NCBI RefSeq assembly: GCF_014637725.1
Contig: NZ_BMFC01000001.1
Coordinates: forward strand, 746,632-810,631
Length of the DNA stretch: 64,000 bases
Origin: Marivita lacus
Lineage (GTDB): Bacteria; Pseudomonadota; Alphaproteobacteria; Rhodobacterales; Rhodobacteraceae
Direction of reading: 5' to 3'
Each line of letters begins with the position of its first letter. Position 1 is the first letter of the stretch. Position numbers and translations under genes: made by a program. Positions 1 to 64,000 of this stretch are shown here, piece by piece. The notes beneath the pieces are model-generated. The model was not told where the DNA came from, ran no database searches, and was given only the letters and a program-made list of their open reading frames with translations.

Positions 1-606
1 GACATAGAGCCTGCCATCTGGACCGATATCCGCGCCCACCGGAAGCAGCCCGTCATCGCGGGAAATCGACATGGGTTGATCCCAGCCTTTGTCGCTTCGG
101 AAGCGAAACACAGGAAACGGCGATTGAAGGTCTTGGGAATATTCAGGCAGCGCGTAGACCGTGCCATCCGGAGCAATCGCCAAGGCTTCGAGTCCGCGAT
201 TGTTGGGCAGTGACTGGATATCGGGATGCGTCGGCAAAGCGGACCATGTGCCGTCGAGGTCACGGCGCAGGACGCGGTTGTCGCTTTCCAACGACACATA
301 AAGACGACCCTCCGCATCACGGGCCAAGCCTTCGGTGTCACGGATCGAGGGATGTGCGAACAGGCTGTCGGGAAAATCCAACGGGGTCATCTCGGCGCTG
401 CGGACGCCGATGATCCGGTCCCCATGCCGAAAGATCGTCCCCTCGATCAGGTGTCCGCGATCGCTGAGCATGACAAATCCAGCGCCATCCGGGGCAAGTG
501 TGATCCCGGAATACCCGCCAAAGCCGTCACGCTCTTTTGTCCAGTGATAGGACGACAGGAACCGGGCCGCGTGGCTGTTGTTTCCCAAACCGCGATCAGT
601 GCTCAA
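1..606 (-). CDS. Esterase-like activity of phytase family protein, 5' part only (runs off the left edge)
   Basis: Reading leftwards from 606 an uninterrupted frame of 202 codons encodes a beta-propeller-like protein with repeated D-G-x-G/L-Y-V type blades and the family signature FGGYSG...LSDRG near its N-terminus. This matches the phytase-like esterase family (PF13449 type), usually secreted and of uncertain substrate. The frame opens directly after the mepA stop, with no ATG and no signal peptide. The best candidate start is TTG at 606, without a clear ribosome binding site. Family members normally carry an export signal before the domain, so the gene may be 5'-truncated, frameshifted or started from a rare codon. 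The C-terminal part lies outside the window. The family call rests on motif recognition only. Confidence 0.6.
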
Positions 607-612
607 GACATG

Positions 613-1536
613 TCAGTTTGAGGCCAGCACGGCAGCACATTGTCCGGGCAAATCCGCAAGCGTCAATTCGCGCTTCGGAACCGGTCTGGGTGCGTTCGGA
701 TCGGGCGGCGGTGGATTGAGGATGTTGTTGACCCATTGCTGCGCGTCGTCACACCCATCGCCGCGCGGCGGCGCATCTTGATCGACGCAACCTGTCATGC
801 CGCGGGGGCAGGCCAGTCGCACGTGGAAATGGTAGTGGTGCCCGTACCAGGGGCGGATTTTGTTCAGGTAGCTTCGGTCTCCGGTTTCGGCATTGCACAT
901 GGCAACCTTGGCTCCGGGGAACACGAAGATGCGCGAGACCCTAGGATCGCTGGCGGCTGCCTTGATGATGTTGTGATGTGACTTGGTCCATTGGTCATTG
1001 ATGAAGGCACCATTGGACCGGCGCATCGAGATGGACGAAATGTTTTCGCGATCCGTGCGGCTCAGGTTCAGATTGGCCGCCGGAAGCATCCAGATATCGG
1101 CATCCAGTCCGATCTGGTGGCTTGCGTGCCCTGTCAGCATCGGTCCGCCGCGCGGTTGGCTGATGTCGCCGACATAGATGCCGTTCCAGCCCGGTTCCTG
1201 CGCGGCGATGCGCGACAGATCCTGAAGAAAATCGACCGTAATCGGAAGACCCCAGTTGCGGTTCCGCGACAGGCGCATCGCCTGCCAGGTCGGTCCGGTT
1301 TCGGACAATTGCACCTGCCCAGCAGCACAGCCCTTGGCATAGCTGCCATAAGCTGCGGGTGTCTGGCTTGACCCGTTTTCCATGCCGCCGAACAGCTGTT
1401 TGGCCTGCCGGGTGCTGAGAACGCTGCTGACACGCGGACTGCTTACCGATGTCGCGTCTGCGCTGGGTGAACCACTGTCGTTGCCACAGGCTGTCAGCAG
1501 AAAGGCCAGTCCGAGAATGATTGAAAATCGTTTCAT
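613..1536 (-). CDS. mepA: Penicillin-insensitive murein endopeptidase (MepA family), lipoprotein form
   Basis: This 307-residue protein would cleave D-alanyl-meso-diaminopimelyl cross-links of peptidoglycan in the periplasm. The N-terminus has a lipoprotein signal with the lipobox LLTAC and the lipidated Cys at residue 17. The zinc-peptidase (LAS family) signature is present: GHASHQIGLDAD in the middle and the YGHHYHFHV motif towards the C-terminus. The tail is Pro-rich (NPPPPDPNAP). The start ATG at 1536 overlaps the stop of the upstream MFS gene by four bases (ATGA), so the two are translationally coupled. A longer frame reaching 3174 is only an out-of-frame read through the MFS gene. Confidence 0.93.
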   Translation of the reverse strand: MKRFSIILGLAFLLTACGNDSGSPSADATSVSSPRVSSVLSTRQAKQLFGGMENGSSQTPAAYGSYAKGCAAGQVQLSETGPTWQAMRLSRNRNWGLPITVDFLQDLSRIAAQEPGWNGIYVGDISQPRGGPMLTGHASHQIGLDADIWMLPAANLNLSRTDRENISSISMRRSNGAFINDQWTKSHHNIIKAAASDPRVSRIFVFPGAKVAMCNAETGDRSYLNKIRPWYGHHYHFHVRLACPRGMTGCVDQDAPPRGDGCDDAQQWVNNILNPPPPDPNAPRPVPKRELTLADLPGQCAAVLASN

Positions 1537-2873
1537 GACGCTGCTCGTCTCCCGTTCGGGTTGACCCAGACTAACAACACAAGGCCGATCAGGAAAAGAC
1601 CTATCACGGGACTCACGCCCAATTGTTGCGAGCCGGTGGCGTAAGTGGTGACCCCGATGAGCAAAGGTGCCAGGAAACTGGTCGCTTTTCCAGATAGTGC
1701 GTATAATCCGAACGCTTCGGTCATGCGTGCGGGATTGGCCTGCCTGACCATCATCGTGCGGCTGGCCGACTGGATCACGCCCCCGGCCGCACCGATCACC
1801 GCACCGATGATGTAGAACGCGATATCGGGCAGGGTCGATCCCTCTGGCAGTGGAACTCCGAACATTGCGTCCCGGGAAATCAGAACGATGGCGACGGCCA
1901 TGGCTGTCAGCGCAAGAATGCAGGACACGATCACCGGTTTGGGCCCGAACCGGGAATCCGCCATGCCGCCCAGCCATGCAGCGATGGCCCCGGTGATGAT
2001 GGCGATGATGCCGAAGATGCCGACGTTCTGAACGCTCCAGCCCAAGACACCGGCGGCATAGATGCCTCCGAATGCATACATCCCGTTCAACGCGTCCCGG
2101 TAGAACATCGCCGATCCGAGATACGCAAAGAGCGACCGGTCCTGCGGCAGGTGCCACAAGGTGGACTTGAGGTCGGTCAGCGCCTTTTTGACTGCGCCTT
2201 TTGGGGCTGTTGCGGACTTCGGATCGCGCACGAACAGGAAAAACGGGATCATGAACACGATGAACCAGATCGCCGTCAGCGGTCCCACGAACCGTGTGCC
2301 CTCGCGCGCCTCTGGATCGAGGCCCAGAACCGGTTCCATTCCGATCAGTGTGCGTCCTGTTGCGGAGTTTTCGGCAAAGAACAGCAACATGATCACCAGT
2401 GCCACCAGACCGCCAAGATAGCCGAACGCCCAGCCGTTGCCAGAGATCCGCCCGATCTGTTCGGGTGGGCCAAGGTCCGGCAACATGGAGTTGGTGAAGG
2501 TCGTCGCGAACTCCATCCCGATCATGCCGATGGCAAAGAAGGACAGGATCAGGACAAGGTTGTAGTCGCCGGGTGCGGCGGACCACAGCCCGGCGGCTCC
2601 GACAACATACATGACCGAAAACAGCCAGATCCAGCGCAGGCGGTTCCCACCTGTGTCGGCCAGCGCGCCAAGCACCGGGGCCAGCAGCGCAATCACGATG
2701 CCGGCAGCGCCGATCCCGAACCCCCACGCGGACTGCGCGGCGGTGCCATCGCCCAACAGTTCGGTGATGTAGGGGGCAAATATAAAGGTGATGAGAAGAG
2801 TGTTGTACGGCTGGCTGGCCCAGTCGAAAAAGAACCAGCCCCAAATCCGTTTGCGCAATGAAGCGTTCGCCAT
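1533..2873 (-). CDS. MFS transporter, UMF1/Atg22-like family
   Basis: The protein of 446 residues has about twelve hydrophobic segments. It begins MANASLRKRIWGWFFFDWASQPYN, which is typical of the UMF1 (Atg22-like) branch of the major facilitator superfamily, whose N-terminal motif is FDWA.qpy. The substrate of bacterial members is not established; the yeast homologue Atg22 effluxes amino acids from the vacuole. I start at the ATG at 2873, because the family N-terminus begins there; an in-frame extension to 2921 has no family features. It is coupled to mepA by a four-base overlap and lies 54 bp downstream of the thioesterase gene on the same strand, so the three probably form one operon. Confidence 0.85.
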   Translation of the reverse strand: MANASLRKRIWGWFFFDWASQPYNTLLITFIFAPYITELLGDGTAAQSAWGFGIGAAGIVIALLAPVLGALADTGGNRLRWIWLFSVMYVVGAAGLWSAAPGDYNLVLILSFFAIGMIGMEFATTFTNSMLPDLGPPEQIGRISGNGWAFGYLGGLVALVIMLLFFAENSATGRTLIGMEPVLGLDPEAREGTRFVGPLTAIWFIVFMIPFFLFVRDPKSATAPKGAVKKALTDLKSTLWHLPQDRSLFAYLGSAMFYRDALNGMYAFGGIYAAGVLGWSVQNVGIFGIIAIITGAIAAWLGGMADSRFGPKPVIVSCILALTAMAVAIVLISRDAMFGVPLPEGSTLPDIAFYIIGAVIGAAGGVIQSASRTMMVRQANPARMTEAFGLYALSGKATSFLAPLLIGVTTYATGSQQLGVSPVIGLFLIGLVLLVWVNPNGRRAAS

Positions 2874-2927
2874 GCCAAATCCCCCTGCGGAGGTTATGGG
2901 TGCGAAACCCCAGCGCGGCAAGCGTCG

Positions 2928-3479
2928 TCAGGGCGAAACGGCGTCTTGCATCGGCGGCCATGGCCGGGCGTCCTCGGCGCGCAGCCAGTCTGCCACCCAA
3001 TCGGGCATTTCGGGCGAGGCTGTATCCTCCATACCCATCGCGGCGATAACGCGGCTGGTCGGAACGATCCCGTTTCTGTCTGTCACAGCCGAGCGGTAGA
3101 CGGCGTGGTTTGCACACTCGTCGTGCCCTTTCCACATCGACTGTTCGATGTAGAGAAATCGGTCGTCCCAGCACAGCAACCGGCTGCGCATCTCGAACTT
3201 TTCGAACGTACGGACGCGGCGCCTGTACCGTACGACAACCCCTGCCATCGTCAGCCCCCAGCGTTCGCGTCTGATCACGTCGATCAGGCCATTGGCTTGT
3301 GCCATCGGAATGCGCCCGAGATCATAAAGCGTCAATGTCCGGCCGTTGTTGAGCTCCATCCACATGTCGATGTCCCAGGGCCAGCACCGATGTTGCGACA
3401 CATAGGTGGCGAATGGTCCGAGCTTCGGGGATTTGCGCGCTTTCCAGATGCCAAGCGCCATGCGGATGAACGGGTACAT
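2928..3479 (-). CDS. Acyl-CoA thioesterase-like (4HBT/hot-dog fold) protein
   Basis: The product is 183 residues and resembles the bacterial THEM6/4-hydroxybenzoyl-CoA thioesterase-like hot-dog proteins. It has the pattern DIDMWMELNNGRTLTLYDLGR, in which N/D-rich residues precede the long central helix, followed by beta strands (VVVRYRRRVRTFEKFEMRSRLL). Such proteins hydrolyse acyl-CoA thioesters in the cytoplasm, but the substrate cannot be read from sequence. The start ATG at 3479 is preceded by AGGAGGACC, a strong ribosome binding site. It is the first gene of a probable operon with the MFS gene and mepA. Confidence 0.8.
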   Translation of the reverse strand: MYPFIRMALGIWKARKSPKLGPFATYVSQHRCWPWDIDMWMELNNGRTLTLYDLGRIPMAQANGLIDVIRRERWGLTMAGVVVRYRRRVRTFEKFEMRSRLLCWDDRFLYIEQSMWKGHDECANHAVYRSAVTDRNGIVPTSRVIAAMGMEDTASPEMPDWVADWLRAEDARPWPPMQDAVSP

Positions 3480-3616
3480 CGGGTCCTCCTGTTGCAGGCT
3501 TAGTCGACCTGCTGCCGGATCACATCAACCGCGACCTCGCGGCAACCGCCCTGTCTTGTTCTTCCGGGCCGTTGCGCCTACCTCTGGGCAAGTCACTGAC
3601 AAGGGAAATCCATTCG

Positions 3617-3910
3617 ATGCAATCGCTCTACCAGATCCTGATGCTGCTTCTCGATATCGTGTGGTTCTTCATCATCGCCCACGTGATCATGAGTTGGTTG
3701 ATCAATTTCCAGGTCTTGAACCTGCGTCAGCCCTTTGTCGCGCAGATCTGGGACGGGTTGAACCGGCTGCTCGAGCCGATGTATTCGCGCCTGCGCCGTA
3801 TCCTGCCGCCGATGTCCGGCATCGACCTTGCACCTCTGGTGGCGTTGATCGGGGTCTATGTGTTACGGATTTTGCTGCAGAACAATGCCGGGTTCTTCTA
3901 CAGCTTCTGA
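3617..3910 (+). CDS. YggT family membrane protein
   Basis: This is a 97-residue integral membrane protein with two hydrophobic segments flanking a loop containing QPFVAQIWDGLNRLLEPMYSRLRRILPP, the hallmark of the YggT family (PF02325; P-x-R-x-I-P pattern). The family has been linked to osmotic stress and to cell division or membrane organisation, without a defined biochemical role. The ATG at 3617 is chosen because an AAGGGAA ribosome binding site lies about ten bases upstream and the family N-terminus starts with a hydrophobic helix; an in-frame ATG at 3572 would add an unusual polar extension. It lies upstream of recQ on the same strand. Confidence 0.88.
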   Translation: MQSLYQILMLLLDIVWFFIIAHVIMSWLINFQVLNLRQPFVAQIWDGLNRLLEPMYSRLRRILPPMSGIDLAPLVALIGVYVLRILLQNNAGFFYSF

Positions 3911-3992
3911 TGTCTCTAAGGCTTGTTCACGCATCCTTAGTATGAGACTGTCAGAACAAGAGCAGATGTAGTAAGAACCTGACAGGTCACCC

Positions 3993-6047
3993 ATGCCGCG
4001 CGATATGTCCGACGCAGATTTGATTCTGCGCGACGTCTTTGGTTTCGACAGCTTCCGTCCCGGCCAGTCCGAGATCGTCGAGGCTGTGGCACAGGGCGAA
4101 AACGTGTTGGCCATCATGCCGACCGGTGGCGGCAAGTCCTTGTGTTTCCAATTGCCTGCTCTGGTGCGCCATGGCGTGACGGTTGTCATTTCCCCGCTGA
4201 TTGCCCTGATGCGCGATCAGGTGCGTGGATTGCGGGAAGCGGGCGTCAATGCCGGCGCGCTGACCTCGGCCAATACCGACGCGGAAAACGACGCCGTCTG
4301 GGACATGCTGCATTCCGGCGCGCTCAAGCTGCTGTATCTCGCGCCCGAACGCCTTGCCTCGAGCGGGACGCAGCGGATGCTGCAACAGGCGGGCGTGTCG
4401 CTGATCGCCGTGGACGAAGCCCATTGTGTCAGCCAGTGGGGCCATGATTTCCGCCCCGATTATCTGCGCATCGGCGAATTGCGCCGGGCGCTCGACGTGC
4501 CGCTGGCCGCGTTCACCGCCACGGCGGATGGGGAAACGCAGGACGAAATCGTCATGCGCCTGTTCGATGGTCATCCCCCGACAACGTTCCTGCGCGGGTT
4601 CGACCGCCCCAACATCCACCTGATGTTCGCGCCCAAGAACAAGCCGCGGGACCAGATCCTGAAATTCGCAGCCGCGCGCAAGGATCAGTCCGGCATCGTC
4701 TATTGCGGCACGCGGGCCAAGACCGAAACACTGTCGCAGGCGCTGAATGCCGAAGGTCACAGCGCCTGTTTCTATCATGGCGGCATGGACCCGGACGCGC
4801 GCCGGAGCGTCGAAGCGCGGTTCGCCACCGAAGACGGGCTGATCGTCGTTGCCACCGTTGCTTTTGGCATGGGGGTCGACAAGCCTGACATTCGCTGGGT
4901 GGCCCATGCCGATCTGCCGAAATCCATCGAGGCGTATTACCAGGAAATCGGTCGTGCCGGACGCGACGGTGCCCCCGCGGAAACCCTGACGCTCTATGGA
5001 GCCGACGACATCCGCTTGCGCCGGTCCCAAATCGATGAGGGCACGGCTCCGCCGGAACGCCGCCACGCGGATCACGGTCGCCTGAACGCGCTCTTGGGGT
5101 TGGCCGAGGCGCTGGAATGTCGTCGCAAGACGCTGCTAGGGTATTTTGAAGAAAGCGAAATCACGTGCGGGAATTGCGATCTGTGCGACAAACCGGCCGA
5201 GGTGTTCGATGGCACCGAAGCGGTGCGCAAGGCGCTCTCGGCCGCGCTGCGCACCGGAGAAAGCTTTGGCGCGGGGCACCTGATCGACATTTTGCTGGGC
5301 ACCAAGACAGAAAAAGTGATTCAGCGCAGCCATGACAGTCTGCCCACATTTGGTGTGGGAACAGAGCTTAAGCGGGGCGAATGGCAGGCGGTGTTCCGTC
5401 AGATGATGGGGCATGACCTGATGCGCCCCGATGCCGAACGGCATGGCGCATTGGTGATGACCGACGCCGCCCGCCCGATCCTGCGTGGTGAAGCGTCGAT
5501 CAGCCTGCGCCGCGACAGCATCGAAGCGGCGAGTGAACGCCGCCCGCAGGTGCACACGCTGGTCAGCGACGAAGACGCGCCGCTCCTGTCGGCGCTGAAG
5601 GCGAAACGCCGCGCGCTGGCCGAGGAACAAACGGTTCCCGCCTACGTGATCTTTCCCGACAAGACCCTGATCGAGATGGCCGAGACGCGACCCGCCACGC
5701 TGGATGATATGGCGCGCATCAACGGTGTGGGGGCGAAGAAGCTGGAACGCTACGGGCGCGCATTTCTGCAAGTGATCGCCGGAGAGGTGCCGGATACGCA
5801 TCCCGCGCGGCGCAAGCTGGCCACCAGTACTGCGGGTGGGGTCTATGACGCGCTGCTGAGCGCGCAGTCGCATCTGGTGCGTGGTGCCTGTGGCACGCTC
5901 AAGCCGATGTCGTGCAATGCAGGGCAACTCGCCAAGCTGGCGCAAAGCAGGCCGCGTGACGAAAGCGGGATTGCCCGCATCATCGGCGACCGACATGCCG
6001 ACCGCTTTGCCGAGACCTTTCTGGACGTTTTGCGGGCTGCGGACTAA
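3993..6047 (+). CDS. recQ: ATP-dependent DNA helicase RecQ
   Basis: This 684-residue superfamily 2 helicase unwinds DNA 3' to 5' in recombination and fork repair. Motif I is MPTGGGKSLCFQLPAL, motif II is VDEAHCVSQWGHDFRPDY with the RecQ-specific aromatic-rich loop, and motif VI contains YQEIGRAGRDG. A zinc-binding module follows (CRRKTLLGYFEE...CGNCDLC, four cysteines), then the RQC region and a C-terminal HRDC domain around residues 515-600. The length exceeds E. coli RecQ (about 610) because of a C-terminal extension of about 75 residues after HRDC, as often seen in alphaproteobacteria. An in-frame ATG 12 bases downstream is an alternative start. Confidence 0.96.
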   Translation: MPRDMSDADLILRDVFGFDSFRPGQSEIVEAVAQGENVLAIMPTGGGKSLCFQLPALVRHGVTVVISPLIALMRDQVRGLREAGVNAGALTSANTDAENDAVWDMLHSGALKLLYLAPERLASSGTQRMLQQAGVSLIAVDEAHCVSQWGHDFRPDYLRIGELRRALDVPLAAFTATADGETQDEIVMRLFDGHPPTTFLRGFDRPNIHLMFAPKNKPRDQILKFAAARKDQSGIVYCGTRAKTETLSQALNAEGHSACFYHGGMDPDARRSVEARFATEDGLIVVATVAFGMGVDKPDIRWVAHADLPKSIEAYYQEIGRAGRDGAPAETLTLYGADDIRLRRSQIDEGTAPPERRHADHGRLNALLGLAEALECRRKTLLGYFEESEITCGNCDLCDKPAEVFDGTEAVRKALSAALRTGESFGAGHLIDILLGTKTEKVIQRSHDSLPTFGVGTELKRGEWQAVFRQMMGHDLMRPDAERHGALVMTDAARPILRGEASISLRRDSIEAASERRPQVHTLVSDEDAPLLSALKAKRRALAEEQTVPAYVIFPDKTLIEMAETRPATLDDMARINGVGAKKLERYGRAFLQVIAGEVPDTHPARRKLATSTAGGVYDALLSAQSHLVRGACGTLKPMSCNAGQLAKLAQSRPRDESGIARIIGDRHADRFAETFLDVLRAAD

Positions 6048-6083
6048 ATCAACCGAGACTGCGAATTCAAAAAAGGTGCTGCC

Positions 6084-6863
6084 ATGCTCGTCGTGATTTC
6101 CCCGGCCAAACGGCTTGACTGGTCCGAGCGTGACGTGACCATGACCGAACCGGTCTTTCAGGACGACGCGAACCGGCTTGCCAAATCGGCGCGCAATCTG
6201 ACGCTGGGCAATCTCAAGGCGCTGATGGACCTGAGCGACGATCTGGCCAAGCTGAACCGCGACAGGTTCCGCGATTTCGAGGATGCGCCAACGCACGACA
6301 ACCTGCGTCCGGCCGCGCTGGCCTTTGCGGGGGACACCTATCAGGGGCTCGAAGCCAGTACGCTGGACGCGGACGAGCTGCGCTGGGCGCAGGATCACCT
6401 GCGGATCCTGTCCGGTCTGTATGGCGTGCTGCGTCCGTTGGACGGGATTCAAGCCTATCGCCTTGAGATGGGTAGCCGGCTGAAAACAAGGCGCGGCGGT
6501 AATCTTTATGACTACTGGCGCGACCAGATTTCCAAGGAACTCAAGGCGCAGGCCGAGGAGTTGCACACCGACACGCTCATCAATTGCGCGAGTCAGGAAT
6601 ATTTCGGGGCAGTGCCACCCAAACCGCTGGGCCTGCGGATCGTCACACCCGCGTTCATGGAGGACAAGGGTGACGGCAAGGGCCCGAAGATCGTCAGCTT
6701 CTTTGCCAAGAAGGCGCGCGGGTCGATGGCCCGGTTTGTCATCCAACGGCGGTTGACCGATGCAGAAGGTATCCTTGATTTCGACCTCGGGGGTTATGGC
6801 TATCGCGAAGACCTGTCGGAACCGGACAAACCGGTTTTCGTGCGCCCCTACGAGGCGAGCTGA
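6084..6863 (+). CDS. yaaA: Peroxide stress protein YaaA (DUF328/UPF0246)
   Basis: The product of 259 residues starts MLVVISPAKRLDW and contains the family's conserved blocks (LSGLYGVLRPLDGIQAYRLEMG, NCASQEYF and the C-terminal SFFAKKARGSMARFVI). In E. coli YaaA lowers intracellular free iron during hydrogen peroxide stress and so limits Fenton damage to DNA; a DNA-binding fold has been reported for the family. An AAAAAGGTGCTGCC ribosome binding site precedes the ATG. It follows recQ by 36 bp and probably shares its transcript. Its 3' end overlaps the convergent histidine kinase gene by 16 bp. Confidence 0.93.
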   Translation: MLVVISPAKRLDWSERDVTMTEPVFQDDANRLAKSARNLTLGNLKALMDLSDDLAKLNRDRFRDFEDAPTHDNLRPAALAFAGDTYQGLEASTLDADELRWAQDHLRILSGLYGVLRPLDGIQAYRLEMGSRLKTRRGGNLYDYWRDQISKELKAQAEELHTDTLINCASQEYFGAVPPKPLGLRIVTPAFMEDKGDGKGPKIVSFFAKKARGSMARFVIQRRLTDAEGILDFDLGGYGYREDLSEPDKPVFVRPYEAS

Positions 6864-8992
6864 AGGGCCGGGCAATAGCGCCCGAGGGTTTCGATCAACG
6901 CATCCTTGCGCAGCGGTTTGGTCAGATAGTCCGTCAGCCCGGCATGAAGGATCATGTCGCGGTCGCCATCAAGGGCATGGGCGGTGACGGCGATGATGGG
7001 CACATTCGGCCCGTTGCCCTCCATTGCGCGGATGCGGGCGGTTGCTTCCTTGCCATCCATACCGGGCATCGAGATGTCCATGAAGATCACGTCGGGGCGA
7101 TATTCCTCGAAAGCAGTGACCGCTTCGAACCCGTCATTTGCCGTGCGAAGGTCGATCTGAAGTTTGCTGACCATCTTGCGAAAGACAAGCTGGTTGGTTC
7201 GGTTGTCCTCGGCCAGAAGGATCTTGGGCAGGTTCGACGGGGTCTTGTGTGTGGGGGGATCGTTTCGGGGTTTCCGAGCCGCGACGGACATGATCGCATC
7301 GAAGAGTGCCGCGCGGGCATAGGGGCGCTGGATCGTTTCCACCTGTGGCAGCCCGGCTTCGGCCACACGCTTGGGGTCATGCGACAGGGATAGGACAGGC
7401 GTGTCCGATCCAAGCGACTGCAAAGCGACAATGGTCGGTTCGAACAACCGACTGTCCGGTTCCAGCCCGAGTATCGTCAGGCTGGCAGAGGTCAGCATGT
7501 CCTTGGTCAATCGCGACGGATCGGTGCAAAGCTCGGACGCGCCGCCCAAGGCGCTGATCTGGTTGATGAGCGGCGTCATTTCGGTCTTGTCCGCGTCTTC
7601 GATCACCAGAATGCGCTGGATCTGTGGATCGAGCGTCAGCGGTGCGTCCCCGCTCTGCCGATCGACAGGCAGGGTGACCGAAAAGCCGAAACAGCTTCCC
7701 ACGCCCTTTTCCGACGTGACCCAGATCGTGCCCCCCATCAGGTCGACAAGACGCCTCGTGATGGACAGACCAAGGCCGGTGCCTTCGAACTGGCGGTTGC
7801 GGTCATCTTCGACCTGATTGAATTCGCCGAACACGTGATCGACCTTGTCAGGCGCAATCCCGATTCCGGTGTCTTCGATCGTGATGCTGAGTTTCGTCCG
7901 GTTGTTCTCTGCTGCTTCTCCGACCACGCGGAGCAGGACCTGACCTTCGAGCGTGAACTTGACGGCATTTCCCATCAGGTTCGTCACGATCTGTCGGATG
8001 CGGCCGGGGTCGGCGACGAAACGGGTCGGTTGCAGGATGTCGTAGTCGATCCGGAGGTTCAGACCCTTGGCCCGCGCACTGGGCTGCAAAAGCAGCAGAA
8101 CTTCGTGCAAGGTCTGCTCAAGATCGAAGGGTTCGGGGTGCAGGATGAGCTTGTCCGCGTCGATCTTGGAGTAATCCAGCACATCGTTGATAATGACCAG
8201 CAACGCCTCACCCGAATGTTTGATCGTTTCTACAAACAGGCGTTGTTCGCTGTCGAGATTGGTTTCCGTCAACAGGTCGGCCATGCCCACGACACCGTTC
8301 ATCGGAGTTCGGATCTCGTGGCTCATATTGGCCAGAAAGGCCGATTTGGCGCGGTTCGCCGCTTCGGCACGTTCGCGCGCTTCGTGCAGCTGTTCTTCGT
8401 AGTGGACGCTTGCGGTGATGTTCAGAGCAAGGCTCACCACGTCACCCGAGGGACTGCGACGGTCGAAAATCCGGATATGTTCGCCATTCCAGAGCTGGAT
8501 CTCCATCGGTTCCGGATCGTCCTGCTGCCAGCGGTTCTGCATCCGCGCGCGCCAGTCTGGTGGGCGTTCATTGCCGATATTGACGATGCCTTCCTCGGTC
8601 AAAAGCTGAAGGATGCGCGGATAGGTGATGCCGGGTTGTACCTCTTCGAGATCCTCGAACACCGCGAGATAGGCGCGGTTGGCGACGATCATGCGGTTGT
8701 CGGAATCAAAGAACGCGAACCCGTCCTGAATGGTCTCGATGGAATGCCACAGGCGGCGTTCGGCGATCTGGATCTTTTCGTTGGCAACGCCAAGTTCGGT
8801 TTTCACCCGCTGGTTTTCACCACGCACCATGGCGACTTCTGCGCGGGTCTCGACGATCTCGTTGCTCAGTTGCTGGGCGTGGTTGCCCAGTTTGCGATTG
8901 GCGGCGAAAAGTTCGGCCTGTTTGAGTTCGAGAAGACGCTCTGCGCCCAACCGCGCGCGCCGCTCCTCTGCCAGCTTGTTGGCAAGGCTCAT
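6848..8992 (-). CDS. Hybrid sensor histidine kinase with PAS domain and two receiver domains
   Basis: From the ATG at 8992 the protein has 714 residues and no transmembrane segment, so it senses a cytoplasmic signal. Order: N-terminal coiled coil (about 1-75), PAS domain (about 80-200), HisKA with the H-box FLANMSHEIRTPMNG (His225), HATPase with N, G1 (DTGIGI) and G2 (GTGLGLSI) boxes, a degenerate receiver (about 460-570) and a canonical receiver with VIFMDISMPGMDG (Asp639) and the conserved Lys in LTKPL. The first receiver lacks the phosphoacceptor Asp (LTILGLEP) and the conserved Lys, so it is probably a pseudo-receiver. The start at 8992 is preferred because GGAGG lies five bases upstream; ATG 9007 is possible. 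No partner regulator gene lies adjacent. Confidence 0.93.
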   Translation of the reverse strand: MSLANKLAEERRARLGAERLLELKQAELFAANRKLGNHAQQLSNEIVETRAEVAMVRGENQRVKTELGVANEKIQIAERRLWHSIETIQDGFAFFDSDNRMIVANRAYLAVFEDLEEVQPGITYPRILQLLTEEGIVNIGNERPPDWRARMQNRWQQDDPEPMEIQLWNGEHIRIFDRRSPSGDVVSLALNITASVHYEEQLHEARERAEAANRAKSAFLANMSHEIRTPMNGVVGMADLLTETNLDSEQRLFVETIKHSGEALLVIINDVLDYSKIDADKLILHPEPFDLEQTLHEVLLLLQPSARAKGLNLRIDYDILQPTRFVADPGRIRQIVTNLMGNAVKFTLEGQVLLRVVGEAAENNRTKLSITIEDTGIGIAPDKVDHVFGEFNQVEDDRNRQFEGTGLGLSITRRLVDLMGGTIWVTSEKGVGSCFGFSVTLPVDRQSGDAPLTLDPQIQRILVIEDADKTEMTPLINQISALGGASELCTDPSRLTKDMLTSASLTILGLEPDSRLFEPTIVALQSLGSDTPVLSLSHDPKRVAEAGLPQVETIQRPYARAALFDAIMSVAARKPRNDPPTHKTPSNLPKILLAEDNRTNQLVFRKMVSKLQIDLRTANDGFEAVTAFEEYRPDVIFMDISMPGMDGKEATARIRAMEGNGPNVPIIAVTAHALDGDRDMILHAGLTDYLTKPLRKDALIETLGRYCPALQLAS

Positions 8993-9046
8993 CCAGACCT
9001 CCGTCATTGTCCATCAGGACTTTCCGGGATCATGGTGAAGAATGCA

Positions 9047-9074
9047 TTAACCCGGCCTTGATGGTCGGCCGGGT
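9047..9074 (-). terminator. Probable intrinsic terminator after the thiolase gene
   Basis: On the minus strand, 20 bases past the thiolase stop, ACCCGGCC is followed by a nine-base loop and GGCCGGGT, then TTAAT. It is an eight-base-pair stem with a short weak T tract. It separates the thiolase gene from the kinase gene on the same strand. Confidence 0.6.
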
Positions 9075-9093
9075 CCTTTCCTCGAGATGCCCG

Positions 9094-10272
9094 TCAGAGG
9101 CATTCGATGGCAAGAGCGATGCCCTGACCGCCGCCGATGCACATCGTGATGAGCGCCTTGGACCCGCCAATGCGTTCGAGTTCGTAAAGCGCCTTGATGG
9201 TGATGATCGCGCCCGTTGCGCCAACCGGATGACCCAGCGCAATCGCTCCGCCGTTCGGGTTCACCTTTGCCGGATCAAGGCCAAGCCCCTTGTTCACCGC
9301 GAGCGCCTGCGCCGCGAAGGCCTCGTTGCTTTCGATCACGTCGAAATCCGCGATCGACAGGCCGGTGCGGGCCAGCAGCTTCTCGACTGCCGGAACCGGG
9401 CCGATGCCCATGACCTCGGGACGGACGCCCGCATGGGCATAGCCCAGGATGCGCGCCTTTGGCTTGAGACCAGCGCGGTCAGCGGCAGAGGCGGTGGACA
9501 GGACAATGGCGGCAGCCCCATCGTTGATGCCCGATGCATTGCCTGCGGTGACGGTGCCGTCCTTTTGGAATACGGTCTTGAGACCCCCCAAAGCCTCGAT
9601 CGTGGTGGCCTTGGGGTGCTCATCAGTGTCGAATGGCACCATCTCGCGCTTGACCTTGACGTCGACGGGCACGATCTGGCTCGCAAACCGTCCTTCCTCG
9701 ATGGCTTTGGCCGCGCGCTGCTGGCTTTCCATTGCAAACGCGTCCTGCGCATCGCGGCTGATGTCATGCTCTGCAGCGACGTTTTCGGCGGTGACACCCA
9801 TATGCCCGGTGCCAAAGGGGCAGTTCAGAGCGCCCAGCATCATGTCGAGCGTGCGGATATCTCCCATCTTGGCGCCCCAGCGCTGATCGGGGACGATAAA
9901 CGGCGAACGACTCATGCTTTCGGCACCGCCAGCCAGGGCGAAGTCCGCATCACCGAGCATCAGCGACTGGACCGCCGACACGATGGCCTGCGCACCAGAG
10001 CCACAGAGCCGGTTCACGTTCATTGCAGGAGTGGTGTCGGGAATCCCCGCCTGCATGGCAGCGACACGGGACAGGTACATGTCGCGGGGTTCGGTGTTGA
10101 TCACGTGACCAAAGACGACATGGCCGATCTGGCCGGGTTCGACGCCGGAGCGCTCCATCGCGGCCTTGGCAACCGCTGTACCCAGGTCTATCGGCGGTGT
10201 TGCAGCAAGTGACCCGCCAAAAGTGCCGATTGCGGTGCGCGCACCGTCAAGAAGTACGATATCGTCTGCCAT
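9094..10272 (-). CDS. Acetyl-CoA C-acyltransferase (thiolase, BktB/PhaA-like)
   Basis: The product of 392 residues is a type II thiolase, condensing or cleaving acyl-CoA units in beta-oxidation or polyhydroxyalkanoate precursor synthesis. The active-site residues are all visible: Cys90 in NRLCGSGAQ, His348 in GHPVGATGA and Cys378 in CIGGGQG. The ATG at 10272 begins MADDIVLLDGARTAIG, the usual thiolase N-terminus, and GAGGGAG lies eight bases upstream; an in-frame extension to 10323 has no thiolase features. The gene stands alone, without phaB or a dehydrogenase next to it, so biosynthetic and degradative roles cannot be told apart here. Confidence 0.93.
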   Translation of the reverse strand: MADDIVLLDGARTAIGTFGGSLAATPPIDLGTAVAKAAMERSGVEPGQIGHVVFGHVINTEPRDMYLSRVAAMQAGIPDTTPAMNVNRLCGSGAQAIVSAVQSLMLGDADFALAGGAESMSRSPFIVPDQRWGAKMGDIRTLDMMLGALNCPFGTGHMGVTAENVAAEHDISRDAQDAFAMESQQRAAKAIEEGRFASQIVPVDVKVKREMVPFDTDEHPKATTIEALGGLKTVFQKDGTVTAGNASGINDGAAAIVLSTASAADRAGLKPKARILGYAHAGVRPEVMGIGPVPAVEKLLARTGLSIADFDVIESNEAFAAQALAVNKGLGLDPAKVNPNGGAIALGHPVGATGAIITIKALYELERIGGSKALITMCIGGGQGIALAIECL

Positions 10273-10341
10273 GTGAAACTCCCTCATTTTGTTGCCCGCA
10301 GTATGTGACAGCGGATGAACCATGTCAGCCGCAACGTTCCG

Positions 10342-11676
10342 TCAGTCGTGCTGCCGCGTTGTCGCAAGCTGGGAGCCTTCGAGGACCTTGACCTCGCGCT
10401 GTGGGAACGGGATCGAGATGCCGTGTTCGTTAAAGGCATCCCACAGGGCCAGATACACATTGCCCCGGATATTGGTCAGCCCGCCCGACGGATCGCGAAT
10501 CCAGAAACGCAGGATGTAGTCGACCGAACTGTCGCCGAAGCCGACGATGTGACAGACCGGAGCCTTGAAGCTCAGAACGCGCTCCACGGATGTCGCGGCG
10601 TCGATCGCGATCTTGCGCACTTTATGCGGATCGTCGGAATAGGCCGTGCCGAAATAGATGTCCAACCGGACGAATTCGTTGGAGTGGGACCAGTTCACCA
10701 CCTGCCCGGTGATCAGGTCTTCGTTCGGGATCAGGTATTCCTTGCCATCCCGTGTCACGACGCTGACATAGCGCGCGCCAAGGCTGTTGATCCATCCGAA
10801 CGTGTCCCCGAGCGAGATCACGTCGCCAGGTTTGATCGACTTGTCGAGCAGGATGATGATGCCCGACACGAGGTTCGACACGACTTTTTGCAGGCCGAAA
10901 CCCAACCCCACGCCGATTGCACCGGACAGGACCGCAAGCCCGGTCAGGTCTACGCCGACTAGGCGCAACCCAAGAAAGAAAGCAGCGCCGAAAAGCAGCA
11001 CTTGCATGAACTTGATGGCAAGCACCTGCATCGACGGCGAGATGTCTTCGTTGCGCCGGATCGTGGCGGCCGTCGTGCTGCTGATCAGACGGGCACCGGT
11101 CAGAAGTAATGCGAGGATGACGATGGCTTGTATCACCAGCCAGAGGGACAGGCGGGTTTCTCCGACGGTGAAGGCCAGACTGTCGAGGACTCTCTGCGTG
11201 TCTTCGGCAAGCCCGGTGATCGACAGGGTGACCCAGATCCATGCACCGTAGCGCACGAGTCCGCGCAGCAGTGTGTTCTTGATCAGCCGCGTCGCGAAGG
11301 CGATAAGCAGCCAGGCGGTCGCGAGATTGGCGACGATGGCAAGAAGATAAGACCGCGACGGCCATGTGATCTCGCGCATGACCATTACAACCAGCCAGAT
11401 CAGCACGACAAACAGCACCATCCGCAGGCGTCGATGGAACACCACAAGCGCGCGCATCCGCCATTTGGGCCAACCTTCCAGACCGCGCATCCAGTCATGC
11501 ATCCGGGGCTTGATGACCATGCTGAACAGCTGCGCAAAACCAAAAACGCCGATCACGATCAGAACTTGGTAGGCATTCCACGGGCGCAGCAGGCTGGACA
11601 GGAACGTCTCCGCCCAACTGAAAAGATCGAGTGTGACCTCGGTCAGTGAGTCAGGCAAGGCGACTTCGGGATCCAT
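10342..11676 (-). CDS. Mechanosensitive ion channel family protein (MscS-like)
   Basis: A 444-residue inner membrane protein with several N-terminal hydrophobic segments and a C-terminal MscS domain (about residues 255-430). The pore-lining helix and following beta domain are recognisable in GLAVLSGAIGVGLGFGLQKVVSN, GIIILLDKSIKPGDVISLG and the stretch VVNWSHSNEFVRLDI. Members act as tension-gated valves that release solutes on osmotic downshock. It is longer than E. coli MscS (286) owing to extra transmembrane helices before the pore helix, like the YnaI/YbdG class. ATG 11676 begins a polar N-terminus. No operon partner is obvious; the thiolase gene lies downstream. Confidence 0.92.
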   Translation of the reverse strand: MDPEVALPDSLTEVTLDLFSWAETFLSSLLRPWNAYQVLIVIGVFGFAQLFSMVIKPRMHDWMRGLEGWPKWRMRALVVFHRRLRMVLFVVLIWLVVMVMREITWPSRSYLLAIVANLATAWLLIAFATRLIKNTLLRGLVRYGAWIWVTLSITGLAEDTQRVLDSLAFTVGETRLSLWLVIQAIVILALLLTGARLISSTTAATIRRNEDISPSMQVLAIKFMQVLLFGAAFFLGLRLVGVDLTGLAVLSGAIGVGLGFGLQKVVSNLVSGIIILLDKSIKPGDVISLGDTFGWINSLGARYVSVVTRDGKEYLIPNEDLITGQVVNWSHSNEFVRLDIYFGTAYSDDPHKVRKIAIDAATSVERVLSFKAPVCHIVGFGDSSVDYILRFWIRDPSGGLTNIRGNVYLALWDAFNEHGISIPFPQREVKVLEGSQLATTRQHD

Positions 11677-11736
11677 TCCATTTCCGACTGATTGCGCGCG
11701 AGAAAGGTCGCATCCCGGCGCTGTCAGTGCAACCGG

Positions 11737-11868
11737 TTAGGACCCCGTGAAGGGAAGTGCGATCGCAACGGGCCCCAGATCCGTGTTCGCCCCGGCGGCG
11801 TGCATGATCAGGCCGGCGCACAGGACGGCGATCAGGCCGAGGTTGATGATGTTCAATTTTGTCAGCAT
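11737..11868 (-). CDS. Small single-pass membrane protein (43 aa), unknown function
   Basis: A 43-codon frame starts MLTKLNIINLGLIAVLCAGL and runs through a single hydrophobic helix (about residues 6-25) to a short Gly/Ala/Pro-rich tail ending ALPFTGS. AAAAGGGG lies six bases before the ATG, a good ribosome binding site. It lies 60 bp upstream of the MscS-like gene on the same strand and could be cotranscribed with it. I do not recognise a named family. Support comes from the ribosome binding site, the clean start-to-stop frame and the membrane character; translation is not proven. Confidence 0.55.
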   Translation of the reverse strand: MLTKLNIINLGLIAVLCAGLIMHAAGANTDLGPVAIALPFTGS

Positions 11869-12141
11869 GTAGCCCCTTTTGTTTCAGGATACGTGGCACA
11901 GTGGGGTTTGGATCAGTTGGATATGGAGCGGATTGTCCGGCACCACGTGCGCCGCCCTTGCGGCAGGACCGGGCGATGATGTATGGCAACGTGTATGGAA
12001 ATGGTTTTCGATCTGGATGAACGCGCGCGATTGCGCGAACGGTTTTTCGGGGCGACGCATACGGTGCTCGCGCGGCTATAGGCCTGCGCTCGAACCCGGA
12101 CCATCCAACACCACATTTTCGCCAAGCAAGGGAGAGGACCG

Positions 12142-13545
12142 ATGTCCCCCAAGACGCTCTATGATAAAATCTGGGATGCTCATGTCGCGCATGAAGCCGA
12201 CGATGGCACCTGCCTTTTGTATATCGACCGTCACCTCGTTCACGAGGTCACCAGCCCGCAGGCCTTTGAAGGTCTGCGCATGGCCGGTCGTACGGTGCGC
12301 GCGCCGGACAAGACGATTGCCGTGCCGGATCACAACGTGCCCACGACGCCCGGTCGTGAAGACCCCAAGAACATGACCGAAGACAGCGCCATTCAGGTGG
12401 CCGCACTCGACAAGAACGCCAAGGATTTCGGCATTCACTATTACCCGGTGTCGGATGTCCGTCAGGGCATCGTCCATATCGTTGGACCGGAACAGGGCTG
12501 GACCCTGCCGGGCATGACCGTGGTCTGTGGTGACAGCCACACCGCGACGCATGGCGCGTTCGGCGCACTGGCGCACGGGATCGGCACATCCGAGGTCGAG
12601 CACGTTCTGGCCACCCAAACGCTGATCCAGCGCAAGGGCAAGAACATGAAGGTCGAGATCACCGGCAAGCTTGCGCCGGGTGTGACAGCCAAGGACATCA
12701 CGCTGTCGGTGATCGGCAAGACCGGCACCGCTGGCGGCACCGGCTATGTCATCGAATATTGCGGCGAAGCGATCCGCGATCTGTCGATGGAAGGCCGCAT
12801 GACCGTCTGCAACATGGCCATCGAAGGCGGCGCCCGCGCTGGCCTGATCGCGCCGGACGAAAAGACATTCGAGTATGTCAAAGGCCGCCCGCATGCCCCG
12901 AAAGGTGCACAGTGGGAAGCCGCTTTGGCATGGTGGAAGACCTTGTTCTCGGACGAAGACGCGCACTGGGACAAGGTGGTCACCCTCAAGGGCGAAGACA
13001 TAGCGCCCGTGGTGACATGGGGCACGTCGCCCGAAGACGTCTTGCCGATCACCGCAGACGTGCCGTCGGCCGACAGTTTCGAAGGCGGCAAGGTTGGCGC
13101 GGCACAACGCTCGCTCGACTACATGGGCCTGACACCGGGTCAGAAGCTTTCGGATATCGAGATCGACACCGTCTTCATCGGCTCGTGCACAAATGGCCGG
13201 ATCGAGGATTTGCGGGCAGCTGCCGAAATCCTGAAAGGCAAGAAGATCGCCGTGAAGCGGGCGATGGTCGTGCCGGGATCGGGTCTTGTGCGCGCGCAGG
13301 CCGAAGAAGAAGGTCTGGCGGACATCTTCATCGAGGCCGGTTTCGAATGGCGTCTTGCGGGATGTTCCATGTGTCTTGCCATGAACCCCGATCAGCTGGC
13401 GCCGGGCGAGCGTTGCGCGGCCACGTCGAACCGCAACTTCGAAGGTCGTCAGGGTCGCGGCGGCCGCACGCACCTGATGTCTCCCGCAATGGCTGCGGCA
13501 GCAGCGATCACTGGCAAACTGACTGACGTTCGGGAGATGATGTGA
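12142..13545 (+). CDS. leuC: 3-isopropylmalate dehydratase large subunit
   Basis: LeuC (467 residues) with LeuD isomerises 2-isopropylmalate to 3-isopropylmalate in leucine biosynthesis, using a 4Fe-4S cluster. Cluster ligands are visible in FIGSCTNGR and in the paired cysteines of [14 protein letters not shown]. Other aconitase-family signatures include DHNVPTT and the [15 protein letters not shown] stretch. The length is standard. The ATG at 12142 is preceded by GGGAGAGGACCG. leuD begins at the last base of the leuC stop, giving tight coupling. The 273 bp upstream contain no gene that I can support firmly. Confidence 0.98.
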
Positions 13546-14150
13546 TGGACAAATTCGAAAAGCTCACCGGGATCGCGGCTCCCATGCCGCTGGTGAATAT
13601 CGACACCGACATGATCATCCCGAAGCAGTTCCTGAAGACGATCAAACGGTCCGGTCTGGGTGTGAACCTGTTCGACGAAATGCGCTACGACGATGACGGC
13701 AAGGAAATCCCGGAATTCGTGCTGAACAAGCCGCAATACCGCGATGCGGAAATCCTTGTTGCCGGTGACAATTTCGGCTGCGGGTCGTCACGCGAACATG
13801 CGCCCTGGGCGCTGAAGGATTTTGGCATCCGGTCGGTCATTTCGACCTCGTTTGCCGACATCTTCTACAACAACTGTTTCAAGAACGGCATTCTGCCAAT
13901 CACCCTGCCGCGAGGTGCGGTCGATGTCCTGATGAAGGATGCCGAAAAGGGGTCAAATGCCCGCATGACGGTCGATCTGGAAAACCAGACCGTGACCAGC
14001 TCGGATGGTGACAGCTTTTCCTTCGAACTCGACAGCTTCCGAAAGCATTGCTTGATGAACGGGCTGGACGATATCGGCCTGACCATGGAAAAGGCCGCCT
14101 CCATCGACAGTTTTGAATCGCAAGCTGCACAGGCGCGTCCCTGGGTCTGA
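13545..14150 (+). CDS. leuD: 3-isopropylmalate dehydratase small subunit
   Basis: LeuD (201 residues) forms the swivel domain of isopropylmalate isomerase. The diagnostic motif is [15 protein letters not shown] at about residues 71-85. The ATG at 13545 shares one base with the leuC stop (TGATG); a GTG at 13542 is in frame but less likely, because the standard N-terminus [13 protein letters not shown] begins at the ATG. A terminator follows 22 bases after the stop. Confidence 0.97.
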
Positions 14151-14171
14151 CTAACTTTGATGATGTTGAAC

Positions 14172-14204
14172 AAAGGCCGTCCTTCTGGGCGGCCTTTCGC
14201 TTTT
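14172..14204 (+). terminator. Intrinsic terminator of leuCD
   Basis: AAAGGCCGTCC pairs with GGGCGGCCTTT around a TTCT loop and is followed by CGCTTTT. It ends the leuCD unit. The remaining bases up to 14465 hold no gene I can support; they must contain the promoter of the next gene, but I see no clear motif. Confidence 0.8.
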
Positions 14205-14465
14205 CGGCGGTTCTGCGAGACCCTACCAGATGTTGTAGGCTTGTCGCCTTGTGCCATATTTCAAGGCACGCCGTGATGTAAACGCGCACCAGTTTCCTGC
14301 CAAGTCCAATGATTTCCCGGGGACACCCGCTGACTGGAGTTGAGCGAACCGGTGAACTTGGGCAAAACTGGGGCAAGAATGAGGCAGGCCGTCGCTCCGG
14401 CGGCAGAAATTTGGAACAAGGTCGCGGCATCGTATCGCGTCCGTCCGGATTGAAGGGAAACCAGA

Positions 14466-15302
14466 GTGGTCAAGCGGATCATCGGATCAGCTGTGCGTGC
14501 GCTGTTTATGGCGTTTCTTGTGGTGATACCGTCATTGGTCTTGCCAGGAACGTCGAGCGACGCGGCCCAGATGGCAGCGCTTGTTGCGCTGGTGGCTGCC
14601 GTGGTGACGTTCGCGGAATATGCGAGCGAGTATCCGACCTTTCTCGAGTTCCGGAATGCGCCGCCGTTCAACCGGTTGCGATTTCTCGCGCTGTTCTTCT
14701 GCGTGTGGTTCGCGTCATTGCTGATGGCCTCTGAAATGCGCGCTGTCGATCTGGCGCCGACGCTGCTGGAGAACTTGGCCCAAGACGCGGCTTGGCTTCT
14801 GGATTTCCCGTTTTCGCCGGTGCGGTTGATGGCGATCGCGTTTTCCGATCTGCACAATCTGTTCGACGTCGGTGCTGCCGTCGAGATTGCCAGCCTTTTG
14901 CTTTTGGTGTCCTTGATCGCCCTGTTCCTGTTCTGGGTTCATGCCCGGTTCATTTTCTGGCCGATCCGCAAGATGGCGTTCAACTTCTGGATCAACCTGC
15001 CCCTGTTCGATCCGACATCCGGGCGGGACGTTCTGTTCAGGCTGAAAAGGGACGCGCATGTTAATCTCGCGTTAGGGTTTTTGCTGCCATTCCTGATCCC
15101 GGCTTTGCTGCGGATGTGGATCGGCACGTTCGACCCCTCCGTGCTGGCAATGCCGGAGATCCTGATCTGGGTGTTGTGCGCGTGGGCCTTCTTGCCATTG
15201 ACCTTGATGATGCGGGGGATCGCCCTGTTCCGGGTGGCCGCGCTGATCGAAGAGAAACGTCGTCGCGCCTATGCGCAGGAAGACGAATTGCAACTGGTCT
15301 GA
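14466..15302 (+). CDS. Conserved hypothetical multi-pass membrane protein
   Basis: A 278-residue protein with about six hydrophobic segments, roughly at residues 10-25, 34-50, 75-90, 135-160, 195-212 and 228-250. Its cytoplasm-like loops carry positive charge (KMAFNF, LKRDAH, EEKRRRAY). I do not recognise a named domain. The start is GTG at 14466, with GAAGGGAAA about eight bases upstream. Its stop lies just before the next gene, a predicted exported endonuclease/phosphatase-family protein, so the two are probably cotranscribed. No transport or catalytic motif is visible. Confidence 0.75.
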   Translation: MVKRIIGSAVRALFMAFLVVIPSLVLPGTSSDAAQMAALVALVAAVVTFAEYASEYPTFLEFRNAPPFNRLRFLALFFCVWFASLLMASEMRAVDLAPTLLENLAQDAAWLLDFPFSPVRLMAIAFSDLHNLFDVGAAVEIASLLLLVSLIALFLFWVHARFIFWPIRKMAFNFWINLPLFDPTSGRDVLFRLKRDAHVNLALGFLLPFLIPALLRMWIGTFDPSVLAMPEILIWVLCAWAFLPLTLMMRGIALFRVAALIEEKRRRAYAQEDELQLV

Positions 15303-15325
15303 TCTGCGCATGTCTCGCGTTGTGG

Positions 15326-16267
15326 ATGTCAGCCGCTTGCGCGATGGCGCGAGACCTGCGTGTCGCCTTGTGGCATGTGCCGCTGATGCGCGATGGTCCG
15401 GGCCTGCTGTTGCGGGATCTGGTCAGGCAAGACGCCGTTGTGGTCTCTGTGGCGAAGGCGCTGTCCGATGCAGATGCCGACATCATCGTTCTGACGCGGT
15501 TCGACTATGACGCGACGGGCGCAACCCTTCGCGCCTTTGCAGATCTTGTCGATGGCGACCATGCGTTTGTTCAGCCGCTGAGGTCCAACGCCGGGATTCC
15601 CACTGCGTTCGACATGGATGGCGATGGTCGTCTGGGCGAGGCCGAGGATGCGCAGGCCTTTGGCCGGTTTCCCGGACAGGAGGCGTTGGCCGTCCTGTCT
15701 CGATTCCCTATCGACACCGAAGGGCTGCGATCCTTCAACGACATCCTGTGGCGCGACCTTCCAGATGCGCTGGTGACCGAGGCCGATATCGGCCTGGATG
15801 TTCAACGTCTGTCCAGCGGGGGTCATTGGATCGTGCCGGTGATCCTGCCTGACACGGGGACCGGCGCATTTGTTTCCTTGCTGATCGGGCATGCGGGGCC
15901 ACCGGTGTTCGATGGTCTTGAGGATCGCAATGGCCGGCGCAATCGCGATGAGCTGCGCCTGTGGGCGCAGATCATCAACGACGAAACCGGGCCATTCGTG
16001 TTCATGGTCAATACCAATCTCGATCCGGATCGCGGCGATGGCTACCGCGATGCGATGGGGCAGTTCCTTTTGAACCAGCGCCTTGTTGATCCACTTCCCG
16101 ACCAGATCACGGCGCATTGGGACAGGCCCGGTCCGATGCGGGTGTCCTATGTTTTGCCCTCGCCCGAGTTCGAAATTGGCGCGGCGCGGGTCTGGCCCGT
16201 GATCGATGACCAGCAGCACAGCCTGATTACCGTTGACTTGAAGCTCCGGGATGCGGCGTTGCCTTGA
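15326..16267 (+). CDS. Endonuclease/exonuclease/phosphatase family protein
   Basis: From the first usable ATG (15326) the protein has 313 residues. It carries the EEP fold signatures: DADIIVLTRFDYD, LAVLSRFP, an insert resembling a calcium-binding loop (FDMDGDGRLGEAEDA, about residues 92-106), FDGLEDRNGRRNRDELRLW, and RVSYVLPSPEFEIG near the C-terminus. Family members hydrolyse phosphodiester or phosphomonoester bonds; the substrate here is unknown. The frame stays open upstream and encodes a good signal peptide (LICACLALWMSAACAMA) that needs a non-ATG start: CTG at 15299 or ATT at 15287, the latter with AGGAAG at the right distance. The true start is therefore uncertain; export is likely. 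Confidence 0.82.
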   Translation: MSAACAMARDLRVALWHVPLMRDGPGLLLRDLVRQDAVVVSVAKALSDADADIIVLTRFDYDATGATLRAFADLVDGDHAFVQPLRSNAGIPTAFDMDGDGRLGEAEDAQAFGRFPGQEALAVLSRFPIDTEGLRSFNDILWRDLPDALVTEADIGLDVQRLSSGGHWIVPVILPDTGTGAFVSLLIGHAGPPVFDGLEDRNGRRNRDELRLWAQIINDETGPFVFMVNTNLDPDRGDGYRDAMGQFLLNQRLVDPLPDQITAHWDRPGPMRVSYVLPSPEFEIGAARVWPVIDDQQHSLITVDLKLRDAALP

Positions 16268-16321
16268 CCCTTTGCGCTTGCGGGTCTACGCGAAGAGCAA
16301 CCCTGTTGATCAAAGGAACCC

Positions 16322-17431
16322 ATGATGAGCAACGCTTCGCTTTTGATACTGCCCGGTGACGGGATTGGCCCTGAAGTTATGGCCGAGGTGCGCAAGGTCA
16401 TTGACTGGTACGGCGCCAAGCGTGACCTGACGTTTGACGTGAGCGAAGACCTCGTGGGCGGTGCAGCCTATGACAAGCACGGCACGCCCTTGCACGATGA
16501 CACCATGGCCAAGGCTCAGGAGGTCGATGCAGTGCTTCTGGGTGCTGTTGGCGGACCCAAATACGACAGTCTGGATTTCAGCGTGAAACCCGAACGGGGT
16601 CTGCTGCGTTTGCGCAAGGAGATGGATCTCTTTGCCAACTTGCGCCCCGCGCAGTGTTTCGATGCGCTCGCGGATTTCTCGTCGCTCAAGAAAGAGGTGG
16701 TTGCGGGCCTCGACATCATGATCGTCCGCGAACTGACCTCGGGCATCTATTTCGGAGAACCGCGCGGCATCTTCGAAGAAGGCAACGAGCGCGTGGGCAT
16801 CAACACCCAGCGCTACACCGAATCCGAGATTGACCGCGTGGCGCGGTCGGCGTTTGAACTGGCGCGCCGTCGCGGCAACAAGGTCTGCTCGATGGAGAAG
16901 GCCAACGTGATGGAGTCCGGCATCCTGTGGCGCGAAGTCGTGCAAAAGGTCCATGACGAGGATTACCCGGATGTCGAGCTGTCGCACATGTATGCCGACG
17001 CGGGCGCGATGCAGCTGTGCCGCTGGCCCAAGCAGTTCGACGTGATCGTGACAGACAACCTGTTCGGTGACCTTCTGTCCGATGCAGCGGCGATGCTGAC
17101 CGGAAGCCTTGGAATGCTGCCCTCGGCCAGCCTGGGTCAGCCGATGGCCAACGGTCGCCCCAAGGCGCTTTACGAACCGGTTCACGGCTCTGCCCCCGAC
17201 ATCGCGGGTCAGGGCAAGGCCAACCCGATCGCCTGTATCCTCAGCTTTGCCATGGCGTTGCGGTACTCCTTCGATCAGGGCGACGAAGCGGCGCGGCTGG
17301 AAGCGGCGATCGAGACGGTTCTGGCCAATGGTGCCCGAACAGCCGACCTGATGGGTCCGGAAGACGGCACGCCGATGTCGACCACACAAATGGGCGATGC
17401 CATCGTCGCGGCACTGGACGCGAGCCTGTAA
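16322..17431 (+). CDS. leuB: 3-isopropylmalate dehydrogenase
   Basis: LeuB (369 residues) oxidises and decarboxylates 3-isopropylmalate to 4-methyl-2-oxopentanoate with NAD+. It shows the family blocks [62 protein letters not shown] and [19 protein letters not shown]. The length is typical. AAAGGAAC lies just before two consecutive ATG codons (16322 and 16325); either could be used. It is separated from leuCD by two unrelated genes, a common alphaproteobacterial arrangement, and is followed 20 bp later by an EamA transporter gene. Confidence 0.98.
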
Positions 17432-17451
17432 ACGCCAGAAAGGGGCCAGCC

Positions 17452-18432
17452 ATGTCTTCGAACCTCAAAGGCGCTGTGCTGGCCCTGATTTCTTTCGGTC
17501 TTTTTGCAACACATGACGTGTTCATCAAGATACTCGGCGCGACCTACTCGCCCATTCAGATCGTCTTTTTCAGTGTTCTGCTGAGCTTTCCTCTGGCCAC
17601 GATCATGCTGATGCGGGACGCCAAACCGGCGACCCTGGTCCCGGTGCATCCCTGGTGGATGGCAGTACGGACAATCGGCGTGGTGGTCACGGGGTATTCG
17701 GCGTTCTATGCCTTCTCGGCGCTGCCCTTGACGCAAACCTACGCGATCCTTTTTGCGACCCCGTTGCTGATCACGGTTCTGTCCATTCCCATCCTTGGCG
17801 AAACGGTGCGCTGGCAACGCTGGATGGCGGTGATCGTCGGCCTGCTGGGTGTGTTGGTCGTGCTGCGGCCAGGATCGACCGAACTGACGCTTGGACATGG
17901 GGCCGCGATCCTTGCGTCGTTCAGTGGGGCGTTCGCGTCGATCGTGGTGCGCAAGATCGGTGCTGAGGAGCGCACCGTTGTGATGTTGCTTTACCCGATG
18001 GTGGGCAATTTCGTGGTCATGGGGGCGGGGCTTGCCTTTGTCTACAAGCCCATGCCGATCGAGGATCTGGGCATGCTCGCGATCATTTCCGTGATGGCGT
18101 GGATCGCAGGGCGTATCATCATCTCGGCCTATCGCACGGCTGAGGCGGCCATTGTCGCCCCGATGCAGTATTCGCAAATCCTCTGGGCGACGGTCTTCGG
18201 GCTTTTGTTCTTTGGCGAGACAACGGACTTTTATACCGCTGTCGGGGCTACCATCATCATCGCGTCGGGCCTCTTCATCGTGTTCCGCGAAAGCCGCGCC
18301 GGAGCGTCCAAGCACATGCCTGTTCTGCGCACCCGCAGCCGGATCGCAACCCCCTCCACCCTGCGTCTGAGTGGCTGGATGGGCTCGTCCAGAAACGGCG
18401 ACCGTGGCGCAGGACGTGATACCGAGGAATGA
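17452..18432 (+). CDS. DMT superfamily transporter (EamA domain)
   Basis: This 326-residue inner membrane protein has about ten hydrophobic helices arranged as two EamA repeats (about 5-140 and 150-285). The family signature around YAFSALPLTQTYAILFATPLL is at the end of repeat one, and AEAAIVAPMQYSQILWATVFGLLFFGE marks repeat two. Drug/metabolite carriers of this type export amino acids or other small metabolites; the substrate cannot be assigned. The C-terminal 40 residues are basic and probably cytoplasmic. AAAGGGGCCAGCC precedes the ATG. It may be cotranscribed with leuB. Confidence 0.9.
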   Translation: MSSNLKGAVLALISFGLFATHDVFIKILGATYSPIQIVFFSVLLSFPLATIMLMRDAKPATLVPVHPWWMAVRTIGVVVTGYSAFYAFSALPLTQTYAILFATPLLITVLSIPILGETVRWQRWMAVIVGLLGVLVVLRPGSTELTLGHGAAILASFSGAFASIVVRKIGAEERTVVMLLYPMVGNFVVMGAGLAFVYKPMPIEDLGMLAIISVMAWIAGRIIISAYRTAEAAIVAPMQYSQILWATVFGLLFFGETTDFYTAVGATIIIASGLFIVFRESRAGASKHMPVLRTRSRIATPSTLRLSGWMGSSRNGDRGAGRDTEE

Positions 18433-18518
18433 CGCGGTGATCTGCGCGAGAATGCGAGCTGTGAATGAAATCAACCCTTGTCAAATCCGCGCATGGGCAG
18501 TAGGTCCCCGTGCACGGT

Positions 18519-18595
18519 CGGGCTGTAGCGCAGCCTGGTAGCGCACCTGCTTCGGGAGCAGGGGGTCGGAGGTTCGAATCCTCTCAGCCCGACCA
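18519..18595 (+). tRNA. tRNA-Pro (anticodon CGG)
   Basis: The 77-base sequence folds as a cloverleaf. The acceptor CGGGCTG pairs with CAGCCCG, the D arm is GCGC/GCGC, the anticodon stem CCTGC/GCAGG encloses TTCGGGA (anticodon CGG), and the T arm is GGAGG TTCGAAT CCTCT with one G-U pair. Discriminator A and an encoded CCA complete it. It reads CCG proline codons. Confidence 0.97.
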
Positions 18596-18615
18596 GTATT
18601 CAGGACATTTCCGGC

Positions 18616-19638
18616 TCAGACGGTTTTCGCCGCCTCGAGCCCGCCCGCCGCAAAGGCTGGCACAAACGCCCCTAGTTCCAGTGCTTTTTCAGGGTTGGAT
18701 GCATTGCCGTCCAGCGCGCGGCGTTTGACGCCCTGCAGAATCGACGCCATACGGAAATAGGTGAAGGCAAGGTAGAACCCGAACCGGCCGATTCCGGGCA
18801 GGCCCATGCGCTGGCAATAGGCGTCGATGAAGGCCTGATCCTCGGGAATGCCAAGCGGCGCGCGGTTTACACCGGCAAGGCCACGGGCCGCATCGCCCGT
18901 GGGCAGCCCCCATTGCATGATGACCGCAGCGAGATCGGCAAAGGGATGGCCGAGGGTGGAAAGCTCCCAATCCAGAACGGCAATGCAGGCTGGGCGATCC
19001 GGGGCAAACATCAGGTTGTCGATGCGGTAGTCGCCATGCACCAGCGTCACGCGGCCATCATCCTCGGGTAGATTGCCCTGCAGCCAGTCGATCAGCGCAT
19101 CCATGTCCGGGATCGGGTCGGTTTCGGTGGCACGGTATTGCTTGGTCCAGCGGTCGATCTGGCGTTTGTAGTAGTTGCCCTGAGGGCCGTAACCGCTCAG
19201 CCCGGTGGTTGTCAGGTCAACGGAATGGATCGCCGCCAGAACGCGGTTCATGTTGTCGTAGACTGCGCCGCGATCTTCGGGACTGAGGCCTGGCAAGCGC
19301 GGATCGACAAAGGTGCGGCCTGGCACATGATCCATCACGTAGAACATCGACCCGATCACTGCATCGTCCTCGCAAAGCGCGTGCATTCGCGCAACAGGCA
19401 CATCCGTGCCCGCAAGCGCGCGCTGCACCCGGAATTCACGGTCGACCGCATGGGCTGATTTCAAAAGCTGCCCCGGAGGTTTGCGCCGCAGGACATAGGC
19501 ACCCGATGCAGCGGTCAGCTTGAAGGTCGGATTGGACTGACCGGTGGCGAATTTCTCGACCGTGATCGGCCCGCGAAAGCCGGGTACATGCGTGGCCATC
19601 CAAGCCTCGATAGCCGCGGGATCGAAAGCCGCGCTCAT
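18616..19638 (-). CDS. Phosphotransferase (APH/choline kinase-like) of the acyl-CoA dehydrogenase-linked type
   Basis: This 340-residue kinase-fold protein has the APH family catalytic motif LVHGDYRIDNLMF (catalytic Asp about residue 202) and the metal-binding VLDWELSTLGHPFADLA. The N-lobe (GQSNPTFKLT...YVLRRKP) supplies the nucleotide-binding Lys/Arg region. It resembles the N-terminal half of the ACAD10/ACAD11 fusion proteins, in which a kinase phosphorylates 4-hydroxyacyl-CoA before the dehydrogenase domain eliminates phosphate. Here the two activities are separate genes whose ends overlap by four bases (ATGA), which supports a joint function. The specific substrate is inferred from homology of arrangement. 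Confidence 0.9.
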   Translation of the reverse strand: MSAAFDPAAIEAWMATHVPGFRGPITVEKFATGQSNPTFKLTAASGAYVLRRKPPGQLLKSAHAVDREFRVQRALAGTDVPVARMHALCEDDAVIGSMFYVMDHVPGRTFVDPRLPGLSPEDRGAVYDNMNRVLAAIHSVDLTTTGLSGYGPQGNYYKRQIDRWTKQYRATETDPIPDMDALIDWLQGNLPEDDGRVTLVHGDYRIDNLMFAPDRPACIAVLDWELSTLGHPFADLAAVIMQWGLPTGDAARGLAGVNRAPLGIPEDQAFIDAYCQRMGLPGIGRFGFYLAFTYFRMASILQGVKRRALDGNASNPEKALELGAFVPAFAAGGLEAAKTV

Positions 19639-20864
19639 CCGTTGCTGTATTTGCGCAGCTCGGCGCGGGCGACCTGTCGGCGGTGCACGGCGTCAGGACC
19701 ATCCGCAAAGCGCAACGTGCGCAGATGGGTCCACATCCGCCAGAGCGGCGTGTCCTGACTGATCCCTGTGCCGCCATATAGCTGCATGGCTTCGTCCACG
19801 ATCTTGAGCGACATGAGGGGCGCCACGACCTTGATCTGGCTGATCCAGGGCTGTGCCGCCCGTGTGCCTTGCGTGTCCATCATCCACGCGGCCTTGAGAC
19901 ACAAGAGACGCGCCTGTTCGATCTCCATCCGCGCGTTGGCGATGATGTCGTAATTCGCGCCCAGCTCGACCAGCGGCTTGCCGAACGCCTCGCGATGCAG
20001 ACCGCGCAGGCACATCAGTTCAAGCGCCTTTTCGGCCAGTCCGATAGAGCGCATGCAATGGTGAATGCGTCCCGGCCCAAGACGCCCTTGCGCCACTTCA
20101 AAGCCGCGCCCTTCGCCAAGCACGACATTCCGGGCAGGGATACGGACATTGGTGAAGCGGATATGCATGTGGCCATGCGGGGCGTCGTCCTGACCAAAGA
20201 CATGCATCGGGCGCAGCACGTCGATGCCGGGTGTGTCGGCATCCATGACGAACATCGTGTGACGGCTGTGCTTGAAGGCGTCGGGATCAGAGCACGCCAT
20301 CAGGATATAGAGCGCACATCGCGGATCGCCTGCGCCGGAAATCCAGTATTTCTCGCCGTTCAGAACCCAGTCATCACCGTCTTTCTTCGCTTCGAACGCC
20401 AGCTGTGCCGCGTCGGACGAAGCAACGTCGGGTTCGGTCATGACATAGGCCGAGCGGATCTCACCCTCCAGCAACCGGGTGAGCCAGCGATCCTTCATCC
20501 ACTCCGCGCCGTAGCGTTCAAGCACTTCCATGTTGCCGGTGTCGGGCGCGTTGCAATTGAACACCTCGGCGGCGAGGTGCACCTTGCCCATTTCCTCGGC
20601 AAGATAGGCGTATTCGACGGTGCTCAGGCCGTGGCCCTTGTCGCTGGCGGTCAGCCAGAAATTCCACAACCCGCGCCCGCGGGCCTTGGCTTTCAGCCCT
20701 TCAAGGATCTCGATCTGCCGATCGGTGTGCTGAAAGCGGTCGCCCGAGGGGTGTTTGCCGACCTCGGCATGGAATTCCGCATCCAGCGGCGCAATTTCGG
20801 TTTCGACCATGTCGCGCACCTGTTCGACCAGCGCGCGCACGCGATCCGACATTCCCAAATCCAT
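19635..20864 (-). CDS. Acyl-CoA dehydrogenase (ACAD10/11-like)
   Basis: From ATG 20864 the product is 409 residues with the three ACAD regions: an alpha-helical N-terminus, the FAD-binding middle (YVMTEPDVASSDA; NGEKYWISGAGDPR), and a C-terminal helical domain with ALELMCLRGLHREAFGKPL and MQLYGGTGISQDTPLWRMW. It would desaturate an acyl-CoA with FAD. The ATG at 20864 has GGGAGGAC about ten bases upstream; an in-frame extension to 21023 reads through a repeat and is not real. The downstream phosphotransferase gene overlaps by four bases, matching the split form of eukaryotic ACAD10/11 that degrades 4-hydroxy acids. Confidence 0.93.
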   Translation of the reverse strand: MDLGMSDRVRALVEQVRDMVETEIAPLDAEFHAEVGKHPSGDRFQHTDRQIEILEGLKAKARGRGLWNFWLTASDKGHGLSTVEYAYLAEEMGKVHLAAEVFNCNAPDTGNMEVLERYGAEWMKDRWLTRLLEGEIRSAYVMTEPDVASSDAAQLAFEAKKDGDDWVLNGEKYWISGAGDPRCALYILMACSDPDAFKHSRHTMFVMDADTPGIDVLRPMHVFGQDDAPHGHMHIRFTNVRIPARNVVLGEGRGFEVAQGRLGPGRIHHCMRSIGLAEKALELMCLRGLHREAFGKPLVELGANYDIIANARMEIEQARLLCLKAAWMMDTQGTRAAQPWISQIKVVAPLMSLKIVDEAMQLYGGTGISQDTPLWRMWTHLRTLRFADGPDAVHRRQVARAELRKYSNG

Positions 20865-20973
20865 GAGTCCGTGTCCTCCCTCGACTGCTCGTTGGGGTGA
20901 TCGTACGGGCAGATTCGGCGAACGACCAGAGCCGAACCGCTCCATCGCCTGTGCTTCTCTGGTTGAGAAATAC

Positions 20974-21025
20974 CTCGGGGGTCTGGGGGCAGAGCCCCCA
21001 GCCTGTCGGATTGGCGCAGCCAATT
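20974..21025. repeat. Double-hairpin intergenic repeat between gyrB and the acyl-CoA dehydrogenase gene
   Basis: Two stem-loops stand side by side. CTGGGGGCAGAGCCCCCAG (20983-21001) is a perfect hairpin; CGGATTGGC-GCA-GCCAATTCG (around 21008-21026) is one with a single mismatch. They lie just past the gyrB stop on the minus strand and before the acyl-CoA dehydrogenase promoter region. I recall similar G-run hairpins followed by GAGGTATTT as dispersed intergenic repeats in Rhodobacterales; here it may act as a terminator or mRNA 3' stabiliser for gyrB. Confidence 0.6.
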
Positions 21026-21037
21026 CGAAATACTGGA

Positions 21038-23527
<2,490 letters not shown>

Positions 23528-23562
23528 TTAGCGGTTCGCGAATTTGGCGTGCCGACAGTTTG

Positions 23563-24672
23563 TCAGGGCACGGCGCCGGGGAAAACCGACGTGCCCTGGT
23601 CTGTCTCGGTCACTTCGTAATACTGTGCCCGGTCTCCCAATTCGCTGAACAGCTCGGGTCCGGTTCCGGTCATCCACGCCTGTGCCCCCAGCGCGCAAAT
23701 CTCGTCATAAAGCGCAGCCCGCCTGCGGGCATCCAGATGTGCAGCCACCTCGTCAAGCAGGACGATCGGAGGTGCACCAAAGTCCTTGATGAGGGCGCGA
23801 GCGTTTGACAGCACCAGCGAGATCAGCAGCGCTTTCTGTTCCCCGGTCGAGCTGTCGGCTGCCGGAACACCCTTGGCGGCAAAGACACCGTAAAGATCGG
23901 CGCGATGGGGGCCGACAAGGCTGCGCCCTGCAGCCAGATCGCGAAATCGGCTTTCCTGATAGGCCAGCCGCAGATCATCCTCGGTTTCCGGCATCTCGCC
24001 TTCGGTCTGGATCAGGTCAAGTTGGGCCGCCGGAAACTCCGTGCTGGCCTGATCCTGTGCATTGGCGATCCGGTCGAGGGCGCGCACACGGTTTGCATGG
24101 ATGGCCGCACCTGACTGCGCCATCTGCGCCTCAAGCGCCTTGTACCACATCGGGTCGCGTACCTGGTCCTTGAGCAGCCGATTGCGTTCGCGCATCGCCT
24201 TTTCATAGGTCAGAGACTGGTCACCGTGATCCGGGAAAAAGCTGAGCGTCATACGGTCCAGAAAGCGTCTCCGCCCCTCTGCACCCTCGATCCACAGCCT
24301 GTCCATGGACGGCAGCAGCCACAGGAGGCGGATCAGTTCGCCCAGCCGGGCCTGTGCTGCGGGTTTGTCGTTGATCCTGACCTGACGCGGTGCGCCTTGC
24401 TCTGACTGGAAGCTGATCTCTTGCACACCTTCCGGCGTGTTCACCAGGCCACCGACCTTCCAACCCAGGCCTTCGGGTCGCCGGGTCATCTCCTGCGCCG
24501 AGGCGCGCCGCATCCCGCGTCCGGGCGAAAACAGGGACACCGCCTCGATCAGATTGGTCTTTCCTGCGCCGTTGGGTCCGAACAACACGACGGGACGTGC
24601 ATCGGGCTCAAGCGACACGTGCAGGTGCGAACGGAAATGCGACAGCGTGAGGCGGTTGATGTAAAGCGGCAA
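23563..24672 (-). CDS. recF: DNA replication/repair protein RecF
   Basis: RecF (369 residues) is an SMC-like ATPase that loads RecA at single-strand gaps with RecO and RecR. Walker A is FGPNGAGKTNLIEAVSLF near residue 33, the ABC-type signature region is STGEQKALLISLVLSNA, and Walker B is PIVLLDEVAAHLD. The order and the 29 bp gap behind dnaN match the classic replication operon. The length is usual for alphaproteobacteria. Confidence 0.97.
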   Translation of the reverse strand: MPLYINRLTLSHFRSHLHVSLEPDARPVVLFGPNGAGKTNLIEAVSLFSPGRGMRRASAQEMTRRPEGLGWKVGGLVNTPEGVQEISFQSEQGAPRQVRINDKPAAQARLGELIRLLWLLPSMDRLWIEGAEGRRRFLDRMTLSFFPDHGDQSLTYEKAMRERNRLLKDQVRDPMWYKALEAQMAQSGAAIHANRVRALDRIANAQDQASTEFPAAQLDLIQTEGEMPETEDDLRLAYQESRFRDLAAGRSLVGPHRADLYGVFAAKGVPAADSSTGEQKALLISLVLSNARALIKDFGAPPIVLLDEVAAHLDARRRAALYDEICALGAQAWMTGTGPELFSELGDRAQYYEVTETDQGTSVFPGAVP

Positions 24673-24701
24673 CAGCGCCCCCTGTTACAGGTGCAGCGTG
24701 G

Positions 24702-25820
24702 TCACACCCGCATCGGCATGACAACGTAAACCGCGCTGGTGTCGTTGCCTTCGCGCATCAGGGTTGGGTCGCCTGAGGAATTGAACATGAAGACGGCGTT
24801 TTCGCGGTCCACTTGGCTGGCGATCTCGAGCAGATACTTTGCGTTGAACCCAATCTCGAGACGGTCATCTGAGTAGGCCACAGCCAGTTCTTCCTCGGCG
24901 GCACCGCTGTCGGGGGCGTTGACCGACAGGATCAGACGATCTTCGTCAAGCTGCAACTTGACCGCGCGGGAGCGTTCGGACGAGACCGTGGCGACACGGT
25001 CAACAGCCCTGGCGAACTCGGCTGCATCGACTTCGAGGCGCCGCGTGTTGCCCTGCGGAATGACGCGGGTGTAATCTGGAAAGGTGCCGTCGATCACCTT
25101 GGACGTCAGGGTGATGTCTGGTGTGGCAAAGCGCACCTTGGTTTCGGATACAGAGACAGCAATCTGCATGTCGTCATCATCGAGCAGCTTGCGCATCTCG
25201 CCGACGGTCTTGCGGGGAACGATCACGCCGGGCATGTCCGATGCGCCATTTGGCAAAGGTGCATCGATCCGGGCGAGGCGATGGCCATCCGTGGCGACAC
25301 AGCGCAGAACCTTGCCGTCTTCGCCATCGGCCACGTGCATGTAGACGCCGTTCAGGTAATAGCGGGTTTCCTCGGTGGAGATCGCAAATTTCGACTTGTC
25401 GAACAACCTGCGCAGGACCGGAGCAGGGGCCGAGAAGTTCGCGCTGTACTCCGACGACGCCATCACGGGGAAATCTTCTTTCGGCAGGGTCGCCAAGGAA
25501 AAATTCGACCGGCCTGCTTCGACAGTCAGGCGACCGGAGGTGCCGTCTTCCGACAGCGATACCAGCGCCCCGTCGGGCAGCTTGCGCACGATCTCGTGCA
25601 GGGTAACGGCGGATACCGTGGTCGCGCCTGCGCGTTCGACCTTTGCGATGGCCCGGTCGACCACTTCGATATCGAGGTCGGTTGCCCGGAACTGGACAGT
25701 GTCGCCCTCGGCCTCGATCAGGACGTTGGCCAGGATCGGAATGGTGTTGCGCCGTTCGACAACGGATTGCGCCTGCGACACCGCCTTGAGCAGCGTTCCG
25801 CGTTCCATGCTGAATTTCAT
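24702..25820 (-). CDS. dnaN: DNA polymerase III sliding clamp, beta subunit
   Basis: The beta clamp (372 residues) encircles DNA and tethers Pol III. Three clamp domains of about 120 residues are present. The N-terminus MKFSMERGTLLKAVSQAQSVVERRNTIPILANVL and the C-terminus ending YVVMPMRV (hydrophobic pocket edge) are diagnostic. It lies between dnaA (154 bp upstream) and recF (29 bp downstream). Confidence 0.98.
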   Translation of the reverse strand: MKFSMERGTLLKAVSQAQSVVERRNTIPILANVLIEAEGDTVQFRATDLDIEVVDRAIAKVERAGATTVSAVTLHEIVRKLPDGALVSLSEDGTSGRLTVEAGRSNFSLATLPKEDFPVMASSEYSANFSAPAPVLRRLFDKSKFAISTEETRYYLNGVYMHVADGEDGKVLRCVATDGHRLARIDAPLPNGASDMPGVIVPRKTVGEMRKLLDDDDMQIAVSVSETKVRFATPDITLTSKVIDGTFPDYTRVIPQGNTRRLEVDAAEFARAVDRVATVSSERSRAVKLQLDEDRLILSVNAPDSGAAEEELAVAYSDDRLEIGFNAKYLLEIASQVDRENAVFMFNSSGDPTLMREGNDTSAVYVVMPMRV

Positions 25821-25974
25821 GCGTTTATCCCCCGACTGACCGGACGACGACAGTAACCCGCATCAGGGTTGCTCTCCAAGCCCTTGTTTTGCAATTTCTT
25901 GGCCGGATTGGGCGCAGGGTCAAGGGCGGGCGTGTCGCAAGTCACGCGACAGCCGCGTTTGTGGTGTCTGGGAC

Positions 25975-27357
25975 TCAGGCTTCGAGCGAACGACGGAGCA
26001 ATTCAACGTCTTCCGCGATCTGTGCATCCTGTTTTCTGAGCTCTTCGATGCGGCGGACGCCGTGCATGACCGTGGTGTGATCCCGGCCACCGAAATGGCG
26101 GCCGATTTCAGGCAGCGACCGTGTGGTCAGTTGCTTGCACAGGTACATCGCGATCTGGCGGGGGCGGGCGAAGGTGCGCACACGCTTGGGACCGACAAGG
26201 TCGGAATGACGGATCAGGTAATGGTCAGCCACCTTGCGCTGGATCTCTTCGATCGACACCTTGCGTTCGGACACGCGCAGGATGTCGGTCAGACATTCCT
26301 GTGTCAGGTCCATCGAGATCGGCTTTCCGACCAGCGACGCAAAGGCAAACAGCCGGGTCAGCGCGCCTTCGAGGATACGGACGTTGCTGACGATGCGGGC
26401 AGCAAGGAACTCCAGAATGCCACGTTCGACTTCAAGGCCGGGATACATCCGCGCATACATTTCGGATTTGGCCTGAAGAATGCCAAGCCGCAGTTCGTAA
26501 TCCGTCGGGTGAAGATCGACGACCAGACCGCTTTGCAGGCGCGAACGGATGCGGTTCTCGAGGTCCTTGATCTCGTCCGGAGCGCGATCGGCTGAAATGA
26601 TGATCTGCTTGTGCTGGTCAACCAGCGCGTTGAACGTGTGGAAGAACTCTTCCTGCGTGCTGTCCTTGCCGGCGATGAACTGCACATCATCCACCATCAG
26701 AACGTCGACCGAGCGGAACAATTCCTTGAAGTCCATCATCTTGCGGTCACGCAGCGCCTGAACGAAGCGGTACATGAACTGCTCTGCCGACAGGTTGAGC
26801 ACGGTGAGGTGCGGATGGCGCGTTCGCAATTCCCACGCGATGGCGTGCATGAGGTGCGTTTTACCAAGACCCACGCCACCATAAAGGAAGAGCGGATTGA
26901 ACGTCACGGGTCCGCCCTCGGCGACGCGACGGGCGGCGGCGTGTGCCAGCTCGTTCGGTTTGCCGACAACGAAGGTGTCAAAAGTAAACCGCTTGTCCAG
27001 CGGTGATCCGTTCAGCGCGTCGGGTGATGAGGCAGGCCGTGTCTGTACCTGTGGCGCCGCAAGTGGTTCGGGCTGGTGATCCTGGGCTGACGCGCAAGCG
27101 GCTGCAGTCTTGGCAGCAGTTACGGTATCGAAAACGACACGCCTCACCGTCGGATTCAGCCGTGTGATCTTGGACAGGAGAAGGTCGCCGTAGTTCTGCG
27201 ACACGTAGTTGCCAAGGAAGTTGGTTGGCACGTTGAAGCGCGCAATGCCTTCCTCTGCGCCGACATATTTCAGTGGTTCGATCCAGCTTTGAAAGCAGTT
27301 TGCCCCCATTGACTGATGCAGCTCATCCCGAATCGATCCCCACTGGTCTTGCGTCAT
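25975..27357 (-). CDS. dnaA: Chromosomal replication initiator DnaA
   Basis: DnaA (460 residues) binds DnaA boxes and opens oriC. Domain I (about 1-75) starts MTQDQWGSIRDELHQSMG; an Ala/Gln/Pro-rich linker follows; domain III is AAA+ with Walker A GGVGLGKTH (about 160-168) and Walker B LMVDDVQF; domain IV ends with the DnaA-box-reading motif GGRDHTTVMHGVRRIEEL. The ATG at 27357 is chosen because AGGGA lies just upstream and family members start there; ATGs at 27372 and further upstream are in frame. It heads the block with dnaN, recF and gyrB. Confidence 0.97.
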   Translation of the reverse strand: MTQDQWGSIRDELHQSMGANCFQSWIEPLKYVGAEEGIARFNVPTNFLGNYVSQNYGDLLLSKITRLNPTVRRVVFDTVTAAKTAAACASAQDHQPEPLAAPQVQTRPASSPDALNGSPLDKRFTFDTFVVGKPNELAHAAARRVAEGGPVTFNPLFLYGGVGLGKTHLMHAIAWELRTRHPHLTVLNLSAEQFMYRFVQALRDRKMMDFKELFRSVDVLMVDDVQFIAGKDSTQEEFFHTFNALVDQHKQIIISADRAPDEIKDLENRIRSRLQSGLVVDLHPTDYELRLGILQAKSEMYARMYPGLEVERGILEFLAARIVSNVRILEGALTRLFAFASLVGKPISMDLTQECLTDILRVSERKVSIEEIQRKVADHYLIRHSDLVGPKRVRTFARPRQIAMYLCKQLTTRSLPEIGRHFGGRDHTTVMHGVRRIEELRKQDAQIAEDVELLRRSLEA

Positions 27358-27762
27358 TTTTCCCTGTTCCATTGTCTGTATGTGCATCCGCACACTGTCC
27401 CCTATTCGGAAGCCAAAGATATGGCGTCCTCGACTCACGTTCTGGAAACGATGAACGAGGCTCTCCGGGACGGACCCGGATGACCAAGATCGGGGTGACG
27501 AACACCTGGCAGACGGAGTTCGCTACAGCCCTTGCATCAATATGGACGAGGCGGTTGATTTTGTACCAATTATGCCATCAGGCCAAACTCGAGACATTCT
27601 TAGGTCTCGAAACTGTACTGATGGTGCCTGTCCCCCCAGCGCGACGTGACTCGCACTAAAGGTTTATATGGGTCGGCAGAGGTGCGGCAACTGAACTTCG
27701 TTGTTGACTCAGGCAAAGCCGGAAAAGAATCTCGGAGCGGTGCAGGCCTGCGCAAGAGCCAT
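27358..27762. other. dnaA upstream region (about 400 bp without a gene)
   Basis: No gene and no exact DnaA box (TTATCCACA-like) is visible, so I do not call this oriC. GANTC, the CcrM methylation site, occurs four times between 27430 and 27737 (three GACTC and one GAATC), with another (GATTC) just past the terminator. Random expectation is about one per 128-256 bp. In Caulobacter dnaA transcription responds to methylation of such sites. The stretch must also contain the dnaA promoter on the minus strand, but no -35/-10 pair is convincing. Confidence 0.4.
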
Positions 27763-27793
27763 AAAAAAACGCCGCCTCGAACGAGACGGCGTC
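27763..27793 (-). terminator. Intrinsic terminator of rpsT
   Basis: On the minus strand, about 37 bases past the rpsT stop, ACGCCGTCTCG and CGAGGCGGCGT form an eleven-base-pair stem with one internal mismatch, followed by TTTTTTT. It is the strongest intrinsic terminator in the window. Confidence 0.93.
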
Positions 27794-27829
27794 TTGATTT
27801 CAAACTGCTGTTTTGTCAGCCGACGATTC

Positions 27830-28093
27830 TCAGGCGATCGCTTTGACCCGTGCCGCGAGACGGGACACTTTGCGAGACGCGGTGTTCTTGTGGTAGACGC
27901 CCTTGGTCACGCCGCGCATGATTTCGGGCTGGGCCGCGCGAAGCGCTGCGGTTGCAGCTTCCTTGTCACCCGAAGCGATCGCTTCTTCGACTTTGCGCAG
28001 GAATGTGCGGATGCGCGAACGACGCGCCTTGTTGATGGCGAAACGCTTTTCGTTCTGGTTCGCGCGCTTCTTTGCCTGAGGCGAATTTGCCAT
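27830..28093 (-). CDS. rpsT: 30S ribosomal protein S20
   Basis: S20 (87 residues) binds 16S rRNA early in 30S assembly. The N-terminus [39 protein letters not shown] and the C-terminal [22 protein letters not shown] are diagnostic. It has its own strong terminator and lies next to dnaA, as commonly seen in Rhodobacterales. Confidence 0.98.
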
Positions 28094-28249
28094 GTGATCT
28101 ATCCTGGTTCGTTACGTTCAAATCGGGTTGCATATGACAGCACGCCCGGAACCAACGACCGGATCGAATCTTGCCTGAGCGGGCATCACACGCATGTATC
28201 GGGGGCGTATAGCCCCAGATGATCTTCGTGAAAAGGCCTCTTTTCGCGC

Positions 28250-29026
28250 CTATCTGTCGCGGAACTGAGCCGTGCGTTTCTCGAGGAAGGCCGCCATGCC
28301 CTCTTTCTGGTCCTCGGTCGCAAAGAGCGAGTGGAACAGACGCCGTTCCGCCAACAGACCTTCACTCAGCGTTGTCTCATAGGCGCGGTTGACCGCTTCC
28401 TTGACCGCAAAGGTCGCCAGCATGGATTTCTCGGCGATCTTGGACGCTGCGGATTGCGCTTCTTCCATCAGGGATTTTGCTGGAACCACACGGCTGACAA
28501 GACCAGAGCGTTCGGCCTCTTCCGCGTCCATGAAACGCCCCGTGAGGTGCATGTCCATGGATTTGGACTTGCCGACAAAGCGCGTCAGACGCTGCGTTCC
28601 GCCGATTCCCGCGACGACACCCAGATTGATTTCGGGCTGCCCGAACTTGGCGCTGTCCGCGGCGATGATAAAATCGCACATCATGGCCAGTTCGCATCCA
28701 CCGCCAAGCGCGTAGCCCGACACAGCTGCGATGATCGGCTTGCGGACCTTGCACACGGCTTGCGATTCCGATCCGAAAAAGTCGGAAAGAAACATTTCGA
28801 CGAAGGTTTTCTCGGACATCTCCTTGATGTCGGCACCTGCCGCGAAGGCTTTGGATGATCCGGTGAGGATGATGCACCGCACCTTTTCGTTGCCGTCTGC
28901 ATCTTCAAGAGCGCTTGCCAACTCTGACAACAATTGACTGTTGAGCGCGTTCAACGCGTCCGGCCGATTCAGTTTTATGGTGGCAACATGATCTTCGATT
29001 TCGACGATGATCGTCTCATAAGCCAT
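28250..29026 (-). CDS. Enoyl-CoA hydratase (crotonase family)
   Basis: The product of 258 residues hydrates 2-trans-enoyl-CoA in fatty acid or related degradation. The oxyanion-hole regions are [11 protein letters not shown] and [13 protein letters not shown]; the catalytic Glu pair lies in the blocks CELAMMCD (first) and [20 protein letters not shown] (second). Length and motifs are those of a short-chain enoyl-CoA hydratase. ATG 29026 is preceded by GGAG at a suitable distance; five extra upstream in-frame codons to 29041 are less likely. It lies between mutM and rpsT on the same strand. Confidence 0.94.
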
Positions 29027-29091
29027 GAGTGAGGGCTCCATTCGGTGATCTCAGGGATGCAGCCTTACGCATCTGCCGGGCAGCGTTCAAG

Positions 29092-29943
29092 TTATCTTTG
29101 ACAGGTCGGACAATAGAAAGTGGATCGTCCTGATTGAACGATCCTGCGGATGGTCGACTGGCAGTCGGCGGAGCGGCAGGGCTCGCCCTCGCGCCCGTAA
29201 ACGTCAAAGCTGTGCTGGAAATATCCAAGTTCTCCATCGGCTTGCCGGAAGTCGCGCAGCGATGACCCACCCGCCCGGATCGCGTCGGACAACACGTCCC
29301 GGATGACAGGAACAAGCCCCGAGATGCGGTCTTTCGACACTCGGCGCGCGGCGCGGGCGGGATGAATTTTTGACCGAAAAAGCGCCTCGCAGACATAGAT
29401 GTTGCCCAGGCCCGCGACCGTCTTCTGATCGAGAAGCGCCGATTTCATCGGTGTGTTGCGGTTGAACAAAGCCGTCACGAGGTAGTTTTCGTCAAAGCTG
29501 TTGCCCAAAGGCTCTGGGCCGATCGCTGCCAGAAGCGGGTGAGAATCTCCGTCAGCAGTCGGGAAAAGATCCATCGCGCCAAAGCGACGGGGATCGTTGA
29601 AGGTGATGCGCGCGCCGTTCTCCATCTCGAACACAACGTGGTCGTGCTTTTCGGGTGCCGGGTGGCCATGCACGAACTGCCCCAAGGGATCGCCGGACAC
29701 GAGCATCCGCCCGGACATGCCCAGATGGATCAGCGCGGTTTCTCCGCTGTCGAGATCGGCCAGGATGTATTTTGACCGGCGTCGCAGCCTCAGAACCCGC
29801 TTTCCGGTCAGACGTGCGGCCATGTTTTCGGGAAAGGGCCAGCGCAGATCGGGGCGATTGACCTGCGCGCGGGAAATGACAAAGCCCTCCATCGCGGGGG
29901 CCAGCCCGCGTCGAACCGTCTCAACCTCTGGTAATTCGGGCAT
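29092..29943 (-). CDS. mutM: Formamidopyrimidine-DNA glycosylase
   Basis: MutM/Fpg (283 residues) removes 8-oxoguanine and formamidopyrimidines by an N-glycosylase/AP lyase reaction. The N-terminal catalytic sequence [13 protein letters not shown] is intact (Pro after the initiator Met is the nucleophile, Glu follows). The helix-two-turn-helix lies around [17 protein letters not shown] and the zinc finger CRSADC...CPTCQR ends the protein. It is divergent from ubiE, with 84 bp between the starts. Confidence 0.97.
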
Positions 29944-30027
29944 TCTGGGTGTCCTGCTCGTGTCGTCGCATTGTATCGCCGGGTGGGCGCTCTATAAGAA
30001 AGTCTGGCACGGGAAACGGCAAGGCTT

Positions 30028-30780
30028 ATGGCAGACGAAAATCAAACAACCACGCATTTCGGGTTTCAGGATGTGCCTGAAAGCGAAAAGGCGGGCCGCG
30101 TTCAGGGTGTGTTCAGCTCTGTCGCCTCGAAATACGACGTCATGAATGATGCCATGTCCTTTGGCATCCACCGCATCTGGAAGGATGCGATGATGGATTG
30201 GCTCGCGCCGCGCGCGGGACAACGGCTGCTGGATGTGGCTGGTGGGACCGGGGATGTGTCCTTTCGGTTTCTCAAGCGCGCGGGCCGTGGCCATGCGACG
30301 GTGCTTGACCTGACCGAACCGATGTTGATCGAAGGCCGCAAGCGCGCCGAGGCGAACGCGATGAGCGACAGCCTTGACTGGGTGGTCGGTGACGCGATGC
30401 ATCTGCCTTTTGAAGCCAATACGTTCGACGTCTACACGATTTCCTTCGGCATCCGGAACGTGACCCGTCCTCAGGAAGCACTGAACGAAGCGTTTCGTGT
30501 CCTGCGTCCGGGTGGCCGATTGATGGTGCTTGAGTTCAGCCAGATTCCCAACGAGATGATGCAAAAGGTCTATGACCTTTACTCCTTCAACATCATCCCG
30601 CGCATGGGGCAGATGATCGCGAATGACCGCGACAGCTATCAGTACCTTGTCGAGTCGATCCGCAAGTTTCCTGATCAGGACACATTTCTTGGGATGGTCC
30701 GGCACGCAGGATTCGAGAATGCCAAGTACCGCAACCTGAGCATGGGGATCGCCTGCCTGCATTCGGGGTGGAAAATCTGA
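30028..30780 (+). CDS. ubiE: Ubiquinone/menaquinone biosynthesis C-methyltransferase UbiE
   Basis: UbiE (250 residues) C-methylates the demethylated benzoquinol precursor with S-adenosylmethionine. The SAM motif I is [15 protein letters not shown], followed by the family signatures [17 protein letters not shown] and [17 protein letters not shown], with [13 protein letters not shown]-like residues at the C-terminus. The length is standard. It is followed after one base by ubiB, so the two are cotranscribed. Confidence 0.97.
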
Positions 30781-30781
30781 C

Positions 30782-32314
30782 GTGAGAGGGCCGCACAACA
30801 TACTGCGCCTGATCCGTACGGGCGCGACGCTGGAGCGTACCGGGGCGATGGGTGTCGTTCTCGATGCTTTCGATGCGCCAAAACCCTTGCGTGTCGCCGC
30901 AAGATTGCTGGGCTGGCCCTTCAAGTGGCTCGGGTACAATGGCGATCCTGCCGTGCCGCCCGCGCCGCGCGCCCTGACTGCCCTTGGTCCGGCCTATATC
31001 AAGTTCGGGCAGGTTCTCAGCACACGCCCTGATGTCGTCGGCGACGAGATGGCGACACAACTGCGCGTTTTGCAGGACAAGCTGCCACCGTTTTCGGTTG
31101 CAGAGGCAAAACAGATGGTCGCATCTGAACTGGGCGTTCCTGTCGATACGGTGTTTTCGGAATTCAGCGAGCCCGTTGCAGCGGCCTCGATTGCGCAGGT
31201 TCACAAGGCAAAGCTGGCCCTGACCGGTGAAACGGTCGCGGTAAAGGTGCTGAGACCGAACATCGAAAAGGATTTCCGCAAGGACATCGACGCCTTCTAT
31301 TTTGCCGCCAGCCTCATCGAGCTTTTGTCGCCATCCTCCCGCCGATTGCGGCCCATGGACGTGATCACCCATTTCGAAGGCGTCGTGATGGGTGAACTGG
31401 ATTTGCGGCTTGAATCAGCCGCTGCCTCTGAATTTGCTTCGAACACGGCACAGGATGACGGGTTCCAGCTACCTGAGATCAAATGGGATCTGTCCAGCCG
31501 TCGCGTCATGACCATGAGCTGGGCCGACGGTCTGCCGCTTGGTGACAACGATGCGCTGGATGCCGCAGGTCACGACCGGGTCGCGCTGAGCGAACGGGTT
31601 TTGCAGCTTTTCCTGCAACACGCGCTGCGCGACGGGTTTTTCCACGCAGACATGCATCAGGGCAACCTCAAGGTCGCGCCCAATGGTGATATCATTGCCC
31701 TCGATTTCGGCATCATGGGCCATATCGACGAATACACCCGCCGGGTCTATGCCGAGATCCTCTATGGGTTTATCCGGCGCGACTACAAACGCGTGGCCGA
31801 GGTGCATTTCGAAGCGGGCTACGTGCCCAATGATCGCGATGTGGATGAATTCGCGCGCGCTTTGCGGGCTGTGGGTGAGCCGATCTTCGGCATGGATGCA
31901 ACGCGGATCTCCATGGGACGGCTGCTCAGCTATCTCTTCGAGGTGACCGAACGGTTCGGCATGGAAACCCGGACCGAACTGATCCTGCTGCAGCGCACCA
32001 TGGTTGTTGTCGAAGGCGTGGCGCGGTCGCTTGATCCCAAGATGAACATCTGGAACGTCGCCAAGCCGATCGTCGAAGATTACATCAAGACCAGCATCGG
32101 TCCTCGGGCCTTTGCCAAGGATCTCGGAAAAACCGCGCTTGTTCTTGCGCGCTTCGGGCCTCGGCTTCCCGGCCTGATGGAGCAACTGCTGATCGAACAG
32201 GCCCAGGGCACGCCCGAACCGAAAAAGAACCCGGCGCGGGCGGCTGTACTGTGGGCCTTGGTCGGTGCCGTGATCGGTGGTGGGCTTGTGGCAATTGTCG
32301 AAGTCTTTTTCTAA
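30782..32314 (+). CDS. ubiB: Ubiquinone biosynthesis protein UbiB (ABC1/ADCK atypical kinase)
   Basis: UbiB (510 residues) is an atypical protein-kinase-like ATPase needed for coenzyme Q assembly. The family's KxGQ motif is present in YIKFGQVLSTRPDV, and the Ala-rich loop replacing the P-loop in AAASIAQVHKA. The catalytic-like HADMHQGNL and the metal-binding LDFGIMG follow. Two hydrophobic helices at the C-terminus (about residues 483-505) anchor it in the inner membrane. The start is GTG at 30782, one base after the ubiE stop; the usual N-terminus begins there. Confidence 0.96.
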   Translation: MRGPHNILRLIRTGATLERTGAMGVVLDAFDAPKPLRVAARLLGWPFKWLGYNGDPAVPPAPRALTALGPAYIKFGQVLSTRPDVVGDEMATQLRVLQDKLPPFSVAEAKQMVASELGVPVDTVFSEFSEPVAAASIAQVHKAKLALTGETVAVKVLRPNIEKDFRKDIDAFYFAASLIELLSPSSRRLRPMDVITHFEGVVMGELDLRLESAAASEFASNTAQDDGFQLPEIKWDLSSRRVMTMSWADGLPLGDNDALDAAGHDRVALSERVLQLFLQHALRDGFFHADMHQGNLKVAPNGDIIALDFGIMGHIDEYTRRVYAEILYGFIRRDYKRVAEVHFEAGYVPNDRDVDEFARALRAVGEPIFGMDATRISMGRLLSYLFEVTERFGMETRTELILLQRTMVVVEGVARSLDPKMNIWNVAKPIVEDYIKTSIGPRAFAKDLGKTALVLARFGPRLPGLMEQLLIEQAQGTPEPKKNPARAAVLWALVGAVIGGGLVAIVEVFF

Positions 32315-32330
32315 ACTTGACGCGGGCTTC

Positions 32331-32345
32331 GTAACCAAATCCTAA
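32331..32345 (+). promoter_or_regulatory. Candidate CtrA-type box upstream of the transglycosylase-flhA operon
   Basis: GTAA-N7-CTAA (direct TAACC repeats 11 bp apart) matches the CtrA consensus TTAA-N7-TTAA except for the first base of each half. It lies about 50 bp before the first flagellar gene on the plus strand. CtrA control of flagellar genes is known in Alphaproteobacteria; assignment here is by motif only. Confidence 0.4.
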
Positions 32346-32394
32346 CCCTCCGGACCGTACGTTCTGCCAAACCGCAGAATGCGAGGGCCGTGAT

Positions 32395-33054
32395 TTGAAC
32401 GGAATTTGGGCGAAACCGGTGGTGTTTGGTTTGCTGGCTTCAGTGACACTGGCGACAGCGTCTTATGCCAGCCTATGCGATGTCGCGGCGCAACGGGCTT
32501 CTGCTGAAACAGGTGTTCCGCTGGATGTCATGCTGACGATCACGCGGCTGGAAACCGGGCGCGGAAACACCGGTGATCCCTGGCCCTGGACGGTCAATCA
32601 TGCAGGTGACGGGTCGTGGTTCCAAACCGAGGATGACGCAAGGTCTTACGTGTTTTCCAAGGTGAAAAACGGGGTGTCGAATATCGACATCGGGTGTTTC
32701 CAGATCAATTACCGCTGGCATGCGGACGGGTTCCGATCGCTCGACGATATGTTCAATCCTGATCTCAACGCGCTCTATGCTGGGCGCTTTCTGACCCAGC
32801 TGTACCGTGAATTCGGCACCTGGACCGAAGCTGCGGGCGCCTATCACAGCCGAACTCCGGTACATGCAGAGCGCTACAAGGCGAAGTTTCAAGATATCCT
32901 GACCCGGGTCGCCGAACTTGAGCCGGGTCACATGACATTGCCGCAAACCGGCGGCTCACCTTGGGGGCATGGCGGGACGGCGAGACCCGGATCGCTGTTC
33001 CTGTCCGACATGGCCAAGGCGCAACCCTTCATCGCTTTGCCAAGGACAAACTGA
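32395..33054 (+). CDS. Lytic transglycosylase (SLT domain), flagellar locus
   Basis: The 219-residue exported protein has a signal peptide ending near ATASYA and an SLT fold. The catalytic Glu lies in the helix TITRLETGRGNTGD, and FQINYRWH and AAGAYHSRTP follow, the usual lysozyme-like signatures. It would cut peptidoglycan with formation of 1,6-anhydromuramic acid. Its last base overlaps flhA (TGATG), so it probably opens the wall for flagellar rod assembly, like SltF of Rhodobacter. The start TTG at 32395 is the best one in frame; there is no nearby ATG before the hydrophobic segment. Confidence 0.87.
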   Translation: MNGIWAKPVVFGLLASVTLATASYASLCDVAAQRASAETGVPLDVMLTITRLETGRGNTGDPWPWTVNHAGDGSWFQTEDDARSYVFSKVKNGVSNIDIGCFQINYRWHADGFRSLDDMFNPDLNALYAGRFLTQLYREFGTWTEAAGAYHSRTPVHAERYKAKFQDILTRVAELEPGHMTLPQTGGSPWGHGGTARPGSLFLSDMAKAQPFIALPRTN

Positions 33055-35138
33055 TGGGTGCGACCGTCCAAAAACTCTTCGCCAAGCCGACGGTTATCCT
33101 CGCCGTTGCGCTGATGGCGATCATTGTCATGATGATCCTGCCGGTGCCTGCCTTCATCCTCGATATCGGTTTGGCTGCATCTTTTGCGCTTGCGATCCTG
33201 ATCTTCACGGTCACGCTGTTTGTGGAAAAGCCGCTCGATTTTTCCGCATTCCCCACCATTCTCCTGGCATCCCTGATGCTCCGGTTGTCGCTGAACATCA
33301 GTTCGACCAAGCTGATCATCGGCGAAGGTCACACCGGAACCGACGCGGCGGGGAACGTGATCCAAGGCTTTGCCGATTTCGTCATGGGCGGCAGCGTCTT
33401 TCTGGGGCTTGTGGTCTTTTGCGTTCTGCTGATCGTGAATTTCGTGGTCATCACGAAAGGTGCCACGCGCATGGCCGAAGTGGGCGCGAGGTTCGCGCTT
33501 GACGGGATGCCGGGCAAGCAATTGGCCATCGACAGCGACATGGCAGCCGGGGCCATCACCCACACCGAGGCGCGCGCGCGGCGTGAACGCGAATTGCAGG
33601 AAACCACCTTTTTCGGCTCTCTCGACGGGGCTTCGAAATTCGTCAAGGGGGATGCCGTTGCCGGCCTATTGATCACTCTGCTCAACATCGTCGTCGGGCT
33701 CATCATGGGGACCGTCGTACACGGTATGCCCATCGGCGCCGCGTTCGAGACCTATGCGATCCTGACGGTCGGTGACGGGCTGGTCACGCAGATCCCCGCT
33801 GTCATCATCTCTATTGCCGCCGCACTTCTTCTCGCGCGGGGTGGCGCCACCGGATCGACCGATCTGGCCATCACATCTCAACTGGGACGCCATCCGGCGG
33901 CGCTTGCTACGGTGGGTGTGCTCATGGTGCTTTTCGCGCTCGTCCCGGGCCTGCCGGTTGTGCCGTTCCTGACCGGTGGGGTGATCCTTGGGGGGCTGGC
34001 CTATTGGGTCAGCCGTCGGGACGACGCCGCCGAGAGCGATGAGACCAAGGAAAAACCGAGCCTCACACCACGCGAGCGCCCGATCGGCGATGTTCTGGAT
34101 CTTGACGACATTCACGTCGAATTCGCCCCCGACCTCGTCGACATGGTGCTTGATCCCGCCAGCGGGCTGGATTCCCGCATCACCAACATGAGGACCCATA
34201 TTGCCAAAAGCTTTGGGATCATCATGCCCGAAGTGCGGTTGACCGACGATGCCATGCTCCGGGATGGCACGTATGTCTTGCGCGTGCATGGTGTCGAGGT
34301 CGCGCGCGGAGTTCTGCATCCCGACCTGATGCTGGCCCTGATCCCGGAGGATACGAAGTCAATTCCAAGCGGGACAGATGTGGAAGAACCGGTTTACGGC
34401 GCGCCGGCACGATGGATTCAACATTCCGAACGCGAGGACGCGCAGCTGAGTGGGCTGACCGTCGTGTCCCCAAGCGAAGTTCTTGCCACGCACCTGCTCG
34501 AAGTGATCAAGCGCAACCTTGGCCGTCTTCTGACGATGAAGTCCCTCAAGCGGCTTCTGGATGAACTAGGGACGCTGTCCAATCCCGGTCGCGCCGAGGC
34601 GAACCGGGTGCTGATCGAGCAGACCATCCCGGACAAGGTGCCGATGGACACGCTGTTGCAGGTTCTCAAGCTCCTGCTGGATGAGCAGGTGTCAGTCCGC
34701 AACTTCCAGCTCATTCTCGAAGGTATTGCCGAGACACGCGGTCAGGGACATTCGGCAGACTCCATTTGTGAGCACGTGCGCCAGAGGCTTGGGTTCCAGT
34801 TGGTCGCGGCCATGCGCCGGGAAGACGGGACCATCCCGCTTGTGCATCTGGCATCCGATTGGGAAAAGCGGTTCGCGGAATGCGAAGTGCTCAGCGACCG
34901 GGGCGCACCGGATGTGGCTCTGCCGCCAAAGGACTTTGAAAACCTGTCCAGACGCATCGCGGAGGAATTGGCGCGCGCCAGCAAGAACGGCGTTTTCCCC
35001 GCTCTTGTCACGCCGGGTCGGCGTCGAAGGTTCCTGCGCAGCATCCTGACGGCCAAAGGCATCAGCAACCCTGTCATGGCCTTCGAAGAGATCGGCCTGG
35101 ACGCAAAGCCCGCGCTGGTCGGCACGATAACGGTCTAG
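33054..35138 (+). CDS. flhA: Flagellar biosynthesis protein FlhA
   Basis: FlhA (694 residues) is the large export-gate protein of the flagellar type III secretion system. The N-terminal half has eight hydrophobic helices (MGATVQKLFAKPTVILAVALMAIIVMMILPVPAFILDIGL...) with the conserved FHIPEP loop region (FVKGDAVAGLLITLLNIVVGL). The cytosolic C-terminal domain docks chaperone-substrate complexes. The ATG at 33054 uses the last base of the transglycosylase stop; a longer in-frame reading is out of register with the family N-terminus. Confidence 0.97.
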   Translation: MGATVQKLFAKPTVILAVALMAIIVMMILPVPAFILDIGLAASFALAILIFTVTLFVEKPLDFSAFPTILLASLMLRLSLNISSTKLIIGEGHTGTDAAGNVIQGFADFVMGGSVFLGLVVFCVLLIVNFVVITKGATRMAEVGARFALDGMPGKQLAIDSDMAAGAITHTEARARRERELQETTFFGSLDGASKFVKGDAVAGLLITLLNIVVGLIMGTVVHGMPIGAAFETYAILTVGDGLVTQIPAVIISIAAALLLARGGATGSTDLAITSQLGRHPAALATVGVLMVLFALVPGLPVVPFLTGGVILGGLAYWVSRRDDAAESDETKEKPSLTPRERPIGDVLDLDDIHVEFAPDLVDMVLDPASGLDSRITNMRTHIAKSFGIIMPEVRLTDDAMLRDGTYVLRVHGVEVARGVLHPDLMLALIPEDTKSIPSGTDVEEPVYGAPARWIQHSEREDAQLSGLTVVSPSEVLATHLLEVIKRNLGRLLTMKSLKRLLDELGTLSNPGRAEANRVLIEQTIPDKVPMDTLLQVLKLLLDEQVSVRNFQLILEGIAETRGQGHSADSICEHVRQRLGFQLVAAMRREDGTIPLVHLASDWEKRFAECEVLSDRGAPDVALPPKDFENLSRRIAEELARASKNGVFPALVTPGRRRRFLRSILTAKGISNPVMAFEEIGLDAKPALVGTITV

Positions 35139-35140
35139 AC

Positions 35141-35908
35141 GTGATCGAGGGGTTCTTCGCCGAGATCAACAGCCAGATGTGGCTGGTCGGTGCGGTGTTC
35201 CTGCGGATCGGTCCGGCCATCTACCTAGCCCCGGGTTTCGGCGAAAGCTACGTCTCTGCGCGTGTCCGCCTGTCGTTCGCTGGACTGTTCGCGGTGGCCA
35301 TTGCACCGGTCCTCGCGCCCTATCTTCCCGAGACCGCGCCGTCCGGTTCGCAACTGTTCGCGTTTCTTCTGCGTGAAACAACCATCGGGTTCTTCATTGG
35401 CTTGATGTCGCGCGGGATGATCTTTTTGATTGAAAAGGCGGGTGCGATCATCAGTCAGTCGATTTCGCTGGCCCAGATGCTGGGGAATGCGACGGCCCCG
35501 ATGCCCGTCATCAGCCATCTTCTGACCACGACCGCAATCGCGATCCTGTTCTCGACAAGCCTGGCCGACCAGATGCTCTATTCCTTTGTCGCGGGCTACA
35601 GCCTGGAATTTCCGTCGATCGAAAGGATCACTGGCTATTTCGCGTCGAAGGTGAGCGAGTTGATGAATTTCATCTTCAACCACGCCGTGATTCTGTCATC
35701 AGCGTTCCTCAGCGTGATGTTCGTCTATTACCTGTTTATCGGCTTCGTGAACAAAGCCATGCCACAATTCATGGTGTCCTTCATCGGCATCCCGTTCGTG
35801 GCGCTGTTTTCGATCCATTTTCTCTATCAGCATCACGAGCTGTTGCTGGACGTCTGGCAGCAAAAAGCGCAGATCATTCTCATGCTGCCTTACGGTGGAC
35901 GACCGTGA
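35141..35908 (+). CDS. fliR: Flagellar biosynthetic protein FliR
   Basis: FliR (255 residues) is an integral component of the export gate with FliP and FliQ. Six hydrophobic segments are visible, including RLSFAGLFAVAIAPVLAPYL and FIGLMSRGMIFLIEKAGAIISQSISLAQM. The start is GTG at 35141, two bases after the flhA stop. Its end overlaps flhB by four bases. Confidence 0.94.
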   Translation: MIEGFFAEINSQMWLVGAVFLRIGPAIYLAPGFGESYVSARVRLSFAGLFAVAIAPVLAPYLPETAPSGSQLFAFLLRETTIGFFIGLMSRGMIFLIEKAGAIISQSISLAQMLGNATAPMPVISHLLTTTAIAILFSTSLADQMLYSFVAGYSLEFPSIERITGYFASKVSELMNFIFNHAVILSSAFLSVMFVYYLFIGFVNKAMPQFMVSFIGIPFVALFSIHFLYQHHELLLDVWQQKAQIILMLPYGGRP

Positions 35909-36987
35909 GCGAGACAGGTGAAGACCAGAACGACAAACCTTATGAAGCAACCCGGCGCAAGCTCGAGGAGGCGCGCAAGAAGGGCGAAATCGTACGGTCT
36001 CAGGACGTTGTCGCTCTGGTGGCCTTGTCGATTCTGATCCTTGCGACAGAGTTGATGTTTCGCGGTTACATGACCGATATCGTTCAGCATATCCGCGATT
36101 TTGTCGCCCGATCCGCGTCCGGGCGAGCCGTGCTTGACGGTGTTGCCGTCTTTGCCGCGGTCACCACTTGGCTGGTGCCCTTTGTGCTCATCTTCTTCGC
36201 CGCGCCTTTCGTCCTTATCATCGTAGGGATGGTTGCCACGAAACAGGTTCTGTTCACTGCCGACAAGGTAAAGCCGAAATTGAACCGCCTGTCGCCTCTG
36301 TCGAATGCCAAGAAAAAATTCGGATGGTCCGGGCTGTTCGAGTTTGCAAAGAATTTTGTCAAATTTCTGATCTTTGTGGCCCTCCTGACGGTCTTTGTCC
36401 GGGACGGTTTTGAGCTGTTTCAAATCTTGATTGTGCGAGCAGAGCACGCGGTGCTTGCGAATATCTACGAGGTCGCGCTCAGGTGGCTCTGGTGCACGCT
36501 GGCCGCATTTCTGGTCTTTGCTGTTATTGATGTGCTTTGGCAGGTCCATGACCATGCACGCAAGAACCGCATGTCGCACAAGGAAATGAAGGACGAACAC
36601 AAGACCGAAGAGGGTGACGAAAACATCCGGCATCAGCGGCGTGTCAAGGCCGAAGAAATTGCGACCAACCGGATGTTGCTGGACGTGCCGAAAGCCTCTG
36701 TCGTGATCACCAACCCAACCCATTTCGCTGTCGCTCTGCAGTGGGGTGGCGAAATGGACACGGTGCCGAAATGCGTGGCGCGGGGCACGGATGAAACCGC
36801 GCGCAAGATCCGCGAGATCGCGATCCAGTCCGGTGTGCCGCTCTACCGCGATCCGGCCACCGCACGCGAGCTGTATGCCAAGGTAAAGGTGGGCACGATG
36901 ATCGAACCAAAGCATTACAAGGCGGTTGCCATCGCCATCGGTTATGCCCGCCGCATTCACGCCATGGTGAAAAATGGTCAAAGATAA
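35905..36987 (+). CDS. flhB: Flagellar biosynthesis protein FlhB
   Basis: FlhB (360 residues) sets export specificity. It has four membrane helices in the first 200 residues and a cytoplasmic domain with the autocleavage motif NPTH (about residues 270-273, VVITNPTHFAVALQW). After cleavage it switches secretion from rod-hook to filament proteins when signalled by FliK. The start is GTG at 35905, overlapping fliR by four bases. Confidence 0.96.
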   Translation: MSETGEDQNDKPYEATRRKLEEARKKGEIVRSQDVVALVALSILILATELMFRGYMTDIVQHIRDFVARSASGRAVLDGVAVFAAVTTWLVPFVLIFFAAPFVLIIVGMVATKQVLFTADKVKPKLNRLSPLSNAKKKFGWSGLFEFAKNFVKFLIFVALLTVFVRDGFELFQILIVRAEHAVLANIYEVALRWLWCTLAAFLVFAVIDVLWQVHDHARKNRMSHKEMKDEHKTEEGDENIRHQRRVKAEEIATNRMLLDVPKASVVITNPTHFAVALQWGGEMDTVPKCVARGTDETARKIREIAIQSGVPLYRDPATARELYAKVKVGTMIEPKHYKAVAIAIGYARRIHAMVKNGQR

Positions 36988-37390
36988 CGGCATTTCCAAG
37001 GTTCTCAAGGTGCTCGAGTCGCGGGTTCAGTCGCTTGAGGCACGGCTTGCGACAGAGTTGGTGATGAAGCAGGAACTGCGGTCGAGGCAGGTGGCGATTA
37101 CCGAGCAGGAACAAGATCTTGGCGCATCGTTGCAGGAAAGGTCAGCTGCGGATCCTGCTGCGTTCAGGTTCGGAGAATTGCGGCTGCACAAGTTGATGGA
37201 CGATCAGCGCAGGTTGCAACCGGTTCTCGCAAAGGCGGCGATCCAACGCGGACATGTTCAGGAACAGTTGAAAATGGCACTTCGGCAGAAACTGGCTTTG
37301 TCATTGCGGCTCGAGCAGTTGGCCAATGATGCAGCCACATCCGAGGATGACCCGCTGCTTGTGCAGTTCGAGATGAAAAAACGTCTTTAG
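36974..37390 (+). CDS. Small coiled-coil protein, possible FliJ
   Basis: A 138-residue, charged, Leu/Gln-rich protein that reads as one long coiled coil (heptads from about residue 5 to 115), without membrane segments. Size and position suggest FliJ, the stalk of the FliI ATPase, which in many bacteria follows fliI. Here fliI lies 5 kb away without such a neighbour, and this gene overlaps the 3' end of flhB by 14 bases. FliJ sequences diverge strongly, so the assignment is by context and coiled-coil nature only. Confidence 0.55.
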   Translation: MVKDNGISKVLKVLESRVQSLEARLATELVMKQELRSRQVAITEQEQDLGASLQERSAADPAAFRFGELRLHKLMDDQRRLQPVLAKAAIQRGHVQEQLKMALRQKLALSLRLEQLANDAATSEDDPLLVQFEMKKRL

Positions 37391-37890
37391 AGCGCGTCCT
37401 GACGTGCCATGTCGGTGACAAGCACATTTACATTCTGAAGGCCCAGAACCTCACTTGAGCGGACGCTGAGCGCACGTTTCACCAGTTCAAGCGTTTTGCG
37501 AGAGATCATTTCATCCTTGAACCCGTCAAGGGCGGCCAAACTGAAAAGTTCGGCCAGGAATTCATCGCGGAGTTTCGGCTCGAGCGCGCGAACCCGGTCT
37601 CCTTGACCGACCTCGACCTCGAGCGCCACGGTCAGTATCACCATCGCACGAACTCGGTTGTCCAGAATCACCGGGACCACGAACTGGCTGGGCAATTTCA
37701 CGATTTCAAAGCTGTCCGATGCTCCGTCCTGAAGGTCATCCGATGATGTTTCCGACAGCGCATCAGGGGTGGTTGCTTCATTTTGGGACATAGGTTGGTC
37801 GTCGGGCGGGGGCGCGAGAAAGATTGCGGCCGCACCTCCGCCAGCCAAACCGAGGATCAGGGCGAGTAGCGGCATGATTTTCTTGAGCAT
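37387..37890 (-). CDS. fliL: Flagellar basal body-associated protein FliL
   Basis: FliL (167 residues) is an inner-membrane protein associated with the stators. One N-terminal helix (MLKKIMPLLALILGLAGGGAAAIFLAPP) is followed by an acidic linker and a periplasmic stomatin-like domain (KLPSQFVVPVILDNRVRAMVILTVALEV). The ATG at 37890 has AAAGG seven bases upstream; the preceding TTG codon is unlikely to be used. It is the last gene of the flgB-fliL operon and overlaps the convergent coiled-coil gene by four bases. Confidence 0.9.
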   Translation of the reverse strand: MLKKIMPLLALILGLAGGGAAAIFLAPPPDDQPMSQNEATTPDALSETSSDDLQDGASDSFEIVKLPSQFVVPVILDNRVRAMVILTVALEVEVGQGDRVRALEPKLRDEFLAELFSLAALDGFKDEMISRKTLELVKRALSVRSSEVLGLQNVNVLVTDMARQDAL

Positions 37891-37907
37891 CAATTGGCCT
37901 TTCGCGT

Positions 37908-38639
37908 TTAGAACGGGAGGATGGCGTCCAGCACTTGCTGTCCGATCCGGGGTTGTTGCACGTCGCTGATCTGTCCTCGCCCGCCATAGGAAATCCGTGC
38001 AGACGCCATCTTGTCGTAAGTGATTTCATTTTGCCGCGTGATGTCGGCGCGACGAACGAAGCCGGATACGAACAATTCCCGGAGTTCGAAATTCACCCGG
38101 ACTTCCTGTGTGCCTTCGATCCGCAGAACGCCATTGGGCAGCACGTCGACCACAGTTGCGGCGATCCGGAGTGTCAGCTTCTCGTTCCGCCGGACCGAGC
38201 CATTCCCCTGACTTGCGCTGGACGACTCGAGTTCCACGGCGTTGTCGAGGCTGGCCCCTTCCGGAAGTGCACTGTTCCTGCGTTGCGGAATGCCTAGGAG
38301 TTGCGGCACACCAAGATTTTCCTGCGCGGATCGGGACCGGGATGTCGTGTTCGAAATTTCGGCCTCATCGTCGATCTCGACCATCACGGTCAGGATATCG
38401 CCGGTCGAGTATGCCCTGCGATCCCCGAAGAGCGATGTTTCATCGCCGCTCCACAACGAGGCTTGCCGATAGCTGGATGTGTCCGCGGTTTTGGTTGGCA
38501 GGCCGGAATAGATCATGGCCTGCCGCTCAACGCTCTGGGTTTGCGGTGAAAAGGTCGGTGCCTGCCCGACATGGTCCAGCCTGCCGCAATTCGGCAGCAC
38601 CACCAAAAGGGCCGATGCAATGAGGAAGCGATGTGTCAT
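37908..38639 (-). CDS. flgH: Flagellar L-ring protein FlgH
   Basis: FlgH (243 residues) is the outer-membrane lipoprotein forming the L-ring. The lipobox is LPNCG near residue 18. The FlgH signature blocks are SLWSGDETSLFGDRRAYSTGDILTVMVEI and GVLRIEGTQEVRVNFELRELFVSGFVRRADI. It is separated from the flgA stop by one base. The P-ring gene flgI, which often lies beside it, is absent here. Confidence 0.95.
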   Translation of the reverse strand: MTHRFLIASALLVVLPNCGRLDHVGQAPTFSPQTQSVERQAMIYSGLPTKTADTSSYRQASLWSGDETSLFGDRRAYSTGDILTVMVEIDDEAEISNTTSRSRSAQENLGVPQLLGIPQRRNSALPEGASLDNAVELESSSASQGNGSVRRNEKLTLRIAATVVDVLPNGVLRIEGTQEVRVNFELRELFVSGFVRRADITRQNEITYDKMASARISYGGRGQISDVQQPRIGQQVLDAILPF

Positions 38640-38640
38640 A

Positions 38641-39060
38641 TCACGGCAACACTCTCAGGGTGCCGCCCTCGAGCACCTCGGCGCGGATGGTGCTGCGCGA
38701 CGTGATGTTCATGGCGCGGATCACGTCGCCGACGGCCCCACGCTCGAGCGCACGTGCCTCGGTGGCGATGGTCAGACCGTTCAGGACGAATGTCGCCGCG
38801 ACAAGCTGGTTTCTTTCGATGACCGCTGGTTGGGTTATGTTGGCGATCAGAACCGGTCGCCCCGCATAGATCGCGTGTTTCGCCTCGGCACCGATGACCT
38901 GTTCGAGCGATTGCACGGCACCAGTCGTATCGACGTCTTTGACGAACACCGCGTCTGCAGTGATCACCTCGCGGGGTCGGATGGTCGTCTGCGCAAAGAC
39001 GGTGTCCGCGACGGCGGGCAGGCCGTTCAAGACGAGGCAAAGGGGCAAGAAACACCGCAT
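38641..39060 (-). CDS. flgA: Flagellar P-ring assembly chaperone FlgA (short form)
   Basis: FlgA (139 residues) is a periplasmic chaperone for FlgI. It has a signal peptide (MRCFLPLCLVLNGLPAVA) and the SAF-like domain with PREVITADAVFVKDVDTTGA and AGRPVLIANITQP. It is shorter than the E. coli protein (219), the usual compact alphaproteobacterial form. The ATG at 39060 shares one base with the flgG stop; the GTG codon just before (39063) is less likely. Confidence 0.9.
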   Translation of the reverse strand: MRCFLPLCLVLNGLPAVADTVFAQTTIRPREVITADAVFVKDVDTTGAVQSLEQVIGAEAKHAIYAGRPVLIANITQPAVIERNQLVAATFVLNGLTIATEARALERGAVGDVIRAMNITSRSTIRAEVLEGGTLRVLP

Positions 39061-39845
39061 CACCGCACCTGCGTCGTGGCACCAAGCATCTGGTCGACCG
39101 CCGAGATGACCTTGGCATTGAGCTCATAGCCGCGCTGGGCTTCGATCAGTTCCGTCAACTCTCGGACCGGATCAACGGAACTGTCCTCGAGATACCCTTG
39201 CCTCAGTGTGCCAAGCCCGTCTTCACCCGGTGTTGCCACCAGTGGACCGCCGGAGGCTTCGGTTTCGGCGAAGAGATTTCCACCAAGCGCTTCGAGGCCC
39301 TTGGCATTTGCAAAGCCGACAAGGTTCAGTTGTCCGAGCAGTTGCGGCTCTGCAGTTTCGGCAAAATAGGCGTAAACTTCGCCTTCCGGGTTTATGGAAA
39401 TGCTGCGCGCGTCCTGTGGGATGACGATTTCTGGCGCGACTGGAAACCCTTCGGAGGTGACGATCAGGCCTTCGGCATTGCGCTTGAGAGATCCGTCCCT
39501 GGTATAGCCAGCCTGTCCCGAAGGCATCGTGACCTCAAGATAGCCGTTGCCGTCAATCGCCAGATCGAGGTCCGAATTGGTCTGGCTCAAGGAGCCTTGG
39601 GCCAGATGTACAGAAACGGCGGCAGGACGTACGCCGAGGCCAACCTGAACGCCGGTCGGCAAGACCGTTCCGTCAGCGGCGTTCACGGTTCCGGCGCGGG
39701 CGATCTGTTGGTAATGGAGGTCCGAAAATTCGGCCCGCCGTGCATTGTAGCCAGTGGTGTTCATGTTCGACAGGTTGTTCGCGATGGTTTCGACCCGCAT
39801 CTGCTGGGCGGTCATTCCGGTTGCTGCGATCTTGAGAGCGCGCAT
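39060..39845 (-). CDS. flgG: Flagellar distal rod protein FlgG
   Basis: FlgG (261 residues) forms the distal rod. Both ends carry the axial-protein heptad motifs: N-terminal MRALKIAATGMTAQQMRVETIANNLSNMNTTGYN and C-terminal ELIEAQRGYELNAKVISAVDQML. The middle contains the D1 domain with LDLAIDGNGYLEV. It follows flgF with a ten-base gap. Confidence 0.97.
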   Translation of the reverse strand: MRALKIAATGMTAQQMRVETIANNLSNMNTTGYNARRAEFSDLHYQQIARAGTVNAADGTVLPTGVQVGLGVRPAAVSVHLAQGSLSQTNSDLDLAIDGNGYLEVTMPSGQAGYTRDGSLKRNAEGLIVTSEGFPVAPEIVIPQDARSISINPEGEVYAYFAETAEPQLLGQLNLVGFANAKGLEALGGNLFAETEASGGPLVATPGEDGLGTLRQGYLEDSSVDPVRELTELIEAQRGYELNAKVISAVDQMLGATTQVR

Positions 39846-39855
39846 GGTGGATCCT

Positions 39856-40569
39856 TTACTTTATGAGTGTCTGGAGGGCGGATTTTGAGCGCTCGTCATC
39901 CATGTCGAGCAGCTTTTGACCCATTTCGTAGGCGCGCTGGACTTCGATCATTCGCGTCAATTGCGAAATCGCATCGACATTCGATCCCTCCAGATGGCCT
40001 TGCAGCACCAGACCCGAGGTCGCCGGTAAAAGCGCTGCATCGGTCTGGAACAGGACGCCGGATTCCCGTTTGAGGTCGGCGCCTGGTTCCGGTTCGACGA
40101 CTCCGATCTGCCCTAGCAGCTGATCGCCAAGGCTGATTGTTCCGTCGGATGCGACTTTCACATCGGCCTCGCCCGGCGGCACGTTGATCGGCGCGCCACC
40201 GATGTCGAGAACAGGGTTGCCGTCTGATGACACGATGTCGCCGACTGCGTTCACATTGAATGCGCCGGCGCGGGTTAGCCGGACGCCGTTTGGCGTGTCG
40301 ATCTGGAAAAAGCCGTTTCCTTCGAGGGCAAGATCGAGGGGATTGCCTGTCTGGGTCAGAATGCCCTGGGCGGTCGATGTCTTCTTGACCCGCGCGGCGG
40401 CCATCGAAAGGCTGTCACCGCCTTCAACCGCCTGAACGTATTCGGAAAACACCAGACCTTGTTGCCGGAACCCGGTCGTCGCGGCGTTCGCGATGTTGTG
40501 CGCGATGATTTCCATTTCGCGCATCAGCCCGGACTGACGCGTCAGTGTGACATATCCTGCGGATTCCAT
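39856..40569 (-). CDS. flgF: Flagellar proximal rod protein FlgF
   Basis: FlgF (237 residues) is a rod subunit paralogous to FlgG. N-terminal heptads are MESAGYVTLTRQSGLMREMEIIAHNIANAATTGFR, the middle has LDLALEGNGFFQI, and the C-terminus ends with RMIEVQRAYEMGQKLLDMDDERSKSALQTLIK. The ATG at 40569 is the family start. Its start lies one base past the fliQ stop. Confidence 0.95.
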   Translation of the reverse strand: MESAGYVTLTRQSGLMREMEIIAHNIANAATTGFRQQGLVFSEYVQAVEGGDSLSMAAARVKKTSTAQGILTQTGNPLDLALEGNGFFQIDTPNGVRLTRAGAFNVNAVGDIVSSDGNPVLDIGGAPINVPPGEADVKVASDGTISLGDQLLGQIGVVEPEPGADLKRESGVLFQTDAALLPATSGLVLQGHLEGSNVDAISQLTRMIEVQRAYEMGQKLLDMDDERSKSALQTLIK

Positions 40570-40570
40570 G

Positions 40571-40840
40571 TCAGCCTCCTGCAATTGAGGGAATGATGAT
40601 GGTCTGGAAGAAATCGATCAGGCTTTGCGTCATGAAGTTCATTGACGCCCAGAACACCGACAGCATCGCGACCAACTTGGGCACGAACGTCAGGGTCATT
40701 TCCTGAATGGATGTGAGTGCCTGGAACAGCCCGATCGAAACGCCGGTGACAAGTGCGGCCAAAAGAACGGGTGCCGAGATCAGAACTGCGATACGCAGCG
40801 CTTCACGCAGAACGTCGTAAATGTAGCCATCACCCAGCAC
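40571..40840 (-). CDS. fliQ: Flagellar biosynthetic protein FliQ
   Basis: FliQ (89 residues) has two hydrophobic helices (ALRIAVLISAPVLLAALVTGVSIGLFQALTSIQEMTLTFVPKL is the conserved core) and belongs to the export gate with FliP and FliR. The start is GTG at 40840, five bases after the fliE stop. It is separated from fliR and flhA, which lie in the divergent operon. Confidence 0.95.
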   Translation of the reverse strand: MLGDGYIYDVLREALRIAVLISAPVLLAALVTGVSIGLFQALTSIQEMTLTFVPKLVAMLSVFWASMNFMTQSLIDFFQTIIIPSIAGG

Positions 40841-40845
40841 CGTCT

Positions 40846-41133
40846 TCAGACCGGCATACGCAGGATTTCCTGATATGCCTCGACCACCCTGTTGCGGACA
40901 GTCACGGCCGTTTCGACAGCCAATTGTGATTGCGACAAGGCCTCGACAAGGGCGTGGGGATCGGCGTTACCGTACATTGACCCCATCGCGACGGATTCTG
41001 TTGTGGCCAGCGTCTGTGCGAAATCTTCGGTGATCCGGGCAAAGCTCTGCGCAATCGCGGCGCGGGGATCGGGCTCTGTTGCGGGTTTCAGGGCTGCATA
41101 TTGCTGGGATGCGAAAAGCGATTTGACGTCCAT
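40846..41133 (-). CDS. fliE: Flagellar hook-basal body complex protein FliE
   Basis: FliE (95 residues) links the MS ring and the rod. The C-terminal signature ALSQSQLAVETAVTVRNRVVEAYQEILRMPV is diagnostic. It sits between flgC and fliQ, as in most alphaproteobacterial rod operons. Confidence 0.94.
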   Translation of the reverse strand: MDVKSLFASQQYAALKPATEPDPRAAIAQSFARITEDFAQTLATTESVAMGSMYGNADPHALVEALSQSQLAVETAVTVRNRVVEAYQEILRMPV

Positions 41134-41157
41134 TGGTGTTCTCCATTCTGGAAAGGG

Positions 41158-41547
41158 TTACTTGCGCAACAGGTCCATGAGGCCTGAAGACATTTGGCGG
41201 GCTTGGTCGAACATCTTGAGGTTCGCCTGGTAACTGCGCTGTGCTTCTCGCGCGTCGGCGATTTCGACGATCAGATCGACATTCGACCCAGTGTAGTGCC
41301 CGGATTGATCAGCCATCGGGTGGCCCGGATCGTAGATGCGTTCTCCGGCGTGGCGATCGAGAGCGACTTTTTCAAGCGCGACCTTCGCCATGCCAGAGCG
41401 TTCGAGTTCTTCGGAAAATGCCACGGTCTTGCGGCGGTATCCGGGCGTATCTGTATTCGCCACGTTTTCCGCGACGATCCGAAGTCTGTGTGCCTGTGCC
41501 TTGAGACCGCTTGAAGAGACGCCAATTGCCTTGGAAAATTCCGACAT
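41158..41547 (-). CDS. flgC: Flagellar proximal rod protein FlgC
   Basis: FlgC (129 residues) shows N-terminal axial heptads with the ENVANTDTPGYRRKT motif and the C-terminal SYQANLKMFDQARQMSSGLMDLLRK. It lies ten bases after flgB. Confidence 0.96.
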   Translation of the reverse strand: MSEFSKAIGVSSSGLKAQAHRLRIVAENVANTDTPGYRRKTVAFSEELERSGMAKVALEKVALDRHAGERIYDPGHPMADQSGHYTGSNVDLIVEIADAREAQRSYQANLKMFDQARQMSSGLMDLLRK

Positions 41548-41557
41548 GCCGATCCTC

Positions 41558-41941
41558 CTATTGCTTGCTCAATGCGCTGCGGAGCAGGCCGAGAGACGCC
41601 CGGTAGACGGCCAGGGCGCGATCATGCTGACGCTTGGCATCCACGGAATTCAGGATTTCCGATTCAAGAACGACACTGTTTCCATTGGGATCGCCATTGG
41701 TTCGCGATGAAACAGCCGTGGTCTGCACATCGTTCCGATGCCCCAGATGAGCCGAATGCGTTGTCCGCAGGTCAAACCCAGACCCACTGCCGGCGACCAT
41801 GTCAGCGAAGGGTCTGATCGTCCTGGCGTGATATCCGGGGGTATCGGAATTGGCGACGTTGCGTGACGTCAGTGCCTGTTTGAGGCCGGCATGGCGTGCC
41901 ATCGACATGGCAGTTTTGAACACATCCAAATTCTGGAACAT
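41558..41941 (-). CDS. flgB: Flagellar proximal rod protein FlgB
   Basis: FlgB (127 residues) begins MFQNLDVFKTAMSMARHAGLKQALTSRNVANSDTPGYHARTI, the usual rod N-terminus, and ends with RQHDRALAVYRASLGLLRSALSKQ. It is first in the operon flgB-flgC-fliE-fliQ-flgF-flgG-flgA-flgH-fliL and is divergent from fliI with a 74 bp intergenic region, which contains a lone TTAACC half-site. Confidence 0.95.
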   Translation of the reverse strand: MFQNLDVFKTAMSMARHAGLKQALTSRNVANSDTPGYHARTIRPFADMVAGSGSGFDLRTTHSAHLGHRNDVQTTAVSSRTNGDPNGNSVVLESEILNSVDAKRQHDRALAVYRASLGLLRSALSKQ

Positions 41942-42015
41942 TGCAGGGCTTCTCCCTCGTTTCGTTCAACGAAGGCTTAACCCTGATTCCTTTAGAAAGG
42001 GTTGTCAGAACCTGA

Positions 42016-43362
42016 ATGGAACGCGCGATGCACAATCCCTCATTGATTCAACTCAAAAGCAAAGTTTCGGATATCGACCGGGCACGCGCGGTGGGTCGGG
42101 TGGTTTCCACGGACGGCCACACGATCTGTGTGTCGGGGCTGGAAGATGAAGCACGGTTGGGGGATCGATTGAGGCTTTTGCGGAATGACGGATCCATCTT
42201 GATGGGTGATGTTCTGTGCTTGTCGGGCGACGGCCTGACGATGTTGCCGGACGCGTTGCCGCAGCGCATTGCCTTGGCGGATCGCGTGATGTTGAGTGGC
42301 CGGCCCTTGATCCATCCGGATCCGTCATGGCTTGGTCGCATCATTGATCCTTACGGCACGCCTCTGGATGGCAAGCCCTTGGTTCCCGGACCTGTGGCTT
42401 TGGAAATAGAAAACGAACCACCGCCTGCTGTCTCCCGAAAGTCGCTGGGAGAAAGGTTGGATACGGGATTTCATCTGTTCAACACGATGTTGCCCATCAC
42501 ACGTGGTCAACGTGTCGGGATTTTCGCTGGATCGGGCGTGGGCAAGTCAACGCTTTTGTCCGACCTCATGCAATCCATCGAGGCCGATGTCGTAATCCTA
42601 GCTCTGGTCGGAGAGCGCGGGCGAGAAATCAACAATTTTACGCAAAAGGTTCTGGGTCAGTCCGGACTGAAGCACGCGATTGTGGTCGCTGCCAGTGCAG
42701 ACACCTCCCCGAACGCACGCGTGCGGTGCTCCATGACGGCGATGCGGCTTGCAGAGTTTTTCCGGGATGCGGGCCAGCATGTCCTGCTTTTCATCGACTC
42801 GATCACGCGGTTCGCAGAGGCGCACCGAGAGGCTGCGATATCTGCCGGCGCGTTTCCGAGTTTGAGGGGCTTTCCGCCATCCACACCCGCCCAGATCACC
42901 AAACTCGCCGAACGGGCTGGCCCTGGAAGGTTTGGAACAGGTGACATCACAGGTATTTTCAGTGTATTGGTTGCTGCTTCGGACATGAATGAGCCCGTTG
43001 CAGATATGTTGCGGGGTGTTCTGGACGGTCATGTCATTCTCGACCGCAGGCTTGCGGAGAGGGGCCAGTTTCCAGCGGTCAGCATCTTGCAATCAGTCTC
43101 AAGGTCTTTGCCCGAGGCAGCCAATGCCGTCGAGAACGACTTGATTGCGCGCGCCCGACGTCTTGTATCGAAATATCAAGACTCCTCAGCGCTTGTCGAT
43201 GCAGGCCTGTATACGTCAGGTACTGATCCGGAACTTGATAAGGCTATAGCCTTCGACCGGATTTTCTCGGAATTCTGCATGTCTCGAGTGGTCAGCGGTT
43301 CTGGCGAGAGTTTCGAGGCCTTGCGGCTTTGCCTTTTGCGGTGTGGTGGCATGAAAGACTGA
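42016..43362 (+). CDS. fliI: Flagellum-specific ATPase FliI
   Basis: FliI (448 residues) is the F1-beta-like hexameric ATPase of flagellar export. Walker A is FAGSGVGKSTLLS (about 170-182), Walker B is VLLFIDSITRFAEAHREAAISAG, and the region GAFPSLRGFPPSTPAQITKLAERAG is typical. An in-frame ATG at 42028 is an alternative start. No fliH or canonical fliJ follows; the downstream gene is convergent. Confidence 0.96.
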   Translation: MERAMHNPSLIQLKSKVSDIDRARAVGRVVSTDGHTICVSGLEDEARLGDRLRLLRNDGSILMGDVLCLSGDGLTMLPDALPQRIALADRVMLSGRPLIHPDPSWLGRIIDPYGTPLDGKPLVPGPVALEIENEPPPAVSRKSLGERLDTGFHLFNTMLPITRGQRVGIFAGSGVGKSTLLSDLMQSIEADVVILALVGERGREINNFTQKVLGQSGLKHAIVVAASADTSPNARVRCSMTAMRLAEFFRDAGQHVLLFIDSITRFAEAHREAAISAGAFPSLRGFPPSTPAQITKLAERAGPGRFGTGDITGIFSVLVAASDMNEPVADMLRGVLDGHVILDRRLAERGQFPAVSILQSVSRSLPEAANAVENDLIARARRLVSKYQDSSALVDAGLYTSGTDPELDKAIAFDRIFSEFCMSRVVSGSGESFEALRLCLLRCGGMKD

Positions 43363-43376
43363 CCGCTTCAGTGGAA

Positions 43377-44198
43377 TCAGAATTGGCCCAGTTCGCCGGG
43401 ACGTTTCGGAATTGCATTCAGCAAGGTGAGTGCGTTTTGCAGAGAGGTGCTGCTGTTCAGGGCATCTGACTGCCGCACGCCCAGAAAACGGCGGATAATT
43501 TGGTCTACAAGCTGTTCACTCGTCATTTCGGAAAGGTCACTTGTACCAAAAACGCGCCGCGCCTTGTCTTGGATCCGTTCGTGTTGAACGTCGATGTCGA
43601 GCTGCGAAAATGCGGTTGGAAGCCCAAGGGAAGTCTGAAACACCTCTCTCAATGGAGGTGTCGCAAGAATTTGGAACCAGCCAGAATTGTTCGAACTGGA
43701 TGTCTGCCAGAGATTTTTAAGTTCGCGGGAAAATCCAAGAGCCAATCTCATGTCACCATCAGCCTTTCCAATCTCGATTTCAAAGGACTGGTTCTGGAAA
43801 TTCTCGATTGTCTTGTTGGAAAGGCCGGGTATTTGCTTGTGCATGGGTGGTGCAACCGAGAAATCGAAGTCCTGCGCCAAGGTTTTGTACCTACGATCTG
43901 ATAGCCTGTTTGCAAGGGCATCAGGATCAATCGCGCCTTCTGCCATGACTGTTTTGATAAAATATCGGTTCTCGATGTCGTTGGAGAGTCCATACGCCCC
44001 AAGAACAACGCGCATCAGCCGTCTATCCGATACAATATCTTCCGGCGTGTTGATGTCCGCAAAGCGATCTCGAAAATATACGGAATCCGAAGATGTCTGA
44101 CCAGCTCCATTGAATGCTGCTTTTTGGGTCGCGAGGGTCGCGTTGAGGATGCTCCAACCTGACAGACCGGTTCCCAACACAAATGGCTGAAAGGTCAT
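43377..44198 (-). CDS. DUF1217 domain flagellar protein
   Basis: A 273-residue soluble protein with the DUF1217 layout: an N-terminal half with VYFRDRFADINTPEDIVSDRRLMRVVLGAYGLSNDIENR and a C-terminal part ending ALNSSTSLQNALTLLNAIPKRPG. DUF1217 genes recur in alphaproteobacterial flagellar clusters; the precise role is not established. Its start overlaps flbT by four bases, so it belongs to the flagellin-flaF-flbT transcription unit. Confidence 0.85.
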   Translation of the reverse strand: MTFQPFVLGTGLSGWSILNATLATQKAAFNGAGQTSSDSVYFRDRFADINTPEDIVSDRRLMRVVLGAYGLSNDIENRYFIKTVMAEGAIDPDALANRLSDRRYKTLAQDFDFSVAPPMHKQIPGLSNKTIENFQNQSFEIEIGKADGDMRLALGFSRELKNLWQTSSSNNSGWFQILATPPLREVFQTSLGLPTAFSQLDIDVQHERIQDKARRVFGTSDLSEMTSEQLVDQIIRRFLGVRQSDALNSSTSLQNALTLLNAIPKRPGELGQF

Positions 44199-44599
44199 TG
44201 CTTGTGTCGCAACAGGAGTTGCGCCTCCAGGGGAAGCAACTGCCGGAGTAGCTTCAGACAGGTGTAGGCGTTGCGGTCACCTATTGCGTCTTTTGCCTGC
44301 TGGAGAAGAGTCGCACTGTGTTGGTCGCCCAAGATTTCTGACAGGATATGAACTTGTCCAAAAAGCCGTTCCCAAAGAGATTGAGAGTCGACCTCGCCGC
44401 TAAGCAGCAATTGAGCGAGGTAGCACGCGCGTCGAACGGGTGTATTGGCTTCGTCCGGATGAATGGCGTCTTTTAGACGCAGGATGTTTGCTTTTGATGT
44501 CAGCACGGTAATCCGAGATCGACGTTCGCCGTTTTCGACTACGGCACCATTGATCAAAACTCTTTCCTTTGGGCCAAGTTTCAGGACAAGACCGCTCAT
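44195..44599 (-). CDS. flbT: Flagellar biosynthesis repressor FlbT
   Basis: FlbT (134 residues) begins MSGLVLKLGPKERVLINGAVVENGERRSRI, the family signature. In Caulobacter FlbT binds the 5' leader of flagellin mRNA and destabilises it until hook assembly is complete. It overlaps flaF and the DUF1217 gene by four bases each. The flagellin gene upstream has a suitable hairpin in its leader region. Confidence 0.94.
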   Translation of the reverse strand: MSGLVLKLGPKERVLINGAVVENGERRSRITVLTSKANILRLKDAIHPDEANTPVRRACYLAQLLLSGEVDSQSLWERLFGQVHILSEILGDQHSATLLQQAKDAIGDRNAYTCLKLLRQLLPLEAQLLLRHKQ

Positions 44600-44967
44600 T
44601 CCATGTTCCTTTTGGATGCAAGCCCCCGCAGAATCGCAAGGTTGATGTCGAGAAGGGGATCAACGCTGAGTGCTTCTGCAAGAGTCTTTCGTGTGTATAT
44701 TTGAACAAATTCGGACAAATAAAAGATTTTTACGCGCAATTCGCGTGGGAGTCCATTTTGCGAATCTGCCACATCTGCCGCAAGCGTGATCCAGAGTTTT
44801 CGATTTTCATGCAGTGCCGCTGCAAAGGTTGGAAAATCCTTATCACGGGTCTCATCAGCGCGCTTGAGACGCCGAGTGGTTTCAAGGATGATCTCGATCT
44901 CGGTGTCTTTCGTTGATTTGGTCGGTGTAGATGCGTAGCTCTGGTACGCGTGCATATATGACGCCAT
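44596..44967 (-). CDS. flaF: Flagellar biosynthesis regulator FlaF
   Basis: FlaF (123 residues) has the pattern ALHENRKLWITLAADVADSQNGLPRELRVKIFYLSEFV, diagnostic of the family. It is needed for flagellin synthesis or secretion and acts opposite to FlbT. It lies 66 bp downstream of the flagellin gene and overlaps flbT. Confidence 0.94.
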   Translation of the reverse strand: MASYMHAYQSYASTPTKSTKDTEIEIILETTRRLKRADETRDKDFPTFAAALHENRKLWITLAADVADSQNGLPRELRVKIFYLSEFVQIYTRKTLAEALSVDPLLDINLAILRGLASKRNME

Positions 44968-45003
44968 TGCCTCAACCTATTCTTGTCATCATTACGACGG
45001 TGT

Positions 45004-45027
45004 TTCGGGCCGTCGAGACGGCCCGAA
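45004..45027 (-). terminator. Perfect 24-base palindrome just after the flagellin stop
   Basis: TTCGGGCCGTC and GACGGCCCGAA pair without mismatch, starting seven bases past the flagellin stop on the minus strand. No T tract follows, so it may be a 3' mRNA stabiliser or partial terminator. It would let flagellin mRNA exceed the downstream flaF-flbT message. Confidence 0.65.
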
Positions 45028-45033
45028 CGCGGG

Positions 45034-46305
45034 TTATCGGAACAACGACAGCAAGGATTGGGGAGCCTGATTGGCGATCGAAAGCGCCTGAACGCCCAGC
45101 TGTTGCTGGACCTGAAGCGCCTGCAACCGAGCTGACGCTTCTTCCATGTCCGCGTCGACCAGAGTTCCAATTCCAGACTTGAGTGAATCGGTCAAGCTCG
45201 AGATGAAATTGGCCTGGGTTTCGATCCTGCCTTGAGCCGAACCGAAGGAAGCTGCAGAATCCACTGCAGTCTGGATCATGAACTCAATGGCGACCAGTGC
45301 CGCATCCGCACCGGTATCAGTGGTTACGTCGATATCGTTGAGTTTTTCCAAACCTCCACCGATTGTCACTGCGGTCGGGCTGGTCAGAGTATCGATTCGT
45401 GCTGCGATCGTGTCCGTAGCGTCAGTCACTGTTGAAGACACGGTCAGGCTGCTTCCAGATGCCGAAACATTGAAAACGTCCGTGTCGAGGCCCTCTTCCG
45501 CGGCATATAAGGCAAAAGCCTGTGCAAGTCCTTTGGCGACATCACCAGCGGTGTCACCGTCCCGAGCGATGTACATTATTTTTTGCGCATCCGCAGTTGT
45601 TGCCCCGGTCGTGTAGTCAGCCGGTGTGAAATTATCGCCGTTTGCATCGGTACCGGTCAATCCGAGGCTGAAGATCTGACCAGCGCCAGTAGGCACCGTG
45701 ATTGCCAAGGATGCACTTTGCGTTGCGTTTAGTGTCACCGCGGTCGTCAGATTTGCAACGGTTCCACCGGTCACGGTGCTTTCCGATGTTCCAAGGTCTT
45801 TCTTTGCAACGCCGATATCGCTCGCTGAAACACCGGAGGAGGAACGGTCAAGCGACGCAAGAACATTGACTGTGCCCGACCCAGCCGTGGTTTCCCGGTT
45901 CGAGAGCAAGTTCAGTCCATTGAACTGAGCTGCACCAACGACTGCGTTGATTTGATCTCTCAGAGCTACGATATCGGTTTGAATTTTTGCACGATCGACG
46001 TTCTGCTCTTGTGAAGAAACGATCTTGCCCTTCATCTCGGTGAGGAGGTCTGTAACCGTTTCTGCACCGTTGCGGGCCACCGCAACCGTCGATTCCCCAA
46101 GATTGAGGCTGTCAGATATCCCTTGGAACCCCTTCACGTCGGATTCCATGACTTTCGAGATTGCCCATACTGCAGCATTGTCACGCGCTGTACCAACTGA
46201 TTTCCCGGTTGAAATCGCATTTTGGGTTTCGGTCAACCGAGAATTGATCGATTTAAGGGTTTGAAGTGCGACCATTGCGCCATTGTTTGTCAGAATGCTG
46301 GACAT
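45034..46305 (-). CDS. fliC: Flagellin
   Basis: A 423-residue filament protein. The conserved N-terminal D0/D1 part is MSSILTNNGAMVALQTLKSINSRLTETQNAISTGKSVGTARDNAAVWAISKVMESDV, and the C-terminal part ends with ADMEEASARLQALQVQQQLGVQALSIANQAPQSLLSLFR. The middle (about 160-330) is the variable, Thr/Ala-rich surface domain. ATG 46305 has AAAGGAA eight bases upstream; in-frame codons up to 46419 encode no flagellin sequence. It leads flaF, flbT and DUF1217. Confidence 0.97.
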   Translation of the reverse strand: MSSILTNNGAMVALQTLKSINSRLTETQNAISTGKSVGTARDNAAVWAISKVMESDVKGFQGISDSLNLGESTVAVARNGAETVTDLLTEMKGKIVSSQEQNVDRAKIQTDIVALRDQINAVVGAAQFNGLNLLSNRETTAGSGTVNVLASLDRSSSGVSASDIGVAKKDLGTSESTVTGGTVANLTTAVTLNATQSASLAITVPTGAGQIFSLGLTGTDANGDNFTPADYTTGATTADAQKIMYIARDGDTAGDVAKGLAQAFALYAAEEGLDTDVFNVSASGSSLTVSSTVTDATDTIAARIDTLTSPTAVTIGGGLEKLNDIDVTTDTGADAALVAIEFMIQTAVDSAASFGSAQGRIETQANFISSLTDSLKSGIGTLVDADMEEASARLQALQVQQQLGVQALSIANQAPQSLLSLFR

Positions 46306-46330
46306 TGTGTTCCTTTCAACTGTGCTTTGC

Positions 46331-46351
46331 ACATGGTTAGGCAAACCATGT
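46331..46351 (-). promoter_or_regulatory. Inverted repeat in the flagellin leader/promoter region
   Basis: ACATGGTT and AACCATGT are exact inverted halves around a five-base spacer, 26 bases before the flagellin start codon. If transcribed, it forms a leader hairpin of the kind FlbT recognises in Caulobacter; if not, it is an operator. One arm contains TAACCAT, close to a CtrA half-site. Confidence 0.5.
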
Positions 46352-46360
46352 CTTGGTTTA
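46335..46360 (-). promoter_or_regulatory. Candidate sigma-28-like promoter of flagellin
   Basis: On the minus strand TAAACC (46360-46355) is followed after 14 bases from TAAA by GCCTAACC (46342-46335), resembling TAAA-N15-GCCGATAA with a one-base shorter spacer. It overlaps the inverted repeat. Upstream, TGGCACG resembles a sigma-54 -24 element but lacks a matching -12 GC, so I rank sigma-28 first, weakly. Confidence 0.3.
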
Positions 46361-46510
46361 CGATTGAATGTCATTCTGACAACTACCGGGATATCCCTGC
46401 GCCACGAATTGCGTGCCACTTCAACATTGCCTATAAATGTGAAGGGATCATAAATGTTCCGATAGAGAAATAAGTAGATATCACAAATTTTACGTAAATG
46501 GATGCACGTC

Positions 46511-46525
46511 TTAAGGGAATTTTAG
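46511..46525 (+). promoter_or_regulatory. Candidate CtrA box upstream of fliK
   Basis: TTAA-N7-TTAG differs from the CtrA consensus TTAA-N7-TTAA by the last base and lies 43 bp before the fliK start. The surrounding DNA is AT-rich, which raises the chance of a random match. Confidence 0.4.
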
Positions 46526-46567
46526 TCATACTGGTGCATAGTTTGATGGAACCAATTGAGGTGCTCA

Positions 46568-47956
46568 ATGACCCTCGAAAGTCAAAATATGCTCAGTCGT
46601 TTGTTGATTGCAAATCCTGACGGATTGTCATTTGTTTCTGTTGAATCAAAGGTTCAAAATAGTGAACATCTTTCCCGTCCCCAACACAACAACTTTCATG
46701 AAGTTATTTCCAGCTTGGGTGCAGTATTTGAAGCAATAACTTCAAATAAAGAAAATGTTCCACAAGAAATCGAGTCCAAAAAAATATTTGGACGAGAATA
46801 CAAAAATAAACACAGACATAGAGACCAGGTTATCTCTCATTTGCGGCTTCTGGAGTCAAGATCTCCACATAGCATAAAGGTTTTGTTCGCACCTACTCAA
46901 TCAGAAGATCGTAATGATGATTTTGAGATAGAATCAATCTCTGAGCAGGAGCGAGAAGATGGGAGCTTCCTGATGTTGGCCTCTGAAGTGATTGATGGAT
47001 ATTTGCATTTCGAGATTGGTGATCTACCGCCTGATGCAAGGAATAAAAATATCATGTTTCGAGATAAAGTGCAAAATAAGGATGACAGTTATCAGATTAT
47101 CAATAGCAATTCTTCTTTTGATGAGCGCATGTTAGTTCGAAATGACGAGTCGAGTACAATAAGGAGTCAAGAATTTAATGGGTCGCACCATCAATATATA
47201 TCTGATCTTCCAGTTGTGGTAAAATCAGATTACATGGCCAAAACTTCCATCGATGTGAATCAAATGAGCCAATTGTTGAGAAGTAAATCTAATGCTGATA
47301 GTACTCTTAAGAATTCTTTGTTTTCCATGCAAGCGGGCCACGAAACTCTGTCAGATTTTTTGGATAGAGGTCCAGTGTCATCTGACCTTCAATGGATCCG
47401 TCGAGAAAACGTCGACTCTTTGACGACGGAAGGGCGGAAGACCAAAATACTTCCACTGGAATTATCTACCGCGTTAATTTCTTCAGGCCTGTCTGACCTA
47501 AGTTTACTAAAGTCTATCGCACCAGAGGTTTGTGGGGGCCAAATTCCTGAAGGCTTGACCCCGTACAAATCAAAGCAAGGTGAAACAGTGAATGTTTATA
47601 GTCAGCCGAGTTTAAATATTCCATCCAATATATCGTTGAAGGCGGATTTTGACAAGTTCGAGTCAATATTAGTAATAAGTATTGAGGAAAAAAATGATTC
47701 ACCAGATGTTAAGTTTATGTCGTCAAGCCAAGAGCTTATTGATCTGATGGCGCAGAAGCAGAGCTATCTGAGAATGACGTTTAAAAATTTCGGTATTGAA
47801 GGGTATGACTTTTTGTTTCAAGCTGGAGGCAATGAGATGCAAGATAGACAAAGACGTGTATATGAAAATATTCAATCGGAAAAGTGTTCTATCCTATGCA
47901 AGGATCAGGTTGAATTTGAATTCTCAGTATTTTCTGGTATCGATAAAAGGATCTAA
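46568..47956 (+). CDS. fliK: Probable flagellar hook-length control protein FliK (divergent, AT-rich)
   Basis: The product of 462 residues is mostly polar and low in complexity, with a C-terminal region (about 365-420) in which SILVISIEEKNDSPDVKFMSSSQELIDLM and LRMTFKNFGIEGYDFLF follow the pattern of the FliK C-terminal domain. FliK measures hook length and signals FlhB. The position five bases before flgD supports this, since fliK and flgD often adjoin. ATG 46568 has GAGGTG six bases upstream; a TTG 12 bases earlier is unlikely. Base composition is strikingly AT-rich compared with neighbours (one line, 47041-47100, has 16 G+C in 60). Confidence 0.7.
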   Translation: MTLESQNMLSRLLIANPDGLSFVSVESKVQNSEHLSRPQHNNFHEVISSLGAVFEAITSNKENVPQEIESKKIFGREYKNKHRHRDQVISHLRLLESRSPHSIKVLFAPTQSEDRNDDFEIESISEQEREDGSFLMLASEVIDGYLHFEIGDLPPDARNKNIMFRDKVQNKDDSYQIINSNSSFDERMLVRNDESSTIRSQEFNGSHHQYISDLPVVVKSDYMAKTSIDVNQMSQLLRSKSNADSTLKNSLFSMQAGHETLSDFLDRGPVSSDLQWIRRENVDSLTTEGRKTKILPLELSTALISSGLSDLSLLKSIAPEVCGGQIPEGLTPYKSKQGETVNVYSQPSLNIPSNISLKADFDKFESILVISIEEKNDSPDVKFMSSSQELIDLMAQKQSYLRMTFKNFGIEGYDFLFQAGGNEMQDRQRRVYENIQSEKCSILCKDQVEFEFSVFSGIDKRI

Positions 47957-47961
47957 TATAA

Positions 47962-48603
47962 ATGGATACTTCTATTGTAAGTGCAAGGACTGTTAATGCT
48001 GCTGTTGAGCTTCCACTGGCAGTCTCAGGAGATTTTGAGACATTTTTGAGAATGCTCACAACGCAAATTCAAAATCAGGATCCACTTAGCCCTATGGCAG
48101 CTGACCAGTTCGCAAGCCAGTTGGCATCATTCTCAATGGTTGAGCAGCAGTCTCTTACAAATCAAAAAATAGACTCTCTTGGTGTGGCTTTAGTAAATAA
48201 AAATATAGCGACATATTCGGCTGTGATCGGACGCATGGCATATCATGAAAAGCCGTTTCTATTTTCAGGATCAAGCATCACTCTAGAGGTTGGGGAGTTA
48301 GCTGAAATTGATGAGGAACTTAAGCTTTCTTTTTTAAATTCGGATGGGTTCGTTATAGCTGAGCGTTCATTGCTGCATGGCCAGGATATTGTGAATTGGG
48401 ATGGAACCGATAATATTGGACGACTGGTTCCGGTTGGTTCATACACGGCAGAGCTTCGTAGGGCAACTGATGACACTCGGATGGATGTATCGGTTTCTAC
48501 TGGAAATATTGTCGAGGAAGTGCGATTTGGCGAGGCGCAAGCGGAACTCCTTCTCTCGGATGGTACAACAATATTGGAGACTGAAGTATCTAAATTGCGC
48601 TAA
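47962..48603 (+). CDS. flgD: Flagellar hook assembly scaffold FlgD
   Basis: FlgD (213 residues) caps the growing hook. The N-terminal export/cap segment FLRMLTTQIQNQDPLSPMAADQFASQLASFSMVEQQ is diagnostic, and the C-terminal part has the Ig-like stretch NWDGTDNIGRLVPVGSYTAEL. It is AT-rich like fliK. The hook gene flgE, usually next, is absent: an IS relic begins 33 bases after the stop. Confidence 0.95.
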   Translation: MDTSIVSARTVNAAVELPLAVSGDFETFLRMLTTQIQNQDPLSPMAADQFASQLASFSMVEQQSLTNQKIDSLGVALVNKNIATYSAVIGRMAYHEKPFLFSGSSITLEVGELAEIDEELKLSFLNSDGFVIAERSLLHGQDIVNWDGTDNIGRLVPVGSYTAELRRATDDTRMDVSVSTGNIVEEVRFGEAQAELLLSDGTTILETEVSKLR

Positions 48604-48636
48604 GCGTTTAGACCCACTGATCACTGCGTGAGATCC

Positions 48637-48763
48637 CGAGGGTCAGGATTCATCACCAGTAGAAAACGATAAAAGCGAGGGCGATGGCTGAATGGAAGAC
48701 TTGGGGACAGCGTGTAGCCACGTGCTGCCAGTCCTTGAGTCTGCCGTCTTGATGCCGTCGCAT
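48637..48763 (-). mobile_element. Relic of an IS5-family insertion sequence (terminal repeat plus transposase C-terminus)
   Basis: On the minus strand a 36-codon frame (48763-48653) ends DGRLKDWQHVATRCPQVFHSAIALAFIVFYW and stop, which matches the C-terminus of IS5-type DDE transposases (FGRLKDWRRVATRYDRCPK.F.SAIALA pattern). Some internal residues expected between RRH and GRLKDW are missing. GAGGGTCAGGATTCATCACC (48638-48657) resembles the IS end of this family. No left end or catalytic part remains before the ABC gene at 48918. The 154 bases from 48764 hold no gene I can support and may contain more decayed IS sequence. Confidence 0.75.
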
Positions 48764-48917
48764 GAAAGCTTGTCACCATCGCCAACGCGCTATGCAAATC
48801 ATGGAAAAAGTGGTCCCCTCATCGCGCTTGAGAAATTCAGTTGCTAAGTTGCGCCAAGGGTTAGTCTTGCAAGGAAACCGGTTCCAGAAAGTTCAGCCGA
48901 GAAAGGTCCGCACTGAC

Positions 48918-49952
48918 ATGTCGATAACGCTCACTGATTTGAGAAAGTCGTTTTCAGGCAAGCCGGCGGTGAACGGGATCGACATCGACATCGCACCAGG
49001 GGAGTTCTTTGCCATTGTCGGCGCGTCGGGTTGTGGCAAATCCACGCTTCTGCGCCTGATCGCAGGTCTGGAGGTTGCGGATGCGGGGGAGATTGCGCTG
49101 GGTGGCAAGCAGGTCAGCGGCCCGGGCCTGCATCTGCCGTCAGAAGCGCGGGGCGTGGGGTTCGTGTTCCAGTCCTACGCGCTCTGGCCGCATCTTGACG
49201 TGCGGGGCAACGTGGCCTTTCCGCTGGAGGCGGCCGGGCTTCGGGCGGTCGAGGCAGCACGTCGGGCCGAACGTCATCTGACCACCGTTGCGCTGGAGCA
49301 CTACGCTTCGCGCAAACCGGCGGAGCTGTCCGGCGGCCAACGCCAGCGCGTGGCCCTTGCGAGATGCCTCGCTCAAGATGCGGGGATCATCCTCATGGAC
49401 GAACCCTTGGCCAATCTCGATCCGCATCTGCGCGCCACGATGGAGGAAGAGCTTGTCGCCTTTCACCGCGCGGCGGCGGCCACCACGGTCTACATTACCC
49501 ATGACCAGCGCGAGGCGATGGCGGTCGCCGACCGGATGGCGGTGATGGCGGCGGGCCGGTTCCTGCAAGTGGGTGCGCCCGACGAGGTCTATGCGCGACC
49601 TGCCTCGGCCGAGGTCGCGCGATTCATCGGCGAAGGCGTGGTGCACCCTGTCACCGTGACAGATGGTGTTGTGTCTTTGGCCGGGCAACCGGTGCCTGTG
49701 CAGGGGGAGGGTGGGGCAGACGGGCCGCGACTGGCATTGTTCCGGCCCAAGGATCTGGTCGTCACGGCGCACGGAGAGGGGGGCGCGCTGACTGGGCGTG
49801 TTACGGCGGTGCTTTATCGCGGCGGCTATTGGGAGGCGAAACTGGCGGTCGATGGCCTCACTGAACCCTTCCTTCTGCACCTGCCGCGGCGCGCGCAAGT
49901 GGGCGATGAATTGGCTTTGTGTGTTTCGGATGGCTGGCTCTTGCCCGAATGA
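48918..49952 (+). CDS. ABC transporter ATP-binding protein, iron/spermidine (FbpC/PotA) type
   Basis: This 344-residue ATPase has Walker A GASGCGKSTLLRLIAGL, signature LSGGQRQRVALARCLA, Walker B GIILMDEPLANLD and the switch His in VYITHDQREAMAVADRMAVM. A C-terminal TOBE-like domain follows residue 240. It powers the uptake system whose permease and binding protein lie on the opposite strand immediately downstream; the two genes converge with a five-base gap. ATG 48918 is the family start (MSITLTDLRKSFSG); an in-frame extension to 48762 covers degraded IS sequence. Confidence 0.93.
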   Translation: MSITLTDLRKSFSGKPAVNGIDIDIAPGEFFAIVGASGCGKSTLLRLIAGLEVADAGEIALGGKQVSGPGLHLPSEARGVGFVFQSYALWPHLDVRGNVAFPLEAAGLRAVEAARRAERHLTTVALEHYASRKPAELSGGQRQRVALARCLAQDAGIILMDEPLANLDPHLRATMEEELVAFHRAAAATTVYITHDQREAMAVADRMAVMAAGRFLQVGAPDEVYARPASAEVARFIGEGVVHPVTVTDGVVSLAGQPVPVQGEGGADGPRLALFRPKDLVVTAHGEGGALTGRVTAVLYRGGYWEAKLAVDGLTEPFLLHLPRRAQVGDELALCVSDGWLLPE

Positions 49953-49956
49953 CGGA

Positions 49957-51666
49957 TCACAGCCGCCAGGGCACAACGCCGGGCGGCAGGCGGCGGCCAA
50001 AGAGGTCGAGCAGCACCATGAGACACACCGTGGCCAGCACCGTGACCCCGGCCATCGCTGCGGCCAGCGTCGTGTAGCCGCCGTTTTCGTAGTTGTAGAT
50101 CACGGTGCCGATGGTTTCGGTCCCGGTAGACCACAGCAAGGCGGACACCGTGACCTCGTTGTAGGCCGTTAGAAAGACAAGAATCGCGCCCGAAGCCGTA
50201 GCAGGGGCGACAAGCGGCAGGTACACCCGGCGCATACGCAGTCCCCAGTTTGCGCCTGAGACCCGCGCAGCCTCGTCCAGCGCCGGATCGAGTTGCAGGC
50301 AGGCGGCAGAAACCGGTTTCAGCGCCACTGCAAAAAAGGCGCACAGATAGGCCAGCACGATGATCCAGAGTGTGTTGTAGAGTGACACGTCGAGGATCGG
50401 TAGCGGCTTCAGGAAAGTCAGGATAAAGGCAATGGAAATGACGATGCTGGGGATTGCGTATGTGATCTCGGCCAGCGCGGTCAGCCCGATCCCGACCCGC
50501 CGGCGCGCATTGTGCGACACGGCGGACAGCCGCGCCAGGATCGTTGCCAGCCCCGCCAAAACCAGCGCCGCCAGACCTGCGGCAATCGTTGAGTTGGCAA
50601 AGGCGCGCAGCGTCACGGACTGGCGCAACAGGACCTGTTCGAAATTGGCCAATGTCATGGTCTCGAAGGTCAGGGGCAAGCCGTAGGTGATCACCAGCGC
50701 GGTGCCGAACAGCGAAGCCATCGGCAGGGCCAGCGTGACCGCCACCAACAGGACCATCCCCGCTTCGGCAAGCCATCGCAGGCGGCCAAGTTCAAGATGC
50801 AAGGGCGGCTGCGGTGGGCCGATCAGGGCGGACCGGCTGCGCGCCGACAGCATCATCTGCACGGCAATCACGACAATGGCGATCAGCGCCATGAGGGCCG
50901 AGAGAACCGCGACATCTGCCAGCATCGTGGGACCGAAACTCGACAGTCGTTGCCAGATCAGCACCGGCAGGGTTGTATAGCGCCCCGGAATGCCCAGCAG
51001 CGCCGGGATGCCGAAATTTCCCAGAGCCGACACAAAAGCCAGCGCGTAAGCGGCCAGCAGGCTAGGTGCCAGCAATGGTAGAATGACCCTGCCGAGCAAT
51101 CGGATCGGACCAGCGCCTGCAACCCGAGCGGCCTCGGCCATCTCGCGGGGCAGAGTGCGCAGCGCAGCGAGCACGACAAGGAACACCAAGGGCATGTGCT
51201 GCACGGCGAGAAGCGCAATAACGCCCTCCTTGCCATAAAGCGGGTGCGGTGTGCCGGGGGGTGGGGCAAGGCCCAAGGCCCCAAGGAGTGGCGAAGACGG
51301 TCCCAAAGCCTGTGTCCAAGCAATCGCTGTCACATGTGGCGGCACCATCATCGGGATCAGCACGAGGAAGGTAAAGACCGCCTTGCCGCGCAGTGTCGTC
51401 AGCCCAACCAGCAACGCCACACCAACACCCACAATCAACGATAATACTGCGGAAATGGCGGCACTTTCCAGCGAGTTCCACAAGGCGCGCGTGACCGAGC
51501 GGCTGTCAAGCGCGTTGCGGATCGGATCCAGTGTCGGCACCCCGTCGGCCATCAGTCCGGTCTGCAGAAGCAGCGCCATAGGTGCCAACATCAGCACCCC
51601 GGCAAAAACAACGAGGGCGGCAAGGGTCACCCCTTCACCGCCCCCTGAAAATCTCGTCAGTCTCAA
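49957..51666 (-). CDS. ABC transporter permease, fused two-domain FbpB type
   Basis: A 569-residue inner membrane protein with about twelve helices in two homologous binding-protein-dependent permease halves (roughly 15-270 and 290-560). The EAA-like loops are EMAEAARVAGAGPIRLLGRVILPLLAPS in the first half and PALDEAARVSGANWGLRMRRVYLPLVAPATASG in the second. Such fused permeases occur in ferric-iron and 2-aminoethylphosphonate uptake systems. It follows the binding protein gene by six bases. Confidence 0.93.
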   Translation of the reverse strand: MRLTRFSGGGEGVTLAALVVFAGVLMLAPMALLLQTGLMADGVPTLDPIRNALDSRSVTRALWNSLESAAISAVLSLIVGVGVALLVGLTTLRGKAVFTFLVLIPMMVPPHVTAIAWTQALGPSSPLLGALGLAPPPGTPHPLYGKEGVIALLAVQHMPLVFLVVLAALRTLPREMAEAARVAGAGPIRLLGRVILPLLAPSLLAAYALAFVSALGNFGIPALLGIPGRYTTLPVLIWQRLSSFGPTMLADVAVLSALMALIAIVVIAVQMMLSARSRSALIGPPQPPLHLELGRLRWLAEAGMVLLVAVTLALPMASLFGTALVITYGLPLTFETMTLANFEQVLLRQSVTLRAFANSTIAAGLAALVLAGLATILARLSAVSHNARRRVGIGLTALAEITYAIPSIVISIAFILTFLKPLPILDVSLYNTLWIIVLAYLCAFFAVALKPVSAACLQLDPALDEAARVSGANWGLRMRRVYLPLVAPATASGAILVFLTAYNEVTVSALLWSTGTETIGTVIYNYENGGYTTLAAAMAGVTVLATVCLMVLLDLFGRRLPPGVVPWRL

Positions 51667-51672
51667 AAGGGC

Positions 51673-52659
51673 TCAGCCGCCGAAGATTTCGACAAACCGC
51701 AGGCGGTCCTGCTCTGCGCTGTCCAAAGCGGTTGCCGGATCGAACTCCAGAAGCTTGATCGTGTCGAGCGCCGGGAAGCCTGCGGGCGGGGTAATCGCCG
51801 GATGTGCAGGCATGTAGCCCATGTCTGCAGCCAATTGCTGACCTTCAGGTGAGATCAGAAAATCGATAAAGGCTTGCGCTGCAGGCACGTTCTGGGCTGT
51901 CGACAGAATCGCTGCCGGTTCGGTCACAGCCGAGACGCCTTCTTTCGGGAAGACGAAGCCCACAGGCGCACCGTTGGGGATTTCGCGGATCGGCAGGAAA
52001 TCGACGACCATGCCGAACAACTGCTCACCTCCGGCGACAGCGCGGTAGACGCCACCATTGCCACCCTGCGGGTTGGTACCCTGCTCGGCCAGGCCTTCGT
52101 AAAAGTTCCAGCCAAGGTCCGGATGCGAGGTCAGCGACACCATGTGGATGGTGGCCGCACCCGATGTAAGCGGTGACGGCATGACGATTTGGCCCTGCGC
52201 TTCGGGGCGCAACAGGTCAGCCCAGCTTTCGGGCACGAAGGGTGCGGATGTGTTGTAGACGATGCCGGTGGTGATCAGCTTGGTCGAGAAGTAGTAGCCT
52301 TCGAGATTCATGATCGCTGGGTCATAGGCAGATACATCGGCGCCTTCGTAGGCGAGCAGACGGCCTTGCGCCTCCAGCCCTTCCATCGTGACCATGTCGG
52401 CGATGAGGAGCACGTCCGGCTGCGGAGCGACCGCTGCGAACTCGGCTTCGAGACGTGCCATGACCTGCGTGGTGCCGTCGCGAATCCAGTCGACCTCGAC
52501 ATTCGGGTACACTTCGTTGAACGCATCAACGGTGCGCTGTGCGTCTTCGTTGGGCTGCGAGGTGTAAAGAACCAGACGGCCGGAGACGTCAGTGTTCTGC
52601 GCAAAGGCGGGTCCGGAAACGGCGAGTGCCGCGACGGTTGCGATAAGTGTGCGGTACAT
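51673..52659 (-). CDS. ABC transporter substrate-binding protein, ferric-iron/phosphonate (FbpA) type
   Basis: The periplasmic binding protein has 328 residues with a signal peptide ending AVSGPAFA. The pattern RLVLYTSQPNEDAQRTVDAFNEVYPNVEVDW is typical of family-1 iron or phosphonate binding proteins. The double Tyr of FbpA-type iron coordination is not evident at the expected C-terminal position, so I do not assert iron as substrate. ATG 52659 has AGGGGAAAAG upstream. It is first in the operon with the fused permease; the ATPase gene is convergent. Confidence 0.9.
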   Translation of the reverse strand: MYRTLIATVAALAVSGPAFAQNTDVSGRLVLYTSQPNEDAQRTVDAFNEVYPNVEVDWIRDGTTQVMARLEAEFAAVAPQPDVLLIADMVTMEGLEAQGRLLAYEGADVSAYDPAIMNLEGYYFSTKLITTGIVYNTSAPFVPESWADLLRPEAQGQIVMPSPLTSGAATIHMVSLTSHPDLGWNFYEGLAEQGTNPQGGNGGVYRAVAGGEQLFGMVVDFLPIREIPNGAPVGFVFPKEGVSAVTEPAAILSTAQNVPAAQAFIDFLISPEGQQLAADMGYMPAHPAITPPAGFPALDTIKLLEFDPATALDSAEQDRLRFVEIFGG

Positions 52660-52722
52660 GTCTTTTCCCCTGATGTTGGAGTGCAAATCCTTGGGTGATC
52701 AGCACCACGCGCTTAGCGGTTG

Positions 52723-52739
52723 CATGTAACGCTCACATG
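52723..52739. promoter_or_regulatory. Inverted repeat in the SBP promoter region
   Basis: CATGT and ACATG flank a seven-base spacer, 64 bp before the binding-protein start on the minus strand. It could be an operator of that operon. The arms are short, so support is weak. Confidence 0.25.
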
Positions 52740-52789
52740 ACCCGGTCAGGAACAAGCCCGGGTCGACATCGCCAACCCGACTGTCGAGT

Positions 52790-52816
52790 GCGGCCGCGCC
52801 TCTGCGTGGCCGCTTT
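52790..52816 (+). terminator. Stem-loop before the ugpA remnant (likely former ugpB-ugpA intercistronic hairpin)
   Basis: GCGGCCGCG and CGTGGCCGC form a stem with one mismatch around CCTCTG, followed by TTTC, 27 bases before the remnant start codon. Such a hairpin usually stands between the binding protein gene and the first permease gene of sugar ABC operons. Its presence without a ugpB supports loss of the upstream gene. Confidence 0.5.
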
Positions 52817-52842
52817 CGAATCAAGCAATTGGAGATAACGCG

Positions 52843-52983
52843 ATGAAACGCGCAGGTTTTGTGAACCGTTGGCTTCCGACCTTGCTGCTCTTGCCGCAGC
52901 TTGTCGTGATCGCGGTCTTCTTCTACTGACCCGCCGTCCATGCGCTGCGCTTCTTCAACCCGGAAACGGGACGCGCTATTTGA
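52843..52983 (+). pseudogene. ugpA-ugpC deletion scar (glycerol-3-phosphate-type ABC transporter)
   Basis: ATG 52843 has a good ribosome binding site (TTGGAGA) and starts MKRAGFVNRWLPTLLLLPQL, the N-terminus of UgpA-type permeases. After 28 codons the conserved Trp of FFYWPA is a TGA stop. The frame continues PAVHAL and then LRFFNPETGRAI and stop, which matches the C-terminus of UgpC-type ATPases (LHLFD..TGRRI), not UgpA. The simplest reading is a deletion from about codon 34 of ugpA to the last dozen codons of ugpC, removing ugpE entirely. A full UgpA has about 290 residues. It is non-functional. Confidence 0.75.
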
Positions 52984-52998
52984 TCATCGCGCCTGCGA

Positions 52999-53199
52999 TC
53001 AGGTGGCGTGGTCCTGCATCCATTTGATCAGGTTGGACGGGGTTGTTCCGGAACACTGCGAAGGTTTGATCTCGGGGCGGTGTTTCAGCGGCAGCCGCAA
53101 GGGCTTTGGGCGCGATCTGTTTGCGTCTGTGCACCACACGCAGACCACTTGGCCGGATTCGTCAGTTTCTGCGATGTAAAGGATGTTGTCGGTCTTCAT
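52999..53199 (-). CDS. Small hypothetical protein (66 aa)
   Basis: A soluble protein starting MKTDNILYIAETDESGQVVCVW and ending SNLIKWMQDHAT. It looks like a compact beta-rich N-terminus followed by a basic Pro-rich stretch; no known domain is recognised. It lies between the ugp scar and the TIM-barrel gene. The AAAAAGCG before the ATG is a poor ribosome binding site, so expression is uncertain. Confidence 0.45.
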   Translation of the reverse strand: MKTDNILYIAETDESGQVVCVWCTDANRSRPKPLRLPLKHRPEIKPSQCSGTTPSNLIKWMQDHAT

Positions 53200-53285
53200 A
53201 GAAGTCGCTTTTTGTTACATATTCGGCAATTAGCCACAAAAATACCGAAGCTCAAATCCAAAAAACGTCATGGTGGAATACCGAA

Positions 53286-53314
53286 GCGCCGCATTGAGTG
53301 ACTCAACGCGGCGC
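53286..53314. repeat. Long inverted repeat after the TIM-barrel gene
   Basis: GCGCCGCATTGAGT and GACTCAACGCGGCGC form arms of about fourteen bases with one mismatch and no loop, in the gap downstream of the TIM-barrel gene. A T run follows only about 25 bases later on the minus strand, so it may terminate the operon inefficiently or bind a dimeric protein. Confidence 0.5.
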
Positions 53315-53361
53315 AATGAGCGGCAATGCTGGCTATGGCTTCAGCGCGAGAAAACGCTCTC

Positions 53362-54180
53362 TCAGCAAGCGAGGCCCAGCGCCTCAAGCCGTGAAACTGT
53401 TTCGGGCAAGCGATGCAGGTCGCGGCGTACTTCCAGCGTCAGGCGCGGGGAGTCCTCCAGGGCTGCGAAGGCTGCAAAGACCGGACCCCACGCAATGCGA
53501 CCCTCACCTGGATGCCAGTGACGGTCGGCATACCCATCGACATCCTGAAGGTGCACATGCCCCAGATACCCAGCTGCTGCGGCAACAAAATCAACGACAT
53601 GCGGCGCATCATAGCGCCCGTGGCAGATATCGGCATGGCCGGTGTCGATCGACACCTTCAGATTCCCATGTCCGATCTCGCGCACCAGATCGACCCGCGC
53701 AAAAGGATCGGTGTCGTCGCAGTTTTCCAGCACAAGGGTGCAGCCGGTGTCTGCCGCGCGGGCAAGCACGGGCGCAAGACAATCGGCGGAGCAGCTCATC
53801 AAGCTGGGATAGACCTCGGGATAATTCGCGCGATTGAGCTGGTGCCAATGGGTGAACGGGCTGTGGATCACCATCAGGTCCGCGCCAAGCGCCTCGGCCA
53901 CGTCCAGCCCTTGCATCATGCGCTTCTGGACGATTGCGCGCACTTCCGTATCGGGAGATGCGATATCCAGCCCGAAGAACGGCCCGTGGATCGAGCGCGG
54001 ACCTGTATGCCCGTCAAGCAGGCCGTGCCATGCAGAGATCATGTCCGAATGATCGCGCTCAAAAACGCCGATGCCACAGAAATCCTGGATTTCGATCGCG
54101 CGGCCGGGTCCACAGATCCAGTCGCGGATTTCAGGATAGGTGGTGAGCGTAACGGCAGTGCCCAGTAGGGGAAGTGTCAT
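53362..54180 (-). CDS. Sugar phosphate isomerase/epimerase-like TIM-barrel protein
   Basis: A 272-residue xylose-isomerase-like TIM barrel (AP endonuclease 2 fold). Metal ligands appear in SIHGPFF, VIHSP, LVLENCDDTDPF, KVSIDTGHADICHG and HVHLQDVDG, with the Glu/Asp/His set expected for a divalent metal site. It lies nine bases after the permease gene of the Ugp-like operon and so likely acts on its transported substrate. Enzymes of this fold also include endonuclease IV-like phosphodiesterases, so an isomerase role is not certain. Confidence 0.85.
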   Translation of the reverse strand: MTLPLLGTAVTLTTYPEIRDWICGPGRAIEIQDFCGIGVFERDHSDMISAWHGLLDGHTGPRSIHGPFFGLDIASPDTEVRAIVQKRMMQGLDVAEALGADLMVIHSPFTHWHQLNRANYPEVYPSLMSCSADCLAPVLARAADTGCTLVLENCDDTDPFARVDLVREIGHGNLKVSIDTGHADICHGRYDAPHVVDFVAAAAGYLGHVHLQDVDGYADRHWHPGEGRIAWGPVFAAFAALEDSPRLTLEVRRDLHRLPETVSRLEALGLAC

Positions 54181-54189
54181 GTTTGGTCC

Positions 54190-55020
54190 TTATTTGATGC
54201 CCGCGCGCATGAAGCTTTGCACGAATTGGCGTTGAAACAGAAGAAATCCTACAAGAAGCGGAGCAGAGGTGATGAGCGTCGCCGCCGTGATGGTCGACCA
54301 CTCGATGCCGCTATCTGTGGTCGCAAAGATCGACAGACCCACGGTCAGCGGCCGTGTCTCGACCGAAGAGGTCACGATCAACGGCCAGACAAAGTTGTTC
54401 CAATGGTGGCTGACCGAGACCAGCGCGAAGGCAAGGATCGTGGGTTTGGCGAGCGGCACGTAGACCCGCCAGATCAACCCCAAAAGCGTGACACCTTCGA
54501 CACGGGCTGCATCGTCCAACTCCTTGGGAATGGTCTTGAACGTCTGGCGCAGCAGGAAAATCGCGAAGGCGGATGCGAAATAGGGCAAGCCAATCGCAAG
54601 GATTGTGTCGAGCAGACCCAGACTCGCAACAGTTGCGTAATTGCGCACCAGCAGGATATCGGGCGTGACCATCAGCTGCAAAAGCACAAGCGCGAACAGG
54701 ATGCTCTTTCCCGGAAACTCCAGCCGCGCAAAGGCAAAGGCCGCATGGATACACAGCAAAAGCTGTGCGCCCAGAACCAAGCTGACCAGAAGGACGGTGT
54801 TCAGCAGGTAGCGACCGAACGGGGCGGCATTCCACGCGCCCACAAAATTCTCGACCGTCAGCGGTGCCAAGGGATCGAACCGCGTGACGAATGCGGGCGG
54901 GTGGATCGCAGACCAGATGGCCCATGCCAGCGGCAGCACCCAGATAAGCGCCAGCACCCACGCGCCCGTCACGAACAGAGCGCGGTCGACCCGCGAGGTA
55001 TCTGTGACCATGACGCTCAT
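54190..55020 (-). CDS. Carbohydrate/glycerol-phosphate ABC permease (UgpE/MalG type)
   Basis: The product of 276 residues has six membrane helices and the EAA loop KELDDAARVEGVTLLGLIWRVYVPLAKPTI. It is the second permease half of the operon. ATG 55020 overlaps the stop of the preceding permease by four bases. A longer frame reaching 56031 reads through the other permease out of frame. Confidence 0.92.
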   Translation of the reverse strand: MSVMVTDTSRVDRALFVTGAWVLALIWVLPLAWAIWSAIHPPAFVTRFDPLAPLTVENFVGAWNAAPFGRYLLNTVLLVSLVLGAQLLLCIHAAFAFARLEFPGKSILFALVLLQLMVTPDILLVRNYATVASLGLLDTILAIGLPYFASAFAIFLLRQTFKTIPKELDDAARVEGVTLLGLIWRVYVPLAKPTILAFALVSVSHHWNNFVWPLIVTSSVETRPLTVGLSIFATTDSGIEWSTITAATLITSAPLLVGFLLFQRQFVQSFMRAGIK

Positions 55021-55886
55021 TTGTAATGGATCCGACGGTCCATGAGAAAGAACTGGCCCAGTCCCACGATGGCCAAGATGGCCACCATCACCACGGTCAG
55101 TGTGGCCGCGTAGGCCGTGTCCCAGAACCGGAAACCGATCTCGTAGATGTAGTAAAGCAACAGCATTGACGCGTTGTTCGGCCCGCCTTGGGTCATCACA
55201 AAAATATGGTCCACCGTCCGGAAGGCATTGATGGTTGCATTGACCGACAGGAACAATGTGGTCGGCATCAACAAAGGCCATGTCACCCTGCGAAAGAACG
55301 TCCAGCGCGACGTACCTTCCAGCGCCGCCGCTTCGCGCAGGCTGTCGGGAATGTTTTGAAGGGCGGCAAGGTAGAAGATCATGAAAAAGCCTGCCTGGCT
55401 CCAGACAGACACCACCGTGACGGCATAAAGCGCCGTTGCGGGCTGACCGATCCAGTTTTGCGGACTCAGCCCGAGAGCCTCGCGAATTTGCTCGAAAAGG
55501 CCAAAGCCCGGCAGAAAAAAGAACACCCAGATGTTGGCGACCGCGATCAGTGGCAGCACCGTGGGCGTGAAATAGGACATCCGCAGAAACGCGCGGCCCG
55601 CAATGCGTCCCTGCACGAAGATCGCCATGGCAAGGGCAAGCGCGATGGAAGCCGGAATGGTCAGAGCCGCGTAAACCGCGTTGTTGCTCATTGCCTTCAG
55701 AAAGATCGGATCGGCCAGCATCCGGCGATAATTCGCGTCCCCCACGAATACCGAGGGGCGACGACCGCGCGGGGTCGACCAGAAGCTGTCGATCACGGTC
55801 TGGATCGCGGGCATGTGGGTGAAGGCAAACAGCAGCACCATCGCTGGCAAAAGCAGAAGTGCAGCATGACCCCAGTCTCGGTGCAT
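55017..55886 (-). CDS. Carbohydrate/glycerol-phosphate ABC permease (UgpA/MalF type)
   Basis: A 289-residue inner membrane permease with six helices and the EAA-like loop LREAAALEGTSRWTFFRRVTWPLLMPTT. The N-terminus HRDWGHAALLLLPAMVLLFAFTHMPAIQTVIDSFW is typical. It lies 65 bp downstream of the binding protein gene with a stem-loop between, and overlaps the second permease gene by four bases. Confidence 0.92.
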   Translation of the reverse strand: MHRDWGHAALLLLPAMVLLFAFTHMPAIQTVIDSFWSTPRGRRPSVFVGDANYRRMLADPIFLKAMSNNAVYAALTIPASIALALAMAIFVQGRIAGRAFLRMSYFTPTVLPLIAVANIWVFFFLPGFGLFEQIREALGLSPQNWIGQPATALYAVTVVSVWSQAGFFMIFYLAALQNIPDSLREAAALEGTSRWTFFRRVTWPLLMPTTLFLSVNATINAFRTVDHIFVMTQGGPNNASMLLLYYIYEIGFRFWDTAYAATLTVVMVAILAIVGLGQFFLMDRRIHYK

Positions 55887-55906
55887 TTATTTGTCCTTGA
55901 ACGAAA

Positions 55907-55928
55907 GACGGCCCAAGTCTGGGCCGCC
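55907..55928. terminator. Intercistronic stem-loop between binding protein and permease genes
   Basis: GACGGCCCAAG and CTGGGCCGCC pair imperfectly. On the minus strand it follows the binding-protein stop by 24 bases and is followed only by CTTTCG, so it likely attenuates or stabilises the 3' end of the abundant binding-protein message. A seven-base T run follows on the plus strand, where no gene runs into it. Confidence 0.55.
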
Positions 55929-55951
55929 TTTTTTTGGTGAAGATACGAGGG

Positions 55952-57235
55952 TTAACGATAGGCTGACAGAATGGCGTCTGCCGCTGCCTGCGCATCGGCC
56001 ATTGCCTGTGCCGGTGTCTTGTCACCAACAATCGCTGCCGCGATATTGTCGTTGATGATCTGCGTCACCTGCGGACCCTGGTAGGTCGACAGTTCCGGAA
56101 CCGCGTATTCCAGCTGATCACGCGCAACCAGCGCACCGGGAACCTCTTGTGCGTAGGCCTGCATCATCTCGGTCTCCCAAGTGTCTGCGCGAGGCGCGAC
56201 ATAGCCTGTGTCGATCGACCATTGCGCGGCCTGTGCGGGTTCTGTGGCCCAACGGACGAAATCGACAGCCGCCTGAAGCTGTTCAGGGGTGGAGCCATCG
56301 AACAGGTAGAAGTTGCCGCCACCTGTCGGCGCACCGCGGCGTTCCTTGGCGGGCAACATCGCGACACCGAAATCGAACGGAGCATTCGTGCGGATGTTGG
56401 TCAGGTTGCCCGTGGTTGTCCAAGCGATGGCGGTCTGACCGTCCATGAAGGCGCGCGGGGTTGCGCCCCAATCAAGGATACCCGGCTCCATGATGCCGTG
56501 ATCGCGCGACAGGGACACCAGGTAATCGAGCGCTTCGACAACGGCGGGCGTGTCGAAGTAGACCTCGGTGCCGGCATCATTCGCCAGACCGTCCTGACCG
56601 TTCGACGCAACCAGCCCCGTAAAGAGCCAGGACGGGAAACCAGAGGACGGGATCCGCACGCCCCATTGTGTCACGGTTCCGCTGGCATCGGTCACCGTCA
56701 GGGTCTTGCCCATCTCGACCAGTTCGTCCCAGGTGGCGGGCGGAGCTTCGGGGTCAAGGCCAGCCGCAGCAAAGGCTTCCTTGTTGTAATACATCACCGG
56801 TGTGGAGCGCTGGAACGGGATGCCCCAGGTCTTTCCGTCGGTCTGGCTGTTGCGCATGAACGAGTCAAAAAAGCCGCCGAAGAACGCGTCCTGCTCGGCT
56901 TCGGGAATGAAATCGTCCCATGGCAGGATCATTTCTTCGTCGAGCAGTGCGAAGAGGTCGACCGACAGGAGGATCGCAAGCTGCGGCGCGTTGCCACCGC
57001 GTGACGCGGTGATTGCGCGTGTGGTCGTGTCGGCATAGCTGCCACTATAGACCGCGTTGATCGTGACGTCGGGCGTTTGCGCCATGTAGTCATCGGTCAT
57101 TTTCTGGATGATCTCGGCCGCGCCACCACCAACGGCAACGGGGAAATAGAACTCCAGTTCAACGGCCTGCGCAGCAGAGCCCAGTGTCAGGGCAACCGCG
57201 CAGGTCGATGCGGCAAGTCGAAGTCGTTCAAGCAT
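55952..57235 (-). CDS. Extracellular solute-binding protein, UgpB-like
   Basis: The binding protein has 427 residues with a signal peptide ending GSAAQA. The mature part resembles UgpB: VYSGSYADTTTRAI near residue 65, WGIPFQRSTPVMYYNKEAFAAAGLDPEAPPATWDEL near 145, and NLTNIRTNAPFDFGVAMLPAKERRGAPTGGGNFYLF near 280. UgpB of E. coli binds sn-glycerol-3-phosphate and glycerophosphocholine. A glycerophospho-compound is the likely ligand here, backed by the candidate Pho box at 58354. It overlaps the ATPase gene by eight bases. Confidence 0.88.
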   Translation of the reverse strand: MLERLRLAASTCAVALTLGSAAQAVELEFYFPVAVGGGAAEIIQKMTDDYMAQTPDVTINAVYSGSYADTTTRAITASRGGNAPQLAILLSVDLFALLDEEMILPWDDFIPEAEQDAFFGGFFDSFMRNSQTDGKTWGIPFQRSTPVMYYNKEAFAAAGLDPEAPPATWDELVEMGKTLTVTDASGTVTQWGVRIPSSGFPSWLFTGLVASNGQDGLANDAGTEVYFDTPAVVEALDYLVSLSRDHGIMEPGILDWGATPRAFMDGQTAIAWTTTGNLTNIRTNAPFDFGVAMLPAKERRGAPTGGGNFYLFDGSTPEQLQAAVDFVRWATEPAQAAQWSIDTGYVAPRADTWETEMMQAYAQEVPGALVARDQLEYAVPELSTYQGPQVTQIINDNIAAAIVGDKTPAQAMADAQAAADAILSAYR

Positions 57236-58307
57236 GGGAAGGCTCCTTGAGGGGGGAAAGAAGAGCTGAAAGGCGCAGGCCATCAGGCCCGAAGACATGC
57301 TCGGCGCTGTCTGGCCATGCCAAGGCATGGCCGTCCGCCGGCAAGGCATGGCGCGCAGGAACACGCACCAGAACACGCACCCGGTGATCGTCGGGTCCGA
57401 TCTCGAAGGCGGCCAGTTGATCGGCGCCAAGATATTCCACGCCCACCAGCCGGGCAGGCAGGCCCTTTGGATCAAGCACGATGTCCTCTGGACGGATTCC
57501 CACCATGCCACCTTCTGGCAGCGCGCCGGGTTCGGCGAGGCAGGCGACCGGAATCAGGTTCATGGGCGGTGTGCCGATGAACCGGGCCACAAAGGTATTC
57601 GCGGGGTTTTCATAGAGATCACGCGGGCTTGCCACTTGCTGCACCCGACCCTGATTCATGACCACGATATGATCCGCCATTGTCATCGCCTCGACCTGAT
57701 CATGGGTGACATAGACCATCGTCAGGCCCAGCCTCTGTTGCAGCGCCCTGATTTCGACGCGCATCTCGGCGCGCAGTTTGGCATCGAGGTTCGAAAGAGG
57801 CTCGTCCATCAGGCAAATCGGACGATCCGAGATGACGGCACGCGCCAGTGCGACACGCTGCTGCTGACCGCCAGAAAGCTGCGCAGGACGCCGCGCAAGA
57901 AGGTCGGTCAATCCCATCATCGACGCGACCCGGTCGAGCCGCGCCTGCTGCTCTGCGCGGGCCACGCGGCGCACCGACAGGCCGAACAGGATATTTTCGG
58001 CCACGCTCAGATGCGGAAACAGCGCGTAGGATTGGAATACCATCGACAGGTTGCGCTGCGATGGGGGCAACGCGGTGATTTCGGTTTGATCGACGTAAAT
58101 CTGCCCGGCGGTCGGCGTGTCCAGCCCGGCAATCAGCCGCAAAAGTGTTGATTTCCCGCAGCCGGATGGACCAAGGAGAACCGAAAATCGACCCGATGGC
58201 AGGTTTACGGACACATCGTCCAACGCGGTGGATGTCTCGAAACGGCGTTGAAGCCCACGCAGCGTGATGCCGCCTGCAGAATGCGTGGGCGAAGACGTGA
58301 TGTGCAT
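57228..58307 (-). CDS. ABC transporter ATP-binding protein, UgpC/MalK type
   Basis: A 359-residue ATPase with Walker A GPSGCGKSTLLRLIAGL, signature LSGGQQQRVALARAV, Walker B CLMDEPLSNLDAKLR, H-loop VYVTHDQVEAMTMAD, and a C-terminal TOBE/regulatory domain (GIRPEDIVLDPKG). It is the first gene of the operon ATPase-binding protein-two permeases-TIM barrel; in E. coli the ATPase comes last (ugpBAEC). The C-terminal end lacks the LHLFD.TG tail found in UgpC. A Pho-box candidate stands 47 bp upstream of the start. Confidence 0.93.
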   Translation of the reverse strand: MHITSSPTHSAGGITLRGLQRRFETSTALDDVSVNLPSGRFSVLLGPSGCGKSTLLRLIAGLDTPTAGQIYVDQTEITALPPSQRNLSMVFQSYALFPHLSVAENILFGLSVRRVARAEQQARLDRVASMMGLTDLLARRPAQLSGGQQQRVALARAVISDRPICLMDEPLSNLDAKLRAEMRVEIRALQQRLGLTMVYVTHDQVEAMTMADHIVVMNQGRVQQVASPRDLYENPANTFVARFIGTPPMNLIPVACLAEPGALPEGGMVGIRPEDIVLDPKGLPARLVGVEYLGADQLAAFEIGPDDHRVRVLVRVPARHALPADGHALAWPDSAEHVFGPDGLRLSALLSPLKEPSHA

Positions 58308-58353
58308 GACATGCGGGCCTGACTCGGTTTCACTCTCGACCTAGTGAACGCAT

Positions 58354-58371
58354 GTGACACGATGGTGACAG
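58354..58371 (-). promoter_or_regulatory. Candidate Pho box upstream of the Ugp-like operon
   Basis: On the minus strand CTGTCAC-CATC-GTGTCAC gives two seven-base repeats spaced 11 bases apart, as in the PhoB box (CTGTCAT-N4-CTGTCAT). A weaker third repeat (TTCAC) follows in the same phase. It lies 47-64 bp before the ATPase start, where a PhoB-dependent -35 region is expected. It suggests induction by phosphate starvation. Confidence 0.6.
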
Positions 58372-58844
58372 CGTTCGGTTGACCGCGAGAGCGCCGAGAG
58401 CGCCCGCGCATCTCAGCCGGTGGTTCGACCTTTCAGAACTTCGGTTCCGCCCAATCGACGGTCCCAGCACCGATGTCATCAAAGGTTCATATGTGTTTCG
58501 AACTCTCGTTACCGAAGAGGGTGGACAGTGAGGCTGACACATTCATTCGGATGAATCACCGTGACTGGGCACTTGATATCGCAAAATTCAGGCACGCGGT
58601 TCCGTCTCTGTGACGCTGACGATCTTGCGTCTTGCCAAGAGGCATTCTTTGTCCCCGCGTCTTTGGAATTGACCGAACGACCGTACGAAGATGTCGACCG
58701 CGCATGTCCTGCCGTGACGTCCCGACACGGGATCCATCAAACAAGGCTCGCTTTGAACTCTTCGACCACCGTCTGCGGGATGGTCAGGACGGAACACGCG
58801 CACACCACCATCACCACCAAACCGAACCTCTGGGGGAAACCACC
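58372..58844. other. Divergent intergenic region between the Ugp-like and dipeptide-type operons
   Basis: About 470 bp without a supportable gene. It contains a perfect inverted repeat ATTCAT-TCGG-ATGAAT (58541-58556), a possible operator. The last 40 bases hold the leader of the dipeptide binding protein gene, with GGGGGAA before the ATG. No repressor gene is left here. Confidence 0.5.
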
Positions 58845-60410
58845 ATGCTGAAAAGCATCATCAAGGCCGTTGCGGTTGCTGCTGTCACTCTGACAGCCGC
58901 GCCCGTCATGGCACAGGACGACACGCGGCCCGATCTGGTCGTTGCCGTCAACAATCTACCCGGCAGCCTCGAAGGCATCGAGGAAATGGGCAACGTTGCC
59001 GTCCGCATCACCTACTCGATGTATGACAGCCTCATTCGCCGCGATTTCCTGGCCGATGGGTCGGGCACAGCATCCAAGCTCGTTCCGGGTCTTGCCGAAA
59101 GCTGGGAGCGTATCGACGATCGCATACTCGAGCTGAAGCTTCGCGAAGGTGTCAAATTCCACGACGGTTCCGAACTGACCTCGGATGACGTCGTGTTTTC
59201 GCTCAATCCGGGTCGCGGCCACGGAAACAGCCCGCTGATCGGTGCCGCGCGTCGCTTCATGCTGAGCGTGTCGCATATCGAACCGGTCGACAAGTACACG
59301 GTGCGTGTCGTCTCGAAAGAGCCGGACATCCTTCTGGAACAGCGCCTTGCAGGTTACGCCTTCTGGGTCGTGAACGCCAAGAACTACATGACCGTTGGCA
59401 AGGACGCCTTTGCCCGCAATCCCGTCGGTACTGGCCCCTACAAGATGGATGAATGGGTCGAAGGCGAATACATCCGCCTTGCGTCGCATGATGACTATTT
59501 CGGTGGCAAGCCAGCGGCCAAGTCGGTGACCTTTGTTCAGGTTCCCGAAGTGTCCGCACGGATTGCCGGTCTTGTGTCGGGTGAATACGACATCTCGGTC
59601 AACATCCCGCCAGACCAGATTCCAACCATCGAATCCTACGAGGATCTCAAGGTTGAACAGATCGTTCTGGACAACACCCACATGCTGGTTTTCTACACCG
59701 CTGGCCCGCTCGAGGACAAACGCGTGCGTCAGGCGCTGTCGCTCTCGATCGACCGTGCGCTGCTGCGTCAGGCGCTCTGGGCGGACAAGAACTACACGCC
59801 CAATGGTCACCAGCTTCCGGCCTACACCATGTGGATCGAGGACTACCCGGAGTTCGAATATAATCCGGAAAAGGCCAAGGCATTGCTCGCCGAGGCTGGC
59901 TATAACGGCGAGGAAATCGTCTACAAGTTCCCGCTGAATTACTACCTGCTGTCCACCGAAGCCGCGCAGGCCATGCAGCAGATGTGGAAAGCTGTTGGCC
60001 TGAACGTCAAGCTGGACCCGGTCGAGAACTTCAGCCAGGTGACCGATCCCGAAGGCACCGTGCATATCCGTCCTTGGTCGAACACGCACCGCATGCCTGA
60101 TCCCACCGGATCGTTCGTCCCGCAATGGGGTGCGGATTCCGAGGTGCAGAACAACAAGCAGTCTCCGGACCGCGCCTGGGACGCGCCGGCAGAGTTCAAC
60201 GAGCTGCACGACGTGATCGTGGCATCCACCGATTGGGATGAACGCAAACAGGCTTACCGCGGCGCGCTGGACATCTGGATGGACGAAGCGCCGGGCACGA
60301 TGCTCTACAACCCGCTGGAAACCTACGCCATGCGCAAGGACATCACGTGGAAGCCCTACGGCCTTTATTACATGGACCTGCGCCCGTACAATCTTCGCAT
60401 TGGCGAATGA
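58845..60410 (+). CDS. Dipeptide/oligopeptide ABC transporter substrate-binding protein (family 5)
   Basis: The periplasmic binding protein has 521 residues with a signal peptide ending TAAPVMA. Family-5 signatures include SKLVPGLAESWERIDDRILELKLREGVKFHDGSELTSDDVVFSL near residue 70 and NPVGTGPYKMDEW near 190. Substrates of this family range from dipeptides to nickel, opines and oligosaccharides, so none is assigned. ATG 58845 begins the signal peptide with GGGGGAA upstream; an in-frame extension to 58632 is spurious. It heads the operon with two ATPases and two permeases. Confidence 0.93.
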   Translation: MLKSIIKAVAVAAVTLTAAPVMAQDDTRPDLVVAVNNLPGSLEGIEEMGNVAVRITYSMYDSLIRRDFLADGSGTASKLVPGLAESWERIDDRILELKLREGVKFHDGSELTSDDVVFSLNPGRGHGNSPLIGAARRFMLSVSHIEPVDKYTVRVVSKEPDILLEQRLAGYAFWVVNAKNYMTVGKDAFARNPVGTGPYKMDEWVEGEYIRLASHDDYFGGKPAAKSVTFVQVPEVSARIAGLVSGEYDISVNIPPDQIPTIESYEDLKVEQIVLDNTHMLVFYTAGPLEDKRVRQALSLSIDRALLRQALWADKNYTPNGHQLPAYTMWIEDYPEFEYNPEKAKALLAEAGYNGEEIVYKFPLNYYLLSTEAAQAMQQMWKAVGLNVKLDPVENFSQVTDPEGTVHIRPWSNTHRMPDPTGSFVPQWGADSEVQNNKQSPDRAWDAPAEFNELHDVIVASTDWDERKQAYRGALDIWMDEAPGTMLYNPLETYAMRKDITWKPYGLYYMDLRPYNLRIGE

Positions 60411-60419
60411 TGTGACCCC

Positions 60420-60444
60420 GGACGGTCCCGCATTGGGGCCGTCC
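60420..60444 (+). terminator. Intercistronic stem-loop after the binding protein gene
   Basis: GGACGGTCCC pairs with GGGGCCGTCC (one G-T pair) around a five-base loop, ten bases past the stop. No T run follows, so it probably protects or attenuates the binding-protein message. Confidence 0.6.
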
Positions 60445-60458
60445 TCAATCATTCGGGA

Positions 60459-61442
60459 ATGCACATGGGTCTCACCGTCAACAATTTGGAAGTGACCATC
60501 GAACGGCGCCGCGGCACTGCAGTGCGCCCCGTTCGTGGGGTCTCCCTAAGGGTCGAACCGGGTCGAACGCTGGCCCTTGTCGGCGAGTCGGGTTGCGGGA
60601 AATCCATGTCGTGCCTGGCCATCGCCGGTCTTCTGCCCCGGCGCGCCCGCATCAGCGCGGGCTCGATCGAATTCGAAGGTGCCGATCTGGCAACGATGCC
60701 AGAGGCACAGGCGCAAAAGTTGCGGCGCCGTCACGTCGCGAGCGTGTTTCAGGATGCCACCGGGGGTCTTAACCCCGTGCGCAGCATCGGCTGGCAGGTG
60801 GCCGAAGCGGTGCGCCTGCGTGAAGGTGCCACCCGTGCCGAAGCCGACCGGGAAGCGATCCGCCTTCTGGGCCGCGTCGGTCTGCCCGATCCGGAACGCC
60901 GCGCCCGCGAATACCCGCACCAGTTTTCCGGCGGCATGAACCAGCGCGCCATGATTGCGCTGGCGGTTGCAGGCAACCCGCGCGTTCTGATCGCCGATGA
61001 AGCGACAACCGCCCTCGACGTCACGCTCCAGGCGCAGATCATCGACCTGATTTCAGACCTGCGTGACAGCCTCGGCATGGCGGTGCTGTTCGTCACTCAT
61101 GATCTGGGCCTTGTGGCCCAAAGCGCCGACGATGTCGCTGTGATGTATGCGGGTCGCATGGCCGAAATCGCACCTGTCGCCCGCCTGTTTGCGGCACCGC
61201 GTCATCCCTACACGCAGGGCCTGCTGAGCGCGTTGCCCGGCGCCACAGGGCAGAGCGTACGGCTCACCACCATCGACGGTACGGTTCCCCCGATCGACGC
61301 CTTGCCGCAAGGCTGCGCCTTCGCGCCGCGCTGTGGCAAGGCAAGCGCGCTCTGCCGAGATGTGGACCCGACCGTGCACGCAGGTGTGGCCTGTCACCAC
61401 GTTCTTCCCGCCCCCGTCAAGACCAAGAGGGTTTTCGCATGA
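60459..61442 (+). CDS. Dipeptide-type ABC transporter ATP-binding protein (DppD-like)
   Basis: A 327-residue ATPase with Walker A GESGCGKSMSCLAIAGL, signature FSGGMNQRAMIALAVA, Walker B VLIADEATTALDVT and the H-loop VLFVTHDLGLVAQSADDVAVMY. The C-terminal oligopeptide-type extension carries HPYTQGLLSALPG and the Cys-rich GCAFAPRCGKASALCRD (an Fe-S-like motif in this family). ATG 60465 is an alternative start. It overlaps the next ATPase gene by four bases. Confidence 0.94.
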   Translation: MHMGLTVNNLEVTIERRRGTAVRPVRGVSLRVEPGRTLALVGESGCGKSMSCLAIAGLLPRRARISAGSIEFEGADLATMPEAQAQKLRRRHVASVFQDATGGLNPVRSIGWQVAEAVRLREGATRAEADREAIRLLGRVGLPDPERRAREYPHQFSGGMNQRAMIALAVAGNPRVLIADEATTALDVTLQAQIIDLISDLRDSLGMAVLFVTHDLGLVAQSADDVAVMYAGRMAEIAPVARLFAAPRHPYTQGLLSALPGATGQSVRLTTIDGTVPPIDALPQGCAFAPRCGKASALCRDVDPTVHAGVACHHVLPAPVKTKRVFA

Positions 61443-62395
61443 GTTATCTCGAAGCGACCGATCTTGCCCGCAGCTATCAGGTTGGGCGCGCAGGTTTTCT
61501 GCGCAAACCGCGCAGCTTTTTTGCGGTCGATGGCGTGACCCTTACCCTGAACAAGGGTGAGACCCTTGGCATCGTCGGTGAGAGCGGTTGCGGCAAATCC
61601 ACCTTGGCGCGGTTGCTGTTGGGGTTGATCCCGGCAGACCGGGGCGTTCTCACTCTTCAGGGGCAACAAACACTTGGCGTATCCGAAACCGAGTGGCGTG
61701 CGCTGCGTCGGCGGATGCAGCTGGTCTACCAGGATGCGGCGGGTGCGCTTGATCCGCGTATGAGCGTGCGGACGCAAGTCGAGGAACCTTTGCACATCCA
61801 CGGCCTGCCGCTTGACGGCGCCGAACGCGCCTTGCAGGCGGTGGGTTTGTTCGGTGCTATGGCCGACCGCTACCCGCATGAACTGTCCGGTGGCCAGTTG
61901 CAGCGTGTGGTCATTGCCCGTGCCCTTGCGCTTGAGCCTGAGATCCTCGTGCTGGATGAACCTGTCTCGGCTCTCGATGTGTCCATTCAGGCGCAGATCG
62001 TGAATCTGCTGATGGATTTGCAGCGCGATTTCGGCCTGAGCTATGTGTTCGTCAGCCATGACCTGAGCGTGGTTCGGCATATCTCCAACCGGGTCGCGGT
62101 CATGTATCTGGGGCGCATTGTCGAAGACGCCCCGCGCGACCAGCTGTTTGCCGATCCCAAGCATCCCTACACACGCGTGCTGATTGACGCTGCGCCAAAG
62201 CCTGATCCGTCCACGCGCCGCGCGATAAGGCTGGAGGTGGGCGATCCGCCCAACCCTGCCGATCCACCGGCTGGATGCGGGTTTCATCCACGGTGTCCCC
62301 TTGCTGTTGACCACTGCCGCAAGGAGGCACCGGAGCTTCGCCGCGTCGCCGAACGTCGTGTGGCCTGTCACCTTGTTTCGGAGCCGTTCGGATGA
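61439..62395 (+). CDS. Dipeptide-type ABC transporter ATP-binding protein (DppF-like)
   Basis: A 318-residue ATPase with Walker A GESGCGKSTLARLLLGL, signature LSGGQLQRVVIARALAL, Walker B ILVLDEPVSALDVSIQ and H-loop YVFVSHDLSVVRHISNRVAVMY. The C-terminal part shows HPYTRVLIDAAPKP and GCGFHPRCPLAVDHC. It pairs with the preceding ATPase as the DppD/DppF heterodimer and overlaps both neighbours by four bases. Confidence 0.94.
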   Translation: MSYLEATDLARSYQVGRAGFLRKPRSFFAVDGVTLTLNKGETLGIVGESGCGKSTLARLLLGLIPADRGVLTLQGQQTLGVSETEWRALRRRMQLVYQDAAGALDPRMSVRTQVEEPLHIHGLPLDGAERALQAVGLFGAMADRYPHELSGGQLQRVVIARALALEPEILVLDEPVSALDVSIQAQIVNLLMDLQRDFGLSYVFVSHDLSVVRHISNRVAVMYLGRIVEDAPRDQLFADPKHPYTRVLIDAAPKPDPSTRRAIRLEVGDPPNPADPPAGCGFHPRCPLAVDHCRKEAPELRRVAERRVACHLVSEPFG

Positions 62396-63324
62396 TCTGG
62401 CTCCTGACCAAGACGCTGCGGGCCATCACCACCCTTTGGTTGGTGGTCACGTTTGTCTTTTTCGTACTGCGCCTGTCGGGTGATCCGACGCTGGTTCTGC
62501 TGCCCGACGATATCGACGAGGCGACGCGAGACTTCTATCGTCAGCTCTGGGGGCTCGACCGGCCCATCATGGTCCAATACTGGAGCTATCTCGGTGCGCT
62601 GCTTCAGGGTGATTTCGGGATCTCGTTCCGCAACAATCTGGACGCGTTTCAACTGGTCTGGGACCGGGTGCCAAAAACCGCGCTGCTGACCGGGACCGCG
62701 CTTTTGATCTCGTTGGCCATCGGCATCCCGCTGGGCATCATTGCCGCCCTGTACCGGGACAGTTGGATCGACCGGGTCGTGATGGCGGTGTCGGTCTTTG
62801 GGTTTTCCATGCCGAACTTCTTTCTCGGCATCCTTCTGATCCTCGTCTTTTCATTGAACCTGCGGGTGCTGCCGTCCTCCGGGTCCGGCACTTGGGCGCA
62901 TCTGATCATGCCTGCCGCGACCCTCGGGATCAGCTTCGCTGCGCAATTTGCGCGCTACACGCGGTCTTCGATGATCGACGTCCTGAACAAATCCTACATG
63001 CGCACCGCCCGCTCCAAAGGTGCGGGGCCACTGCGTCGGGTGAACCTGCATGCGTTGCCCAATGCCGCGATTCCAGTGGTGACCATCCTTGGCTTCAAGG
63101 TTGGTGAATTGCTGGGCGGAGCGGTGATCACCGAAACAGTTTTCGCGTGGCCCGGCATCGGACGGCTTTTGACCAGCAGCGTCGCGGCGCGCGATCTTGC
63201 GGTGGTTCAGTGCATCATGATCCTGCTCGCCTTCACGATGGTTGTGGCCAATATGCTGACCGATCTGGCCTATGGCTGGCTTGATCCAAGAGTGCGCGTC
63301 GGCGCAAAGGCAGGTGCCCGATGA
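62392..63324 (+). CDS. Dipeptide-type ABC transporter permease (DppB-like)
   Basis: A 310-residue inner-membrane permease with six helices. The N-terminus WLLTKTLRAITTLWLVVTFVFFVLRLSGDP is typical of the DppB branch, and the EAA loop is RSSMIDVLNKSYMRTARSKGAGPLRRVNLHALPNA. The start overlaps the ATPase stop by four bases and its end overlaps the DppC-like gene by four bases. Confidence 0.95.
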   Translation: MIWLLTKTLRAITTLWLVVTFVFFVLRLSGDPTLVLLPDDIDEATRDFYRQLWGLDRPIMVQYWSYLGALLQGDFGISFRNNLDAFQLVWDRVPKTALLTGTALLISLAIGIPLGIIAALYRDSWIDRVVMAVSVFGFSMPNFFLGILLILVFSLNLRVLPSSGSGTWAHLIMPAATLGISFAAQFARYTRSSMIDVLNKSYMRTARSKGAGPLRRVNLHALPNAAIPVVTILGFKVGELLGGAVITETVFAWPGIGRLLTSSVAARDLAVVQCIMILLAFTMVVANMLTDLAYGWLDPRVRVGAKAGAR

Positions 63325-64000
63325 CTGCGACCAGCCTTGTACATGGTCGCAGGTTCAGCCTGATCCGGCGGCTTTCGAACACTCCGGTTACTGTGCTGCT
63401 CGCTGGCGGGTTCATGGCGCTGATGCTGTTCGTGATGGTTTTTGCGCAGGTTGTGCAGCCCTACGCCTTTGACCACATCGATCTGCTGAACCGCATGGCC
63501 CCACCCGTGCCGCTGGAAGGCAGCACCTGGATACATCCGGCAGGCACCGACACCCTGGGCCGCGACCTGTTCTCACGGCTTCTGGTCGGAACGCAAACCT
63601 CGATGCTTCTCGCGCTTTTGGGCACATGTCTTGGGGCTGTGCTGGGCGTGGCGCTTGGCTTTCTGGCGGCGCACAAGGGGGGGATCTGGGACGAAGGGAT
63701 CATGGGTCTGGTTGATTTTCAGGCCGCCATGCCGTGGTTCATCATCGCCTTGGCCATCCTTGCCTTTCTGGGGAATTCGATGGTGATCTTCATCGCCATC
63801 ATGGCGCTGTATGGCTGGGAGACCTATGCCCGGATCACGCGTGGTCTTGTGCTGTCTGCGCGCGAACAGGGCTACGCCCTTGCGGTGCGTGGCCTGGGCG
63901 CGCGACCCAGCTGGATTTATCTGCGTCACATCCTGCCCAATATCGCAGGTCCCTTGCTGGTGCAGCTGACGGTCAATTTCCCGTCGACCATCCTTTTCGA
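63321..64000 (+). CDS. Dipeptide-type ABC transporter permease (DppC-like), 3' end outside the window
   Basis: The first 226 codons are present. An N-terminal anchor helix (VTVLLAGGFMALMLFVMVFAQ), the DppC motif HPAGTDTLGRDLFSRLLVGTQTSM and the EAA loop VLSAREQGYALAVRGLGARPSWIYLRHILPN are visible. The gene overlaps the DppB-like gene by four bases (ATGA) and is cut by the right edge of the window. Confidence 0.94.
   Translation, partial: MTATSLVHGRRFSLIRRLSNTPVTVLLAGGFMALMLFVMVFAQVVQPYAFDHIDLLNRMAPPVPLEGSTWIHPAGTDTLGRDLFSRLLVGTQTSMLLALLGTCLGAVLGVALGFLAAHKGGIWDEGIMGLVDFQAAMPWFIIALAILAFLGNSMVIFIAIMALYGWETYARITRGLVLSAREQGYALAVRGLGARPSWIYLRHILPNIAGPLLVQLTVNFPSTILF

Follow-up and report, generated by a model that had tools for sequence, protein, structure and literature searches.

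The ugpBAEC operon encodes an sn-glycerol-3-phosphate ABC importer of the CUT1 family. Nine residues that contact glycerol phosphate are named for the Phaeobacter UgpB protein in PMC12718374, which also describes GpxB, another glycerol-phosphate transporter of Phaeobacter sp. MED193, with a PhnD-type binding protein of the PhnT family. Prokaryotic pseudogenes have been surveyed in PMC522871. We analysed a window of 64,000 nucleotides from Marivita lacus (the whole stretch under study, to which all positions refer unless a contig is named). The plus strand of this window from 52843 to 52983 translates to MKRAGFVNRWLPTLLLLPQLVVIAVFFY*PAVHALRFFNPETGRAI* (asterisks, stop codons), with 46 codons ahead of the final stop, an internal TGA among them. 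This 46-codon frame is very probably a scar without function, left by an ABC transporter operon of the ugpBAEC type in which the start of ugpA was joined to the tail of ugpC.

A DNA search of the same genome (G000; 4.77 Mb in 65 contigs) returned a single other match to the scar DNA. This match is on contig C21, has 78% identity over window positions 52787-52954 (~170 bp; E = 1e-29) and spans the ugpB-ugpA hairpin and the start of ugpA. The C21 operon is intact and contains ugpB, ugpA, ugpE and ugpC in that order, followed by a gene of the endonuclease/exonuclease/phosphatase family (the phosphoesterase gene). Because its UgpC scores above the corresponding NCBIfam cut-off (520.1 bits versus 432), its UgpA, although best matched to UgpA, lies below the equivalog cut-off (298.5 bits versus 335), and the solved structures closest to its UgpB are UgpB proteins, we refer to the C21 operon as ugp-type. 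The C21 UgpB (L008:353-1654) retains seven of the nine contact residues given for the Phaeobacter protein in PMC12718374; Glu88 is replaced by Asp and the clamp residue Trp188 by His. Numbering was carried over with an offset of 20, the sole offset of seven tried that fits all nine named residues. Given the two altered residues, this ugp subtype may prefer another substrate. The distance from the ugpA start to the ugpC stop is 2862 bases on C21 versus 141 in the scar; the 2721 bases (~2.7 kb) that are gone are a multiple of three.

Searching the C21 operon proteins against window positions 44-60 kb placed residues 1-35 of UgpA at 52843-52947 with 82.9% identity (E = 3.6e-8) and residues 336-348 of UgpC at 52942-52980 with 69% identity (E = 0.17 by itself). 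The two matches adjoin and share one frame, with the UgpA N-terminus at the 5' end and the UgpC C-terminus in frame at the 3' end. As the UgpC half is short, it was tested separately. The alignment score of the C21 ugpC end to the scar was 18, and none of 5000 random 44-mers drawn from window positions 50-58 kb reached this score (maximum 13; draws less than 200 bases from the scar, ~5%, were skipped unscored). When 12 kb of C21 was cut into 100-bp tiles and both strands were scored, the ugpC end was also the best site for the scar tail (18 versus 13 for the runner-up). An intergenic stretch that resembles UgpA and UgpC by chance would be conceivable if the UgpC match stood alone, with its 13 residues and its high E value, but the E value of 1e-29 for ugpA plus hairpin and the outcome of the 44-mer control leave this explanation a negligible probability. 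Thus, both ends of the frame are what a sequence-only reading of this DNA had taken them to be. An intact homologue exists, and the scar has an internal TGA and missing parts, the combination that characterizes a deletion pseudogene. Since the scar is known from a single genome, an error of sequencing or assembly, for example at the TGA, may be present. The features of the locus are collected in Table 1.

Table 1. Remnants in the scar and the genes that border it, in window coordinates
Feature	Position	Strand	Evidence
Substrate-binding protein gene of the PhnS2-like/iron-type ABC operon, left neighbour	51673-52656	-	Pfam SBP_bac_6 and SBP_bac_11; phnS2 match below its cut-off
Intercistronic hairpin, formerly between ugpB and ugpA	52784-52819 (core stem 52790-52813)	+	Core stem identical to the C21 hairpin
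GGAG, putative RBS of the former ugpA	52831-52834	+	Direct reading, 8 bases 5' of the ATG
ugpA remnant, codons 1-35, with TGA at 52927-52929	52843-52947	+	C21 UgpA protein match and DNA match over 52787-52954
Join region, 8-bp word GCGCTGCG, fits both parents	52942-52949	+	Word in the C21 ugpC end and the G029 ugpA start
ugpC remnant, last 13 codons and stop	52942-52983	+	C21 UgpC residues 336-348 and 44-mer control
Small gene of 66 codons, right border of the scar	52999-53199	-	58% identical frame in same-genus genome G010

The position of the internal TGA is occupied by Trp in 26 of 31 related UgpA loci and by Tyr in the other five, and the frame is open in all 31, one of which is a short locus open over just 133 codons. 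A search of 394 genomes gave 46 non-self match rows, and 30 of these (C21 included) are among the loci compared, together with one from a search of 61 genomes; of the 16 other rows, the G417 contig C1 locus was retrieved and resembles ugp over 24 bases only. The proposal that TGA had replaced a conserved Trp therefore stands for the nonsense codon and for a position that is mostly Trp, although the Tyr residues show that Trp is not universal there.

The nearest relative of the scar over codons 1-34 of ugpA is C21, with 82% identity versus 72-77% for seven operons in other genera. The scar and C21 differ at 18 of these 102 sites, distributed as 3, 3 and 12 over the three codon positions (binomial P = 0.004 against one third). 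Because of this excess at third positions, much of the divergence between the two bears the signature of functional genes, on one branch or on both, and much of it would have arisen before the copy died or along the C21 branch. At 51 columns invariant in eight intact genes the scar departs at three, the stop included, compared with 0 to 2 departures in each intact gene. We found no support for the suggestion that nonsense decay came later than the deletion.

The retained RBS and ATG are followed by 28 open codons, and these codons differ from C21 at 3, 2 and 10 sites by codon position, as they might if they were still translated into a membrane microprotein with a single pass, the former first transmembrane helix of UgpA. 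However, the codon-position pattern may have arisen before the deletion or along the C21 branch, the number of sigma-70-like promoter sites was 0 (0.3 expected), and the frame is known from one genome only. We therefore regard translation of this peptide as highly improbable. The same low standing is given to the proposal that a translated 28-residue membrane peptide, left behind by the deletion, has come to act on the cell's intact Ugp-type transporter.

The RBS and the hairpin upstream of the frame survive, as the sequence-only reading had stated. The stem of the scar hairpin equals that of the C21 ugpB-ugpA hairpin (L008:1667-1708) letter for letter, and the loops differ. Its RNA fold has a z score of -2.9, equalled by 2 of 200 shuffles. 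A scan for the hairpin as a dispersed repeat found a single site within the window. Nineteen upstream regions were then compared, namely those of the scar, of C21 and of 17 more ugpB-ugpA intergenic regions, the last two groups being 18 of the 31 UgpA loci picked for being closest in subtype. In 17 of the 19, the region 5' of ugpA contains a stem of at least 10 bp that has no interruption and a loop of 3-8 bases, and the remaining two have stems of 7 and 4 bp. For these two, equally long stems arose in 45 and 295 of 300 first-order resampled controls, compared with 0 to 6 of 300 for the other 17. The letters of the hairpin vary between genera and its pairing is retained. As pairing is kept despite letter changes, the hairpin looks like a conserved part of this ugp operon type, in which it probably serves as an element for processing or differential expression. 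On the 5' side of the scar, the order ugpB-hairpin-ugpA is represented by the hairpin; left of it no ugpB remnant was found beyond chance, the candidate being matched equally well by 1672 of 3000 random stretches.

The join itself can be compared with several intact operons. The C21 ugpC has GCGCTGCG at the place homologous to the scar join, the ugpA of G029 reads CATGCGCTGCGCT, the same as the scar, and in G417 the ugpA and ugpC sites both contain the 10-bp word ATGCGGTGCA. Because none of the intact operons examined has the 8-bp word at both sites, and the longest common word there in C21 is just 5 bp, we can only infer a deletion between short direct repeats; this comparison leaves out G420, in which ugpC is in two frames, and G298, in which a longer tail did not line up. 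The join may have been produced by recombination or replication slippage between direct repeats of ~8 bp in ugpA and ugpC, an event that, with C21 as the measure, would have removed ~2.7 kb. The copy may have been dispensable since a related operon stayed in the genome.

A single in-frame deletion, as originally proposed, explains the internal gap but not the absence of ugpB and of the phosphoesterase gene. The latter gene lies 3' of ugpC on C21 and in six of seven other inspected operons of the same subtype. A search for its remnant in window positions 44-60 kb returned nothing better than E = 0.62, and elsewhere in the genome there was one distant weak match (E = 8e-4). As both genes are gone without trace, the history requires more than one event, and the two genes would have been lost through further events or would never have arrived. 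In one other operon (L077; G420 contig C286) ugpC and the phosphoesterase gene are each split into two pieces in overlapping frames; this locus may be another decaying ugp operon, or may contain assembly errors.

Transporter operons lie on both sides of the scar. To the right, 15 bases separate the scar stop codon from the end of the 66-codon small gene, which has no Pfam match. Its G010 counterpart is on contig C8 in a different context, and weaker relatives occur in four more of 293 genomes searched. Beyond this gene, the operon at 54190-58307 had been described as an intact Ugp-like operon 1 kb away. All three subunits tested score below their NCBIfam cut-offs (UgpA, 120 versus 335 bits; UgpE, 121.7 versus 297; UgpC, 365.5 versus 432), and the operon adjoins an isomerase-like gene; its appearance is that of an ABC transporter of the sugar type. 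The intact ugp-type operon most similar to the scar is on another contig, C21. Replacement of an ancestral system by a Ugp-like neighbour was considered and is unsupported, given these three scores.

To the left, the operon at 48762-52686 resembles PhnS2/PhnU2/PhnT2 with scores below the cut-offs, and the best solved matches to its binding protein are iron-type and similar structures. The binding protein and a fused permease are encoded on one strand, with the ATPase gene convergent on the opposite strand, and this unusual layout is retained in ~70 of 80 loci (L097-L173). Among 11 PDB matches of the binding protein at E = 1e-10, none has the name GpxB. PhnD-type proteins belong to a Pfam family other than SBP_bac_6 and SBP_bac_11. 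The possibility that the left operon is a replacement by GpxB, as that transporter is described in PMC12718374, is judged unlikely, as the binding protein matches other families; by these family matches, the left operon is probably not GpxB.

In 15 of the 17 genomes sampled from the genus, there is a UgpA match with an E value no higher than 1e-40. All 19 of these matches besides C21, including a second one in the M. lacus genome on contig C10, are 44-50% identical, and within this sample the scar/C21 ugp subtype occurs in the M. lacus genome only. The scar was recognised in no other genome of the sets of 61, 394 and 389 that were searched; these sets overlap and include the genome itself, and up to 12 candidates per genome were scored in the first and up to two in the others. 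A 24-base stretch of G417 contig C1 (876973-876996; L081) equals the scar at 24 of 24 bases around the ATG (E = 3e-5; one genome of 394). It was rejected as a second scar as its surroundings are devoid of ugp protein similarity, and the identity is probably due to chance.

An intact ugpBAEC operon at this position in a relative would have pointed to an ancestral system at the site. No operon of the scar/C21 subtype is within reach in 80 loci that were fetched by their copy of the left-flank gene, the one for the binding protein (80 out of 110 retained relatives, some ending at contig ends), and none is at the scar position in 14 sugar-operon, isomerase or left-flank loci. With these results and a neighbour below the Ugp cut-offs, the idea that an ancestral system was replaced at the site found no support. 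Ugp-type operons of another subtype are less than 10 kb from the left-flank gene, non-adjoining, in two of the 80 loci. One is in Rhodovulum sp. 12E13 (L112; 37-52% identical to C21) and the other in Marivita genome G010 (L125; 40-50%), where it is past the ATPase gene on the opposite side. In a Lutimaribacter-labelled MAG (L108) the sugar-type and PhnS2-like operons are ordered and oriented as in the window, and the ~3.6 kb that separates the two contains other frames but nothing that matches ugp. One of eight sugar-operon loci (G426; L073) has an other-subtype ugp operon (42-57%) that adjoins the sugar-type operon on the same strand. No viral or phage carrier was found, and a plasmid search returned a single record, from a Ruegeria plasmid on which an ABC permease gene is annotated.

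As the transporter modules are found in varied company, decay in place and arrival of a fragment are both tenable. A full operon may never have been at this site; the fragment, fused or truncated beforehand, would then have come as a passenger with one of the neighbouring transporter cassettes. This account agrees that the frame is a deletion scar and differs in where the deletion took place. The variable contexts of both neighbouring operons, the failure to find the subtype here in any relative and the traceless absence of ugpB and the downstream gene are consistent with it. However, the same ugpA-ugpC deletion would still be needed elsewhere, and the fused fragment was recognised in no other genome in searches that scored few candidates per genome and in which all but 15 weak rows were checked. 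We consider arrival as a passenger unlikely, though well ahead of the microprotein. The scar is most likely a second, acquired or duplicated ugp copy that decayed.

The scar thus represents a known kind of event, ordinary genome decay. A transporter operon of four genes can be reduced to ~200 bp and remain recognisable given an intact copy for comparison, and the scar marks a transporter-rich region where, in marine bacteria of the Roseobacter group, uptake systems appear to be gained and lost. Compared with ugpBAEC, the hairpin, the ugpA start and the ugpC end of the scar match the intact C21 operon, whereas the scar keeps ~140 coding bases with an internal stop and is without UgpB, UgpE and most of UgpA and UgpC. 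Like the prokaryotic deletion pseudogenes surveyed in PMC522871, it is a truncated, fused and nonsense-bearing remnant, possibly of horizontally acquired genes; it differs in that its endpoints are in two genes of one operon and its fusion is in frame.
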